This document shows positions 1 to 64,000 of a stretch of 64,000 nucleotides of DNA, piece after piece. The stretch covers positions 15,121,501 through 15,185,500 of the forward strand of contig OY727093.1 in assembly GCA_963402885.1 (NCBI GenBank), written 5' to 3'. The position numbers and the translations under genes are program-made. Origin of the DNA: Antedon bifida. Its lineage: Eukaryota; Echinodermata; Crinoidea; Comatulida; Antedonidae. Numbering within the stretch: position 1 is the stretch's first letter; the number at the start of each line of letters is the position of its first letter. The notes beneath the pieces were generated by a model. It was not told the origin of the DNA, ran no database searches, and was given only the letters and a program-made list of their open reading frames with translations.

Positions 1-38
1 AGGGTAGTAGGTTTCAGTTGTTGATTATTTTTTTCCAG

Positions 39-69
39 GAAGACCTACAGTAAATCGATTGTTTAAATA
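39..69 (+). other. end of 5' UTR, downstream of a splice acceptor
   Basis: A pyrimidine tract and AG at 31-38 precede 31 bases leading to the CENP-E ATG at 70. The first coding exon is therefore probably not the first transcribed exon, and the promoter lies left of the window. Confidence 0.55.
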
Positions 70-3000
70 ATGGATAACGTTCACGTTGCTATACGTGTTC
101 GTCCTCTAATAACAAGGTCAGTGAATTTTGATAATTTGTCTATTTTATATATTGTGTATATTTATACTTTGAGATTTACTTCATACAGTATGTGAATAGC
201 CTATTTATCAAAACCTTTAACACTTTGACTGTCAGAGGTTTTTCCAGTTAGAAACTGCCACCACCAGCGTTTTCGCAATTCGATGTTTTTATTAAAGCTG
301 ATTGAAAGTGTGTATGTGATCTGATTTATATGTAATTTAGACTAAAATAATCATAAAGATTTTAGCTTTACAATGGTACCAAGAACGATTTTCAAATCGC
401 AATATGTAAATCGTAATAGTAAAATAAAAGTAACCCACTTTTTTAGTTTTTCGTAGTTTCGCGCAAGAAAGTCGAGATATTCACGATTTTGTGCAAGACA
501 TCACAATATGAAAATATCGCCCGGTGAGATCAACAAACAACGAAAAAGTTACTTACACGGCACCGATAGGCCTATAAAAACAGGTTATCACTATCGAAAA
601 TGTACTGTATTACATAAATTATAAATCATTAATCTCTTTCGCCAAAATTCACATAGTAAAGACACCAGGCCTAGTTAACTAGGCCTAAAGTTGGTCCGGA
701 ACCGTTTTACGACTAGGCCTAGGCTAGTACTACTAGCCTAGGCCTAGTCGTAAAACGGCCTAGCCTAGTAAACTGATGATAATATCCATACCATTTCTAA
801 ACAAGTTTGTTGCGTGAAACTTGGTCACTTAGGCCTACAGTGAAACACCAAAACAATTAGGGTATACATACAATAATAAAATTAAAGACTCCATATTGAA
901 AATGACTCCATTATTTTTTATTCAGATAACAAACAAACATGCCAATCCACAAAAACCTTTGTAATGCTTCGGCGGCATAGCTAGCGCGCGACCGATACAC
1001 AATGCGGCAAGCCATCGCTCTACGCGCTACTGTGATGCGCGGTGTATGTTATTTCGACAGGTACCATTTTGACAGTCGTTCGTAACCAGATTAGTTACTT
1101 TCAAATAGTAAAATATTGATGGTCCAGACCGAAAATAGTGTCCATATTTATAGTATATACCAATAATTAACCTATCTACCGGATTTCGTTAAAAAACGAG
1201 AAACACGAAGATCTTCGTGTTTGGCAGTCAAAGTGTTAAGTCTAACGATTATTTGATAATTGTTTTATTTGAATTTAATGTTATAGGGAATCCAGTCATG
1301 ATACAAACTTACATTGGAAGGTGGAAAATAGTACGATATATCAAGTAGATTCAAAGAATAAAAATGTTGGAAAACCCTATACTTTTGGTAGGTCTTCTGC
1401 TCACAACTGCAAATATGTATGTTGTTTGTTGTTCATTTTTAAACTAAAAGAAGAGTGTCATTTATTTTATTATTATCTGATTTTGTTTGGCTCTCACAAA
1501 TTGAATTCTGTTCATTTTGTTTCAGATTATGTTTTTCATATGGGACAATCAACAAATGATGTATATTCACAAGTTGCAGAGCCTATTATTGAATCAGCTA
1601 TGGATGGATATGATGGTACAATATAATATATTAGTTCACCCAAATAAATTCCTTCCTGGCATGCAATAGTATGCACTATTGAACTGTTATTCAATAGTAC
1701 CTTTTTTTCTCTATTTTTCATGTACGAAAAAAAATTGTTTAAATATAACATTTACTATAATCATAAAAAACCAAATATATATAATTGTTTGCAATTACCT
1801 CGTTATAACCTTTCATCATTCACTTTTATTATTTGTACCATTACACTCATAAACATTCATTATTTGTATAATATGATGAAACTGAGTAATTTTTTTTTAT
1901 TCAGTATAAATATGCAAAAGAAAAACAAAACTGACACAGCGGTGACATGAGAGAGGCAGAACAAATATTAAAAACACAAAATTAATGAATAAATAATAAT
2001 AATATTGTTTTTTATTTGATGTTAAAGGTACAATTTTTGCCTATGGGCAAACATCCAGTGGAAAGACATTCACAATGCAAGGTAATGCGAGTATACCTGG
2101 AATAATTCCAAAGGCAATTCAACAAATTTTTAATACCATTGACAAGGTAGGATAAACTTCAAATAAAAATAATTTTGACACTCTGATCTTTGTTTTGTGT
2201 CTCAGATCTGTCTGTATATTTGTTTTTACATTTCTTGTGTGTACTGTAATATAAAAATATATTTATTTTCAACCAATGACAGTTTTACTAACTTTCTGAC
2301 AGCTCTTTGTATTTTTTTTATATAATGATTTTGTTCTTTATGAAATCTATAATAAATGAATTTACGATTTGAGATATATTATATACTGTATATACAAAAA
2401 CATGAATGCTAGGTCTTATTAAGGCGTTATTAGGCAGTAATAAAGAATGTTTTTTTTTTATAGTCTACTGATCGAGAGTACCTATTGAGAGTTTGTTACA
2501 TGGAGTTGTACAATGAAGTCATCACAGATCTTTTGTGTAAAGATGGAAAGGGGCTAAACATCAGAGAACAAGAAGTAAGTGTAGCATGTGGTATTAGTAG
2601 TGAGCTGGAAATACAAGCCTGTCATATTTCTCCATTCAGAAAGTGTAATTACAGTATATATGTATATTTGCATAGTTATTCCATGGGAATGGTATAAAGA
2701 AATTCACTCATGCCTAATGAATTATTCTTCTCCAATAAGATAACATACAATAATGAATTGTATGTTATCTTATTAGAGAAGAATAAGTCAAATTATTTGT
2801 CCCATTTCATAAACATTCATTAATCATTAATGAAGGTTTATGAGTGCAATGGGGCAAATCATTTTATGAGGTGAAAAATGAAAGGTTGTATTTTCACGAG
2901 GCGAATCTTAATGAAAATAGATCATTTCATCTTTCCCCGAATTAAATTACAACATTGTCATGCGTTCCGGCAACTCACTGTGACCCACAATCATCTAATC

Positions 3001-6000
3001 AAATGACAAAAATCTAATTAGGTGTGCTATAAAAAGATAGCCAAAAGCCAGAAGTACCTTTTTAAATATAGACACCTAAACATAATGTATCTTTTCTTGT
3101 AGAAACGTGTGTTTGTTAGTGGTTTGACTGAAGAAGTTGTTAATAATGCTGATAAGATAATTGACCTATTAAAGAAAGGGGACCGTAAGTTTACAGTAGC
3201 CTCTTTTCTGATTTTTTAACAGTTAAAATGTATCTAATCTGGTAGAAGTTCTATCTATACAAGGTAAAAATAGTGTGATGTGCCCAAATATGGTAGTGAC
3301 ATCATTGTGTCCATATAGGGGTACATCACATTTTTTTGTCACATAAAGTTTGATAGTGTTGACAGAGCTTTACATCCAAGTGCTTGTGTGATCAGTTACT
3401 CTCCAACAACTCTGTGTAATTAAGCGCGATATAACTCTGATATAACTCTAAGTTTCAGAGGTACTGTACATCCAATGTAACTTTAACTCAGAATGATATA
3501 TTAGTCAAACTATTCCAATTATCAGTGGTATATCAGGGGCCGGATTTATCAAACTTGCTTAGCAAAAAAATCGTCTTAACTTTGTCTTAATCCTTGATTT
3601 TGCCCAAGTCAGATTTATCAATATATTTAAGCTAAAATATTTGCTTAATTTTGTCTTAAATCTAAGACGAAAAACACCCTGCCTTAAGATGAAAAATTTC
3701 GTCTTATCTCATTTCTGCAACAGAAACATTCTTTTTGACAACGCGAGCGCGCTAGGCCGGAACATTGAACATTCAGTGCGTTTTCCACTGTACTACGGAC
3801 GCTAAAATAATGATATCGATCTTCATAAAGATGGCCTAAAAATTGGACGAGCTAATATTTTCGGGATTGGTACAACCCATTTGACTAACTTTTACAAAAC
3901 TGTATCGGCTGCCAAGGGTCGCTGTCATTGATAAAAATAAATAAATGCTGATTTGATTTAATTTTAGAGCGAATGATTTTCGTATGTATTTCCGACTGTT
4001 GTGCTCTTTCTCTATTTCAAGTAATAAAAACATTAGTAGCCAGAATGCTCCATCTCTTGTTGGGAGTGAAAATACAGAGATAAAATGTTTTGGCGCCGCC
4101 ATCACTAAGAGAAAAAAGCTAATGCGCACGCGTAAGCAAAGATTTTTCTTCTTAAGACATAATTTGCTACCCTCTAGTGTTTAATTTTACCTAAGACAAT
4201 TTTTCTACTAAGATGGTTTTATAAATAAGATTAAGTTATTTGCTTAAGCACTTAAATATTTCAGCTTAAGCAAAAATTTAAGCAAATATTGATAAATGCC
4301 AACCCAGATGTTTGACCGGTATATTTTTGCACTAGAACACAGAACTGCGAGGTAACTCTGATAGAGGAAAGAGTATGGAAAGATAGCTTAATACTGTATA
4401 TCCTCTGGTATAATCCCACCCCATAGCACACGAAATTGGGTCGACTTTGGAGGGTGGAGCTATACCCGGGGAAACCCTGGTTCAGGAAAGCAATAATTGG
4501 ACAGCATTTCTGATAAAACCTCATCTGAACTGGCTAGAGAGGGCCTACATCAAGACCAAAAGTCAATACTGTGACTATACCTAGGGATATGCCTGTTTGT
4601 GAAATCAGACATAAAGTAGGGGGTGGGATTAGACCAGAAGTGGGATTATATCCAAGGATATTATTATTTAAAAATTTTTTTTTACAGAGCAACGCCATGT
4701 CGGACGGACAAATATGAATGAGCATAGCAGCAGATCACATACTATTTTCTGTATTGTAAGTCATTTATTTGATTTATTAAATTGCACAAAAATTCACTGG
4801 CCTGTATTTATGATTTTAAGTAACTGGTAATTACTGTATTGACTATTCCATATTATACATTATACATTTATTATTGATGGTAGAAAGAGGCATTGACAGT
4901 TTGAATTTTATGATTTAGTCGGATCAGATTTCAACCACATCCACTCCATTGCATCAATACCTCTTTCTATTCATATATATTTACTATGTATATTTGTTAA
5001 AAGATCTTTCATTCTAATTCGTAGGTTATTGAATCACGTGAAAGAACCAATAATCGCCAGTCGTATGATGGAGCTGTTAAAGTTTCTAGACTAGTAAGAA
5101 TAACTTTCTGAATTATTTTAACTAGAACAGAACTTTTAACAGAATGAAACACAGTTTTAAAGTAGTTTATGTTGTTTTATTGGCTAAAATCTGTTTTGAA
5201 TGAGTTTTAAATTTATCTAAAATTATATTTTATGTTTAACACTTTGACTGCCAGAGGTTTTTCCAGTTAGAAACTGCCACCGCCAGCGTTTTTAGCCCAA
5301 TTCGATGTTTTTATTAAAGCTGATTGAAACTATGTATGTTATCTGATTTATATGTAATTTCAGCCCACGAAATTCAGAAAAAAGAAGGTCGGCAAAAAAT
5401 TGCCAACCTTAAATTCGCCAAGGTCGGCAGTTCTAAAAATAGAAATTTCACCATGGCCTAACCTCTTGCTAACCTAGGCCTAGCCTCCCTAGCTATATGT
5501 TATGCAAAAAGAACTAGCAACACTAACACTAAAATTTACAAGATAAATTCTATTTGATAACTGCTGAACGATGTCCAGCCAGGAAGAAACATCGTGGTTA
5601 TGGAGCTAGCCGTACACAGAGCATAGTTGTTTGCTTGACATAACAGGGTATTCCCCTACACAGGTCTCGCGCTGTGCCCAGCCAGCTCGATAGAAAGCAT
5701 GCAGCTCACACAAATGCATGATGCAATGGTTGAGTGAATTCAGGAATCATCTTAATTCCATGGTTTGTTAACTAAACACCACATGGTGGTAAATATGCGT
5801 GTTAAAAGTCTCAATGATACGATCCCTTAATGTACCATGTTGTTGCTAGGAGGCTTGAAAGGAGTTTCTAGGTCGGCAAGAGAATGCCGTCCTCTGACAA
5901 TTTAAGGTCGGCAATTGCCGATTGCCGACGTGAAATTCGTGGGTTGTAATTTAGACTAAAATAATCATAAAGATTTTATCTTTACAATGGTACCAAGAAC

Positions 6001-7344
6001 AATTTTCAAATCGCAATATGTAAATCGTAATAGTAAAATAAAAGTAACCCACTTTTTGAGTTTTTCGTAGTTTCGCGCAAGAAAGTCGAGATATTCACGA
6101 TTTTGTGCAAGACATCACAATATGAAAATATCGCCCGGTGAGATCAACAAACAACGAAAAAGTTACATACATGGCACCGATAGGCCTAGAAAAACAAGTT
6201 ATCACTATCGAAAAATGTATTACATTTTATACATAAATCTTACATCAATGTTTCGCCAAAATCCACATAGTAAAGACACCAAGCCTAGTTAACCAGGCCT
6301 AAAGTTGGTCCGGAACCGTTTTACGACTAGGCTAGCCTAGGCAAGTACTACTAGCCTAGTAAACTGATGATAATATCCATACCATTTCTAAACAAGTTTG
6401 TTGCGTGAAACTCGGTCACTTACAGTGAAACACCAAAACAATTAGGGTATACATACAATAATAAAATTAAAGACTTCATATTGAAAATGACTCCATTATT
6501 TGTTATTCAGATAACAAACAAACATGCCAATCCACAAAAAAATTTGTAATGCTTCGGCGGGAAGCTAGTGCGCGACCGATACACAATGCGCCAAGCCATC
6601 GCTCTACGCGCTACTGTGATGCGCGGTGTATGTTATTTCGACAGGTACCATTTTGACAGTCGTTCGTAACCAGATTAGTCACTTTCAAATAGTAAAATAT
6701 TGACGGTCCAGACCAAATATAGTGTCCATATTTATAGTATATACCAATAATTAACCTATCTACCGGATTTCGTAAAAAAATGCGAAACACGAAGGTCTTC
6801 GTGTATGGCAGTCAAGCGTTGTGTTTCCAAACACAAAGATCTTCGTGTTTGGCAGTCAAAGTGTTAAAGAATCAAGGAACTTGTCAATGATTATCAATCA
6901 TACTGATAATCATAATCATACTGATATATGAATAGTACTAACAAAAAGTATTTTTTTTAGAACCTTGTTGATTTGGCTGGTTCTGAGCGAATAAATGAAA
7001 CAAAGGCAGAAGGTGTGCGTTTGAAAGAAGCATGCAACATCAACAAGAGTTTGTTTGTATTGGGACAAGTGATCAACAAGCTTAGCTCTGGATCAGATTA
7101 TATTCCATTCAGGGACTCAAAGCTGACTCGAATCCTGCAACCATCACTTGGAGGCAATGCAAAGACTGCCATAATTTGTACTGTAACACCGGCAGCCATC
7201 GATCAGACACATAACACACTTCAGTTTGCCAGTCGGGCTAAGACAATCAAGAACAAACCAGAAATGCATGAAATCTTGTCTGATGAGGCGTTGCTGAGAC
7301 GATACAAAAGTGAAATTGAAAACCTCAAAAAACAAATTGATCAG
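70..7344 (+). CDS. CENPE: CENP-E exons 1-9: kinesin motor domain
   Basis: These exons encode residues 1-357, a full N-terminal kinesin motor. In order: beta-1 strand [20 protein letters not shown], the P-loop GQTSSGKT (86-93), [13 protein letters not shown] in the middle of the domain, switch [10 protein letters not shown], switch II DLAGSER, the [19 protein letters not shown] helix region, then TLQFASRAK near the neck. The [14 protein letters not shown] and [14 protein letters not shown] stretches match CENP-E better than other kinesins as I recall them. All nucleotide-binding residues look normal, so the motor should be active. Intron 1 (117-1286) and intron 8 (5094-6960) each hold a copy of one TTAA-flanked transposon. 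Confidence 0.95.
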
Positions 7345-10300
7345 GTAATTCATTTTTTAAAAAAGCTTGTATGGATTGATAACTTCAATCTTAACATATG
7401 ATGTTTGTTTCATCATTTGCATATATTATTATTCTCAGTTTGATAAACAGGATAAACTAAAAGATGGTTGGGAATCTCTAGAGAATGAAAAGAGACAAAT
7501 GGCAGAGGAAAATCAAAAACTGATTGAAGCTAGAAATCGTTTGGAAACAATGGTTATATCAGGCCAGGGTGAATCCATTCCGAAGAGCAAGAAAAGGGTA
7601 AGATTTAAAAGAAACAATTGATACCATACTGAAAATAGAAGCCACCTCTGACCCAAAATGATCAATTCCCAATACATTTCAGTTACCTCACTCCCTATAT
7701 ACTTTACCAAATTTAATTTTCAAGGGTGGGTTGTCCTTCCTGAGTTAGTAAGGTATAATGCATACATTTTGTAAAGCTTTGTTTCTGAGGTAACTTAATC
7801 ATATAAAGAATTGTAAAGGTAAAAAATTGTATTATATTACTGTCATAATTACAAAAAGTTGTAAAGATTTTGTTATTTAGGAGGAGGTTTTAGATTTTTT
7901 GTTTGCTATGTGAGCCAGTTTCATTGTAGAAAATGTTTAACATACTCTAAATAAAAGAAAATACTTTTTTCATTTTGTTTTTAGCCAAACCGTCGTGAAA
8001 CCTGGTGTCCTGGAACAAGAAAGTTTCCTCTTCTTGCATCAGATCCTATTGCTGCAGCCGCTGCAGTAGCAGCAGAGGTTGGATCATTTGATGCCGCTAC
8101 CACTTTTAAATTTTCTCCAAAAGCAAAAAGTAGCATAAGCTCTTGCAGTGTCAGCAGTGATGGTACGTTATATTTTGCTTTTGCACAAACTTGAATTAAT
8201 AAATGGAAAAACATACATACTATGTATTAAAAAATACACAAAAATGATAACATGATTGACCATTTTAGGTGTACATAAAATCTGGTTAATGTCATATCAG
8301 GGTATGTCAAATGTTCTACTGTATTTTGTATTGACAGAATTTTCAGACAGCAAGTTTGAAAAGTTTGCTGAAGATTGTTCAGGCTTTTCGTCTGATGAAT
8401 CTATACCCAAAAAGAAACGACGACGGGCTGTGCATTTTTCTGAAATACCACCTATAATGGATGTTAGTATTTCTCATGCACAAGAAATTGGCTGTCAGAC
8501 AGAGGTAGGTCAACCCAATCTAAATTACTTTCAGGTGTAAAATTTTAGTTACGGCCTTCAACACACATAATGTATTTAATTAAGATGTGTAATTTTCCCT
8601 CTGTGTCCTCAAACAAACTATTCATACGGTTTTTTACCTCTATTTTCTTTTTATAAAGCTCTGTCTACACTATCAAACCATATGTGACAACAAAATGTGA
8701 TGTGAACATATATGGACATGATGATATCATATCATTACCATATTTGGGCACCTCACACTTGTTTTATAGTGTAGACAGAGCTTAAATCTGTCACTGGCAA
8801 CAATTTTTTCAGCCAAATATTTTTATTTCTATATATTTACTTGTAGAGTGTAATAGATCATGATGTGGCAAGTTCACATGAAGAGCTAAAAGAGTCCATC
8901 ATTATCTGTGAGGCACTGATGCAGGAGAAAGATGAACTAAAAAGTGAAAATGAATTAATGCACCAACAGATATTGCAATTAAAAGAAGAAAATCAAGAGA
9001 TTAATACAAAATACATAACAATGTAAGTTTAAAATTTAAAACAATGTAATTATAAATATTGCTGTATGTTTTACTCTTCTATCAATTGTGCATTCCTCTG
9101 TTACGAGTAGTTGAATCATTACAGTTTCGATGTACGCAAAGCAGAAAAACTGTTTTGATTATACATCTATGGCACCATGCTTACATTATCGGTTCCGTTC
9201 TTATGGCACTTTGCGTTGCGTTTACATTGCATCTATGTCCTTGCTTTGTGTCCTAGTGGAAACCAAGCTTTATCATGCATGATAATGTTATTGTTGATAT
9301 TTATAAATTTAATAAAAATAAGAAGTATACAGTGTTTATGTTGCAGGAAGCTCCCTCTCAAATTAAGTCTTTATTATTTTTTATCAGTAATAATCAACTT
9401 TTTGTTTTCTTGAATTACAAAGTATTCTTTTGTAATATGATTATACTATTTATCTTTGGAAATGATTTAATGGCAGGGAAATGGAAGGTAAAAACGTGAA
9501 GAAGGAGCTAAGTCAACTCACAGAAGAATTCATGGAATTGAAAGAATTTACAAGTATTGAACAAGAAGTTACTGATACTCACTATAAAGATATTGAGGTA
9601 TTATATAGTTTATATTTATTATTTATTCATACTCAAGACCAACCAATTCTGGCTTATGAGTGAACATTATAAACCATTTTAAAAGTTAAAAACATACAAA
9701 AATGAATACAATACAGTATTTACATCCTTAGAAACATTATACAACCTGTTGATATTTAAATGTCATACTCTAATGGAGTAAAAGATTATATATTTATTAT
9801 TATATTTATTCCATTTTTTTTTTCCCTAGATAAAACATCAATCAATCGTGAAGGAACTTAACCAAACAATTGAAGAAAAAGAGAAGGAAATTGGAAGACT
9901 TAGAAGATCAATCTGTATTCCTATACCTTTACAACCTAGTTCTGATCAGGTAATAATCCACATATGTTTTTGAGTATGTGAACTCCCTGTTAATAAATAT
10001 GATATGAAACATTTTAGTTAGTCAGGGCTTGTCATTGTCCAGACCTAGAATTTGCACAACTGTTTTTAAAGAAATTGAGTGAAGAAGCGCATCACAATGG
10101 CCCAATGAATTAACATGACTTGTTCCTAAGTCGTATGTGCAACAAATCGAAAGATCCCTATTAGTTTATTGACTTTTTCATTTGTTTGAGTATTTTTACT
10201 TTTATGAATCCTCTTATAGCTTTATGTTTGAATGTCGTCTGTATATTTTTTTGTATTGTTTATAAGAGGGCGTCTTCAAGTCAGCTGTACTGCTGCAGTA

Positions 10301-13300
10301 CAGCTGTTAGAGCTACCCTTGTAAAACAAAGTTTAATTACCTTATAGTGCATGCTTTCATTTTCTTTTATTTTTGTGACAGACTGGAAATGAAGAATCTT
10401 ATCAGAAAATTAAGGAACTGGAAATGAGTTTAGAAGATGCTGAGGTTGTTCTAATGGATACCAACAAAGCATTATCTGAAATGAAAGACATTAATGTGAT
10501 ATTAGAGAAAGAGATGGTAAGGAACAATGTACAATAAAGATAATGCTAATTACAATTTATTCAGTACCTAGTTTAGTATAATCTGTCTATCCTAGGATTG
10601 TTGGCAAGTACACATTCCCATACACTTATTTAATAAAGTCTAAACCTCTTTAAATAATTCTCTTAAATAATACTATAACTTTATAATTATACTGGTCTCT
10701 TAATAATTAATATCATTTTATACATAGGAAAGTTTAAAAAAAAGATTACAGCAACTGGAGAATGAGAAGTCCGACTTCCAGGTTAGCATAGATATTCAGA
10801 AGGATAAGAGTGATCGTATGTGTGCTGAATTAAGAACAGAATTACAAATGACCTACCAAGAACTTGCTCAGGTCAAAGGTGAAGAAGTTCATATGCCAGA
10901 AAATACTCTACCTTCTGTACAAGAATTACACAAGACTATTGAACGGTAAATATATATAAACTATGGAAGATCTATTTAGTTACAAAAGTATTTAATGTGT
11001 TACTTATAAAGCCATGTCTTGTTGAAATATAAATTTAACATTTTCTTTTTAGTCTGACAAAAGAAAGTGTAACTTTGAAAGAAGACCTACAGTTAAGCAT
11101 TACAAGTGTAAGTTTTCTTGATACCGTTACCACATTTGTTGTTTTTGGTCATGCATTAATAAACTGAGATAATCAAATATAGAGATTTGATTTTGCAGAG
11201 TGTTGAGATCCAAGAAGATCTTATTAACTGTCAAGAAGAATTGGAACAATGTTCAAACAAGTGCAAGAAATTAGAGACTGAAGTGCTAACCCTCCAGGAG
11301 GAACTGGAATGTTCCAGAAATGTATCAGAAGAAAGAGATCCTCAACCTGATGTAAGCAACCTACAAGATCAAGAGATGCATACACAAGAGATCAAAGCAC
11401 TTAATGGCAAAATACTGGCTCTTCAAGAAGAACTGGAATGTTCCAGAAAGGCAACAGAAGAAAGAGTTACTCAACCTGAAGTAAGCAACATACAATATAC
11501 TCAAGAGATGCATACACAAGAGATCGAAGCACTTAATGGCAAAATACTGGCTCTTCAAGAAGAACTGGAGTGTTCCAGAAAGGCATTAGAAGAAAGAGTT
11601 ACTCAACCTGAAGTAAGCAACATACAAGATAGTCAAGAGATGCATACACAAGAGATCGAAGCACTTAATATAAAAATACTTTCCCTTCAAGAAGAACTGG
11701 AGTGTTCCAGAAAGGCATCAGAAGAAAGAGTTACTCAACCTGAAGTAAGCAATATACAAGATCAAGAGATGCATACACAAGAGGTTGAAGCACTTAATAG
11801 CAAAATACTTTCCCTTCAAGAAGAACTGGAGTGTTCCAGAAAGGCATCAAAAGAGAGAGTTACTCAACCTGAAGTAAGCAACCTACAAGATCAAGAGATG
11901 CATAAACAAGAAATCGAAGCACTTAATGGCAACATACTTTCACTTCAAAAAGAACTGGAGTATTCCAGAAAGGCATCAGAAGAAAGAGTTACTCAACCTG
12001 AAGTAAGTAACCCACAAGATAGTCAAGAGATGCATAAACAAGAGATCGAAGCACTTAATAGCAAAATACTGGCTCTTCAAGAAGAACTGGATGGTTCCAG
12101 AATGTTGGCAGAAGAAAGAGGTAATGAAATGAAAACAAGCAAAATACAAGATATTCAAGAGATGCATAAACAAGAGATCGAAGCACTTAATAGCAAAATA
12201 CTGGCTCTTCAAAAAGAACTGGAGTGTTCCAGAGTGTTGGCAGAAGAAAGAGGTAATGAACCTGAAGTAAGCAACCTACAAGATCAAGAGATAAATAAAC
12301 AAAAGATTGAAGCACTTAACAGCAAAATACTAGCTCTTCAGGATAAACCCCAGCAGAAAGAGGAGAATGCACATGAAGAAGAACTAGAGATTGTCAAGAA
12401 TATGGAAAAAAGGACAACTGAGGACAATTTGACAGTTTTAATGATGCAGGAAACTCTACAGGCACATGAAAAAGAGTGTGAAACTCTGAGGATTACCATA
12501 GTTTCTCTTCAAAAAGAAATTGAGCAACTGTCTTCTAATGATACGGAATTACAAGAAAAGGAAGCATGTGATATAGATGGAAGCAAGCAGGGGACTAGTA
12601 ACATGGTTCTTCATAAAGAATCGGATCACACTGCTGCAGAAAAGGAACATACAGACAAAAAGTCCAACATAATTTGTAATTTGCAAATGCAATTGAATGT
12701 GAAGACAAATGAATGTGAATCTTTAAATGAAATGGTGGTCTCCCTTCTTGAACAACTAGAAAAAGACAAAGAGTCTAAAGAAAGTGCTGAGGAGAGTGAC
12801 TTAAAAGTCAAAGTTATAGAGCTTGAACGAAGATTGGAATTAAGTAGAGATTACGAAGTAGAACTTGAATCTCAAGTAGAAAATTTAAGAGAACTAACTA
12901 TGATCAATGAATATGAAAATCCAGAAATAAATTTAAAGGAAACGTTAATGGATGTTGCTGAGAATAATCCAGAATTGATTCCAGAAAGGGATACTACTTC
13001 AGGTAATAAATGCTCAGAAAGAAAAGATATCAGTTTAGATGAAAGTGAGAATATAACATCAACCAGTACGGCTACAGTTGAATATAGTGAAAACAGGAAA
13101 GAGAATCTTGAAAAAGTTACTGAATTACAGGGTCGACTAGAAGAGATGACAGATTTACTGACAGAAATGTCGCAAAAACTTGAGCACACGGAAGAGATGC
13201 TGAAATTCTCAAAAGACTATGAAGTTGAACTTGAAAGGCAATTGGAAGAAGCAAATAAGAGCAAGGAACAGCAGATAGAAATGTTTAATAGGGAACAAGC

Positions 13301-16300
13301 TGAGACAGAATCTAAATTGGCTGATATGGAAACCAAAGTATATGGCTCAGAGGCTAGTTATACTACTATAGAGTCAAAACTGACTGATGCAGAAGCCAAG
13401 TCTGTTTTTATGGAGTCTAATATAAAGGAAACCCAGGCGAAGTTTGCTGAAATGGAATCTAAGATTGTTGAATTGAAAGCAAAGCTTGCTGAATCAGAGG
13501 TTAAAGTTGAACAATGGAAGGTTGAAGCGGAAAGGAATAAACGTTTGATTGCAGAACAGAGCATGAGCACTGATATGATGACATCACAGTAAGTTTTTAT
13601 CTAATTATGAAATAGTATTGAGCATGTATGCTTTTTAGCTTTAAAATATGGTTCTTGAGACTACAGTATCTCCTAATACAGTATCTATATATTATTTACC
13701 TCCGCCAAGAAGGTATATGTAATCGATCGCGTGTGTTTGTTTGTCTGTTTGTTTGTTTGTCTGTTTGTTAGCAGGATTACTCAAAAAGTAATTACAAGAT
13801 CTTTACCAAAATGAATATACAGATAGATATGTGGTCAAGGACCATTCCATTAAATTTTGCGACCATGGTCCCAATTCTGGACCACTTTTTAGAATACAGC
13901 TTTTCAGACCTGCGAGTGTTAAAAGATAGGACAGAATTTTTCAAAAGCCAGCGAGCAATCTTAAAGTAACAAGTAAACTGAAATTGCTTTTTCTCAAGAA
14001 CTACTTGTCCAAAAAACTTCATTTTTGTACAGGAGGCAAGAGTTATAATTTGTGATTTGTAATTTTAAAATATAATTCGATTTAATGTGCACCTTTTTTG
14101 ATGCGAGTAGTTTTAAAAACTTTCAAATTCACTCGTTTGATTTTCGCGTTGCTTTTCTATTGTTAGTCAATTGAAGCTATTGTTAATTGAAAGGCTTGTT
14201 ACATAACCATTACACCAAACTCGCATACACATGTTTGTAGTGAAATTAGCCTAAATCACAAACAGCACACAAATATATATATATATATATTTTTTCCCGG
14301 AGAAATCTTATGTAGGAGAATTTTACAGTAGGCGGAGGTATGCACTCTCGGAGTGGCTTTCTAGTTACAACTATATTCTATGATAATGTTGAAGAAAATG
14401 TTTTTCATATATCCTGTTACAGACTTGAATCGTACAGACAGACTGCTGATCGTGCAAAGGGAGCACTTTTGGCAGAGAGCAACCGGGAGCTTGACCAGCA
14501 ACGAAAGATTGAAACTCTTGAAAATGCCCAGAAAGAGTCTGTGGCAGTGTTCCAACAAGCCGGTAAAGAAAAAGATGAGATTATTGCAGGTCTGGAGAAG
14601 AAGACCAAAGATCTATTAACCAAGTTAAGACAAACAGAAGCAGAGAGTGATCAAGCCACCCACAGGTCATTGCAGATGGAAAGAGAATCCCAGGTATAAT
14701 TATTTATTACAATTGTAAAATAGAAAACAGATTTAAATTGAACAAAGAAAAAAAATACATTCATGATACAAAGAAAATACAATTAAAAAATTTACAATAA
14801 AAAATACAATATTATATTTCATCTTCTGTACCAGCCATGATGTAATATTTACTTTTCTGTTTAAAGGACCTACGTGATCGTGTAAAAGAGCTGGAGAACC
14901 ACACCTTTGATAATCGCCAGTTAACATGCAAACAGGATATGGATCCTGCTAAGCTTGCACAACGTTTAAAACAAGTGGAATTCAACCTTGATATAACGAA
15001 GCAAAAGGCAGATAAATTTGAGAAAATAAACAAAGAACTTAAAGGTTAATAGTATATAAATAATGTTTTAAAGCTCAGGTACAGGCATGAATTTTAAATA
15101 TAATATCTGGTTAATTGTATATAAATCAAATATTTGTAACAGAAATCAAGACGAAAAAACATGAATTTCCCTTAATATGGTCAAATACAAAATTTGGCAA
15201 AATTCTGCCATAAAAACCAGGAAGCCTTTTTTTTCAGTAGTTAGGTAGTTTAACCTAATGTAATAACATATCTGGTGACTCCCTAGAAGGTGAAAAAAGA
15301 TGATGGATATACGGTGGATAATTTTTGCTATAGCATGAAAATAAAAATCTGAAGTTGAATAAAAATATCAGAAATGTAGAATTCTAGTTAAATTACATAT
15401 ATTTAGTCATCTGTTAACATTTTTTACCACACCGTTTATTTTTCATAGCTTTTTAAAATTCCTCTCTATTTACAAAATTTGTGTACAAAAGAATAGAGAT
15501 TTTACTGTGTAATTTGAACTATCCCCCCACTGATAAGAAAGTGCTTATTGTCAACAAGCTTGTGTAACACAAATAAAAATCCTAATAATTATGAAACATA
15601 GGGGAAATCGATAATTATTGGAATGTATGATCAATAGAAATTTTTTGCCCGCACCTGGCCTTTAATAATACTGTACCACATAAATGACTATAATTAGGCA
15701 AAATCTGAACTTTAGTAATCCATTGTTGGATGTTGAATGAGTGTGATCCCACTTGCCAAATGTCGAACCCAGACCTTGTGATACTTTATATTTCTGCTTT
15801 GATTATACATTTAACTGATTTAATTTAATATTTATTACTATACTTTATTTTACTGAATATGGTGCATACTGTAAAGCAGAAGACTAGATTGTTGTTTCTT
15901 CTTGCATATTTCTCAAACATTTTTTGGTTAAATTAACATTCCTGCCTTTGCTATTATTGGATTTATTATTTTTCTTTTCATTTTCAGACTCAACTAAGAA
16001 ATTTGAAGCCAATGAGTTCAAAGCAAATGATCTTGAGAAACAACTAAGGGATGTCAACTTTGAATATGAGCGTCACCGCACACAGTATAATCAGTTGAAG
16101 TCTCGTTATGATAACATCGTAGTTGAACTAGCAGATATCAAACACAAACTGGCTAAATCGGAGATGAAAAATGCGGGTATTGATACTGATAAAATGAGAA
16201 ATGACCTTTGCACTTTTGAGAAAGAGAGCATTAAACTGAAAGAAAGAGTCAGCTTAAGTGATAAGAAAATTCTACAGCTTGAGAACAGGATTGCAGTAGA

Positions 16301-19300
16301 TGATAAGGATAAAGTACACATACAAGATAATATGAAATCTTTACAGGTAACAATAACCATGTACAATAATAAATGTCATATCCCTATTGCCATCAATTAT
16401 ATAATGGAATAGAATTTGTTATTTATTTATACTGGGTAACCAGTTATGATCAGTGGCTGTGTGTGTGTGCTAGTACACCGGGGTAACACCCCTTAACCGC
16501 TCGGCCACTCACTCGCTAAGTACATTTAAATATAAAGTATTTATTTCATGTAGGATGAGCTGCAATACAACAAAGCTACAATTCAGGAATTACAGTTAGA
16601 AAAAGAACACACATTTAAGAAAATGGAACAGAACGAGAAACATTTCATCAGCGTTTGTAAAGAACTGGAAGATGAGTTGACCGCATGTAAGAAGTTGTTA
16701 ACAGAATGTCAAGAGCAACTCCACGATTCAAAGGTATTTTGAATATTTATGTATTGGTGTTTTCAATAAATAGAAAAAGCTTGTGGAAATGTGTAAGACA
16801 AGGTATCTTTCAGTTTTATACCATTGATTATACCATTGATTATACAGTATTTGACTACATGCATTTTGAAACATACCAAAGGGATACTACCGAAATATTA
16901 TCTTCAATGAAGACCGGTTTTAGATCAGTAATTCAATATGATTTGTTGTGATATTACAGGAGAAGGGAATGAAATTTATGACAGAAAGTGAAGAACTTAA
17001 CGAAGAGAAAGAAAATGTAAGTGAAAGGTTAAAGACAATGGAGGAAGAACTAGAGAAACAAAGCAGTCAACATGAACAAGAAATTAACACATTACAGGTG
17101 GGATGAGTTACATTTATTTTTTTTATTAGTAAGTAATTGTAATTAAGGGCATTTGTAATAAATAAAGCTCTGTCTACACTATCAAATTTTATCTGACAAA
17201 AAACTTAATGTGCCCATATATGGACCATATCTAAGCATATCACTACCATATATGGACACATCACACTTTTTTTGGTTTGATAATGTAAACAGAGCTTAAA
17301 ACAAATTTAAATAATGAACCCATTTTGGTGGGAGTAAGAAAAAATACTGTTTTAATAAATTTGAATTAGGAGGATTTTATGAATTGTATGAGCAAGATGG
17401 ATGCACTTAGAGAAGAGAACAATCTAGCCAATGAGAGAATTAAAGAAGTTGAGAATGAAGCTAAGGAAAAAATGGAAGATATTCAAAAAGAGCTAGCTGA
17501 ACAATCACTTAAACACCAACAAGAAATGGATACATTGCAGGTATATTTATCTCATCTTCCTTTACTGTGCAGAACCTTGTTTGAGTAAAGTGGTACATAA
17601 TACATATGATGTTTGCATTTATTAATAATAACACTTGCCGTAAACTTGTGGAATGTTGCTATCAATTCTATTCTAATTAATAAATCCAATAGGAAGATGC
17701 AATGAAGTATAATGCTGAAATGGCAAACATGAAGGAAGGAAAAGAAATTTCCAATGATCAACTTGGAGAAGAGTTGACAAAAGCTGAACTGAAAATAGAA
17801 AACATTGAAAAAGAAATTGCAGACCAGTCAAGTAGATATGAACAGGAAATCGAGTCATTACAGGTGGGCTAACATTCAAATACTAGAAAACAAGAATACG
17901 ATACTGATCACAGAAGAGGCAATAATTTCTTCATTATTTGTTTAGGTTGTAGAAACCTCCGCATTATTGGTCTCTACTTATTAGTTTGTAAAAGTACCCT
18001 AAAGTATAGTTTTTTTTTTTACAAATGACATTCTTCTTGAATCAAATTTTATAGGAAAATATAATGAAATATGTGACAAAAATAGAACAACTTGAAGAAG
18101 AGAAGGAAAAGATAAATGAAATGTTAAAGGAACAAATTGTAGAAGCTGAAAAGAAACTAGAGACAAGTCAAGAAGAACAAGAAAAACAAAGTATTCAACA
18201 TCAACAAGAAATTAGCACATTACAGGTATGAACCGCTTTCTCCTTCCCCTCCTTGAAAAATGTTGATATGATTTAGATGATAATGATGATAACTAGACAA
18301 ACGATTTGTTTCGAAATGTCTTAAAGTAAAAAAAACATTCAATTCAGTTGAGATCGATATACCTTTTGGCCTGTCTGTCACTCTCATTTTTTAGTGCTCT
18401 TTTTCCATTTTATTATTCATTTCATGTATTACTTTTATCTTTATGTGAAGTACATAGAGGCATTATGTGCTGAAAAGTCCAAATTTATTATTATTATTAT
18501 TATACAGACTGATTCAATCAAATACATGACTAAGATGGAAATGCTGAAAGAAGAAAATGATTCTGCCAATGTCAGACAGATAGAAGCTGAAGAAACAATA
18601 GAAAGAGTGAAGCAAGAGGTAGCAGATCAATCCATTAGATATCAACAAGAAATCGATACATTGAAGGTATGTTTACGTAAATCAAGCTATTTGCGATAAA
18701 CCTTATAGAACTAATACAGGTGTGTTATAAAATGTAATGTTGTCGTTATTGCATTTAGCGTGGGGAACAAGTACATGATATTATTCCCAATATTAGAAAG
18801 AAAGTATCTATGTTTGACATTAATGTGTGAAAAGTTCTCATGAAAAGACAATCCAGCTATGAAGAAAGAAGCTATGCATTGTGCAGTTGGTGATCTTGTT
18901 TGTTATATTGTTTAGATTAAAGAGATATTGTCCCCCTAAAAAAATTGTTAATGTCACACAATAGTTAATCACTTTGACCAAAAACTGGATCAAGAAAAAA
19001 AAATTTCCCTGAAAAAATGTAATTGAAAGCAAAAAACACCTACATTTTCTGTCAGACAATGGTTTTTGGTTTAAATTAACCGTTTCTTTGGTCTTTATAA
19101 GTGAAATAATTATTTTTGTTGTTTTTTTCTACAGAAGTGAATAACTTTAAACTGCAAATTAGCCTATTCAAAGTCTGATTTTATTAGGTTATATGCATTA
19201 TCATGCATATAAGCTCTTGATTCTGTCAGGATCTATTTATTTCTTTATTTATTTATTTATTCTTTCCTTAGCACTATTTTGTCCGTCAATTATTTTGATA

Positions 19301-22300
19301 TCAGTTTCGTCTAGCTAAGTCAATTTTTCAGAGTATATTCCTTATGGCCAGGAATCGATGTGGTTATGATTTCACGGTGCGCAATCAAAAATTACGCGAT
19401 CTGCACGCGGTTTAACGAAATCACGTTTGTAATCATATCTTCACAAGCATGAATCATTTTTAAACAAAATTTGGTACTCATAAATTTCAGGTCATATTTC
19501 ATCATATGGCAATACAATTACGTGCGTAGCGCATATAACGCATGCGTACGCGCGCTTAACATTTTCAAAATTGTCAAAAATTTATTTTCCATGAAATTAG
19601 AGTACGTTTCAGGTAATTTTAAGCGTTTAAAAAATTGCCATGAGTGCGCAGATTTTAGTTAAATGTTAGTGCGCACTCTTTTTGTCCGATTTCTGTTTTA
19701 CAACCTTTCTTTAATAATATCATCATATTTGATTCACTTTTCAACTCGAAATTGCATTATACGAGCACGTCAAAAGTGACAGGCTACGAACGTATAAGTT
19801 AACAAAATGGTGAAAATATGCTAAATTTTAAACCTATTTTTTATTTCATTTTCTTGAAGTGTATGTATCATATGTATGATTTATTATCAAATTAAGAGAA
19901 CAAAAGTTGATTAAGTCATCATTAATTGCATTTTAAATTAAAACAAATTAATTCCAACAATCAAACAAATTAAGACATTTTCTTAGGCCGAAATAACAAA
20001 CTTAACATTAACTTTCTTTCTTAAAATGTTCATATATTAAAGTTAAAAGTATATAGTTTGACATTGCATCATTTTTTTTAATTTTTAAAGATGTTATCAT
20101 AGTAAAAAATTGTGGTATGTAATAATCTATCTGCACCAAAGTGGTCACTGCATAGTAAATACACGGAGGCATCTTTCTACAACTTGTAGTCAGTTGTGTA
20201 TGGCTCGGTGGTCTGTGCTCGTGTCTATGGCATTCAAGGTACCAAGATCGAGTCTCACCTTGGGAAACGAAATAAGATTTTTTTTTATTATCCGTATTGT
20301 TTTTTCAATTTTGTAGAATTTTTATAATGAAATCTAGATAAAAAGTAACTTATGTCTTTATTATTATGTAACAAATGTGGTTTATGGTAATAAACCACAG
20401 AGGGATCTTTGATCGGATTGTGATACCGGCTATTGTATTTGCGTAAACAAGATCCTATCATATATGAATAATTACAGATTCTGAGAAAATCAATCAATCA
20501 ATATATCTTTTAAATATCTATTATCTTTATTTAAATCAATGCATATAACCTATAATTCGTCATAGTGACGAATTAAATCTAGTTAATCTTTATTTTCCAT
20601 GTTTTTGGGGGATAATACATCTTGAAGCATTTGTTTAACTTACAGTGTAGCATAAAGGACTTACAAATGGAGCTAGCATCACTACAGGCAATAAACGAGG
20701 CTGCAGAGCAAGACGAGTGGGCTTTAAGTAAAGTGTGCAATGATCTTAAATTAGAATTGGAGGAAGAACGGCAACAAAAGAAACAAATTAATGATGTATT
20801 GAAGCAAGAACAAGTAAGTTGTAAAATATAATTTATGGCTTTATTTAAAAATGTTGGTTCCTGTCATTCTTTGTGTGTTCCAACTGACTACGTGTAGATA
20901 GTGCAGCATCTTGCGCATGAGATGTTACGCTATTGGTCCTGTGTGGAACATGGCTCATGTGCATGTTAAAGAAATTGGGCAGTACAGCAGGAGACAATCC
21001 CCTACTAGATTCTACTGCCCACCATGAAGGAAGAACTATGTGGGGATGTCCTTGGTGTACTTAAATGTACAAAAACTCTGTCAGGTATAATTATTCTTTT
21101 TTTTTGGTTACGCATTTCTTCCCATTTGATTCTGGAGATTAAAAAAATGATTATGTATAAGTTACATATCTATTTTATTCTGTAGGATAAGTGTTCAGAT
21201 CTGATGTCAAAACATGATTTGTTGGTAAGTCAACTAGAAAAATTAAAACGTTCAGAATGTGATCTTGAAAAGTTGTGTGATCAGATTCAGGAGGAACAAG
21301 AAGAGGAAGAAAGAAAACATAAAGAAACAAAGAAAAAATTAAACAAATTAGAGGTAATTTGCTACTTTATTTGTTGTTATTGTTTGTGTGTCATTTTTTC
21401 TGGTTTCTTTCATTTGTTAAACCATAATTACAGTAGTATGTAAAATTCTGAAACTACAAGAGTAAAGTATAGTAAGAGCAAAGCAAGTAATTTGACCAAT
21501 CATCAATTCGTTAAATTATACTTGCGTTGCGCTCCATCCCATCAGGATTGGTCAAATTACTTTCTTCTGCAGGAAAAATATTCAAAACATGACGTTTTAG
21601 TGAGTCAACTAGAAAAAATGAAACGTTCAGAAAGTGATCTTGAGAAGTTGTGTGATCAGATTCAGGAGGAACAAGAAGAGGAAGAAAGAAAACATAAAGA
21701 AACAAAGGAAAAATTTAACAACTTAGAGGTAAGAGGCCATTTGCTTTTTTTAATGGGTGGTTTAATCTATTGTTTTTTGAATATTTTAGTATTTAGAAAT
21801 GTTTGTCTTGTACTTTTATATCCTATACTTTTTATAATCGATTATTTAAATTTTTGTGTTTTAGAAAAAATTTTCGGACTTTAAACAAAAATTTGCTGAA
21901 ATGAATGCAGCATGCGAAAAGATTAAAAAAGAAAAGAAAGAAGACGAAGCAGAACTTAAAAAGACAAAAACTAAACTGGCTGAACTTGAGGCGAGAAGAC
22001 TCTTAATATTTATAACAATATTCAATTGTGCGAATGCTAAAAATCAATATTTACCATTATTTTACTTCAAAAGTTACATATCCATAGTATAATAAAAGCA
22101 CAAAATAGCAATAACCTATGTAAATCTTATGCATACAAAACACAAGAAACAATAAATTCATATTATTTTTATTATATTTAGTGTAATTATATGTTTTTTA
22201 ACATACATTATACAATACAAATTGATACAATACGATCTAAACATTTAAGTCTGCTTCTTTACCAAATAGTTTTATTAGTATAGTACTATAATAGTATTGT

Positions 22301-25300
22301 TGATACTTTTGTTATTTTTTTCCTTAATTAATTACATTACCTTTCAATTGTGGTTAAAATGATTCTTTTTGATATTATTAGGCCACTGTAAAAAAGAACC
22401 AGAATTTAGCAGATGTCAATGCACTAAAGGCCCTTCGACAAGAGCTTCTGGATAAGAAGATGAAAATTGTGTCCTTAGAATCTGAAATTCTAAAATGTAC
22501 AGACCCTCTTGAAAAAAGGTAGGCCTTTATAGTAATACGAAAGCTAGTCTACACTAGGAAACTTGATCCAACTTTTACTTAACAAATCGGCGAGTTTCCT
22601 CATATCTTTCACAATTTCGTTATAATTGATATTACTAAATTTCCTTAATTTTTAGAATTTCTCAACTTACCAAGGAGCTTGCTGACAGTTTTGAAAAGGT
22701 TGAAAGTTGGAAAAATGAAGTTAAAAGATTGCGAAGACTTGATAATGCAGGTAAACCTTTGGTTGTACATTCACTTTTACATCCACAGCAAGTCATTGAT
22801 AGGACAACTGATGGAGCTGGTTGTATATCCATCCAATCAATGTCAATACTGGAACCTGATGTCAAAACATGATTTGTTGGTAAGTCAACTAGAAAAATTA
22901 AAACGTTCAGAATGTGATCTTGAAAAGTTGTGTGATCAGATTCAGGAGGAACAAGAAGAGGAAGAAAGAAAACATAAAGAAACAAAGAAAAAACTAGATT
23001 TAATTCGTCACTATGACGAATTATAGGTTATATGCATTGATTAAAATAAAGATAATTGATTTGTAAAAGATATATTGATTGATTGATTTTCTCAGAATTT
23101 TTAATTATTTATAATATATGCTAGGATCTTGCTAACGCAAATACAATAGCCGGTATCGCAATCCGATCAAAGATCCCTCTGCGTATAATGTCATAAACCA
23201 CATTTGTTACACAATTTTTTAAACGCTTAAAATTGCCTGAAACGTACTCTAATTTCATCGAAAATAAATTTTTACAATTTTAAAACTTTTAAGCGCGCGT
23301 ACGCATGCGTTATATGCGCTACGCACGTAATTATATTGCCATATGATGAAATATGACCTGAAATTTATGAGTACCAAATTTTGTTTAAAAGTGATTCATG
23401 CTTGTGAAGATATGATTACAAATGTGATTTCATTAAATCGCGCGTAGACCGCGTAATTTATGATTGCGCACCGTGAAAACATAACCACATCGATTCCTGG
23501 CCATAAGGAATATACTCTGAAAAATTGACTTAGCTAGATGAAACTGATGCCAAGATAATTCACGGACAAAATAGTGCTAAGGAAAGAATAAATAAATAAA
23601 TAAATAAATAAAGATCCTGACAGAATCAAGAGGTTATATGAATATCATGCATATAACCTAATTAAACAAATTAGAGGTAATTTGCTACTTTATTTGTTGT
23701 TATTGTTTGTGTGTCATTTTTTCTGGTTTCTTTCATTTGTTAAACCATAATTACAAGAGTAAAGTATAGTAAGAGCAAAGCAAGTAATTTGACCAATCAT
23801 CAATTCGTTAAATTATACTTGCGTTGCGCTCCATCCCATCAGGATTGGTCAAATTACTTTCTTCTGCAGGAAAAATATTCAAAACATGACGTTTTAGTGA
23901 GTCAACTAGAAAAAATGAAACGTTCAGAAAGTGTTGACCTTTGGTTGTACATTCACTTTTACATCCACAGCAAGTCATTGATAGGACAACTGATGGAGCT
24001 GGTTGTATATCCATCCAATCAATGTCAATACTGGAACCTGTTACAATCTACCCATGGCCATGCAATACTATTCGGCCCATTTAAGGATCCTGATTAACTT
24101 TGCTAAGGATAACTTGAAAAGCTTTTGTCCAAATTCCCATATCTACAACAACTGGAATGGAGCATGTACCCTTTCCATGATGAATGTCCATAATTTGGTC
24201 TGTCATCTCGACTGATCTTTTGAGGAAGGTGTATATCACATTGTAATCAGGAGCTTTATGGATGGTTTGGCAGTAACCTATTTTATGGGGTACCATCTCA
24301 GCTGTATCTCTACGCATGTTTGCATTGAAGCCTTTCCATCCAGGAACACATTGGCGTGATGGGTCGATGTTGTTATTTAAAGAAAACTCCATTCGTGTAA
24401 GTTTCCAAGCCATGTCAGTTTTATCTGCAGTATCTTTAATACCCAAACTGATTGTTGTGAGCTGTTTAACAGCATTGGGAAAGCAAGATGGATTTGTCTT
24501 TTTGTTTATAATACAGCTATCGATTTGATCAACAAATGGCTTGATAGATCTACGCCTTGTTCTTGAGTGACTTAAACTAGTTGTTCTGGAAGTTCATGGC
24601 TAGCAATTGGTAGTCCCGGCTGAGCAATGTATCCTGTTGTATCATGTACTTGACGTGTTCCCGAGAAATGGCCGTAGTTGTTGTAGTCATTTGCTGTATC
24701 CATTTCTTGTAAGAGAGACTTATTGATGCAGTTTTGATTTTTGTTCAGAAGAGAAATTAAAGACAGGCTTCCTGTTTTTTGCTGAACGGCTTTTGCTAGT
24801 AATACTTGCTTTACTGTTATGGCTCGCCCATTTGTTGCTGCATGAATAATATCCTGCCCAATTGCCAATATTTTCTTATGTATTGTTGGTTTTACAGCAA
24901 CTCGTTTATCTCGCCAGTGAATTCCGATGCCAGAGTCGTCAGTGTCTGATGTATTTCTAGATCGTGTGTTGGGCAACGAAGAACCAATGTGGTCCGTTTC
25001 TTCCGGTTGTTCCTTCCAGTCTCCACCGATTACCCATGCTAACGAATTATATAACGTGTTTGGTATGATGATGTTCTATTCAATCATGTGTTCTGGTCGT
25101 GGTGGCCATGGTAAATTGGGAACTAATTGTACATCTTTGTGAATTTGCATGCCTATTGTGAACGCATAGTGTAATTCATCAGGGCTATCACGCGTAGGTA
25201 TTTTGTTTTCATCTTGCTTAGTCTTGTGTGTGTTACTTTCAGATTCCATCTTCATCACTTCCTTATTGTGCAACTCAATAGAATTATGTATTAACTTTCC

Positions 25301-28300
25301 CTTTGGCAGTTTATTAGAATAGATTATTTCTATTTTTTGGGGTTCCAGAATTTGATTCTCTTGCCAAATGTTATTTTCAAACGTGACTTAAGGCTTGAAG
25401 ATTTATAGACGCAATCATGATGAATAGAAGCTAATAGACGATTCATGTAACATAGTAGATCTTTCATAAGAATCACTTCTCTTCCTTCTATCACTCTTTT
25501 TTCAACCTCCACTGCAATCTCGTTAAACGCCTTTTGATATTTATCATCTTTTTTATCGGATATTGCACTCTTGATATTTGACATACCTATTATATACGAC
25601 GCACGGCAAGGATGATGTACCATGATATCCTTCGAAACGATGTCTCCACCATCTTCTATAACGCATCGGATTTCTTGTAATAGTCTGGTATCATTCCTTA
25701 GCCTTGCACTTTCAATAAGAATATCCCCTGATCTTATTAGAGATATTTTCATTGTTCTTTCCATCTTCTTTGAGCGATAAAGCCATTTCCTTTCCTTCAT
25801 ACAAATGATACAGTTCCTACTATCTCTCTGTGTATTCACAGTTGGTGATTTAAATACCGTTAAGTCAGTGATGATGTGTCTTTATCTTGATTTATCCTTT
25901 TTCGCTCCTTCTGTGCTACTGTTTTAGGGTTTTTATACTTGCTGTAACAGGAAGGATGTTTCTTCAGTTCTGTTAAGGGTGAGGGAAATGATTCAGCTCC
26001 AGAAATGTAGGTCTCTAGACGTTCAAATACGGGTTGCTGCTGAGCAAAATATGTCCCATGAATGCTCGGTCCATTGTTATTATCCGTTACCTGACTATTA
26101 CATATTAGACAATAACTAAATTCTAGCTTCTTTAACTTCTTTTTAGGAGATTTGTAAGAAATAATCGGGCCGATATTGTCACTGTCAACAGTAACATCAG
26201 TATCTGTATCACATGTACCATATGTGTCGACTGAAGTTTCATCTTTATATATTTTAGATGCCATGGCTTCCGGTTTCTGAAAAGAAATTCAAAACACATT
26301 TATCATAATTCTTACTATTCATGTTTTAAATGACCCTTCTGGGCCTCTATACCTTTAAGTGCTACTGTACATTCCATAATATTATACAATAATTCAAGTT
26401 AAAAACATTGTTTTCAAGAGGCCGATTAGTTTTTTGAAATGATTCAGTCTCATAAGGAATTTCATGTATGAAGCAATAATGTTACATGTTTTCTACCTAC
26501 TAGTAGTGTAACGGTGCTTGTATCCGTTACCTTATATTATATAGCCTCAGTGGCAGGATGTCACACACACAGTCACAGAATATACAATACAGTAAATATG
26601 GTTTTTGTCCAGTGACAACTGTTTTATTTCAATACTAAATATAATGCAGTATGTACTGACTATATCACATATGTTCTTTATCAATTTGTTAACTCTCTCC
26701 CTCTTGGCCAGTACATCCATATTTAAGGAACGGTCCTAATTAATATGCATGTACTGGGAGGGGACTATTTGGAACAAAGGAACATTCTTTGATGATGAGG
26801 AAAAGTCATTAAAGGAAAGGAACAACCTAATATTTTACCTAACTATTATAAAAGTAACCCTACCAACTTAATATTCAGAACAATTTATGTTTAAATCGGA
26901 TTTGTAGTTTTCTAGTAAACAGGATTTTAAAGCTGTTTTCAAGACATTTGAAAATTGCCATCTTGTGCTCATGGCAGCCTGTTTGTGACGTCAGATACGG
27001 CCGACGAACATTTTAAGATTCGCGGTTGCATTTGGCGCTTCTATTGGCTAAGCGAATCTGCTAAAATGATTGGCTAATAACGCGACATGCGGTCATGCAG
27101 GACGGCGATGACACGGTATGAGCATGCGCTGACTTGGTAAACAAACCTTCGATCGATCTTTTCTTCTGCAAGCCAATTCGTAAATCTTTCAGCTATTGTT
27201 AATCTATTGTTACTTTTATTGCCTAGCTGTTTCAAACGGGATTTGGTAGGGGAATTAACTGATAAACCTTTCAAACGGAGGCTGTTGGTTGACGATGCAG
27301 TGTCTACTTTATTTTTGTTCAACACGAGTTCTAGGCCTAGTGTAAGGCATACAGTACAGATACACTGGCCGCAAGTACACCATTCTTCGACGGCTTGTTA
27401 TGCTCGAGAATGTTCTTTTTTCCTCATCAGCACGATGCAAAACTAACTCTCTTTCTATATATTCTGGTTCCAAATTTTCTGAATTATAAAAACTCCAAGC
27501 CATATTCCAAAAATATTAAGTATGTTAGGCTATTTAATTGATTTTATTTATTGTTATATCCCGCACTTCCATATTGAAATACTGTACTAAGACGATGGAC
27601 GCTTGGATTTGCTTGAATGCGTCCACCTAATCTGACGTCACATAATTGCTCTTAACCTGTCAAAATGGCGCTGTTCAATTTCCGATATGTTGTCGTTTAA
27701 AAGTCTATTTTTTAACTAAATTGCTTTCTATTGTACCTTGAACCATTGTAATCATGTTTTTATTACATTTATCTATAAGCACAGTGGCACATTTAGCCCA
27801 GGGTGTTCCTTTCCTTTAAGGGAGGGATGTCACATCACCTTCACCTCAGTGAAAGCTAGGGCAAATTGGACCACTGGACATCAACAAGTGTTTATAGTAA
27901 CTCCCATTAGAAATCCCATTAGAGCAATTATAAATTCCACAATATACCAACAGGTGAACAGTTAATAGATTTATATTCTCTCGTGTGTTACAGTAGTGTA
28001 ACCTCTGATCGTAATTAGTGGTAGTATGACAGTAGTCAATAAACAATCTCAACATCCAGCTCTTTAAATGTACTCCTTTATTGGGTTATTATAAACCTTA
28101 CATCGCCATGATGTATCTCACCTCCCTCTTCAACCCATGAGGTTCTCTCTATGAACGCCCTCTATAGCGTGATCTTAACTTCTGGTTACAGTAGGGCCTA
28201 CATACTACAGTAGGCCTATATGTAAATTTACATGGTTGCTAGGCATAACGAAAAAACGTAAAATGTGTAAATTTCATATTTTGTTTGTTTGTTTATTTTT

Positions 28301-31300
28301 ATACTGGGTAACCTCTTCAGTCAAAGACTGGTCTCCCGGAGGGCCCAGTTGGTGATCAGTGGCTGTGATATACTAATACACCGGGGTAACCCCCTACTCG
28401 TCTTGAAAGATGTACTAGGTTCTTTAAAGTGCACACGAGCTAGTTGTGTACACTGGACCTACGGTTTATAGTCCTTATCCGAGAAGACTCGTTCTACCAC
28501 CAGAACCATGGAGTGAGTGAGCCTCGAACCCCTGCCGATGTTATGGCTACGTAATTACGGTTCCACTGTCTTAACCGCTCGGCCACTCACCATTATTATT
28601 ATGCTAATTGATTGTTAAATATTAATTGTACCTATTCTCAAAACACACATTTCATTTGTTGCAATCACACTAATTCTAGATACGTATTATGCCTATAATG
28701 TTGCTAATACTAATACGCATGTTTAGCGTTTTTTTTAACATTTTCGACCTCATTTAATAATTTTATTTCATTATAGCATTTTCAATATTAATCATTATCA
28801 TATTTGGAAATGCTAAAACACACAAACAAATTTATCTCAACGGATAATTCTATAGGCATATACTGTAGCATGCATTTATTGCGAATGAACTGTATACTTT
28901 GCCTATTACTGTTATCTAGGCCTCCTGATTAGTCTACCGTAACGCTATCCCATAATGATATGTAATAGTACATTCAACATTAATTTGAACCTAAAATTTT
29001 CAATGCGGACCTCAAAACTACTAAACACATTATTTTGGACGGAAGAGATAATGTATTTAACTAACTATAGCAATATTTCAACAGCGCGCCTAATCGGTTG
29101 CTATGCTTGTCTAGGCGTGTCTAGGCTCGTCTAGTCCTTGAACACATCAGTTGGTATATACTTATATGTCCGAGGTAGGGCCTAGGCCATTGTAAAGCCT
29201 AATAATAAAAGAACTAGTGAACAAATAATATTAGCAACAAAGACACATTGTTAAAAGTTGGTATTGAGAACATATATTACTAATTTTTTGTTCGTAATAT
29301 TGAAAAAAAAAGGCTTACAAGTACTTGTGGGGAGTATTCTTACATCATTGCAGATCCAGTCTCTAGCAGTGTTAGCAATCAACTTTTAGCCAATCAAAAT
29401 CCTGCATTTCCGTCAGCAATAAGTAAGCAATGATTCCAATTGCATAGGTCATATTTGATTGAATATAACTAATTGCAAATGTGATGTGAGTTGATTTTAA
29501 GCAATTTAAATTATTTAGATGTTTCTATTTGTTAATGAATGACAAGAGATACATTGTTTTTATAAACATGTAATAGTTAATTAACATAATTCATAAAAAG
29601 ATATAGTTTTAATTAGATTTACACAAATAATACATTTTTCATATGTATTTATTATCTATCATGACTATTAAATAATTAATAAGGAAGAAGGTTTAATTAT
29701 CTATAAAATAAATCTATTTTCATCATAATCGGTTAAGTATTTAATGAGTTACAACCGAAAATAGAGTACCTGTCACTTACTTAAATAGCGCCCTGAACTT
29801 CAAGATTTTACTAAACATTATTAAATCCCTGCTACATTATTTCTAGTATATAGTGGGTCAGTTTTTTTGCATATCTGAAAAAAAAAAATAATTATGGCTT
29901 CTTGCCTTAATTAACATACTAAATATGGTATATCACACATTTTTTCTGAATTTTTTGCTAAAATTCTATATTTATATATATATAAGGATATTTCATTACA
30001 GTAAAGGTAAAATAAAATTATTTTATTGAATAGGTAATGTAAATAGCTATTAATCAACCTTATTTTCAACAAAATACATCAAATATTTATTAAGTTATGA
30101 ACAATAAAGTGCATCACTATAAAATGGCGGCATTTTTGACGCCATCTTGGATTTCAAGGTGACCGCAGTAAATTTGCAACGGCACACCTCATGATTATTG
30201 TGTCTAAGGGTATTAGCTAACAAAAAAAGTTGGTGTGCTGAGTGTGTAGAAACATGGCAATGGGACGTGTTAACGAAGCATCATTTTGGCACTTGGACCT
30301 CCGCTTATTATATAAATATTATTAACAACAGGGGTTTATTTTGTCTGTTATGAGACATATTCTCCTTCACATGCCATGTCTTACAAACGATTATGGCTTT
30401 CCAATTGTTCGATCTGAAAACTGTTTCAATATTCAGTTTGAGTGCATTTCCAATAATTAGTATAAATAGTATTCAAGTCATTAACATCTTCCTAAAGACA
30501 ATGGATTTATTATGAAAGTGTGATCATTTGTGTATATTTTAGAGGATGGCAACACCTTACCAAGATCAGAGGCTGGTTCGTCCGGGTCTGGCATCATTCA
30601 GGAATGTGCTGTGTTTACCCTGAAAGCAGAAAAGGCTAAGCTAGAACTGGAGTTGAAGAAATCAAAACACAAAGTTAATGATCTTGAGAAGAAATACAAT
30701 GAGAAATGCATGTTTTACCAAGAAGAAATGTGCGTATCTGGTCACTTGTTGTAGATTTTATGTTATGATTTAATGTAATGGTAGTTTTATTTCAACGGTA
30801 TGTGTTTATCAATACTCACTGTGTAGTTTTACTGTTTTTCTTAGTACAAGAAACACAAGACTTCGAGCTGAATTGAAGCGCTATGTGGAAAAAGTTAGTA
30901 GAATTGAGAAATTTCAAGAACCAACAGTTAAAGATGGAAAGAGGCCTCTAAATGGTAAGAGAATGGTTTTTTTTTATGTAAATAGTTTCCAAAAAAATTG
31001 GAATTTTGATATTTTATTTAACCTCAACACATCCCGTACAACTGTCATATTCACATTATGGAATAATAAATTTCACATCAGATCAGGAATAGCACAACAT
31101 TTGAGACACATGTACACACTACTTGTTTGATTTGTCTGAAATATGTTAATATAATTTTATAAACGATTTATTTAGATATTCCCACAAATAGTCCGGTTAA
31201 AAAGGCAGCAAAAGTTCACACAACCGTGGAGAGCTTACCAAAAGGCTCGAAGTCTACTACATTAACCGCAATAAAGAAGACGAAACCAAACGACTGGGAT

Positions 31301-31369
31301 AATTTTTTGCAGCCTGCCATTGAACAATTAAATGAGGAAGACAATCCTAAACAATGTACTCAACAATAG
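70..31369 (+). CDS. CENPE: CENP-E, kinesin-7 kinetochore motor, 37 coding exons
   Basis: Plus-end-directed kinesin that carries chromosomes to the spindle equator and links kinetochores to microtubules. Coding exons: 70-116, 1287-1387, 1526-1615, 2028-2146, 2464-2574, 3103-3184, 4688-4755, 5025-5093, 6961-7344, 7439-7597, 7985-8162, 8338-8504, 8847-9022, 9477-9597, 9830-9949, 10382-10516, 10728-10945, 11053-11107, 11199-13588, 14423-14693, 14867-15044, 15988-16346, 16554-16733, 16960-17097, 17370-17540, 17693-17863, 18055-18225, 18508-18666, 20646-20813, 21186-21353, 21573-21728, 21865-21990, 22382-22518, 22656-22750, 30543-30729, 30845-30954, 31176-31369. All phases agree, giving 7,929 nt and 2,642 aa, close to vertebrate CENP-E. 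Introns are GT-AG except after exon 32 (GC-AG). The motor has GQTSSGKT (86-93), NEHSSRSHT (194-202) and DLAGSER (233-239). The start is the first ATG after a splice acceptor and opens with [12 protein letters not shown]. Exon edges are read by eye, without transcripts. Confidence 0.95.
221..1235. mobile_element. piggyBac-like non-autonomous element, copy 1 (intron 1)
   Basis: A 1,015-bp element flanked by TTAA on both sides (217-220 and 1236-1239). It starts CACTTTGACTGTCAGAGG and ends in TTTGGCAGTCAAAGTG, so the terminal inverted repeat is about 13-14 bp. TTAA duplications with CAC ends are the piggyBac pattern. No transposase frame is seen. The interior has a TAGGCCTA-rich palindrome at about 670-765. 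It is highly similar to the copy in intron 8. Confidence 0.8.
2724..2853. repeat. two adjacent hairpin palindromes (intron 5)
   Basis: Arms 2724-2750 and 2759-2785 (ATTCTTCTCCAATAAGATAA and its complement) form a 27-bp stem with an 8-nt loop. A second palindrome, centred near 2825 (CATAAACATTCATTAATC), spans 2798-2853. They are probably the core of a foldback MITE; outer boundaries are unclear. Confidence 0.7.
3244..3369. mobile_element. Harbinger-like MITE, degenerate copy (intron 6)
   Basis: Begins AGTTCTATCTATAC and ends GTTGACAGAGCTT, diverged forms of the AGCTCTGTCTACAC inverted repeat of the copies at 8657, 17166 and 31682. The interior shares GTGATGTGCCC and ATATGG words in the opposite order, so this copy may be inverted. 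Confidence 0.6.
3534..4307. mobile_element. TIR element (intron 6)
   Basis: 774 bp with inverted ends CAGGGGCCGGATTTATCAA and TTGATAAATGCCAACCCAG, and repeated subterminal TTTGCTTAA words on both sides. No clear target duplication, so the superfamily is open. The interior has no recognisable protein. Confidence 0.65.
5240..6863. mobile_element. piggyBac-like element, copy 2 (intron 8), split by a hAT-like insert
   Basis: Same element as 221-1235 with TTAA at 5236-5239 and 6864-6867. Once the nested insert (5361-5944) and its target duplication are set aside it is about 1.03 kb. Near the right end the terminal motif occurs twice (GGCAGTCAAGCG, then GGCAGTCAAAGTG), a small local duplication of the end. 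Confidence 0.8.
5361..5944. mobile_element. hAT-like MITE nested in the piggyBac-like copy
   Basis: 584 bp with ends CAGCCCACGAAATTCA and TGAAATTCGTGGGT, near-perfect inverted repeats. The 8-bp target TGTAATTT is duplicated at 5353-5360 and 5945-5952, and the undisturbed target is present once in copy 1 near 331-338. An 8-bp duplication plus a CAG start fits hAT. The interior repeats (A)GGTCGGCA/TTGCCGAC words. A relative lies at 60016-60726. Confidence 0.8.
7439..11107 (+). CDS. CENPE: CENP-E exons 10-18: neck and first stalk
   Basis: Exons 10-18 encode residues 358-800. Exon 10 is heptad-like coiled coil. Exons 11-12 break it with a Ser/Pro/Ala-rich segment: [12 protein letters not shown], which resembles the conserved post-motor element with Trp and Cys in CENP-E, then an alanine run, then a basic PKKKRRR cluster that could be a nuclear localisation signal. 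From exon 13 the chain returns to Glu/Lys/Leu-rich coiled coil. Phases are 0,0,1,0,2,0,0,0,2,0 from the entry of exon 10 to the exit of exon 18. Harbinger-like MITE 8657-8782 lies in intron 12. Confidence 0.9.
8657..8782. mobile_element. Harbinger-like MITE (intron 12)
   Basis: 126 bp with inverted ends AGCTCTGTCTACACTATCAA and TATAGTGTAGACAGAGCT, flanked by TAA on both sides. A 3-bp TWA duplication is the PIF/Harbinger habit. No coding capacity. Confidence 0.75.
11199..13588 (+). CDS. CENPE: CENP-E exon 19: 2.4-kb coiled-coil stalk exon
   Basis: One 2,390-nt exon encodes residues about 801-1597. The acceptor is TTTTGCAG at 11191-11198 and the donor GTAAGT starts at 13589. The first half is a tandem protein repeat (see 11286-12333). 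The second half is ordinary stalk with heptad spacing and local repeats such as [19 protein letters not shown] beside the earlier [18 protein letters not shown]. The last 80 residues carry shorter ESK(L/I)xxxEAK-like steps. The antisense open frames here are shadows of this exon. Confidence 0.95.
11286..12333 (+). repeat. eight 43-44-residue tandem repeats in CENP-E
   Basis: Eight head-to-tail units of 129-132 bp, residues about 830-1178. Each runs [17 protein letters not shown], then VTQPEVSN, then [19 protein letters not shown]. The leading part is heptad coiled coil and the VTQPEVSN part is a proline hinge. Units 2-5 are nearly identical; the first and last two have drifted ([24 protein letters not shown]). 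This is typical of an array grown by unequal exchange from the middle, and its copy number may vary between individuals. Confidence 0.95.
13695..14364 (+). mobile_element. Helitron-like element (intron 19)
   Basis: The left end opens TTACCTCCGCCAAGAAGG and is followed by a TTTG/TCTG simple repeat. The right end has GGCGGAGGT, the hairpin GCACTC-TCG-GAGTGG, then CTTTCTAG before T. A short hairpin just before CTAG with insertion next to T is the Helitron 3' signature, and the inverted CCTCCGCC/GGCGGAGG words near the two ends fit the Helentron type. No Rep/helicase is present. The element ends 58 bases before exon 20. Confidence 0.65.
14423..16733 (+). CDS. CENPE: CENP-E exons 20-23: stalk
   Basis: Exons 20 (14423-14693), 21 (14867-15044), 22 (15988-16346) and 23 (16554-16733) encode residues about 1597-1926, all Glu/Lys/Gln-rich coiled coil with no recognised domain. 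Phases 2, 0, 1, 0, 0 join without gaps. Intron 22 holds a broken SINE at 16421-16514. Confidence 0.9.
16421..16514 (-). mobile_element. truncated tRNA-derived SINE (intron 22)
   Basis: Shares ATACTGGGTAACC, GATCAGTGGCTGTG, ACACCGGGGTAAC and the tRNA-like CCGCTCGGCCACTCAC end with the fuller copy at 28280-28591, but lacks the middle part including the B box. Confidence 0.65.
16960..18666 (+). CDS. CENPE: CENP-E exons 24-28: duplicated exon array
   Basis: Five successive phase 0-0 exons of 138, 171, 171, 171 and 159 nt (residues about 1927-2196) share one plan. They open near E(D/N)xMK/N and end in a common motif: [12 protein letters not shown], [47 protein letters not shown]. Each is one ~57-residue coiled-coil module, so the array arose by exon duplication, and loss or gain of any exon keeps the frame. 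Intron 24 contains a Harbinger-like MITE. Confidence 0.92.
17166..17296. mobile_element. Harbinger-like MITE (intron 24)
   Basis: 131 bp, same family as 8657-8782, with AGCTCTGTCTACACTATC at the left, TAATGTAAACAGAGCT at the right, and TAA flanks. Confidence 0.75.
19184..20582 (+). mobile_element. non-autonomous Helitron, family A copy 1 (intron 28)
   Basis: 1,399 bp. The 5' end is TTAGGTTATATGCAT; the 3' end is the hairpin AATTCGTCA-TAG-TGACGAATT followed by AAATCTAG. It sits exactly between A and T of the surrounding MITE, as shown by the uninterrupted homologue near 49330, with no target duplication. All this is Helitron-like apart from the unusual TT start. No Rep/helicase is seen. It includes a tRNA-like segment at 20195-20265. 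Confidence 0.8.
20195..20265 (+). other. tRNA-like Pol III promoter relic within a Helitron
   Basis: TGGCTCGGTGGTC (20201) resembles an A box and GATCGAGTCTC (20246) a B box, spaced as in a tRNA. The related copy near 59565-59600 carries the same stretch reversed. Probably a SINE or tRNA piece taken into the Helitron family; no cloverleaf was verified. Confidence 0.45.
20646..22750 (+). CDS. CENPE: CENP-E exons 29-34: distal stalk with twin exons
   Basis: Exons 29 (20646-20813), 30 (21186-21353), 31 (21573-21728), 32 (21865-21990), 33 (22382-22518) and 34 (22656-22750) encode residues about 2197-2480. Exons 30 and 31 are recent duplicates sharing SKHD(L/V)LVSQLEK and [18 protein letters not shown]. 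Exon 32 ends in LAELE followed by GCGAGA, so intron 32 appears to be GC-AG: reading on gives 34 non-coiled residues and a stop, while the next exon joins in phase 0. Exon 34 ends phase 1 and joins exon 35 across 7.8 kb. Confidence 0.85.
22755..22858 (-). repeat. 104-bp direct repeat, left copy
   Basis: By eye identical to 23937-24040. On the minus strand it encodes [20 protein letters not shown] and on to ECTTKG, the C-terminal Cys-rich part of the gene at 24030-26264. It begins only four bases after the end of CENPE exon 34, so nearly all original intron-start sequence has gone. Confidence 0.85.
22856..23933 (+). pseudogene. stray copy of CENPE exon 30 - intron 30 - exon 31
   Basis: Starts inside exon 30 (from the base matching 21201) and stops inside exon 31 (matching about 21633), both at short shared words. 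It is near-identical to the source apart from a ~26-bp loss in the intron part and the Helitron at 22994-23661. It lacks the exon-30 acceptor and the exon-31 donor, so it should not be spliced into CENPE as a whole exon. It lies in intron 34 between two identical 104-bp segments of an antisense transposon-like gene. Confidence 0.88.
22994..23661 (-). mobile_element. non-autonomous Helitron, family A copy 2 (intron 34)
   Basis: 668 bp in reverse orientation: + strand CTAG at 22994, then the GTCA/TGAC hairpin, ending AACCTAA. It splits the stray copy of CENPE exon 30 exactly between A and T: the true exon reads AAAAAATTAAAC (21334-21345) where this copy reads AAAAAA, element, TTAAAC. Shorter than copy 1, lacking its middle. 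Confidence 0.85.
24030..26264 (-). mobile_element. transposon-like gene of unknown class, broken
   Basis: Minus-strand coding pieces follow one another: 26264-25860 (starts [14 protein letters not shown]-x2-C near FSYCLICNS, later HPSCYSKY), 25839-25330 ([11 protein letters not shown], then HHPCRASY), about 25275-25030, 24976-24572 ([20 protein letters not shown]) and 24446-24030 ([32 protein letters not shown]), ending in the Cys-rich [12 protein letters not shown]. The order of two N-terminal Zn-finger-like blocks, a D-containing core and a C-terminal CxC block resembles an uncharacterised protein family I recall from coral, mollusc and fish genomes, probably transposase-like. The frame changes several times, so this copy is dead or contains introns. 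No element ends were found. Confidence 0.6.
26265..26812. other. unassigned stretch of intron 34
   Basis: AT-rich, no credible gene. It may hold the 5' flank of the minus-strand transposon-like gene. TAGTAGTGTAACGG near 26511 resembles the edge of the LTR-like unit at 27997, but no matching far end was found. Confidence 0.4.
26813..27815. mobile_element. TTAA-flanked DNA transposon remnant
   Basis: 1.0 kb with inverted ends AGGAAAGGAACA and TGTTCCTTTCCT, flanked by TTAA (26809-26812, 27816-27819). On the minus strand, [15 protein letters not shown] (27503) begins a reading frame whose neighbour frame gives EWCTCGQC, resembling the Cys-rich P2X7-like segment seen in some aquatic-animal transposon genes. 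Kolobok or piggyBac-like is possible from the TTAA target. Confidence 0.55.
27997..28190 (-). mobile_element. solo-LTR-like fossil
   Basis: 194 bp, starting TGTAAC and ending GTTACA, flanked by GTAG on both sides (27993-27996, 28191-28194). On the minus strand it contains AATAAA-type signals (CCCAATAAAGG). TG...CA ends plus a 4-bp target duplication fit a solo LTR of a Gypsy- or BEL-type retrotransposon. No internal region is attached; its short length is a caution. Confidence 0.5.
28280..28591 (-). mobile_element. tRNA-derived SINE
   Basis: On the minus strand the 5' end reads GGTGAGTGGCCGAGCGGTTA, the A-box region of a Leu/Ser-type tRNA, followed about 55 bases later by the B box GGGGTTCGAGGCTCAC. 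A non-tRNA body (ACACCGGTG-like and CTCCGGGAGACC words) and an A-rich AAATAAACAAACAAACAAAA tail follow. Not a functional tRNA gene: no anticodon arm and no mature 3' end. Confidence 0.8.
28592..30542. other. rest of CENPE intron 34, no gene seen
   Basis: AT-rich sequence with scattered TAGGCCT words (28910-29200) and A/T runs. I see no exon-like reading frame and no clear repeat ends, up to the acceptor at 30541-30542. Confidence 0.5.
30543..31369 (+). CDS. CENPE: CENP-E exons 35-37: C-terminal tail
   Basis: Exons 35-37 encode residues about 2480-2642. Exon 35 carries [20 protein letters not shown], resembling the conserved GSGI(I/V)Q element before the last coiled coil of vertebrate CENP-E. 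Exons 36-37 form a lysine-rich, poorly ordered tail ([20 protein letters not shown]) ending in [13 protein letters not shown]. By homology this part holds the kinetochore-targeting and second microtubule-binding region. The stop is TAG at 31367. An ATTAAA at 31411 is a possible poly(A) signal; no closer AATAAA was seen. Confidence 0.88.
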
Positions 31370-31489
31370 ATACATAAGCTATGTAAATAATATGAATAAT
31401 TAATCCACCTATTAAAATAATTTTAATCTGTGTATATAGGCCTAATATATAAATCCAAAGGCAAATTACTGAAAAAAATGACAATGCTG

Positions 31490-31620
31490 TGGGTATCAGT
31501 GGCTGGATCTCAATGGAGATACAAAAAAAAAAGCGAAAAGCTAAATCAAAACGATAAAGTAAACAGCCAGAAAAGTTAGCAGAGCTTTCGGGCAACACTA
31601 GCCCTTCATCAGTGCAAGGC
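31490..31620 (-). mobile_element. Penelope-like element end with hammerhead-like core
   Basis: On the minus strand: CACTGATGAAGGGC, a loop, GCCCGAAAGCTCTGCTAAC, then TTTTCTGGCTG. CTGATGA (31612-31606), a GGGC/GCCC stem II and GAAA (31589-31586) match the hammerhead ribozyme core that Penelope-like elements carry in their terminal repeats. Stem III can be AGC/GCT with a TCT loop followed by A, but stem I pairs poorly as I read it, so self-cleavage is doubtful. About 210 bp past the CENPE stop. Confidence 0.5.
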
Positions 31621-31681
31621 CTAATATATATATATTGCTACAGTCTACTGTAGTACTTACCTGTAGTTGGAGAGAGACAAA

Positions 31682-31803
31682 AGCTCTGTCTACACAAACT
31701 TTATGTGACAAACAAATGTGATGTGCCTATATATGGACATGTCATATCACTACCATATTTCACACTTTTTTGGTCAAACTAGTTTGATAGTGTAGACAGA
31801 GCT
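31682..31803. mobile_element. Harbinger-like MITE (downstream of CENPE)
   Basis: 122 bp, AGCTCTGTCTACAC at the left, GATAGTGTAGACAGAGCT at the right, followed by TAA. Same family as the copies in CENPE introns 6, 12 and 24. Confidence 0.75.
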
Positions 31804-31817
31804 TAATGCATAAAGCT

Positions 31818-31904
31818 TGGTTCCAAGTTGGGATGCAACACAATGACGTAGAAGATTGGTCAAATAACTTACGGTGTGCTTGCGTTGCATCCTAGTGGGA
31901 ACCA
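31818..31904. mobile_element. 87-bp MITE
   Basis: Inverted ends TGGTTCCAAGTTGGGATGCA and TGCATCCTAGTGGGAACCA. A similar right end (GTGTCCTAGTGGAAACCA) lies near 9248-9265 in intron 13. Superfamily unknown. Confidence 0.55.
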
Positions 31905-32394
31905 TGTTTGTCTTGCTGTATAAACTACTGTACAAAATGTGTATAAATCCATAGGATGAGTGTCTTTCAAATATTCCTCATTCCAATTTAGATCATGCAT
32001 TATATTATTTGTTTATTAAGCAAAAACTTACATTTATTAATGATTTTATATTTATAAATTGTATTAGTTTATATTACTTGTTATTGCATTTGTTGAAGTT
32101 GCCTTTATTTCTGGTCAAAATGATTTGTTTTTATATTATTTAAATAATGTATAGTGAAATTAATACAAAAAAAGTTTGTATAATTGTTTTTATGCATTTA
32201 AGTAGAGACAGGGAGATTCCCTGGTAACAACTTTCCTATATAAATTACTAGTAGTTCTACTACATCTCTGTTTGATATTTTTGTAATCAATCTTATATTT
32301 TCTTATTATCAATAATTGTTTCCAGAATTAATATATATAGTGGATTTCTTTAGGTAGATTTTCTCTATATACGAAAAATAACCAAAGTATGACC

Positions 32395-33200
32395 TTTTCA
32401 AAAATCAATTATTATGTAGTAATATTGCTTTATATGCAAATATCTCCCATTATCATCATCATCTTATGTCATAATATTAACCAGTTATGGCCTACTAAAA
32501 TAAAAGGGTCGAAAAAAATGGCCAAATTTCAACCCTTTTATTTCTTGAATGCGTTATAATATGATGCTGCACTGCACAAATTTCCATCTTTCGACATAAT
32601 TGGTTACTATATCATAACTGACATGCGCGGAACATGTTATATCTGATATGATACTGCGCATCTATGTTGCACCACTTTTTGAAATTCAATTATGCGATAA
32701 TATTGCTATGTATGTGCATATATTACGTTAGCATCATCTTATAAAGTGTTTGTAACGTTAACCAGTTATGTCGAAAACGAAAAGGGTCGAATTGAGGCCA
32801 ATTTTCGAAAATTTTCCTGTACTATAGTACAGGGGATTTTTTCCAAATATGTGGCCAAAATATCCATTTTTAAAAATTCAATATTGATATATATGCGCAT
32901 ATTTTGAGTTATTATTATCTTATAGAGTGTTTGTAACCAGTTATATCGAAAAAGAAAAGGGTCGAAATTTGTTCATTTTTAGAAAAATCCCTGTACACAG
33001 ATTTTTACCAAAAATTACCAGAATATCCACTTTCTGAAATTCAATTATGCGATAATATTGCTATTATATGCGCATATATTGCGTTAGCATCATCTTAAAA
33101 AGTGTTTGTAGCCTGTCTGTCTAGCCTGTCTGTCTGGCCTGATAGTACAGGCATGAAAAATGACCAAATTAGCAATATTTTAAAAAGTTAATATTTTTGC
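32395..33200. repeat. degenerate tandem repeat, four units
   Basis: A phrase like AAATTCAATTATGCGATAAT-ATTGCT, then ATATGCGCATAT, then ATCATCTTA, then ACCAGTTAT and AAAAGGGTCGAA recurs from about 32403, 32683, 32873 and 33040. Unit length is 170-280 bp. Not coding. Confidence 0.6.
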
Positions 33201-33987
33201 CATTTTTGGAAAAAAATCCCTGTACTATTATTATACTAGCAATTATACCTGCCCCAGGGCAGGTTTTAAAATTAGTTTAAAGCCTTCTCAGTACATAACA
33301 CCCGACGCCAGTAGGCCTACCTCCCTATACTCACCAACCCCCACCCCTCTTCAATAACACCCCACACTCTTTTTTAAAAACAAATTCTTCTCAGTACAAA
33401 TTCAACTTCAGCTTCAAATTGAGAGGGTATACATAGCTACGATAGGCCTATGGTTTAAGTACGTTGTAAACTGTGTAAATAAATAGGTGTCATATTGGCT
33501 GATAATTAAAATATCTAATTTTGATACTGCGGCCCCCTAGCCTTCTTTCTCCTCTCACCATCCAAGCCACAATCAACAAACCTGAACTCCTCCCCTGGAC
33601 AGTTCAAATGTAGTAACTTTTCCTATTACAATTCCAATCATATAGGCTACTTCCTCCTCCTCCCACTTCAAACACACCCCAGATACAGGGTGATGTGTTT
33701 AAGAAGGTTCCAATAAAAATTATGTTAGCCATCACTCCCAACCCATAATCCCTCAGTGGCAGTTTTCAAAAGTAGTTTAAAACATTCACAATACAGTTTC
33801 GGTCTTGGTGACAGGCCTACATCCCCACCCCAAACTCCCAGCCCCTTTCCAGGGATAATTAATATACTTTAACATGTTCCAACCACAATTGCCATCATTT
33901 TGATACCCCATATGTATGGTTACATGCAGAAACAGAAATTTGTAAAACGAACAAACATTATTATTCAAAGTGATGTTTTATTGGAGA

Positions 33988-34156
33988 GGCGTTTATTCAA
34001 ATAAATACCATCCTAATAATTAATAATACATTAGTTAATTTAAACATCTTTTGAAACCAACTGCCGTGACAGGCGTTTATTCAAATAAATACCATCCTAA
34101 TAATTATTAATACATTATTTAATTTAAACATCTTTTGAAACTAACTGCCGTGACAG
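33988..34156. repeat. 85-bp tandem duplication
   Basis: AGGCGTTTATTCAAATAAAT through AACTGCCGTGAC occurs twice in direct succession (about 33988-34072 and 34073-34156) with a few differences. Confidence 0.75.
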
Positions 34157-34593
34157 AGTGGGCCCAAGTAAGAAGACATTACGGCTTGCAACATGGGCAG
34201 ACATCTCGGTCCTAACGGGACACAGGGATTTCACTCGATTTTAAACAAAATGTCTTATCATCAAATCTCCCTATGTAATTTTATAATACTATTCCCAACA
34301 ATATATTCCGATTCTTTATGGAGTATATTTAATTTGATCTTTATTAATTTGCAGTATAATTTCTATTTTTTAACTACTGTACCTTCACACACGCGCGGTA
34401 TGTTTTAAAATAAACAAAGAACTGAAATGGCTATGACTATAGCCAACTTAAGCTCCAGTCCTACTATCTGATTTTTTTTTTCTTCTTCCAAAGGGACACT
34501 GTATTGATTGATGGAAAGTGCCTGTTTCCAGTCACCTTTAGGGTCAAATCTATTATTTTAACTGCTCCCTTGTGTATAAAAGAGAGAAAATAG

Positions 34594-35010
34594 TTGAAAC
34601 CAGGTTGTTTCAAGGTGAAATTACTTTACTTTCTCAGAAAACTCAAGCAAATTAGAGTTGATAACACTATTTTAATTCTATTTTATCAAAGTATTATTCA
34701 AAGTATTTTATCTTTTAGCATTGGATGTTTTTATGGTAACTTTACTGAAAATGATAAGAAAAATATTGAGAGACCACGTAAAATTGCACAACGTATTATT
34801 AAAGCTGATCTAACGCCTTGTTCATTTATCTATGAAAAGAGTATTTAAAAAAAAGTAAACAATATTATGAAAGACCCCACTCATCCGTTACATTACTGTT
34901 ATTACTTAAATAGATCAGGTATTAGGCTACGACCTCCAAGAGCAAATCTTTGTAGAACTAGAAAATCCTTCGTTGTAAATAGCATTCATATTTTTAATTC
35001 TTATGTAAGA
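34594..35010 (+). mobile_element. CR1/L2-type LINE remnant, end of reverse transcriptase
   Basis: KLLYFLRKLKQIRVDNTILI and SIIQSILSFSIGCFYGN, followed after a frame change by NNIMKDPTHPLHYCYYL and RSGIRLRPPRANLCRTRKSF. The order FLRKL, YxSxIxSxLxF, ADPTHPLH, R(Y/L)RxP is the C-terminal region of CR1/L2-like LINE proteins. 5'-truncated and shifted out of frame near 34846. Confidence 0.75.
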
Positions 35011-36085
35011 CGATAATGCAATTTTTAAATAGTTTTACATTTTTAAACAGTTTTTTAAATTTTTAACTCTTTATCTTGTATTTTAATCTGTTATAATACT
35101 GCACGTTTTAAATTGTTGCAACATTTTCACGCTGCTGCTCTAGCCCGCTACGTCACAAGAGATAAATCATTCAGATATAAAGCAAGCAGCAGTTATAGTA
35201 CTAGACACTGACATTTTTGCGAAAAATGATTCTCGACTATAATTTATAGGTACCACCTGTTGAATCCAAAAAATGTCTGGGAAAAGAGTCTAACGACAAA
35301 TCCCAAAGCATTTCTGGTATTTATGAGTCCCATGATATTACTATAATTCGCTGTCAGATAATCATTGAATTATTATCAAAACAGTCCATTGAAGTTTTTG
35401 TTTGTAATAGGATACTTGAAGTATCTAGGTGTGATGAAGTGACCCCCAGACTTGACCTTAGCAATAACAATAAGCGAGCAGCGTTTTTTGTAAGAAATAT
35501 TCTTGTTTATGTTTGTTTCTTATTGTTGTTTTAAAAAACCAAGTAAAGTGAATTTACATTTTTATGGACAAATAAATTTTCTAATTTGAATCTTGAATTA
35601 CTTTGACCGCGAAGAATTGAAATTGAGTTGAAAATCTACTGTTGAAATCATAAATTTTGTTAAAAAACTCTTTATAATATCTTTCTAAGATAGCAATATG
35701 GAACAATAGCGTCGAACTGAACACTAATGTTATCAAATCTACGTTTCGTGGTACATCTGAGATAGATAAGGTAGGTATCCAAGGCGGAGATTTGTACCGA
35801 AGTTTTTGCATTGTGCTCGCCTATGTCAGAATTAACCATAATTTATATATAGATGAACAAACATCGAAAGTGGGGAAAAGTGGGCCATTTTGACCACATT
35901 TTGGCCCCTAACTTGGATCCTAGATGGCGGATGATGTTCAAATATAGCTTAGAACATTCCCGGTACAATTGCGGTCATTTTGATACCCCATATGTAAGAT
36001 TACGTGCAGTAACAAAAATTTGTATAACGAACAAACAAACACACAGACAGATGTACAAACTCTCTCACTTATAATATAGATGACC

Positions 36086-36438
36086 AAAGCGGTGGTGTGT
36101 AGAAAAAAAAGGCTCATCATTGAAATTGTCAAATAAAAAGTATGTATGTTTTCAGGTAGGTACAAACACACACCACTACTAGGCCTAGCCTCTACGTCGA
36201 AGTAACTGAAATTACTGACACCAGTTTCAAAATTTGATCAAAACGAAACTAACCAATGACAAGCTCGTATCTTATGAAATTTGATCTTGCATGAAAGGAT
36301 CATTCAATTTTCAACACAACTTCTAGCTAGAACATTTTTGTATTATACAGAGACAATAATATTACCTTTTGTCTCATTACTGATCGATCTGTTTGATATG
36401 GTCGTTGTTTTCATGTTCCGTGACTTGCTACCTTTATT
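36086..36438. other. no gene or clear repeat seen
   Basis: About 350 bp of AT-rich sequence between the repeat tail at 36085 and the first Helitron-like hairpin. No long frame resembles a known protein. Confidence 0.45.
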
Positions 36439-36662
36439 AGTTATCCGCAACGAAGTTGCAGGATAACTCTTTGTGATTGTACGAAATCAACATCTTTTTT
36501 TTTAGTTATCCGCATTCAGCGGATAACTCCTTGTAACTGTCCTGTTTCATCATTTTTTTTTTTTGGTTATCCGCAACTTTACAAGTTGCGGATAACCCTT
36601 GTGATTGTAAATATCTTTTTCATCTTCTTTGTTATTAGTTATCCGCTTAGTAGCGGATAACT
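36439..36662. repeat. four stacked terminal hairpins
   Basis: Four hairpins with the same outer stem, (A/G)GTTATCCGC...GCGGATAAC(T/C), lie at 36439-36468, 36504-36528, 36565-36597 and 36637-36662. Each is followed by CTTTGTGATTGTA or CCTTGTAACTGTCCTG and a T-run. The same hairpin recurs once at 44201-44230 straight after a CTAG end. I read them as successive left ends of the Helitron-like units to the right. Confidence 0.7.
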
Positions 36663-39600
36663 CCTTGTAATCGTCCTGTTACTTTTTTTTTTCTTATTTC
36701 TTTCTCCCCCATTTTTGTGTCTCACGTATCTCAAAAACTTGTAAACATAACATTTCATAACTTTGTCAACATATGGGCATTTACGTGAAATTGTGCACCT
36801 CCTATTTTTGAATGACGTCAGAGTTGCGCAACGTGACTTACGTGCGATTTTATGATTTTTTATGATTGATCATAGGCTAAAAACCAAGCATAATTTTGTT
36901 TTGACACTTTGTGAAAATTTAAGTCATATTAAGGGCAAACTTTTTGTGGATTAAAAATGCCATGTTTTACAAGACGTTACGCGCGCACACGCATTTCTCC
37001 TCTATTTTTGTGTCTCGCTTATATCAAAAATGTGTAAACATAACATTTCATAACTTTGTCAACATATGGGCATTCACGTGAAGTTGTGCACCTACTATTG
37101 TGAATGACGTCAGAAATGCGTAACGTGACTTACGCGTGATTTTATGAATTTCCCATATTTAATATAGATTGAAAACCATATAACAATTTAAGTTGAAACT
37201 TAGCAAAAGTTTAATTTATATTTTGCGCTAACTTTTTGTGCCCTAAAAATGGCATGTTTTACACGAAGTAAGGCGCGCACGCGCATTTAAAATTCAAAAT
37301 GCGCAAAATTAATTTCTAATCAAGTTTCTACGCTGATCATGACATTTTGAGCATGTCAATAATTCCCACGTGCGCGAACAATTTTACGCGCGTGGTCCGC
37401 ACGTAGCGCTAAAAACATCTTTTTTTTGCGTGAATTATGTTTTTCCAGCCTTTTATGGTGATTTTATCAAATTTTATAACAATTTAGACTTAAAATTACG
37501 TCATACGAGCACGTCGAATTGTACAATTTGTGCGTGTTTTTAATGAAAAAATTCAAAAATTCGTAAAAATTATGCCTTTTTTTAAACAATCATAGATTCT
37601 AAACTACGAGGTAAACTTTTTTTGACTTACATATTCTGGAAGGTGATGAGTTGTAGATATCGGATCATTAATCAATATGGCTAACCGGACATTGTGACGT
37701 CATCGTATGGCCACACGAATGTAAAATATATGATTTTTGTCTCTTTCGTTACTGCTCATCACATTAAATGGAGCGCATCACGCTTATCTGTATTCCTTTT
37801 TCTCCGAGATTTTTAATATTGTCTAGGTCAACCAAATATCTTATGCATGAGTTAAAAATATTTAATTTTTATGACATCATCATGCCTAAAAATTTAAATT
37901 ACGTGTATACAGATTATACTGTGTACTTTAAAATGTATATGACACAAAATAGACAGAATTTAGCACTAACACCATATCATATTCTTCAGTTCAGGTCATA
38001 ATGCCATAATCTTTTTCTGTGTGCAACATTCCAACGTTTGACGTGCACGTGGCGTTTGTCGAGCGGATAACTAACTCGTCAAAGTGACGAGTTTCATGTC
38101 TAGTTCTTCTTTCTTTCCCAGATTTTTGTGACCAGCATATCCCCTATTACTTGTGAACATAAGATTTTATAACTTTGTCAAAAGATTGACCTGTAGCTGT
38201 AGATGTGCAAGAAACTTCGTTATATGACGCGATTTTATGAATTTCAATGATTGATCATAGATTATTAACCAAAAGTTATTTTGTATTGACACTTGGTGAA
38301 AATTTAAGTCATATCATGGGCAAACTTTCTATGGATTAAAAATGGCATGTTTCACAAGAAGTTACGCGCGCACACGCATTTAAAATTGCAAAATGCGCAA
38401 AATTAATTTCTAATCAAATTTCTACGCTGATCATGACATTTTGAGCATGTCAAAAATTCCCACGCGCGCGAAAAATTTTACGCGTAAGGTGCGCACGGAG
38501 CATGAAAATCATGTGTTTTTCTCTTGAATTATGATTTACAGCCTTTCCTAGTCAGTTTAAAAAAGATTAACATCATTTCAAATTAAATGACGTCATACGA
38601 ACACGCTGATTTAGACCATTTGCGCGCGTTTTAGTTGAAAAAGTTATAAAATATTGTCAAAATAATGCCAATTTTGAATCTATTATAGCTCTTAGGGATC
38701 AAAGGTTACCCCAATTTTTTTAACTTATTATGTAAGATGATAAATTGTAGATATGAATTTATGCAGAATTTTTACCTCTCGGATGTTATGACGTCATCGT
38801 ATGGCCACACGAATGTAAAATATAGGATTTTTGTCTGTTTCGTTATTGCTCATCATATTCAACAGAGCGCATCTCGCTTATACGTATTCCATTTCCCCCG
38901 AGATTTTAGTATTGTCTACGTTTATCAACTATCTTCCGTATGAGTTAAAAATATTTTAATTTTTATGACGTCATCATGTCTAAAAATGTAAATAACGTGG
39001 GTCACTTATTTTCATCTTTACAGTAATTTTCAATCTGTTATAGCTCGTCAGAATAAAAAGTGATAATCATGATTAAAACGTTTTCTGGAAGCTATTGGAT
39101 TGTAGATACGAATTCATGTTAACATTTTGGCAATCGGATGTTGTGACGTCATCATATGGCCAGTTGAATAAAAAAGTCGTATTTTCATATTTTGCGTAAT
39201 AGTTAAAAGGGTGCGCATCTATATTTTACGTATTCAAATTTCTTCTACACGTTAATATGTTGTTCCTGAGATAATTTCCTTCTGAAATTGCTATCTAAGT
39301 GTTTCATTTTGATACCGTCGCCATGTTAAAAATTGGAATAAATGGTGGGTCCCGTAATTTCACCTATTCTACACTGTATGTAATGTATACAAATTATACT
39401 GTTTGCACTGTATATGACACAAAATTGACAGAATTCAGCACTAACAGCATATCATATTCTTCAGTTCTTGTCATAATGCCATAATCTTTATCTGTGTGCA
39501 ATATTCCTACATATGACGTGCACGTGGCGTTTGTCTTTGTGCGGATAACTAACTCGTCAAAGTGATGAGTTTCATGTCTAGTTCTTCTTTCTTTCCCGGA

Positions 39601-42035
39601 TTTTTGTGACCAGCATATCTCTATTGCTTGGTAAAAAGATTGACATTGAAGTGTAGATGTGCAGCCAAGCTTTTGGACGATGTCAGAGCCGCGTTGCGTA
39701 AGTTACGCGCGATTTCATGATTTTCTATAACAGATCATAACTGTAGAACTAACAAATATTCTTTCATGAAACTTAGTGAAAACTTAAGTCATATCAAGGG
39801 CAAACTTTCTATGGATTAAAAATGGCACGTTTCACATAAAGTTACGCGCGCACGCGCATTTAAAATTTCACAATGCGCAAAATTAATTTCTAATCAACTT
39901 TCTACGCTGATCATGACATTTTGAGCATGTAAAAAATTCCCACGCACGCGAAAAAAATTATGCGTAAGGTGCGCACGGAGCATGAAAATCATTTTTTTTT
40001 CTCTTGAATTATAATTTTACAGTCTTTCCTAGTCATTTTAAAAAAGATTGACATCATTTCAAATTAAAATGACGTCATACGAACAGGTTGATTTAGACCA
40101 TTTGCGCTTAGTTGCGAACGTTTTAGTTGCAAAAGTGACAAAATATTGTCAAAATTATGCCTATTTTTAATCTATTATAGCTCCTCAGGATCATCCATGA
40201 CCCCCATTTTTTTAATTTAATATGTAAGCAGATATGTTGTAGATATGAATTCATGCAGAATCTTTACCCCTCGGATGTTATGACGTCATCGTATGGCCAC
40301 ACGAATGTAAAATATATTGTCTGTAAAAATCAAAGATTTGGTGGCAGATGTAAAAAAATGGATTTCGCTCAAATTTTTACCATGAATAGACATTTCAATA
40401 AAAAGCATATCTACAACATTCATTTTAATTTTTAGCCTCCGTTGCCATGACAACGGTCAATTATCCAAATTTTGATGTTTTTGCCATTTTTCACAGATTT
40501 TCTATAGTGAAAAAGTACAAACTTGTATACTTATTTTAACCAAAAATACTTACAGTATACAGTTTTTGTTTATAGCAGTGTAAACAACATGTATTGAGTT
40601 CCATTTAATGTAGAAAAAAAAAATTTACAAAATGGAGTTTGGTTGATACCATTATTTTAAAAAGGGGTGTTTTTAAAAAATATTTTTTTTATAAAAGTAT
40701 ACCTCATAAACGTACCTATAACTTCCAAAGTGGTGTTTTTATATCAATGAACTTTTGTAATTTGATAGTCAATAGGTTTCTCAACAATAATCACGAAAAA
40801 AACACTGGGGTAAATTACGTACATAGGTTTCGTGTTGCCAGGAAAATACGAAAAATACAAAAAAATACAAACAAAATATCAACAAACAAAACGCATGAAA
40901 CACAATTTAAATATGGCTAATACAATAATAAAATGTATATGTGGCTTGTCATAATGCTACTAGAGTCATACGAATAGTTTAGATAAAATAGGAGAATGTA
41001 TTGCCAGGTTTATTTCAATTAATTGCCAGAAAAACAGTATTTTGCATTGAAATATTTAGTTGATGGAAAATAATGTTAAACTTTGAAATAATTGCGTCAA
41101 TGGTTTTTATAAATTTTTACATCTATTTTGTGTAAAGAGATACAGAAAGACCTCCCAAAAAATCTGACCTTGTAAATAGGTCATTTGAGGTCAAAAGGGG
41201 TCAGAATGCAAAACAGGACAGGTCCCCACTTTACTACAACTATTAATGTTTGATCAAAATTTACAAGATAGTTCATAAAAAATTCTCAACAATTTTCATT
41301 TTTTACCTATAGTGTTACCTTAGCAACCATTTCTATATGTAACTAAGGAAACTAATTTTGAAAAAAACGTAAAAAATGGCGTTTTTTATGAATACAAAGA
41401 ATTTATTGCATTTGTAATTTTTCTCAATTTTACTTCTACTGCATTCTAATATTCTTAAAGTGATGACAAACTTGCCCTTGTAAATTCATTCATTTTGAGG
41501 TCAAATGAGGTCAACATTTTACCATAGTAACTGTTTCTATGCGAAAATATTTTTTCTACATAGTTTTACATTTCTACTACCAAATTTACTTTAAATACTG
41601 AATCCTAATAATCCCAGAAAGAAAGTCTTGACAAATCTGAATAAAGGTAAAAAAATGACCTTTAGTGTTATCTTAAACCTGTTTACGTAACTAAGGATAA
41701 TTTTGTTAAAATATAATATGGAGTTTTCATGAAAAAAAAAATTATATTTTACATATTGAGGTCAAATGACATCAACATTTTACCTATAGTGTACTGTAGC
41801 AACTGTTTCTATACGTAACTAAGTACAATATTTTTAATATGGGGTTTCATGACTACAAACAATTGGTTACATAGCTTTACTACCTTTTCCCAAATTTACT
41901 TACCTACTGAATCCCAGAAAATGTCTGACCTTGTGAAAGGGTCATTTGTTGGGTCAAATTATGTCAAAATGTATTATTTATGTTATCTTATAACCTGTTT
42001 CTATGCGTAACTAAGGATAATTGTTTTTTTAAATA

Positions 42036-42613
42036 CAATTGAACCTCCCGTAAGTGGCCATCCTCGGGACCTGGAAAAGTGGCCGCTTACGGGCGGTGAC
42101 CCCTTACGGGAGGTTCTGCCGATAAAGGGCCAAAATCACGTATTATGACTATATACGATATTCTTAACGAAAAGAGCCTCTCAATTTTCCAGCTAATTGT
42201 ATTATTATTTATAATCAGGTGGTTTAGTATTTTTTAGCATTTTTAGACAAATTTTAAAAGCTTTTATCATATGAAAAATGGTCGGTCAAAATCTGTGTAG
42301 TTTTCTCATCTCTTCACAGTAATGTTTTTAAAACCGCTTCGAAATAAAGCTAATATATAAAGAAATACAATAAACATGGACCTCTAATTCATAGGTCCAT
42401 GCAATAAGTATCACATTTTTGGGTGGCCGCTTACGGGAGGTCATTTATCATACAAAAAATCTCATGTTTAGTATAAAAAGGTGCCCGCAGCTGCTTACGG
42501 GAGGTGGCCGCTTACGGTAGGTACCAAATGCACTAATTAGATAGGAAGAACAAACAGGCTTTTCAAATTGCGTCCGTTAAGGGAGGTGGCCGCTTACGGG
42601 AGGTGCCCGCTGT
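42036..42613. mobile_element. TIR element with CCGCTTACGGGAGGT repeats, nested in the foldback
   Basis: The left edge CAATTGAACCTCCCGTAAGT and right edge GGCCGCTTACGGGAGGTGCC are roughly inverted, and GTGGCCGCTTACGGGAGGT recurs about five more times between. 578 bp, non-coding, superfamily unknown. Confidence 0.6.
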
Positions 42614-43143
42614 AAATAAAAGTCCTTACGAATATGACCTTGTGAAACGGTAATTTGAAAATGCAAATAAGGCATGCCTGCTAATAATCTACAAATTTAA
42701 ATTTGTATAAGATAAGTATGAAAAATCTAAAGAATATCTCAATTTTAGTTACCATAGTAACTGTTGCTATGCATAACTAAGGGAAATTAAATAATTATCA
42801 GATAATTATTAATTAATACTGAATCCAACCATCACAGTAAAAAAAATATAGAATTTAAAGCCAATATTTAATATAAAGTGTGATATGTTACATGCTGACC
42901 TTAAATGAAATGAAATTTCACATCAGGGCTTCAATATTTGTTATGTAGCATTAACATACCTGAGTATATCATTGACTTTTGATTGGTTCAATTTTGGGGA
43001 GGGGAAAGTGGTGGATCCAGGAGGTTGGGCGATGGTAGCGGCAGTGTGTGTGGTGCTTGAATGCATGCATTTGACACTCTATAGTGGATGATCGACCAAA
43101 GTGTTGCAGTTTATCTTTTTGTGGCTATTGTCGGGGTAGGGAT

Positions 43144-43163
43144 GGGGGGGGGGGGGGGGGGGG
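43144..43163 (+). repeat. run of 20 guanines
   Basis: An uninterrupted G run within a GT/GG-rich patch (43120-43195), able to form G-quadruplexes; its length in the assembly is unlikely to be exact. Confidence 0.85.
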
Positions 43164-46100
43164 TATGGGTGTTAGTCGAAAGTGGTGGTGGATGGGCATG
43201 TGGGATCTGCTTAGGTTAGCAAGTAAAAGAAGTAAAAAAATGAAAGAGGAGCTTCAAAATAAGAGAGGAGTAATCTGTTGCAAAGATTAAAATTCACAAC
43301 GATCTGATAATTTATTCAAATTTCCAGAGGATATAACCTATAAAATGACATTAAAACTGGGAATTACAGAATCTATAATTAAAAATAATGTTTTTTTTCT
43401 CACAACACAACTAGAACTATATAAAACATTAAAAATTTTTCTGACCAAAGAGTTTCAAATCAGATAATCAAAGAAAATAAAATGTTTTTACTAATATACC
43501 ATGTTTTTTTTTTATATAAAAATGCCTATGTTTCTCGCAACACTGCTTGTAGATTTTTAAATTACCCCAGTATTTTATTTTAGAAATCAATTATTAAACC
43601 TTAGAACTACCTATTTCTAATAAATCAGCTTAAAAAAAACACCACTTTGGGCATTATGGTGAAGTAAAGTTTAGTTGCATTTAACAATTTTAAAAAAGTG
43701 AAAAACACCCCTTTTTAAATAAATGGTATCTCCCAAAGTATGAAATCAAAAATAAAAAAAAAATATGAAACAGGTACACAATGCATTGTTATTATGCATA
43801 CACTAATTATTTTTTATAATTAAATGAACAAAACAAAAATATTGTTCTTCAAAGTAGTACCAATATCCATTTTAAAAAACCTTAAAAAAGGACAAAATTT
43901 GTCAAAAACACAAATTTGGCCGTTGCCATGGAAATATATATGTGAAATAAAAAATACTTCATATTTGATTTCTCTCAACACATATATAGCCATGTGCAAA
44001 ATTTGAAAGAAATCCATTTTTTGAGTCTGCCACTATATTTGATATTTCTTTGATTCTTACAGACAATGGCTCTTAATTCATGTCATAGGATGGCATAATA
44101 ATTGTGGAAGTTCATATAGTTTAAAGTATGTGCATGTTGCATTTGCGCGGATAACCCGAACTCGTCAGAGTGACGAGTTCAAATCTAGTTCTGTATTATT
44201 GGTTATCCGCAACTTAGTTGCGGATAACCCATGTGATTGTAAATATCTTTTTTTTCATCTTCTTCTTTGTTATTCTTCTTTCTTTCCCGGATTTTTGTGT
44301 GTCGCATATCCCCTATTGCTTGTGAACATAACTTTGTATAACTTTGTCATTATATGGACATTTACCTGAAGTTGTGCACCTCCATATTTTGAATGACGTC
44401 AGAGTTGTGCAAAGTGACTTACGCGCGATTTTATGAATTTCAATGATTGATCATAGGATAAAAAATAAAAGTCATTTTGTATTGACACTTGGTGAAAATT
44501 TAGGTCATATCAAGGGCAAACTTTCTATGGATTAAAAATGGCATGTTTTACAAGAAGTTACGCGCGCACGCACATTTAAAGTTTCAAAATGCGAAAAAAT
44601 AATTGACATTTTAAGCATGTCAAAAATTCCCGCGCGCGCGAAAAATTTTACGCGTAAGGTGCGCACGGAGAATGAAAATCATGTGTTTTTTTCTTGAATT
44701 GTGATTTTCTAGCCTTTCCTAGTCATTTAAAAAAAGATTGACATCATTTCAAATTAAAATGACGTCATACGAACACGTTGATTTATACCATTTGCGCGCG
44801 TTTTAGTTGCAAAAGTGACAAAATATTGTCAAAACGTTGCCTATTTTTAATCTATTATAGCTCCTCAGGATCATCCACGACCCCCAATTTTTTTAATTTA
44901 ATATGTAAGCAGATATGTTGTAGATATAAATTCATGCAGAATCTTTACCACTCGGATGTTACGACGTCATCGTATGGCCACACGAATGTAAAATATAGAA
45001 TTTTTTACTCTTTCGTTATTGCTCATCACATTAAATAGAGCGCATCTCGCTTATACGTATTACATTTCCTCAGATATTTTAATACTGTCTACGTCAATCA
45101 ACTATCTTTCGCATGAATTAAAAATATTTTAATTTTTATGACGTCATCGTGCCTAAAAATGTAAATAACGTGGGTCACCTATTTTCATCTTTACAGTAAA
45201 TTTCAATCTGTTATAGCTCGTCAGAATAAAAAGTGATAATCATGATTAAAATGTTTTCTGGAAGCTATTGGATTGTAGATACGAATTCATGTAAATATTT
45301 TGCCAATCAGATGTTGTGACGTCATCACATGGCCAGTTGAATTCAAAAAGTCACATTTACATCTCTTGCGTAAAAGTTCATTGCGTTTAAACGAGAGCGC
45401 ATCTCACTTTTACGTGCCCAAAATTTTTCAAATTTGTATTAATGTAATTAATTAGATAATTATCTTCTAAAATTGTTATTTTATATGTCAATTTGATGAC
45501 GTCATCGTGTTAATAATTGGATTTAAAAGATGGGTCTCGTAATTTCGTCTATGCTACACTGTATATAACATATACAGTGTATTCTGTAAATACTGTAATA
45601 TGCTGTATGCTACATATTAGGTACAATTCAGCACTGTAAACATATTTAATTCATGTCATAGGATGGCATAATAATTGTCGGCGTTCATATATTTTTAACG
45701 TATGTGCATGTTGCGTTTGCACGGATAACCCGAACTCGTCAAAGTGACGAGTTCAAATCTAGTTCTTCTTTCTTTCTGTCATTTTTGTGTCACCCGTATC
45801 TGTAAAACTTGCAAACATAACATTTCGTAACTTTCTCAACATATCGTCATTCATATGAAGTTGTGCAGCGAAGCTTTTCAGCATGTTTACAATTGCACAA
45901 CGTGACTTGCGCGCGATTTTATGAATTTCGCGTATTAAACATAGGTCAAAAACCAAATAACATTTTAAATTGAAATTTTGCAAAAGTTTAATTTATATCA
46001 TGCGCTAACTTTCTGTGGAAAAAAAATTGCGTGTTTTACACAAAGTTACGTGTGCATGCGCATTTAAAATTTCAAAATTAATTTCTAATCAACTTTCTAC

Positions 46101-46599
46101 GCGTTTCATGTCATTTTAAGCATGTCAAAAATTCCCAAATTCCCAAAATTGCTACATGTGCGGTGCGCACGTAGCAATAAAAACATATTTTTTTCGCGTG
46201 ATTTATGTTTTTTTCAGCCTTTTCTAGTAATTTTACCAACTTTTAAACAATTTCGTCTTAAAGTTACGTCATACGAGCACGTCGAATTGGACAATTTGCG
46301 CGCGTTTTTGATGAAAAAGTTCAAAAATTTGTCAAAATTATGCCTGTCATAATTTCTAAACTACACTATCAACTTTTTGTGGATGACATATTCTGGAAGT
46401 CGATGACTTGTAGATATCGGATCATGTTTTAATATGGCTAACCGGACATTGTGACGTCATCGTATGGCCACGCAAATATAAAATTTAGGATTTTTGTATC
46501 TTTCGTCATAGCTCATCACATTTAGTAGAGCGCATCTCCACTTATCCGTTTTCTATTTTCACCATGATTTTGATATTGTCTATTTTTTATTTTTTTATT

Positions 46600-47029
46600 T
46601 ATTTAATCGGTATAAAAAGACTCAAAATACAACTCATAGTTGAAATGTATTTAAGATTTTCAATTCAATAAGGTTAATATGTTAGAGCATTTATTTGTAA
46701 GTAATTACTTTCTTAATGTTAATATTGGTGTTCACTCTTTTGTACGATTTGGATTTTACAAATTTTAAAATTCTAATTTGTTTTAATACTGTAATTTAAT
46801 ATTGATGTAGATGTGTAAATTAAGATTTTCAGTTTTTGGTTAAATCCTTATTAATAATTTAATTAATATCTTTAGTATTAAGTGTCATTGTCATTGTCAA
46901 GTTAAACTCTTGTTGTTAATTGTTTAATTGCTAAATAGTGTATAATGTCTTACGGCCTTGTCGAAAAACACCATTGAGGTGAACAAGTGTTACCGTGATT
47001 AAATAAAGTTTTTATTATTATTATTATGA
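46600..47029 (+). mobile_element. LINE 3' end with ATT tail
   Basis: Ends GTTACCGTGATTAAATAAAG-TTTTTATTATTATTATT, the look of a CR1/L2-type 3' UTR with a short tandem tail. No coding part is attached. The T-rich edge at 46580-46605 could instead be the A-rich tail of the minus-strand LINE at 47434. Confidence 0.5.
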
Positions 47030-47433
47030 AGAGCTTACAAATGAAAATGATAATTCACATAAAACAAAGTTAAACGAAGAAAAAACACATTAAGGCCTAT
47101 GATACAGTAATAATTACTGTATAATTCATTAAACTTAAAATTACTATAAAAATTGCTTAAAGATCAAAAGATAAGATTAATAATTACAAATTCTTAAATA
47201 TTTACAATTTTAAAAAATAGAGACTAATATTATTAATCACATTATTTTTATACACCAATAATATATATGTATAATTTATTTAAACTAAAAAATTACTATA
47301 AAAATTGCACAAAGATCAAATTCAAAGGATGATATTAATAATTACAAATTCATATATATTTACAAATTTAAAAAATTGAATCTTAATCACATTCATACTC
47401 TCCGAAATGTCTTTAAAGGTTAATTGTCCAAAT

Positions 47434-47958
47434 CTATTCATTATTTAAGAGTCCAATAACACTTGGAATTGTTGAGGCAGCAAGTCTTTTAGTCCGACAT
47501 CGTGGCACATCGAACTTATTAACTTTACGCAAACACCTTGTCGGCTTTTCTTTTTCAGGGATCCATTCCTTAAAACGATCCGACTTTAGCAGCCCCTTTC
47601 CAAAGTTATAAAGAAGAACCTGACGTCTATGCTGCAATGTCTTTAACTTGAGGGTTTCAAGTGATTTTGCGTAACTAACATAGTTTTGATATCCAATAAT
47701 AAGTTTTACAACACGCTTTTGGATGAATTCAAGTTGATCACTCTGTTTATTGGTGATCGAGCTATGCCAAAGAGGACTGGCATACTCAAGTAAAGGACGA
47801 ATGTATGTTGTAAAAGTGAAAACCAGGTCATCCTTTGGGGCTCCAAAACGCTTCAGAATGTATAGCATATATAGACGACGTGATGCCATGGAAACGACTT
47901 CTTTAATCTGCATGTCCCACTTGAGGTCACTTTGTAGATGCACTACAAGAAGTTTCAC
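47434..47958 (-). mobile_element. CR1/L2-type LINE remnant, C-terminal region
   Basis: A 174-residue frame: KLLVVHLQSDLKWDMQIKEV, ASRRLYMLYILKRFG, then IRPLLEYASPLWHSSITNKQ, SDQLEFIQKRVVKLIIG and a C-terminal PxCRTKRLAASTIPSVI. This is the region after the reverse transcriptase of CR1/L2-like LINEs common in marine invertebrates. The catalytic YADD part is absent, so it is 5'-truncated. Confidence 0.8.
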
Positions 47959-47999
47959 ACTTTTTTACCTTTTATTCCAAGTTTTATCTACTGGTTTTA

Positions 48000-48215
48000 T
48001 ATATATTTTTTATTTCTTTATTGTTTAATTAATTTATTTTCTTTATTTATATTTTTTTCTTCTCTTAATTTAAATTTGTAAATGCAATCCCGTCACAAGA
48101 TTATAATCTTTTTGGGATTTGCCTTCGTCCATTTTCTTGTATTATCACTTGCCATTTTGTTTTTGTTACTTTTGTCTTCTAGACGTGAATAAATGTTCTT
48201 TGAATTGAATTGATG
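48000..48215 (+). mobile_element. LINE 3' tail
   Basis: T-rich sequence ending CGTGAATAAATGTTCTTTGA-ATTGAATTGA, typical of a LINE 3' UTR with a GAATT-type tail. It abuts the truncated end of the gene copy at 48255-50050. Confidence 0.45.
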
Positions 48216-48254
48216 ATGCTCAAATTGGTACTGGAAACAACTAGTCACCCATTC

Positions 48255-50050
48255 ATAAAAATTACTGATCTGTACCAGCCAAATATTTACCGGATGGTAG
48301 AGTAGCATCTTGTCGCATATTTAATATTAAAAGATCAAGGTTGTGGACGCTTTTCTCAAGCATGTCGAACATCTTCTTAAAAAGGCCCAAAGAAATGTGT
48401 ATAGCTGGTATTGTCACCTAAAAAATATTCATTTATATTTCAGTTATTAAAAATATACAGTATTAAAAACATAAGGTATGCATATTGTTTGTTACATTTT
48501 TTCTAACATGGTTTTGATAATATAAATTGGTTTTTGTTTTTGTCAATAACACAATAATTTGTTGATACAGTATATTTAACTTCTAACCTTACCGTGTTTA
48601 ATTCAATATCTACCATGTATGGCTGGACAACACTATGTGATATGTGCTTGCTCTTCTTTGGGTCTTTCCCATTGTCAACAAATGCCTTGTAGTCTTTGTT
48701 GTAATCTTTAAGACATCTGCGAGTACTTGGCTTTGTATTTAGCCAAACATCCTCTTGGCTGCAGTAGCAATAAATGCAACTGTACTTTCCTATAAAATTG
48801 AATATCCATTTACTTAATATAGTATTGAAAATTTAAATTTGCATAAGTGTACTCACCATTTGGTCCATTAAGGCCATATATGCGACACAGAAAGTCGTAG
48901 TCAAAAAAAATAGGCGGATGTTATGACTCCTGAAAAATATTTTTTTATTAGAATTACTCAGTTGTTGAATTTGAACCTTGAGCACATTGTATATTTAATT
49001 TAATTTTAAATTTGTTATTAAAGATGTATTGTCCCCCTGAAAAATAATTTTTTTAAATTTTTTTTTTGAATATGCCATTTTAATGTCACATAATAGTTAT
49101 TGACCTCGACCAAAAATTGGATCGAAAAAAAAATTATTTACCTGAAAAAACTGGAATTTAAAGCAAAAAATGGTCAAATTGGCTGCCAGCCAATGGATTT
49201 TTGGTTGAATTTAACCATTTATCATGTTATTTTATAAGTTAAAACATTATTTTTTTCCGTTTTTTTTCTACGGAAGTGATTCACTTTATTAAAACTACAA
49301 AATAACCTATTCAAAATCTGATTTAATTAATCTTCATTTTTCATGTTTTTGGGGGACAATACATCTTTAAACAGAAAAAAGTTATGTAAAGTATCAGTAA
49401 TGTATTAATTGTTTGGCATCTAGATAACGAAAACAAATTATAAATGTTTTACACTTTTGGGTTGTTGGGGATATCCATTTGCTGCCTTCCAAATCCATGA
49501 TTTCATTTATGATTAGGTTTAGGCCTTTCTGTATGTTTACTGTTAAATCTGGGGCTTGAAAAACAAGCACAACAATTACATTATGTAAAGCATTCGGTTT
49601 GTCCAAGCAACACAATTGAAATTTTATGTAAATCTCATCATTATGAAAATTTAGCGGTTCATCTGACCTGTGGAATATATAATGTATACTGTAAGTGTAA
49701 CAGCAATTATGAAATGAATATGGGTTTTGTACGATAACAATAAAATTAATTATACAGTAGTAATGCACGTTTCCAAATACGATATTAAGCTAAGTATTTA
49801 AGTTAGAAAATAAAAGTAAATTCAGTGTACATACATTGCATATTGATTCAAATAATTGAATACAAGCTGCTTAATGTTTTTCAGACGTACCACAGCCACT
49901 TCCTCTAGTGATAGGCCTCCAACCGAATTCGCGCCATCTCGTTTAACAAACATGTACTCGTGTGTCTTTACCAGGTGGTCTCCTATTATATTTTCTTGGC
50001 ATACTCTTATCGCTCTCTCGGATGCAAATAAACCTGGGCAATATCTAAAA
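48255..50050 (-). mobile_element. broken transposase-like gene, minus copy
   Basis: Exon-like pieces in order on the minus strand: 50050-49860 (GLFASERAIRVCQENIIGDH, LSLEEVAVVRLKNIKQLVFN), about 49675-49450 (FQLCCLDKPNALHNVIVVLV), 48929-48857 (DYDFLCRIYGLNGPN), 48789-48593 (KYSCIYCYCSQEDVW, VQPYMVDIELNT) and from 48417 (VTIPAIHISLGLFKKMFDML). Splice-like GT/AG borders flank several. The DYxFLCxxYGLxGxxGxxxC(L/I)xC block matches a widespread uncharacterised family in coral and other aquatic genomes, as I recall it; the fold is probably transposase-like. Frame errors occur, and the N- and C-termini are missing. Confidence 0.6.
49018..49370. mobile_element. TIR MITE, intact copy
   Basis: 353 bp with perfect 20-bp inverted ends, TTAAAGATGTATTGTCCCCC at the left and its complement at the right. 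The terminal TTAA may be the target (piggyBac/Kolobok style), or TA the duplicated target. It lies in an intron-like gap of the broken gene copy at 48255-50050 and preserves the empty site of the Helitron at 19184. Confidence 0.75.
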
Positions 50051-50392
50051 TAACAGACTTAAATTATTTGCATTTTATTGTCCAGGCAGTTTTGGACATC
50101 CATTTTCTTTATTGAAAGTAGTTTACAATTAGTACTATGTGTAGTTAAGATTACTGTGCTCAAGATTTGATTTGTGTTTTTGTTGCTTTAACATATCTTT
50201 CACAGTATTCAGAATTTACTTTAAACGATTACCTACGTAATGCTCGTTGTTGGCTCCAATTTCGCATTAAACAAAACATTTGAGGTTTTCACTGAAATTT
50301 TCTTCAAATTTTCACCATCACCTCCTAACAATTCAATGTCTTATGCAAGCATATATAATCAAACATTTACCTAGATTTTCAAGAGTTACGGC

Positions 50393-50860
50393 ATTGCGCG
50401 TTCACAGATTTTAGAAAGTCACGTGGTGTGCACGCCGGCCATGTTTGTGTCCAACTATGCCTATGTAGCATATGGAGTCGAGTCATTTGCTTAAAAAATG
50501 TATAACATTCACATTCACAAGTTTAAATATAGAATTTAATAACAAAAGAATAAATTTGTTTAAAGGTTTTTGTTAAGATAATAACGAAATCATAAAGTTA
50601 CTGCGAACATGATTTCAAACAACAAAATGTAAAAACAATGCATTACTACTATAGAGAATCGCTGTACAAACTAAAAGCGCACGCGTAGAGCGTGCGTGGA
50701 GCGCACAACCAGAGCCGTTCCGAAATTGCTATTTTTGTTGTTTAAAATCATGTTCGCAGTAACCTTATAATTCTTTTATTATTTTAACAAAAACCTTTAA
50801 ACAAATTGATTGTTTTGATATTAAATTCGATAATTAAAGCCTTTTGAACGTTATACATTA
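50393..50860. mobile_element. palindromic MITE, partial copy
   Basis: Arms of about 150 bp (GTATAACATTCA...AAACCTTTAAACAAATT and its complement) around a GCGCACGCGTAGAGCGTGCG centre. Same family as 53873-54474 but lacking the outer ends. It sits between the two opposed transposase-like gene copies. Confidence 0.7.
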
Positions 50861-50931
50861 TTTTAAAGAATTGTGTATTGGTTTTGCATTGACTGTATGT
50901 GGTATGTTACTGTTATTTATTGTCTTGTGAA

Positions 50932-52125
50932 ATGGAGTACCATACATATGCATTGAGTGTATGTGGTGTCAAGTTAACACGAAATCAGCAAAAATTAAAA
51001 GATAGCGTCCTGACATTTTTAAATATCGATTTAACTCATGAAAACAAAGATGAACATCCACCATTCATTTGCAAGAACTGTCAATTTTCAAGCTATAACA
51101 CAACTCAAAGGTACATAATCCCTTAGTATCAATTGAGGTAGATCATTTAAGTACATCAGTTTTGTTTTTAATTATCTTTATATTAGAGAAACAAATGTAC
51201 TTACTTCATTATATGGCACTGTTGGTATTAAAATTTATATCTTTTAGGTGTCTGTTCCTAGCCTGCACTTGTCATTGGGTATATTCAAGAAGCTCTTTGA
51301 TATGCTTGAGACGGAGGCGCACAGCATAGATTGCCTCATATATTCCCTAAGGAAAAATGGAGAACTTGATGACACTTCTGAATCAAAGTTCGATAAAATA
51401 ATTCAACATCAGATCCAAACACAAATTGATATCAAAGAAAAGATTGAAGAAAAGAAATTAAAGTTGACTGAGATGGAGGACGCAATTCCATTAATCTATC
51501 TTAAAGGAAGTGTTGATGGTAGCATCATTACCAATGAGGGAAAGATGGTCAAATTGAGAGAAGAGATTGAGTCACTGGTAAGTTACTCAAACAATAAATG
51601 ACTAGTGAATGCTCCACTACATGAAATGAAAATTCAAGAAGCTGAGATACCCATCGGAAAAATTCAGCTAATTGACAAAAGAGTAAAAGAATTGGTCACC
51701 AAGTACGATGCACTCCTTTCCAAATTTTCTAGGATTCACAATAACTTGAATCATTCAAAACCTGTCACAGATGTTGATATTCAAGAAAATGGTAATGTAA
51801 TTGTGCTTACCTTTCAAGATATTCCTTAGACATGCCATTGTTTCTTTTCCTACAACACACTGTAACTGTTTCTTTTCTCTTCTACAAAAAAAATTCAGAT
51901 GAAGCCATAAAAGACTTTATGGAGGAACATCGAAAAACCAACAAAAGTATAACTCCAAAATTACATATGCTTGAGGAAAATGTCATTCCCCAATTAAAGG
52001 CTTGGAGATTTGGTCTGGGACTGGTTAGCGAGCAAGGTGGGGAGTGTATTCAAGCCACACTTAATAAAAGGAAAAGAACAGTTGCTGGGATGCATGACAG
52101 ACTTGGACAGTTAACATCCATGTGA
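50932..52125 (+). mobile_element. broken transposase-like gene, plus copy (N- and C-terminal parts)
   Basis: Same family as 48255-50050 in the opposite orientation. An N-terminal exon, 50932-51110, encodes MEYHTYALSVCGVKLTRNQQ and PPFICKNCQF, a C-x2-C...C-x2-C finger, ending at a GT donor. Then 51248-51600 (VSVPSLHLSLGIFKKLFDML plus a Glu/Lys coiled coil), 51605-51829, and 51898-52125 (ITPKLHMLEENVIPQLKAWR, FGLGLVSEQGGECIQATLNK, stop). The N-terminal exon does not join the 51248 exon in phase, so the central exons are missing. The Leu-rich LHMLE...W.FGLG..EQGGE end is a hallmark of the family from memory. Confidence 0.6.
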
Positions 52126-52126
52126 T

Positions 52127-52200
52127 TTTGTCTACAGCGCCATGAGCAATGAATGTTGGAATGGCGCTATATAAATCGAACGATTGATTGATTGATTGAT
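52127..52200 (+). mobile_element. repeat 3' tail with GATT microsatellite
   Basis: CAGCGCCATGAGCAATGA... TGGCGCTATATAAAT followed by GATT repeats. The small hairpin GCGCCAT/ATGGCGC and simple-repeat tail are typical of CR1/L2 LINE or SINE 3' ends. It directly follows the stop of the gene copy at 50932-52125. Confidence 0.5.
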
Positions 52201-52205
52201 ACTGT

Positions 52206-53308
52206 CAAAATTTAAAAAAAAATTTAATTTTTTATTCTACAAATGCAATGCTGTTGCTGCCATAGTTTAGTAATATTCAAGCCATAGGAAGATAGACTAT
52301 GATATTTTTACATTTTCTTCTGTAGAATAGCTTAGGCCCTCATGAAAGCTAGTTAGTAAGTATACTTATCCTCCTAGGCCTACCTACTGTATGTCTTGAT
52401 GGTACCTGTTGTGATGTTACCTCCTATATCTTTGTAGACTCGACATACAAGACATGTAACACCAATTTATATAACACAAATATATAAACTTTTATTCAAA
52501 ATTTAGGTATCTCGGCACCTTCACCGGAAGTGGAAGTCTTTCTCCCATAAGATCACCAACCAAACTTAACTACATCTAAAACTATCTCCTATATCAAATC
52601 ATCCTGTTTTATCAGCAACCACTTAGCACTAGCAAAACATTCTGTACATGGACCTGCCAATCAAAGTAACAATTATCAACAATACACTGTAGTTGTTATC
52701 TAAAGTAACAGATATGCAAATGAATATGTGAACTGTGTGAAGATGACATACATCTTGAATTACAATACAGTACAACCATGGAGGAATACAACATATGAAT
52801 ACAATAACTTCATAACAGTACCATATTAAAATTAGGCCTAGACCTAGCTAGATAGAGCTGTTACCAAGCCTGGCCCTGCTGATTTCCCCTCCTAATGACA
52901 TATACTTGGGCTAGGCCTACTAAGAGTATATTATTCTAGGCCTATATTTATTTTTCGTGGCTTAAACCTAGTACTTAGTGACAAACCTTTGTTAGGCCTA
53001 GGCCTTTAGCAGCACACCCACGTGTGCAAAACAGGCAAATGGGCCCCAAAAATATAACCTCACCATTACCCTGTAATTAAACTGCTATTTTTTACTGTTT
53101 TTTGTCGCAAAATAGACGTAAGATTTCAATATTCATATATCTCGGGAAGTCTTGAGAAACGGAGTGACCGCTGGCTTCGAATATCAATTACATGCCTTCT
53201 TCTTCGAAGAAGAAAACAATTTCAATTTTTTATTCTACAAATGCAATGCTGTTGCTGCCATAGTTTAGTAATATTCAAGCCATAGGAAGATAGACTATGA
53301 TATTTTCC
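52206..53308. repeat. direct ~95-bp repeats about 1 kb apart
   Basis: TTTTTTATTCTACAAATGCA through AGATAGACTATGATATTTT occurs at about 52220-52305 and 53224-53306, near-identical. The 0.9 kb between has no gene; it holds TAGGCCTA-rich sequence and a TTTATTC-containing AT-rich part. Confidence 0.7.
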
Positions 53309-53669
53309 GATTTAAAGGCGTATATTCAATAAAGTTATTATAACATGAATATTCATTAAATTTTCAATTATAACACTGTCTATTGGTCAGTTTATTACCT
53401 CTCTTTTACCAGGGTATTAAAAATAGTCTTCCGGGTATTTAAACTAGCGCCCTCTATAACATAAAATATGAAAAAGCGAGCATCGAAACTATAGAGGGGT
53501 CACCACTTTTTGTCTCGCTGGAATCTGCCGTGAGTTATGGGATGTTTCGTTCCAAAATCAATCAATCGAATGAATGAATCTTTATAATGTACTAGCGCAC
53601 GCGAGCGCAATATTCTTTGCCACAAGTACTTCTGTACGCTGTGCACATTGATATTTCACCGTAAAATGT

Positions 53670-54474
53670 GCAGTAACTTAACTTATTAATATTTTAACAA
53701 AAACCTTTAAACAAATTGATTGTTTTGATATTAAATTCGATAGTTAAAGCTTTTTGAACGTTATACATTTTTAAAACAAAAGACTCAACTCTATACTCTA
53801 CATAGGAACACTTGGACACAAACATGGTTTCTAATCCATTCAAAGTCATAACTCTTTAAATGGCTCTGGGATGGCCCAGAGCCATATATAGAGAGAGTTA
53901 CGACTTTGCGTTCACGGATTTTAGAAAGTCACGTGGTGTGCACACCGGCCATGTTTGTGTCCAACTATGCCTATGTAGCGTATGGAGTCGAGTCATTTGC
54001 TTAAAAAATGTATAACATTCACAAGGCTTTAAATATCGAATTTAATATCAAAACAATCAATTTGTTTAAAGGTTTTTGTTAAGATAATAACGAAATCATA
54101 AAGTTACTGCGAACATGATTTTTAAACAACAAAATGTAAAAACAATGCATTACTATAGAGAATCGCTGTACAAACTAAACGCGCACGCGTAGAGCGTGCA
54201 TGGAGCGCACAACCAGAGCCGTTCCGAAATTGCTATTTTTGTTGTTTTTAATCATGTTCGCAGTAACTTTATAATTTTTTTATTATTTTAACAAAAACCT
54301 TTAATCAAATTGATTGTTTTGATATTAAATTCGATAATTAAAGCCTTTTGAACGTTATACATTTTCAAAACAAAAGACTCAACTCCATACGCTACATAGT
54401 AATAGTTGGACACAAACATGGCTTCTAATCCATTCGAAGTCGTAACTCTCTCTATATATGGCTCTGGGATGGCC
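53670..54474. mobile_element. palindromic MITE: full copy joined to a half copy
   Basis: The full copy 53873-54474 (602 bp) has inverted ends GGCCCAGAGCCATATATAGA and TATATATGGCTCTGGGATGG-CC, and a near-complete internal palindrome with GCGCACGCGTAGAGCGTGC in the centre. A right half of another copy (53670-53875) is fused to its left end through GGCTCTGGGATGGCC. Non-coding. Confidence 0.72.
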
Positions 54475-54548
54475 GAATGTCTAGCGCCCTCGCACCACAG
54501 GCTGGCCCAAAGTTAAGAAGAACCACAGACCGTGTGTTTCACGGCAAC

Positions 54549-55115
54549 GGGACGATTCGGCCCGGGACGATACGGCCCTGGGACGATTCGGCCCGGGACT
54601 ATTTGGCCCGGGACTATTCGGCCCAGGACGATTCGGCCCTGAGACGATTCGGCACACTTACATTTATCGGCTTTGATGCATTTTATAAGCATAAAATAAG
54701 CTTTTTCCCTCAAACTTTATTTTCAGAGAGACTATGGGGTAGTACTACTAGGGATAAAGATGCAATAATGCAAACATTTAAACAAAAATTGTCGAAAATG
54801 ATCATTTTTTAGTCACGCGAACGATGTAAACAAGTTACGCCCTCTGTTGGCCGCTTGGCGAATGCGCGCACAAAATAAACAAGGTTTTCGAAGTAATAAA
54901 TTGAATATTAAATTACGTTTTTTTAGTAATTTATTATATATATTATATCAACATTGTCAATATTAATAAAATACGTATTGTTAAACACCTTTAAAAGTAA
55001 AAAAAAAATGAATATGAATTTGGTCTAAAGTGAGACGTTTCGGCCCACAAAGTGGGATGTTTCGGCCCAGAAGTGGGCCGAAACGTCCCACTCTAAAAGT
55101 GGGCCGAATCGTCCC
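54549..55115. mobile_element. TIR element with an 18-bp minisatellite at its left end
   Basis: Inverted ends GGGACGATTCGGCCC and GGGCCGAATCGTCCC. The left end is a run of about six ~18-bp units (GGGACGATTCGGCCC with GGGACTAT variants, 54549-54655). The right end carries degenerate GTGGGCCGAAACGTCCCA units. 567 bp; no protein. The repetitive open frames over this run are artefacts. Confidence 0.65.
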
Positions 55116-55972
55116 TGAACCTGTTTCACGACTAGGCCTAGACTCCAAACCCTGCTCACTTTTTCACGAGTAGGCCTAATAACATACAGTATTGTTGGAA
55201 TAGTTTGACAAACGAAGTCGTCATTTCTGAAACCACCAACACATTTAAAAACCGAATAGATTCGTCGTAGACATTTTATTTAGAATAGAAAGGCACACGC
55301 CGCCTAAACTTACCGATAATTTATATCTAAACTAGCCTATATGTACAGAGATCTCATGTCACAGATGCTTCTTCGTTGGCCATTTTAAGTTTTACACCTG
55401 TTTTTCGATAGTTTATTTTATTTATTTTTTATAATAATCATTTTCTAGTATTAGTTTACTTTTAGTAGGCCTATTGACAGTAAATGTTTTATATAATTTA
55501 GAATTTATTCCTTTAGGGGAAATCGCATCGGCCCTATTAATTATTGGATATCGACGAATGAATTACGTGGGAAAAAATATTTCGCGCCAAATTAAGGTTT
55601 TGTTGACGCCCTCACTCTGGGAATCACGACTCGATCGACACACACATGTTACATCGACGATCGACTACGTACTCCACCAGCGGCGCGAAACTGGAAACAT
55701 AATACTGTATTCATTTGCTTGGCACCTAAACAAAACAGTTGTCCATGCTTTTTGTTTTGCTACAATAATCAGAATGTAATGTTTCATTTAAGAAAAGGTT
55801 GGTATATGAACACATAAAATATGTATCCACCGTTTTGTGTTTTACCTAGGCCTAGGCCTAACGTATCATATCAAGCTTTATTTGTTAATATTATTTTTCA
55901 GCTTCCCTCACATAGCCTACAGTCGACTCACACTAGCCTAGCTAGGCCGGCTAGCCTAGCTGGATGCTAATC
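55116..55972. other. no recognised gene; TAGGCCTA-rich
   Basis: Contains TAGGCCTA clusters at 55130-55180 and 55845-55960. A 101-residue + frame (55474-55779) resembles nothing I know and has no supporting codon or splice pattern. Confidence 0.4.
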
Positions 55973-56066
55973 AAGTCGCCCCTTACAAAGTCGCCCCATC
56001 GCAAAGTCGCCTCGACACAGTCGCCCCATCGCAAAGTCGCCCCAACACAAAGTCGGGGCGACTACG
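55973..56066. repeat. AAGTCGCCCC minisatellite
   Basis: Five or so units of 17-18 bp of the form CAAAGTCGCCCC(A/T)..C, ending CAAAGTCGGGGCGACTACG, an inverted half-unit. This design resembles the left end of the element at 54549 and may be one terminus of a similar element; the other was not found. Confidence 0.6.
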
Positions 56067-57810
56067 TAAAACAATTTTTATTAATAAACATTCAGTTTAC
56101 TAATTATTAGTATTTACTATTACAATGAACATTTGATTAATAAGCCCGAAAAGGCAATCCCATCATTATCCATTATAAAATTGTATCATATCACCAAATA
56201 TGTCGTGAAAATAATGATGTGCGTGCGTCCGTGTATTCGTCGTACGTCCATGTACGTATTATTCCGTGCCTCTTCACTGTCTTGTTTAATTTAAAATTAA
56301 ATAACACCCGATATGAGGATATTTATTGGGTTTGTTAATTAGGCCTAGATTGTTTTACCAAAAGGGTTGAATGAAAGGAATTTCTTCAGTAAAATGATCA
56401 TTGTGCTGTTGATTAAAAGGTGAATCACAATTTCTGAAACCAATCGCAGGCCTTGTCTTTTAAGGCGAGTGAGTGCTATCACTCACCTAACACAATGAGT
56501 AATGAGTATTTAATAGGTGCTAAACACTGCCGTTACGTAACCCAATTAGCAAAGATTACAATGTTTACTGCCCGCGGTCAATTTTGGTGTAAGTACACAT
56601 GCGTATTAGGACGTCCCAATACTTTTGCTAGGCGATGTGCGTTCAAGCGTGAAAGGTGTACTATACTGTTTGTAGACCTACTGAACTTGTATTCCGACCT
56701 TGTTTATTAATATAAAAAGCAGTGCTATTCTACTGGATATCTTTTATTAATAAATTAACAATACGAGTTTTATACGGCACCAATAAAGGAATTATATTTA
56801 TATGGTTTACTGTGTACTAAATGTTGGTAATTTCTCCAGACAACTTATCATGAATCATGATGGATTAATGGGTTTAATAAGGACAAGTGGTTGTGCCAGC
56901 GGGGGGCTACGGGGGCTGTATCCCCTCGTCGGAGAGCCTATCTCCCCCACTCCCCCGTCTGGGAAACGTGAGTACTTTTCGTCGGGAAATATGATATACA
57001 GTAAAAATCATTCGCATTCACTTCGTATAACTTCAGCGCCTAGAAAAACCGCGACGTTCCATTTTTTTTAGTACGTCGGAGCATGCATATGCATGCATTA
57101 TTGTCAGCGACCTAATAAACAATGAATAGGTACGCACTTGTCCGGCGGTTCCCTTTCTACGAATTGTTTAACATTGGGCCTGCTCCATTGCGGTTTACGT
57201 GGGATATGTTCCATCCAGGGACCAGAATGTGTACTGTACTAGTTACTTTCCAGGCGAAGTTTACAGCCGCGTCAGTCGTGTACTGTGTATCGATGTACGC
57301 AATACAGCAAAAGGGTACGAATAATGTTGGCGATCTATTGTTCGTATGTCCGATTTTTTAATTTTACGATTAACCGCTATGTACCGAACTGCACATAATC
57401 CTTTTAAACAATGGCTTATAATTACAAAAGAGCATAGACTATATTTGTAATTGAATTTTTAACCAACACATATAATTTGTAGTTGTTGTTACGGGTTGAT
57501 ACTTAACGAATATTCTCGTAGTACCATTTTATACCATATTTTATAATAACGACTATCCTAAAACTAATTGATTAATTTCTTCTTTAATAAAATATTACTA
57601 CTGTTTCTAACGTTATTACAATTATTAATATATTAATATAGACCTACATAAAAAAACCTATTGCTATTATTATTGATATTGTTTATTATTACTATAGGCG
57701 TGCCTATGCCTGAACCTATTAGGCCTACCGGTTACGGTATGCACTAAATATGTCCATCATTATGGGATTAAATATTATCCTTATTTAGGCTATTTATTAA
57801 ATAATAATAT
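56067..57810. other. no recognised gene
   Basis: AT-rich sequence with several 65-90-residue frames that match nothing I know. The GGGGGCTACGGGGGCTGTAT patch at 56901-56960 is a GC island of unknown origin. Confidence 0.4.
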
Positions 57811-59082
57811 ATGTCCAAACAAATGCCCTATGTAAAACTTACTGTGCATAGTACAGTAAAAGAACAAACAGTATTAAAAATACAGTATAAAACAATTCAA
57901 TTTAACATGGAAATTAGCACCTTGACTGCCAAAAAGATTGATATTTCTGCTTTTTGTTTTGTTACACACATCTCTGTACCACAAATCGTTAAACGATATA
58001 TAATTTAGTCCTACAATTTCACTGAACTCTAAGTATGTGATCGTAAAAATCATATATTTTATGATATTAATATCATAAATAATTTAATTATACAATATCA
58101 TTCTGGACTAAAATAGAAGAATTTTAGTTTGCTAAACGGTCATAATATAGACTGAAACATAAATTAAATGTCATATATAGTAATAAAAATAAGAAATTGT
58201 GTCGTTGGAATTCTAATATACGTATATTTTTTAATATTCATGAGAACAAATTATATAATTTTTTTCATGCGCGCACTAAAATATGATTTTAAAATAAGTT
58301 GGAGTCTTTAATATGCTACAAAATGCACTAGGGTTCGTAAATTAAAAAGTTGCTTAAACGGTAAAATTTCGATTTACCAAATGATACATCTATGGCTTGA
58401 TAAAAAATATGATTAATTTGTTAGCTGGTATAAAAACTGCGATATCTCCGTGAAAATTTACTCGATTTTTAAACAGTTTTTTCGAGAAAAAAGCAAGAAC
58501 AATGAACAACTGCACAAAGGTCATGCTTCACTATGATGTATTAGAAACTACTGCGTAGCCTCTGTTTACTTTTCATGTCACCGATGTCATGCCTGGCTTC
58601 TTCCTTAATTAGGGTGTTATGTAATCAGAGCCGACTCAGCAGCGAGCTGCACGGGTAAACAGGATGTTCTTCAAAGGATCGTTATGAGAAGTTTATTACC
58701 CTATGCTTAAGCACTACCGCACAGCGTGATACTAATTGGATTAACTGGATAGCTAGGCCGTGTTGTGCCTCCTCTTATTCTTTACTCCATGATTTATTTC
58801 TAGTTTAAAATTTGTCTAGGCCTAGGCCGTTTAGTCTATGCCCAAGCTAGTGGTCAGGAGATCATCATCCCCACTGCTGGAGTGCATGGAGAGCACCCTG
58901 CACATGTTTTTGGTACAGAGAATGTGTGTAACAAAACAAAAAGCAGAAATATCAATCTTTTTGGCAGTCAAGGTGCTAATTTCCATGTTAAATTGAATTG
59001 TTTTATACTGTATTTTTAATACTTTTTGTTCTTTTACTGTACTATGCACAGTAAGTTTTACATAGGGCATTTGTTTGGACAT
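57811..59082. mobile_element. element with long inverted arms
   Basis: The arm 57811-57985 (ATGTCCAAACAAATGCCCTA, then AGCACCTTGACTGCCAAAAA) is repeated in reverse at about 58897-59082. The TTAG-CACCTTGACTGCCA word inside both arms resembles the ends of the piggyBac-like elements at 221 and 5240. The 0.9-kb centre is non-coding. Confidence 0.6.
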
Positions 59083-59247
59083 GTTTTTACCACTAATTTT
59101 AATAGAAGGCGCTTTTTTCCGAACCTTCTCATTTTCGAACTTTTTTTATTTACAAACGCCTCTCAGACCAAGGGGTACGTAAATGAGAAGGTCGACTGTA
59201 TTTTTTATTTCTTCATTTTGAAAAGTCATAACCATAATAATATTAAA

Positions 59248-60014
59248 TTAGATTTAATTCGTCAGTATGACGAATTATAGCTTATGCATTGATTTAAATA
59301 AAGATAATTGATTTTTAAATAATATATTGATTGATTGATTTTCTCAGAATCTTTAATTATTTATAATATATGACAGGATCTTGCTAATGCAAATACAATA
59401 GCCGGTATCACAATCCGATCAAAGATCCCTCTGCATATAATGTCATAAATCACATTTGTTACATAATAATAAAGACATAAGTTACTTTTTATCTAGATTT
59501 CATTATAAATCATTATTGTGTATAATCTATAATAAAAAAAATTGTTTCGTTTCCCAAGGTGAGATTCGATATCGGTACCTTGAATGCCGTAGACATGGAG
59601 TACGTTTCAGGCAATTTTAAGCGTTTAAAAAATTGCCTGAAACGTACTCTAATTTCATAGAAAATAAATTTTGACAATTTTTAGTGCGCGTATGCATGCG
59701 TTATATGCATTACTCACGTAATTGTATTGCCATATGATGAAATATGACCTGAAATTTATGAGTACCAAATTTTGTTTAAAAGTTATTCATGCTTGTGAAG
59801 ATATGATTACAAACATAATTTTGTTAAATCGCGAGTAGACCGCGTAATTCTTGATTGCGCACCTTGAAAACACATCGATTCCTGGCCATAAGGAATATAC
59901 TCTGGAAAATTGACGTAGCTATATGAAACCGATATCAAGATAATTGACGAACAAAATAAAAATAAAGAATAAATAAATAAATAAAGATCCTGACAGAATC
60001 AATAGATATGCATG
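59248..60014 (-). mobile_element. non-autonomous Helitron, family A copy 3
   Basis: Reverse orientation. The hairpin end AATTCGTCAGTATGACGAATT lies at about 59257-59277 with terminal CTAA (TTAG on +). The body matches the other copies (TAGCCGGTATCACAATCCGA, GATCCTGACAGAATCAA). The 5' end has lost part of the TTATATGCAT palindrome. Confidence 0.75.
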
Positions 60015-60015
60015 A

Positions 60016-60726
60016 TCAGGGTTCTCACCACGCCGGTCGGCCCCGTCCGGCACTCAGAATTTCCGACCGGCACAAACAGGCTCCCGACCGGCACAAATTA
60101 TTAGATCTAAGACCTAGCCTAGGCCTAGACAAAATACCTTGTCCTTAACCTTAAAAAAGCCAAATCTGTGCTATTATCTAACATAACAAAACAATAGCCT
60201 TTCAGTTCACCCCTTTGTCTCGCAAACAAATAAAACGTTGAACAATACAATACAAAGCCGTCGATAACCAACAACGCCCAACGAATCTTGTTAGGGTGGT
60301 GTTTATGGCTGATCGGGCACACCACGTACATAGTGGCTTGAAGCAAATACAGTACTGGCAAATAGCCAATAGTACACGTGTGTGAAGTGTTTGTGTCGAC
60401 CGATCTCTTGATGAATGCGAAATTAAATAATTAGAAAATAAATAATAAAATTATGCTATATTTATCATTTCATTGCATGCACATTAGTTATTATTAGTAT
60501 ATTATTAAAGTTGTTTCCAGTTAGTTACTGCCGGCACTCTAAATTGTCCTGGCACTCTAAATTGTCAGAGGACGGCATTCTCTTGCCGACCTAGAAACTC
60601 CTTCAAGCCTCCTAGCAACAACATGGTACATTAAGGGATCGTATCATTGAGACTTTAACAGGCATATTCACCACCATGTGGTGTTTAGTTAACAAACCAT
60701 GGAATTAAGATGATCCTTGAATTCAC
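60016..60726 (-). mobile_element. hAT-like MITE relative, cut by a LINE
   Basis: 60545-60726 is the reverse complement of about 5725-5910 in the hAT-like element (TTGCCGACCTAGAAACTCCT, AACAACATGGTACATTAAGG). Upstream, CAGGGTTCTCACCACGCCGG with repeated CCGACCGGCAC words looks like a hAT-type start. The LINE follows straight after GAATTCAC at 60726. Confidence 0.6.
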
Positions 60727-63700
60727 TAGCTCGAACTCCAAAAAGAACTATCGACATAGAAGAGGAGGTAAAAAAGGTAAACAGTTTAAAAAACCATTTA
60801 AAGAGTCAACTCTTAAAATTGCCTTTAATAATGTTAATCATCTCAGACCTAAAATGTATGAAGTTTCATCCTTTCTATATAACAATAATATAGATATCTT
60901 TGGTGTCGCAGAGACTTTTTTAAGAAACGATATGACAGTCTCTGTTAATGGGTATAAATGGTTCGGTAAAAATAGGAAGCTTAAGAATGGAGGGGGTATT
61001 GGCCTATTTGTGTCTAATGATATTGTTGTACTCGATGAAAACTTATTTGAAAGCAATTTAGATGAATATGAAAGGATGTGGCTAAAAATGAATATTAATA
61101 ACAAACCTTTTTATATTGCCGTTGTATATTTTCCCGTCGAGGGAGTTAACAAAGAGTTGACTGCAGAATTATATAATCAACTCTTATTAGAAATTTTAAA
61201 GATAGAAAATATTAACGAAGAGGATGACCCCTCTATCCTGATAATAGGCGATTTTAATGGTCGGATAGGCAATGCAATTGTAAATGGTGATAGAACTTTA
61301 AACTCAAACGGAATTAAGTTACTAGAGTTCAGTGATAATTCTAGTTTATCAATATTGAATCGTACTATCTTCTGTGAAGGGAAAATAACATGGGTAAAAG
61401 GTAATCAGACCAGTACAATTGACTATATGCTCTCTTCTAAATGTATTCTTAATAAGATTAGTAAGCTAATTGTAGACGAACTTAGGCATTATAGTATTGG
61501 TAGTGATCATAACATGTTGATCCTAAATTTAATTAATAATGAAAATAATCAGTATAGTTTAGGTGAAAGAAAGAATAAGTCATTTATTTGGGATACACAT
61601 AAAGGTCAAGATTATTCTGCTTACCACCAAGAACTGAACTTAGGATTTGATAACTGGGATGTTATTGTTAACAACTTCAATAATGTTAATGACATTTGGG
61701 AAGCATGGAAGTCAATTGTTATTTCAGCTGCGGTAAATGGAATTGGAAAGAGAGTAATTAATAATAAACATAAACCATGGTTTGATAAAGAAGCTGATAT
61801 TGCAATAAAACGTAGGAAAAATGCTGCACGAACGCATAGAAAGTACATCAAAAGAGAAGATAAAGATAATGCTACTTCAGAATTTTTATGGAATAATTAC
61901 CTGGAAAAACGTGCCGATACTAAAATTTTAATTAAACAAAAGATTAACAAGAAAAGAGTCGATAATTCAATTAAAATTGCTAATAAAGGTGGACCAAGAT
62001 GTAAAGATTTCTGGAAAGCCCTAAGAGGCCCTAAACATAAACAGGAAGTGGTCAGTTGTATTAAATCACCTTTTTCGGACGAAATTATTACAGAAAAGGT
62101 TAAAATGAACCAAACAGTAAAACAATACTGGGAAACTCTAGGAAAAATGCATATGAATATGTCTGATTGCATCTCACTTAACACGTCGATGTTTATCCAG
62201 AAGGTACGTTCCGATCTAAGTTCAGACAATCCTAATAATACTAATATTAATGATAATAATGCAAATAGTAATGAACACTCGGAATCATTCCTACATAATA
62301 TCAAATTAAATATTAATACTGTTTCAATTGCTCTTGCACATGCCAAAAATAATAAGGCGCCAGGACCAGACGGAATTACAAACGAACTCCTTAAAAATGG
62401 GGGTGTTTATATTGAATACTCTCTTTTGTTTATGTTCCAAAGAATTATCGAACTAGGAGAAATTCCAAATGAATGGAACAAATCTACTATTATCCCTATT
62501 TTCAAAAAAGGAAATAGGTTAGACTTAAATAATTATAGAGGTATTTCGTTGACTTCCTGTATATCTAAGATTTTCAATAGGATTATTGCTTTCTCAATAA
62601 CTGATTTTCTTGAAGAAGGGGATGTCCTTTCGGAAGTACAGGGAGGTTTTCGCGCACAGCATAGGTGTGAGGATCACATTTTTACATTAAAAAGTATTGC
62701 TGCCTGCAGATTTGCAGAAGGGAAAAACACCTATATGGCCTTCCTGGACTTCCGAAAGGCATTCGACAGTGTATGGCGAGAAGGGCTACTAAAAGCTATA
62801 TGGAACTGTGGTATTAGGGGTAATATATGGAAACTTATTGACAAATTATATAAAAATGTTGAAGGATATGTAAAATTTGGAAACATTTCTACTGATTCAT
62901 TTGTAATCGATCAGGGAGTTAAACAGGGATGTACTCTATCTCCTGTACTCTTTTCCATTTTTATTAATGAATTTAAGAAGTTGTTAGAGTCAAATAATGT
63001 TGGTGTTAAGATCCAAAATAAATGGATGGGTAGTCTTTTCTGGGCTGATGATGTCGTGCTAATTGCCAATAATGAGCATGACCTTAAAAAGATGCTTAAA
63101 TTAGCAGGTGATTTTTCAAATGATTGGAAAATTAATTTTAACTATGAAAAATCAAAAGTCTTGATTTTTGGAAAAAAGATAAATAAATATAAACAATGGG
63201 ATCTTGGCAAACATCACATCACAGAAACAGACACCTACCAATATCTAGGAGTGCTAATATCAAGAAATTTATGTGAACATCCGCATATTGACAATGTTGT
63301 TAAAAAGGGTAATAGATTAGTTTCATATGTTAAATCTATAATTGATAATCTTGATGACTTTGACAGAGTATATTACGGAAATATCCTATGGAAAACAATA
63401 GTTTTACCTTCTATTAATTATGCTTGCTCTGTTTGGACTGGAGGGTCCAATTCAGATATTGAGAGACTGGAACGGCTTCAAATGCAGATGGCACGATATA
63501 TTTTAAAAGCACCAGTGTATACACCCAAAGTGGCCTTATATGGAGATTTAGGATGGATACCCTTAACCGTATCTCATAACATATTACAACTAAAATTCTT
63601 TGAACGTTTAGTCGGGTTAAATGAAAAACGATGGCCCAACCTATTGTACAAGACTATGCTTAATTACAACACAAAAGAATTACGATTTAAATTCCTTAGT

Positions 63701-64000
63701 TGTGTACGAACCACTTTCTGTAGATTTGAATGCATGCATATTTTTAACAATGTTATTAAAAATCGCACTATGGAAAATTGGTTTAATTTACTGAAACAAA
63801 ATATTTTAGATAATGTAAATAATCAATGGTCAGAGGACCTCGCATCTAAAACGTCGCTATCTTTTTATGCAAAGTTAAAATCAAAGCCGGATCTTGAAAA
63901 GTTTTTACTTGATAAAACAAATTTTAATGGTGCCCGTCTTAAATTTCAAGCCCGTTCCAATACTCTCCCTTTAAATTTTAAATTAAGTAAATGGACCGTG
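60727..64000 (+). mobile_element. non-LTR retrotransposon, endonuclease plus reverse transcriptase, open to window edge
   Basis: One frame (in frame with the ATG at 60854) is open for about 1,090 codons to the last base. The apurinic-type endonuclease is near the start: IAFNNVNHLRPKMYEVSSFL, FGVAET, IIGDFNGRIG, TWVKGNQTSTIDYML, IGSDHNMLIL. The reverse transcriptase follows: NNKAPGPDGITNELLK, LDLNNYRGISLTSCISKIFN, FLDFRKAFDSVW, GVKQGCTLSPVLFSIFINE, FWADDVVLIA (Trp for the usual Phe/Tyr before ADD), YLGVLISRN. Then LPSINYACSVWTGGSN and GDLGWIPLTVSHN; family relatives end in a Cys/His finger, which would lie beyond 64000. No ORF1 is seen, so it may be 5'-truncated. Clade uncertain. Confidence 0.92.

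What the first reader, a model, noticed from the sequence alone, without database searches (positions are those of the whole stretch)
36439..46579. Head-to-tail Helitron-like concatemer about 10 kb long
Unit ends of identical design are followed directly by the next unit, with no host sequence between. Rolling-circle transposition with missed termination is known to give such tandem arrays. Most joints lack the left hairpin while one joint (44188) keeps it, giving two junction types.
Basis: partly seen in the sequence, partly recalled or inferred. Interest (0 to 1): 0.7.

Follow-up and report, generated by a model that had tools for sequence, protein, structure and literature searches.

The report
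Self-nesting Helentron-type transposons (HINEs)
What looks like a string of transposon copies rolled off end to end is mostly a Russian-doll nest: copies of a rolling-circle-type element have repeatedly inserted into one T-rich spot beside the front hairpin of older copies, here and at many other places in the same eukaryote genome.

Summary
The units are real and abut as described, with two joint types, but the concatemer reading is not supported. The "missing" left hairpins are stacked at the left edge (four at 36439-36700); a fifth lies at 44201. Five heads (H) thus face five bodies (B) in the order HHHHBBBHBB, as nested insertion behind the left hairpin gives. Genome-wide, 2034 right ends occur; 585 run into a body and 532 into a head, and 905 head-head joints exist. 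For one linker type, 46 of 57 paired left and right halves have T counts summing to 10 (at most 38 in 20,000 shuffles). Neighbours are not sisters: in 0 of 44 adjacent pairs is the neighbour the closest relative. Nest-matched halves fit the same subfamily (0 of 10,000 shuffles). Against: 3 of 14 fully flanked arrays have unequal head and body numbers, and one window pair (H2/B2) does not match. Structure fits HINEs (non-autonomous Helentrons); intact Helentron-type ORFs exist, but no partner with these termini was found. Helitron self-insertion is already proposed in print; the scale and site precision were not found in my searches.

The parts
36439..36503 (+). H1: left hairpin (head) and left half of the linker of the outermost unit; interrupted after its T9 tract
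36504..36564 (+). H2: second head plus left half of its linker (T12 tract)
36565..36636 (+). H3: third head plus left half of its linker, ending GTTATT
36637..38103 (+). H4-B4: innermost unit, head and body uninterrupted, ends CTAG at 38103; carries a 292-nt tandem duplication at 36701-37288
38104..39581 (+). B3: body completing H3; starts TTCTTCTTTC, ends CTAG at 39581
   Evidence: score 0.73
39582..44188 (+). B2: third body in the row, broken by the inverted-ends element; its start does not match the H2 linker type
   Evidence: (score 0.32)
40317..44066 (.). unrelated ~3.75-kb element with imperfect long inverted ends (TTGTCTG...CAGACAA) inside B2
44189..44200 (+). 12-nt remainder of the H1 linker (TTCTGTATTATT) between two independent insertions
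44201..45762 (+). H5-B5: complete uninterrupted unit, second insertion into the H1 linker
45763..46579 (+). B1: body completing H1, 3' part missing

Best explanation
The array is a nest of non-autonomous Helentron-type elements (HINEs). A unit is: T, left hairpin [A/G]GTTATCCGC...GCGGATAAC, a T-rich linker, a body of usually 1.1-1.5 kb, subterminal GCGGATAAC, a right hairpin, CTAG, T. New copies insert between two Ts, in the same orientation, into the T-tract just behind the left hairpin of a resident copy, or at a second site at the linker's end (ATT^), or end to end beside a resident copy (CTAG-TT-GGTTATCC). Insertion adds two Ts and splits the resident into a head and a body, so repeated insertion stacks heads on the left and bodies on the right. 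In the window: H1...B1 came first; a block H2...B2 and the unit H5-B5 inserted into its linker; inside the block H4-B4 sits in the linker of H3-B3. Shown: the anatomy, the joint counts, the T bookkeeping, non-sister neighbours. Inferred: that Helentron Rep-helicase-endonuclease proteins move them, and that the enzyme is drawn to the resident left hairpin, not only to T-tracts.
For: (1) T bookkeeping: for the linker GATCAATA(T)nCTGTATTATTC the genome has 200 left halves and 183 right halves. Of 95 right halves used, 57 have a left half upstream on the same strand within 12 kb and 2 on the wrong side; 46 of the 57 sum to 10 Ts (shuffle mean 25.4, maximum 38, 20,000 shuffles). Uninterrupted linkers held have 5, 8, 8 and 11 Ts. 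(2) Nest-matched halves fit one subfamily: mean score 0.742 against 0.565 (sd 0.038) shuffled, 0 of 10,000 (17 pairs). (3) In 0 of 44 adjacent pairs is the neighbour the closest relative; 89 of 90 units with a full-length relative in the sample have their best one in another array. (4) 7 fully flanked HHBB arrays and 3 solo HB units. (5) Of 105 right ends, 41 are followed by a head, 39 by a body start, 2 resume inside a body, 23 run into other DNA. (6) 94 of 94 right ends are followed by T and 18 of 18 array left ends, plus the window's, are preceded by TT.
Against: Of 14 arrays with other DNA on both sides, 3 are unbalanced: C1:10305700 (4 heads, 3 bodies and a body fragment), C1:16561300 (about 6 heads, 4 bodies), C13:7907366 (2 heads, 3 bodies). 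In the window H2/B2 scores 0.32 (true partner rank 16 of 17) and H1/B1 0.48 (rank 9); the true partner ranks first in only 7 of 17 pairs. Head-head joints (905) exceed right-end-body joints (585); calibration (34 of 44 and 26 of 40) narrows but does not close the gap. The head-body order alone is weak (42 of 252 orders of five and five are balanced). 11 of 57 T sums are not 10, and 38 of 95 right halves found no partner in the capped list. No autonomous partner with these termini was found.
Confidence: 0.88

Rival explanations
1. Rolling-circle concatemer: missed termination at CTAG writes several copies head to tail, most joints losing the left hairpin.
For: Head-to-tail order, one orientation, and 532 end-to-end joints genome-wide, many of the exact form CTAG-TT-GGTTATCC expected of a circle junction. 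Tandem Helitron arrays are read this way in print (passages of PMC4067079 and PMC5876387).
Against: Adjacent units are 74-97% alike and never each other's closest relative in 44 pairs; heads are stacked, not lost; left and right halves of linkers complement each other.
Confidence: 0.04
2. Unequal crossing-over or local tandem duplication multiplied units or heads.
For: Some heads recur at short spacing (for example C1:14027923 and 14028050), half-heads are duplicated, B4 carries a 292-nt duplication, and a run of about nine heads lies near C1:15260000.
Against: Neighbouring units belong to different subfamilies; T-tract halves are complementary.
Confidence: 0.05
3. Some blocks moved as composites: transposition started at an outer head and stopped at the first right end, giving multi-headed single-body elements, as proposed for Fusarium (passage of PMC5148889).
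For: Head excess in C1:16561300 and C1:10305700; the 59-nt H3|H4 joint of the window recurs identically at C1:15248852 beside different left neighbours.
Against: The second site ATT^ is used often, so the same joint can arise twice independently; the stretches shared by the two loci are short and diverged (88% over 324 nt).
Confidence: 0.3

Closest known systems
HINE / DINE-1 (non-autonomous Helentrons)
   Same: 5' subTIR with complementary inverted repeat, T-rich or microsatellite stretch behind it, 3' subTIR 38-60 nt before the end, 3' stem-loop, insertion at TT, Ts counted as part of the element (passages of PMC4067079 and PMC7492417)
   Different: Ends in CTAG; inserts into its own linker on a large scale; autonomous partner with the same ends not identified
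FoHeli (Helitron2-type) of Fusarium oxysporum
   Same: Hairpins and asymmetric inverted repeats; self-insertion proposed to explain multiple short 5' termini before one 3' terminus; a tandem triplet in Metarhizium explained as two insertions into the 5' end or as rolling-circle replication (passages of PMC5148889)
   Different: There a few cases; here hundreds of joints at one preferred position with T bookkeeping
Maize Helitrons with multiple termini
   Same: Nested Helitrons proposed as source of multiple termini; preferential insertion near other Helitrons is reported (passages of PMC3288121)
   Different: Canonical ends (5' ATC, CTAG, A^T target); no single internal landing site described in the passages seen

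Membership tests
HINE (non-autonomous Helentron) | 5' subTIR with inverted repeat forming a hairpin at the left end | tested here: met
   (three heads folded as DNA, z -6.7 to -8.9)
HINE (non-autonomous Helentron) | 3' subTIR (GCGGATAAC) about 35-45 nt before the end and a 3' palindrome | tested here: met
   (one right end, z -4.2)
HINE (non-autonomous Helentron) | insertion between Ts without a longer target-site duplication | tested here: met
   whether the two extra Ts are element ends or a TT duplication cannot be told
HINE (non-autonomous Helentron) | no coding capacity | tested here: met
   no ATG/GTG/TTG ORF of 120 aa or more within 36439-46579
HINE (non-autonomous Helentron) | autonomous Helentron with the same termini in the genome | tested here: inconclusive
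   39 Helitron_like_N matches, 11 in open frames of 3000 aa or more; one ORF carries Rep, PIF1 helicase and Exo_endo_phos. Partial flanks of 3 of the 39 show no own head or right end; a separate HINE lies in L080
Canonical Helitron (Helitron1) | 5'-TC start and A^T target | tested here: not met
   units start [A/G]GTTATCC after TT
Canonical Helitron (Helitron1) | 3' hairpin followed by CTRR and T | tested here: met
   CTAG then T in 94 of 94
Rolling-circle concatemer array | adjacent units are sister copies | tested here: not met
   0 of 44 adjacent pairs

The most novel reading that the evidence does not exclude
The resident left hairpin is a homing signal: the rolling-circle transposase recognises the 5' end of a resident copy as a landing pad and inserts at the Ts on either side of it, so the family feeds on itself, sparing host genes and building multi-headed composites that can move again. 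Tandem Helitron/Helentron arrays read as termination-bypass concatemers in other animals would then often be nests.
Probability: 0.4. Interest if true: 0.68.

Novelty: new variant of a known kind. Interest (0 to 1): 0.52.

Why it matters
Tandem arrays are cited as evidence of rolling-circle concatenation by Helitrons (passages of PMC5876387 and PMC4067079). Here such arrays are shown to arise largely by precise, repeated self-insertion, with a simple test (do left and right T-tract halves add up, are neighbours sisters) that can be applied to any genome. It also offers a natural data set for how a Helentron chooses its target: several hundred insertions into one short stretch.

Tried and rejected
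Concatemer: rejected as main cause. A tandem duplication across the B4|B3 joint to explain the H2/B2 mismatch: considered from shift alignments, then dropped, because B3 has a 96.3% full-length relative elsewhere; the mismatch stays unexplained. Finding the autonomous partner: flanks of three Helentron copies (L061, L080, L081, L085, L086) show none of the termini. Regex parsing of the arrays was too noisy and was replaced by profile HMMs. Rfam: nothing in the window. The first small T-count test on 9 and 11 pairs was only weakly significant (p 0.04 and 0.02), so it was enlarged. In one search I used 99 of 100 listed left halves (one irregular row dropped) and 95 of 100 listed right halves (five beyond the range of the left list dropped); the genome totals are 200 and 183. 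Pattern counts may count a few places twice (seen once). The T-run background (34 runs of at least 8 A or T in 53,830 nt outside the array) comes from this window only.

Full report
What is there. The window is C1:15121501-15185500 of an unnamed 315.6-Mb, 27-contig eukaryote genome. Between 36439 and 46579 lie units with a right end made of a hairpin, 5-6 nt and CTAG, ending at 38103, 39581, 44188 and 45762. It did not note that four left hairpins stand in a row at 36439, 36504, 36565 and 36637, nor the ~3.75-kb element with inverted ends inside the third body. With H for a left hairpin (head) and B for a body, the array reads H H H H B B B H B B(truncated). If each new copy inserts just behind the head of an older one, this order results. 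The order alone is weak evidence: 42 of the 252 orders of five and five are balanced.

Units elsewhere. A full unit (H5-B5) finds many relatives (116 matches, only 26 of 4053 candidate areas scored). Genome-wide pattern counts, forward plus reverse: right ends 2034 (control 12); right end followed within 30 nt by a body start 585; right end followed within 25 nt by a head 532; head followed by head 905; controls for the joints 0. On held loci the exact patterns recover 84 of 109 right ends, 26 of 40, 36 of 42 and 34 of 44 of the joints found by profile HMMs, so these are lower bounds, and the gap between head-head and right-end-body joints shrinks but remains. Of 105 right ends in held loci, 41 pass to a head, 39 to a body start, 2 resume within a body and 23 run into other DNA. 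Self-insertion is thus concentrated at the linker and at unit borders, not spread over the ~1.5-kb body. Runs of at least 8 A or T are common outside the array (34 in 53,830 nt of this window), so T-tracts as such are no rare target; that background rests on one window.

Test 1, complementary halves. In the linker GATCAATA(T)nCTGTATTATTC, left halves (T run followed by a head) number 200 and right halves (CTAG followed by T run and CTGTATTATTC) 183 genome-wide. Only the first 100 of each are listed; I used 99 and 95. Within 12 kb, 57 of 95 right halves have a left half upstream on the same strand; 2 have one on the wrong side. The T counts of the halves sum to exactly 10 in 46 of 57 (mostly 5+5, 6+4 and 8+2); shuffles average 25.4 and never exceed 38 in 20,000. 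With a 1.8-kb limit it is 27 of 33 (shuffle maximum 24). Uninterrupted linkers of this type in held loci have 5, 8, 8 and 11 Ts; read with 8, insertion adds two Ts, which may be the element's own end Ts or a TT duplication. Inner units of different subfamilies share the same split, which speaks for independent insertions at the same place rather than copying of one composite.

Test 2, subfamily match. Heads and body starts were paired by the nest rule in held loci; each half was compared with uninterrupted units of other loci. Mean score 0.742 against 0.565 (sd 0.038) for shuffled pairs, 0 of 10,000 shuffles as high (17 pairs). The true partner ranks first in 7 of 17. Poor pairs include C1:13180700 (there the parser took a mid-body resumption for a body start), C10:8522197, and two in the window.

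Test 3, sisters. Of 91 parsed bodies, 90 have a full-length relative in the sample, and for 89 the closest lies in another array, often 95-99.9% identical. In 44 adjacent pairs (23 joined right end to body, 21 right end to head) the neighbour is never the closest relative; two end-to-end neighbours rank second. A rolling-circle concatemer predicts sister neighbours.

Test 4, head and body counts. In 14 arrays with other DNA on both sides, 11 are balanced: 3 solo HB, 7 HHBB, and C1:13180700 with 4 and 4. Three are not: C1:10305700 (4 heads, 3 bodies and a body fragment), C1:16561300 (about 6 heads and partial heads, 4 bodies) and C13:7907366 (2 heads, 3 bodies). C13:7677000 and the window end in truncated bodies. 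Excess heads fit composites that start at an outer head and stop at the first right end; an excess body would fit loss of a head or a bypassed end. These are inferences.

The window nest. H4-B4 and H5-B5 are contiguous. H3 ends GTTATT before H4, and B3 starts TTCTTCTTTCTTTCCC...GTGACCA after the end of B4, the type seen intact at C1:16561300. After 44188 come 12 nt, TTCTGTATTATT, then H5-B5, then TTCTTCTTTCTTTCTGTC: put beside the T9 end of H1 this reads as one linker split by two insertions, so H1 goes with B1, although the body-based score is only 0.48. H2 and B2 do not match (0.32): the H2 linker type goes elsewhere with a CTGTATT...CTGTC body start, and B2 starts like B3. B2 also carries the inverted-ends element and lacks about 640 nt. 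A later rearrangement or a composite insertion must have happened there; which, I cannot tell. I tried a tandem duplication across the B4|B3 joint and dropped it because B3 has a 96.3% full-length relative elsewhere.

What it is. Left subterminal repeat with inverted repeat (hairpin; DNA fold z -6.7 to -8.9), a T-rich stretch, right subterminal repeat, right hairpin (z -4.2), T before and after, no ORF: this is the HINE/DINE-1 plan as described in the passages I saw of PMC4067079 and PMC7492417. The CTAG end recalls canonical Helitrons, but the 5'-TC start and A^T target are absent. The genome holds 39 Helitron_like_N matches, 11 in open frames of at least 3000 aa; one such ORF shows Rep, PIF1 helicase and Exo_endo_phos domains, the Helentron make-up. 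Partial flanks of three copies show none of our termini, so the mover is inferred.

Mechanism. Shown: insertion between Ts, in one orientation, at two sites of the linker or end to end with a resident unit. One orientation follows if the target must read T-T on the top strand, since the linker is T-rich on one strand only. Inferred: the resident left hairpin attracts the transposase; a simpler view is that the linker is merely a good T-rich target. The number of linkers is small against the number of T runs extrapolated from this window, which favours attraction, but that is a rough estimate.

Known and new. Self-insertion giving multiple 5' termini is proposed for Fusarium, and nesting for maize; tandem arrays in bat and silkworm are put down to bypassed termination (passages of PMC5148889, PMC3288121 and PMC4067079). 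My library searches listed no paper whose title or abstract start describes genome-wide nesting at one site with T bookkeeping; subscription journals are largely missing, so this is not proof of novelty. I rate it a new variant of a known kind.

Noticed in passing
window 40317-44066: About 3.75-kb element with long imperfect inverted ends inside B2; contains repeated GTGGCCGCTTACGGGAGGT motifs (42042-42610) and no ORF of 120 aa or more. Family not identified.
   Followed up: partly
C1:15259914-15260424 of G000 (L084): A run of about nine left hairpins in a row, far more than bodies nearby; could be a multi-headed element or local duplication.
   Followed up: no
C1:10305700 array (~2272) and C1:16561300 array (~2434): Half-heads: the first ~30 nt of a head duplicated directly before the full head, joined as GGATAATTGGTTATCC.
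   Followed up: no
C1:13180700 and C1:10305700 arrays, about 60-70 nt into a body: A third insertion spot inside the body after GAATATATCTTTTT, used in both arrays although the host units differ.
   Followed up: partly
window 36701-37288: 292-nt tandem duplication (81% matches) of the 5' end of body B4.
   Followed up: no
window 6973-7401 and 11187-13592: Kinesin motor exon (Pfam Kinesin) and a long coiled-coil-like ORF with eight 132-bp tandem repeats (11301-12340). The Pfam enterotoxin match to that ORF has no stretch passing on its own and looks like chance.
   Followed up: partly
window 54548-54653, 55027-55077, 55973-56055: GC-richer minisatellites (CGGGACGATTCGGCC and AAGTCGCCCCATCGCA units).
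   Followed up: no
window 47434-47958 (-): ORF of 174 aa next to the right border that looks by eye like the end of a LINE reverse transcriptase; no Pfam hit.
   Followed up: partly
L061, L080, L081 (C11 and C8 of G000): Large apparently intact Helentron-type ORFs with a C-terminal endonuclease domain; a HINE of the present family lies beside one of them (L080).
   Followed up: partly
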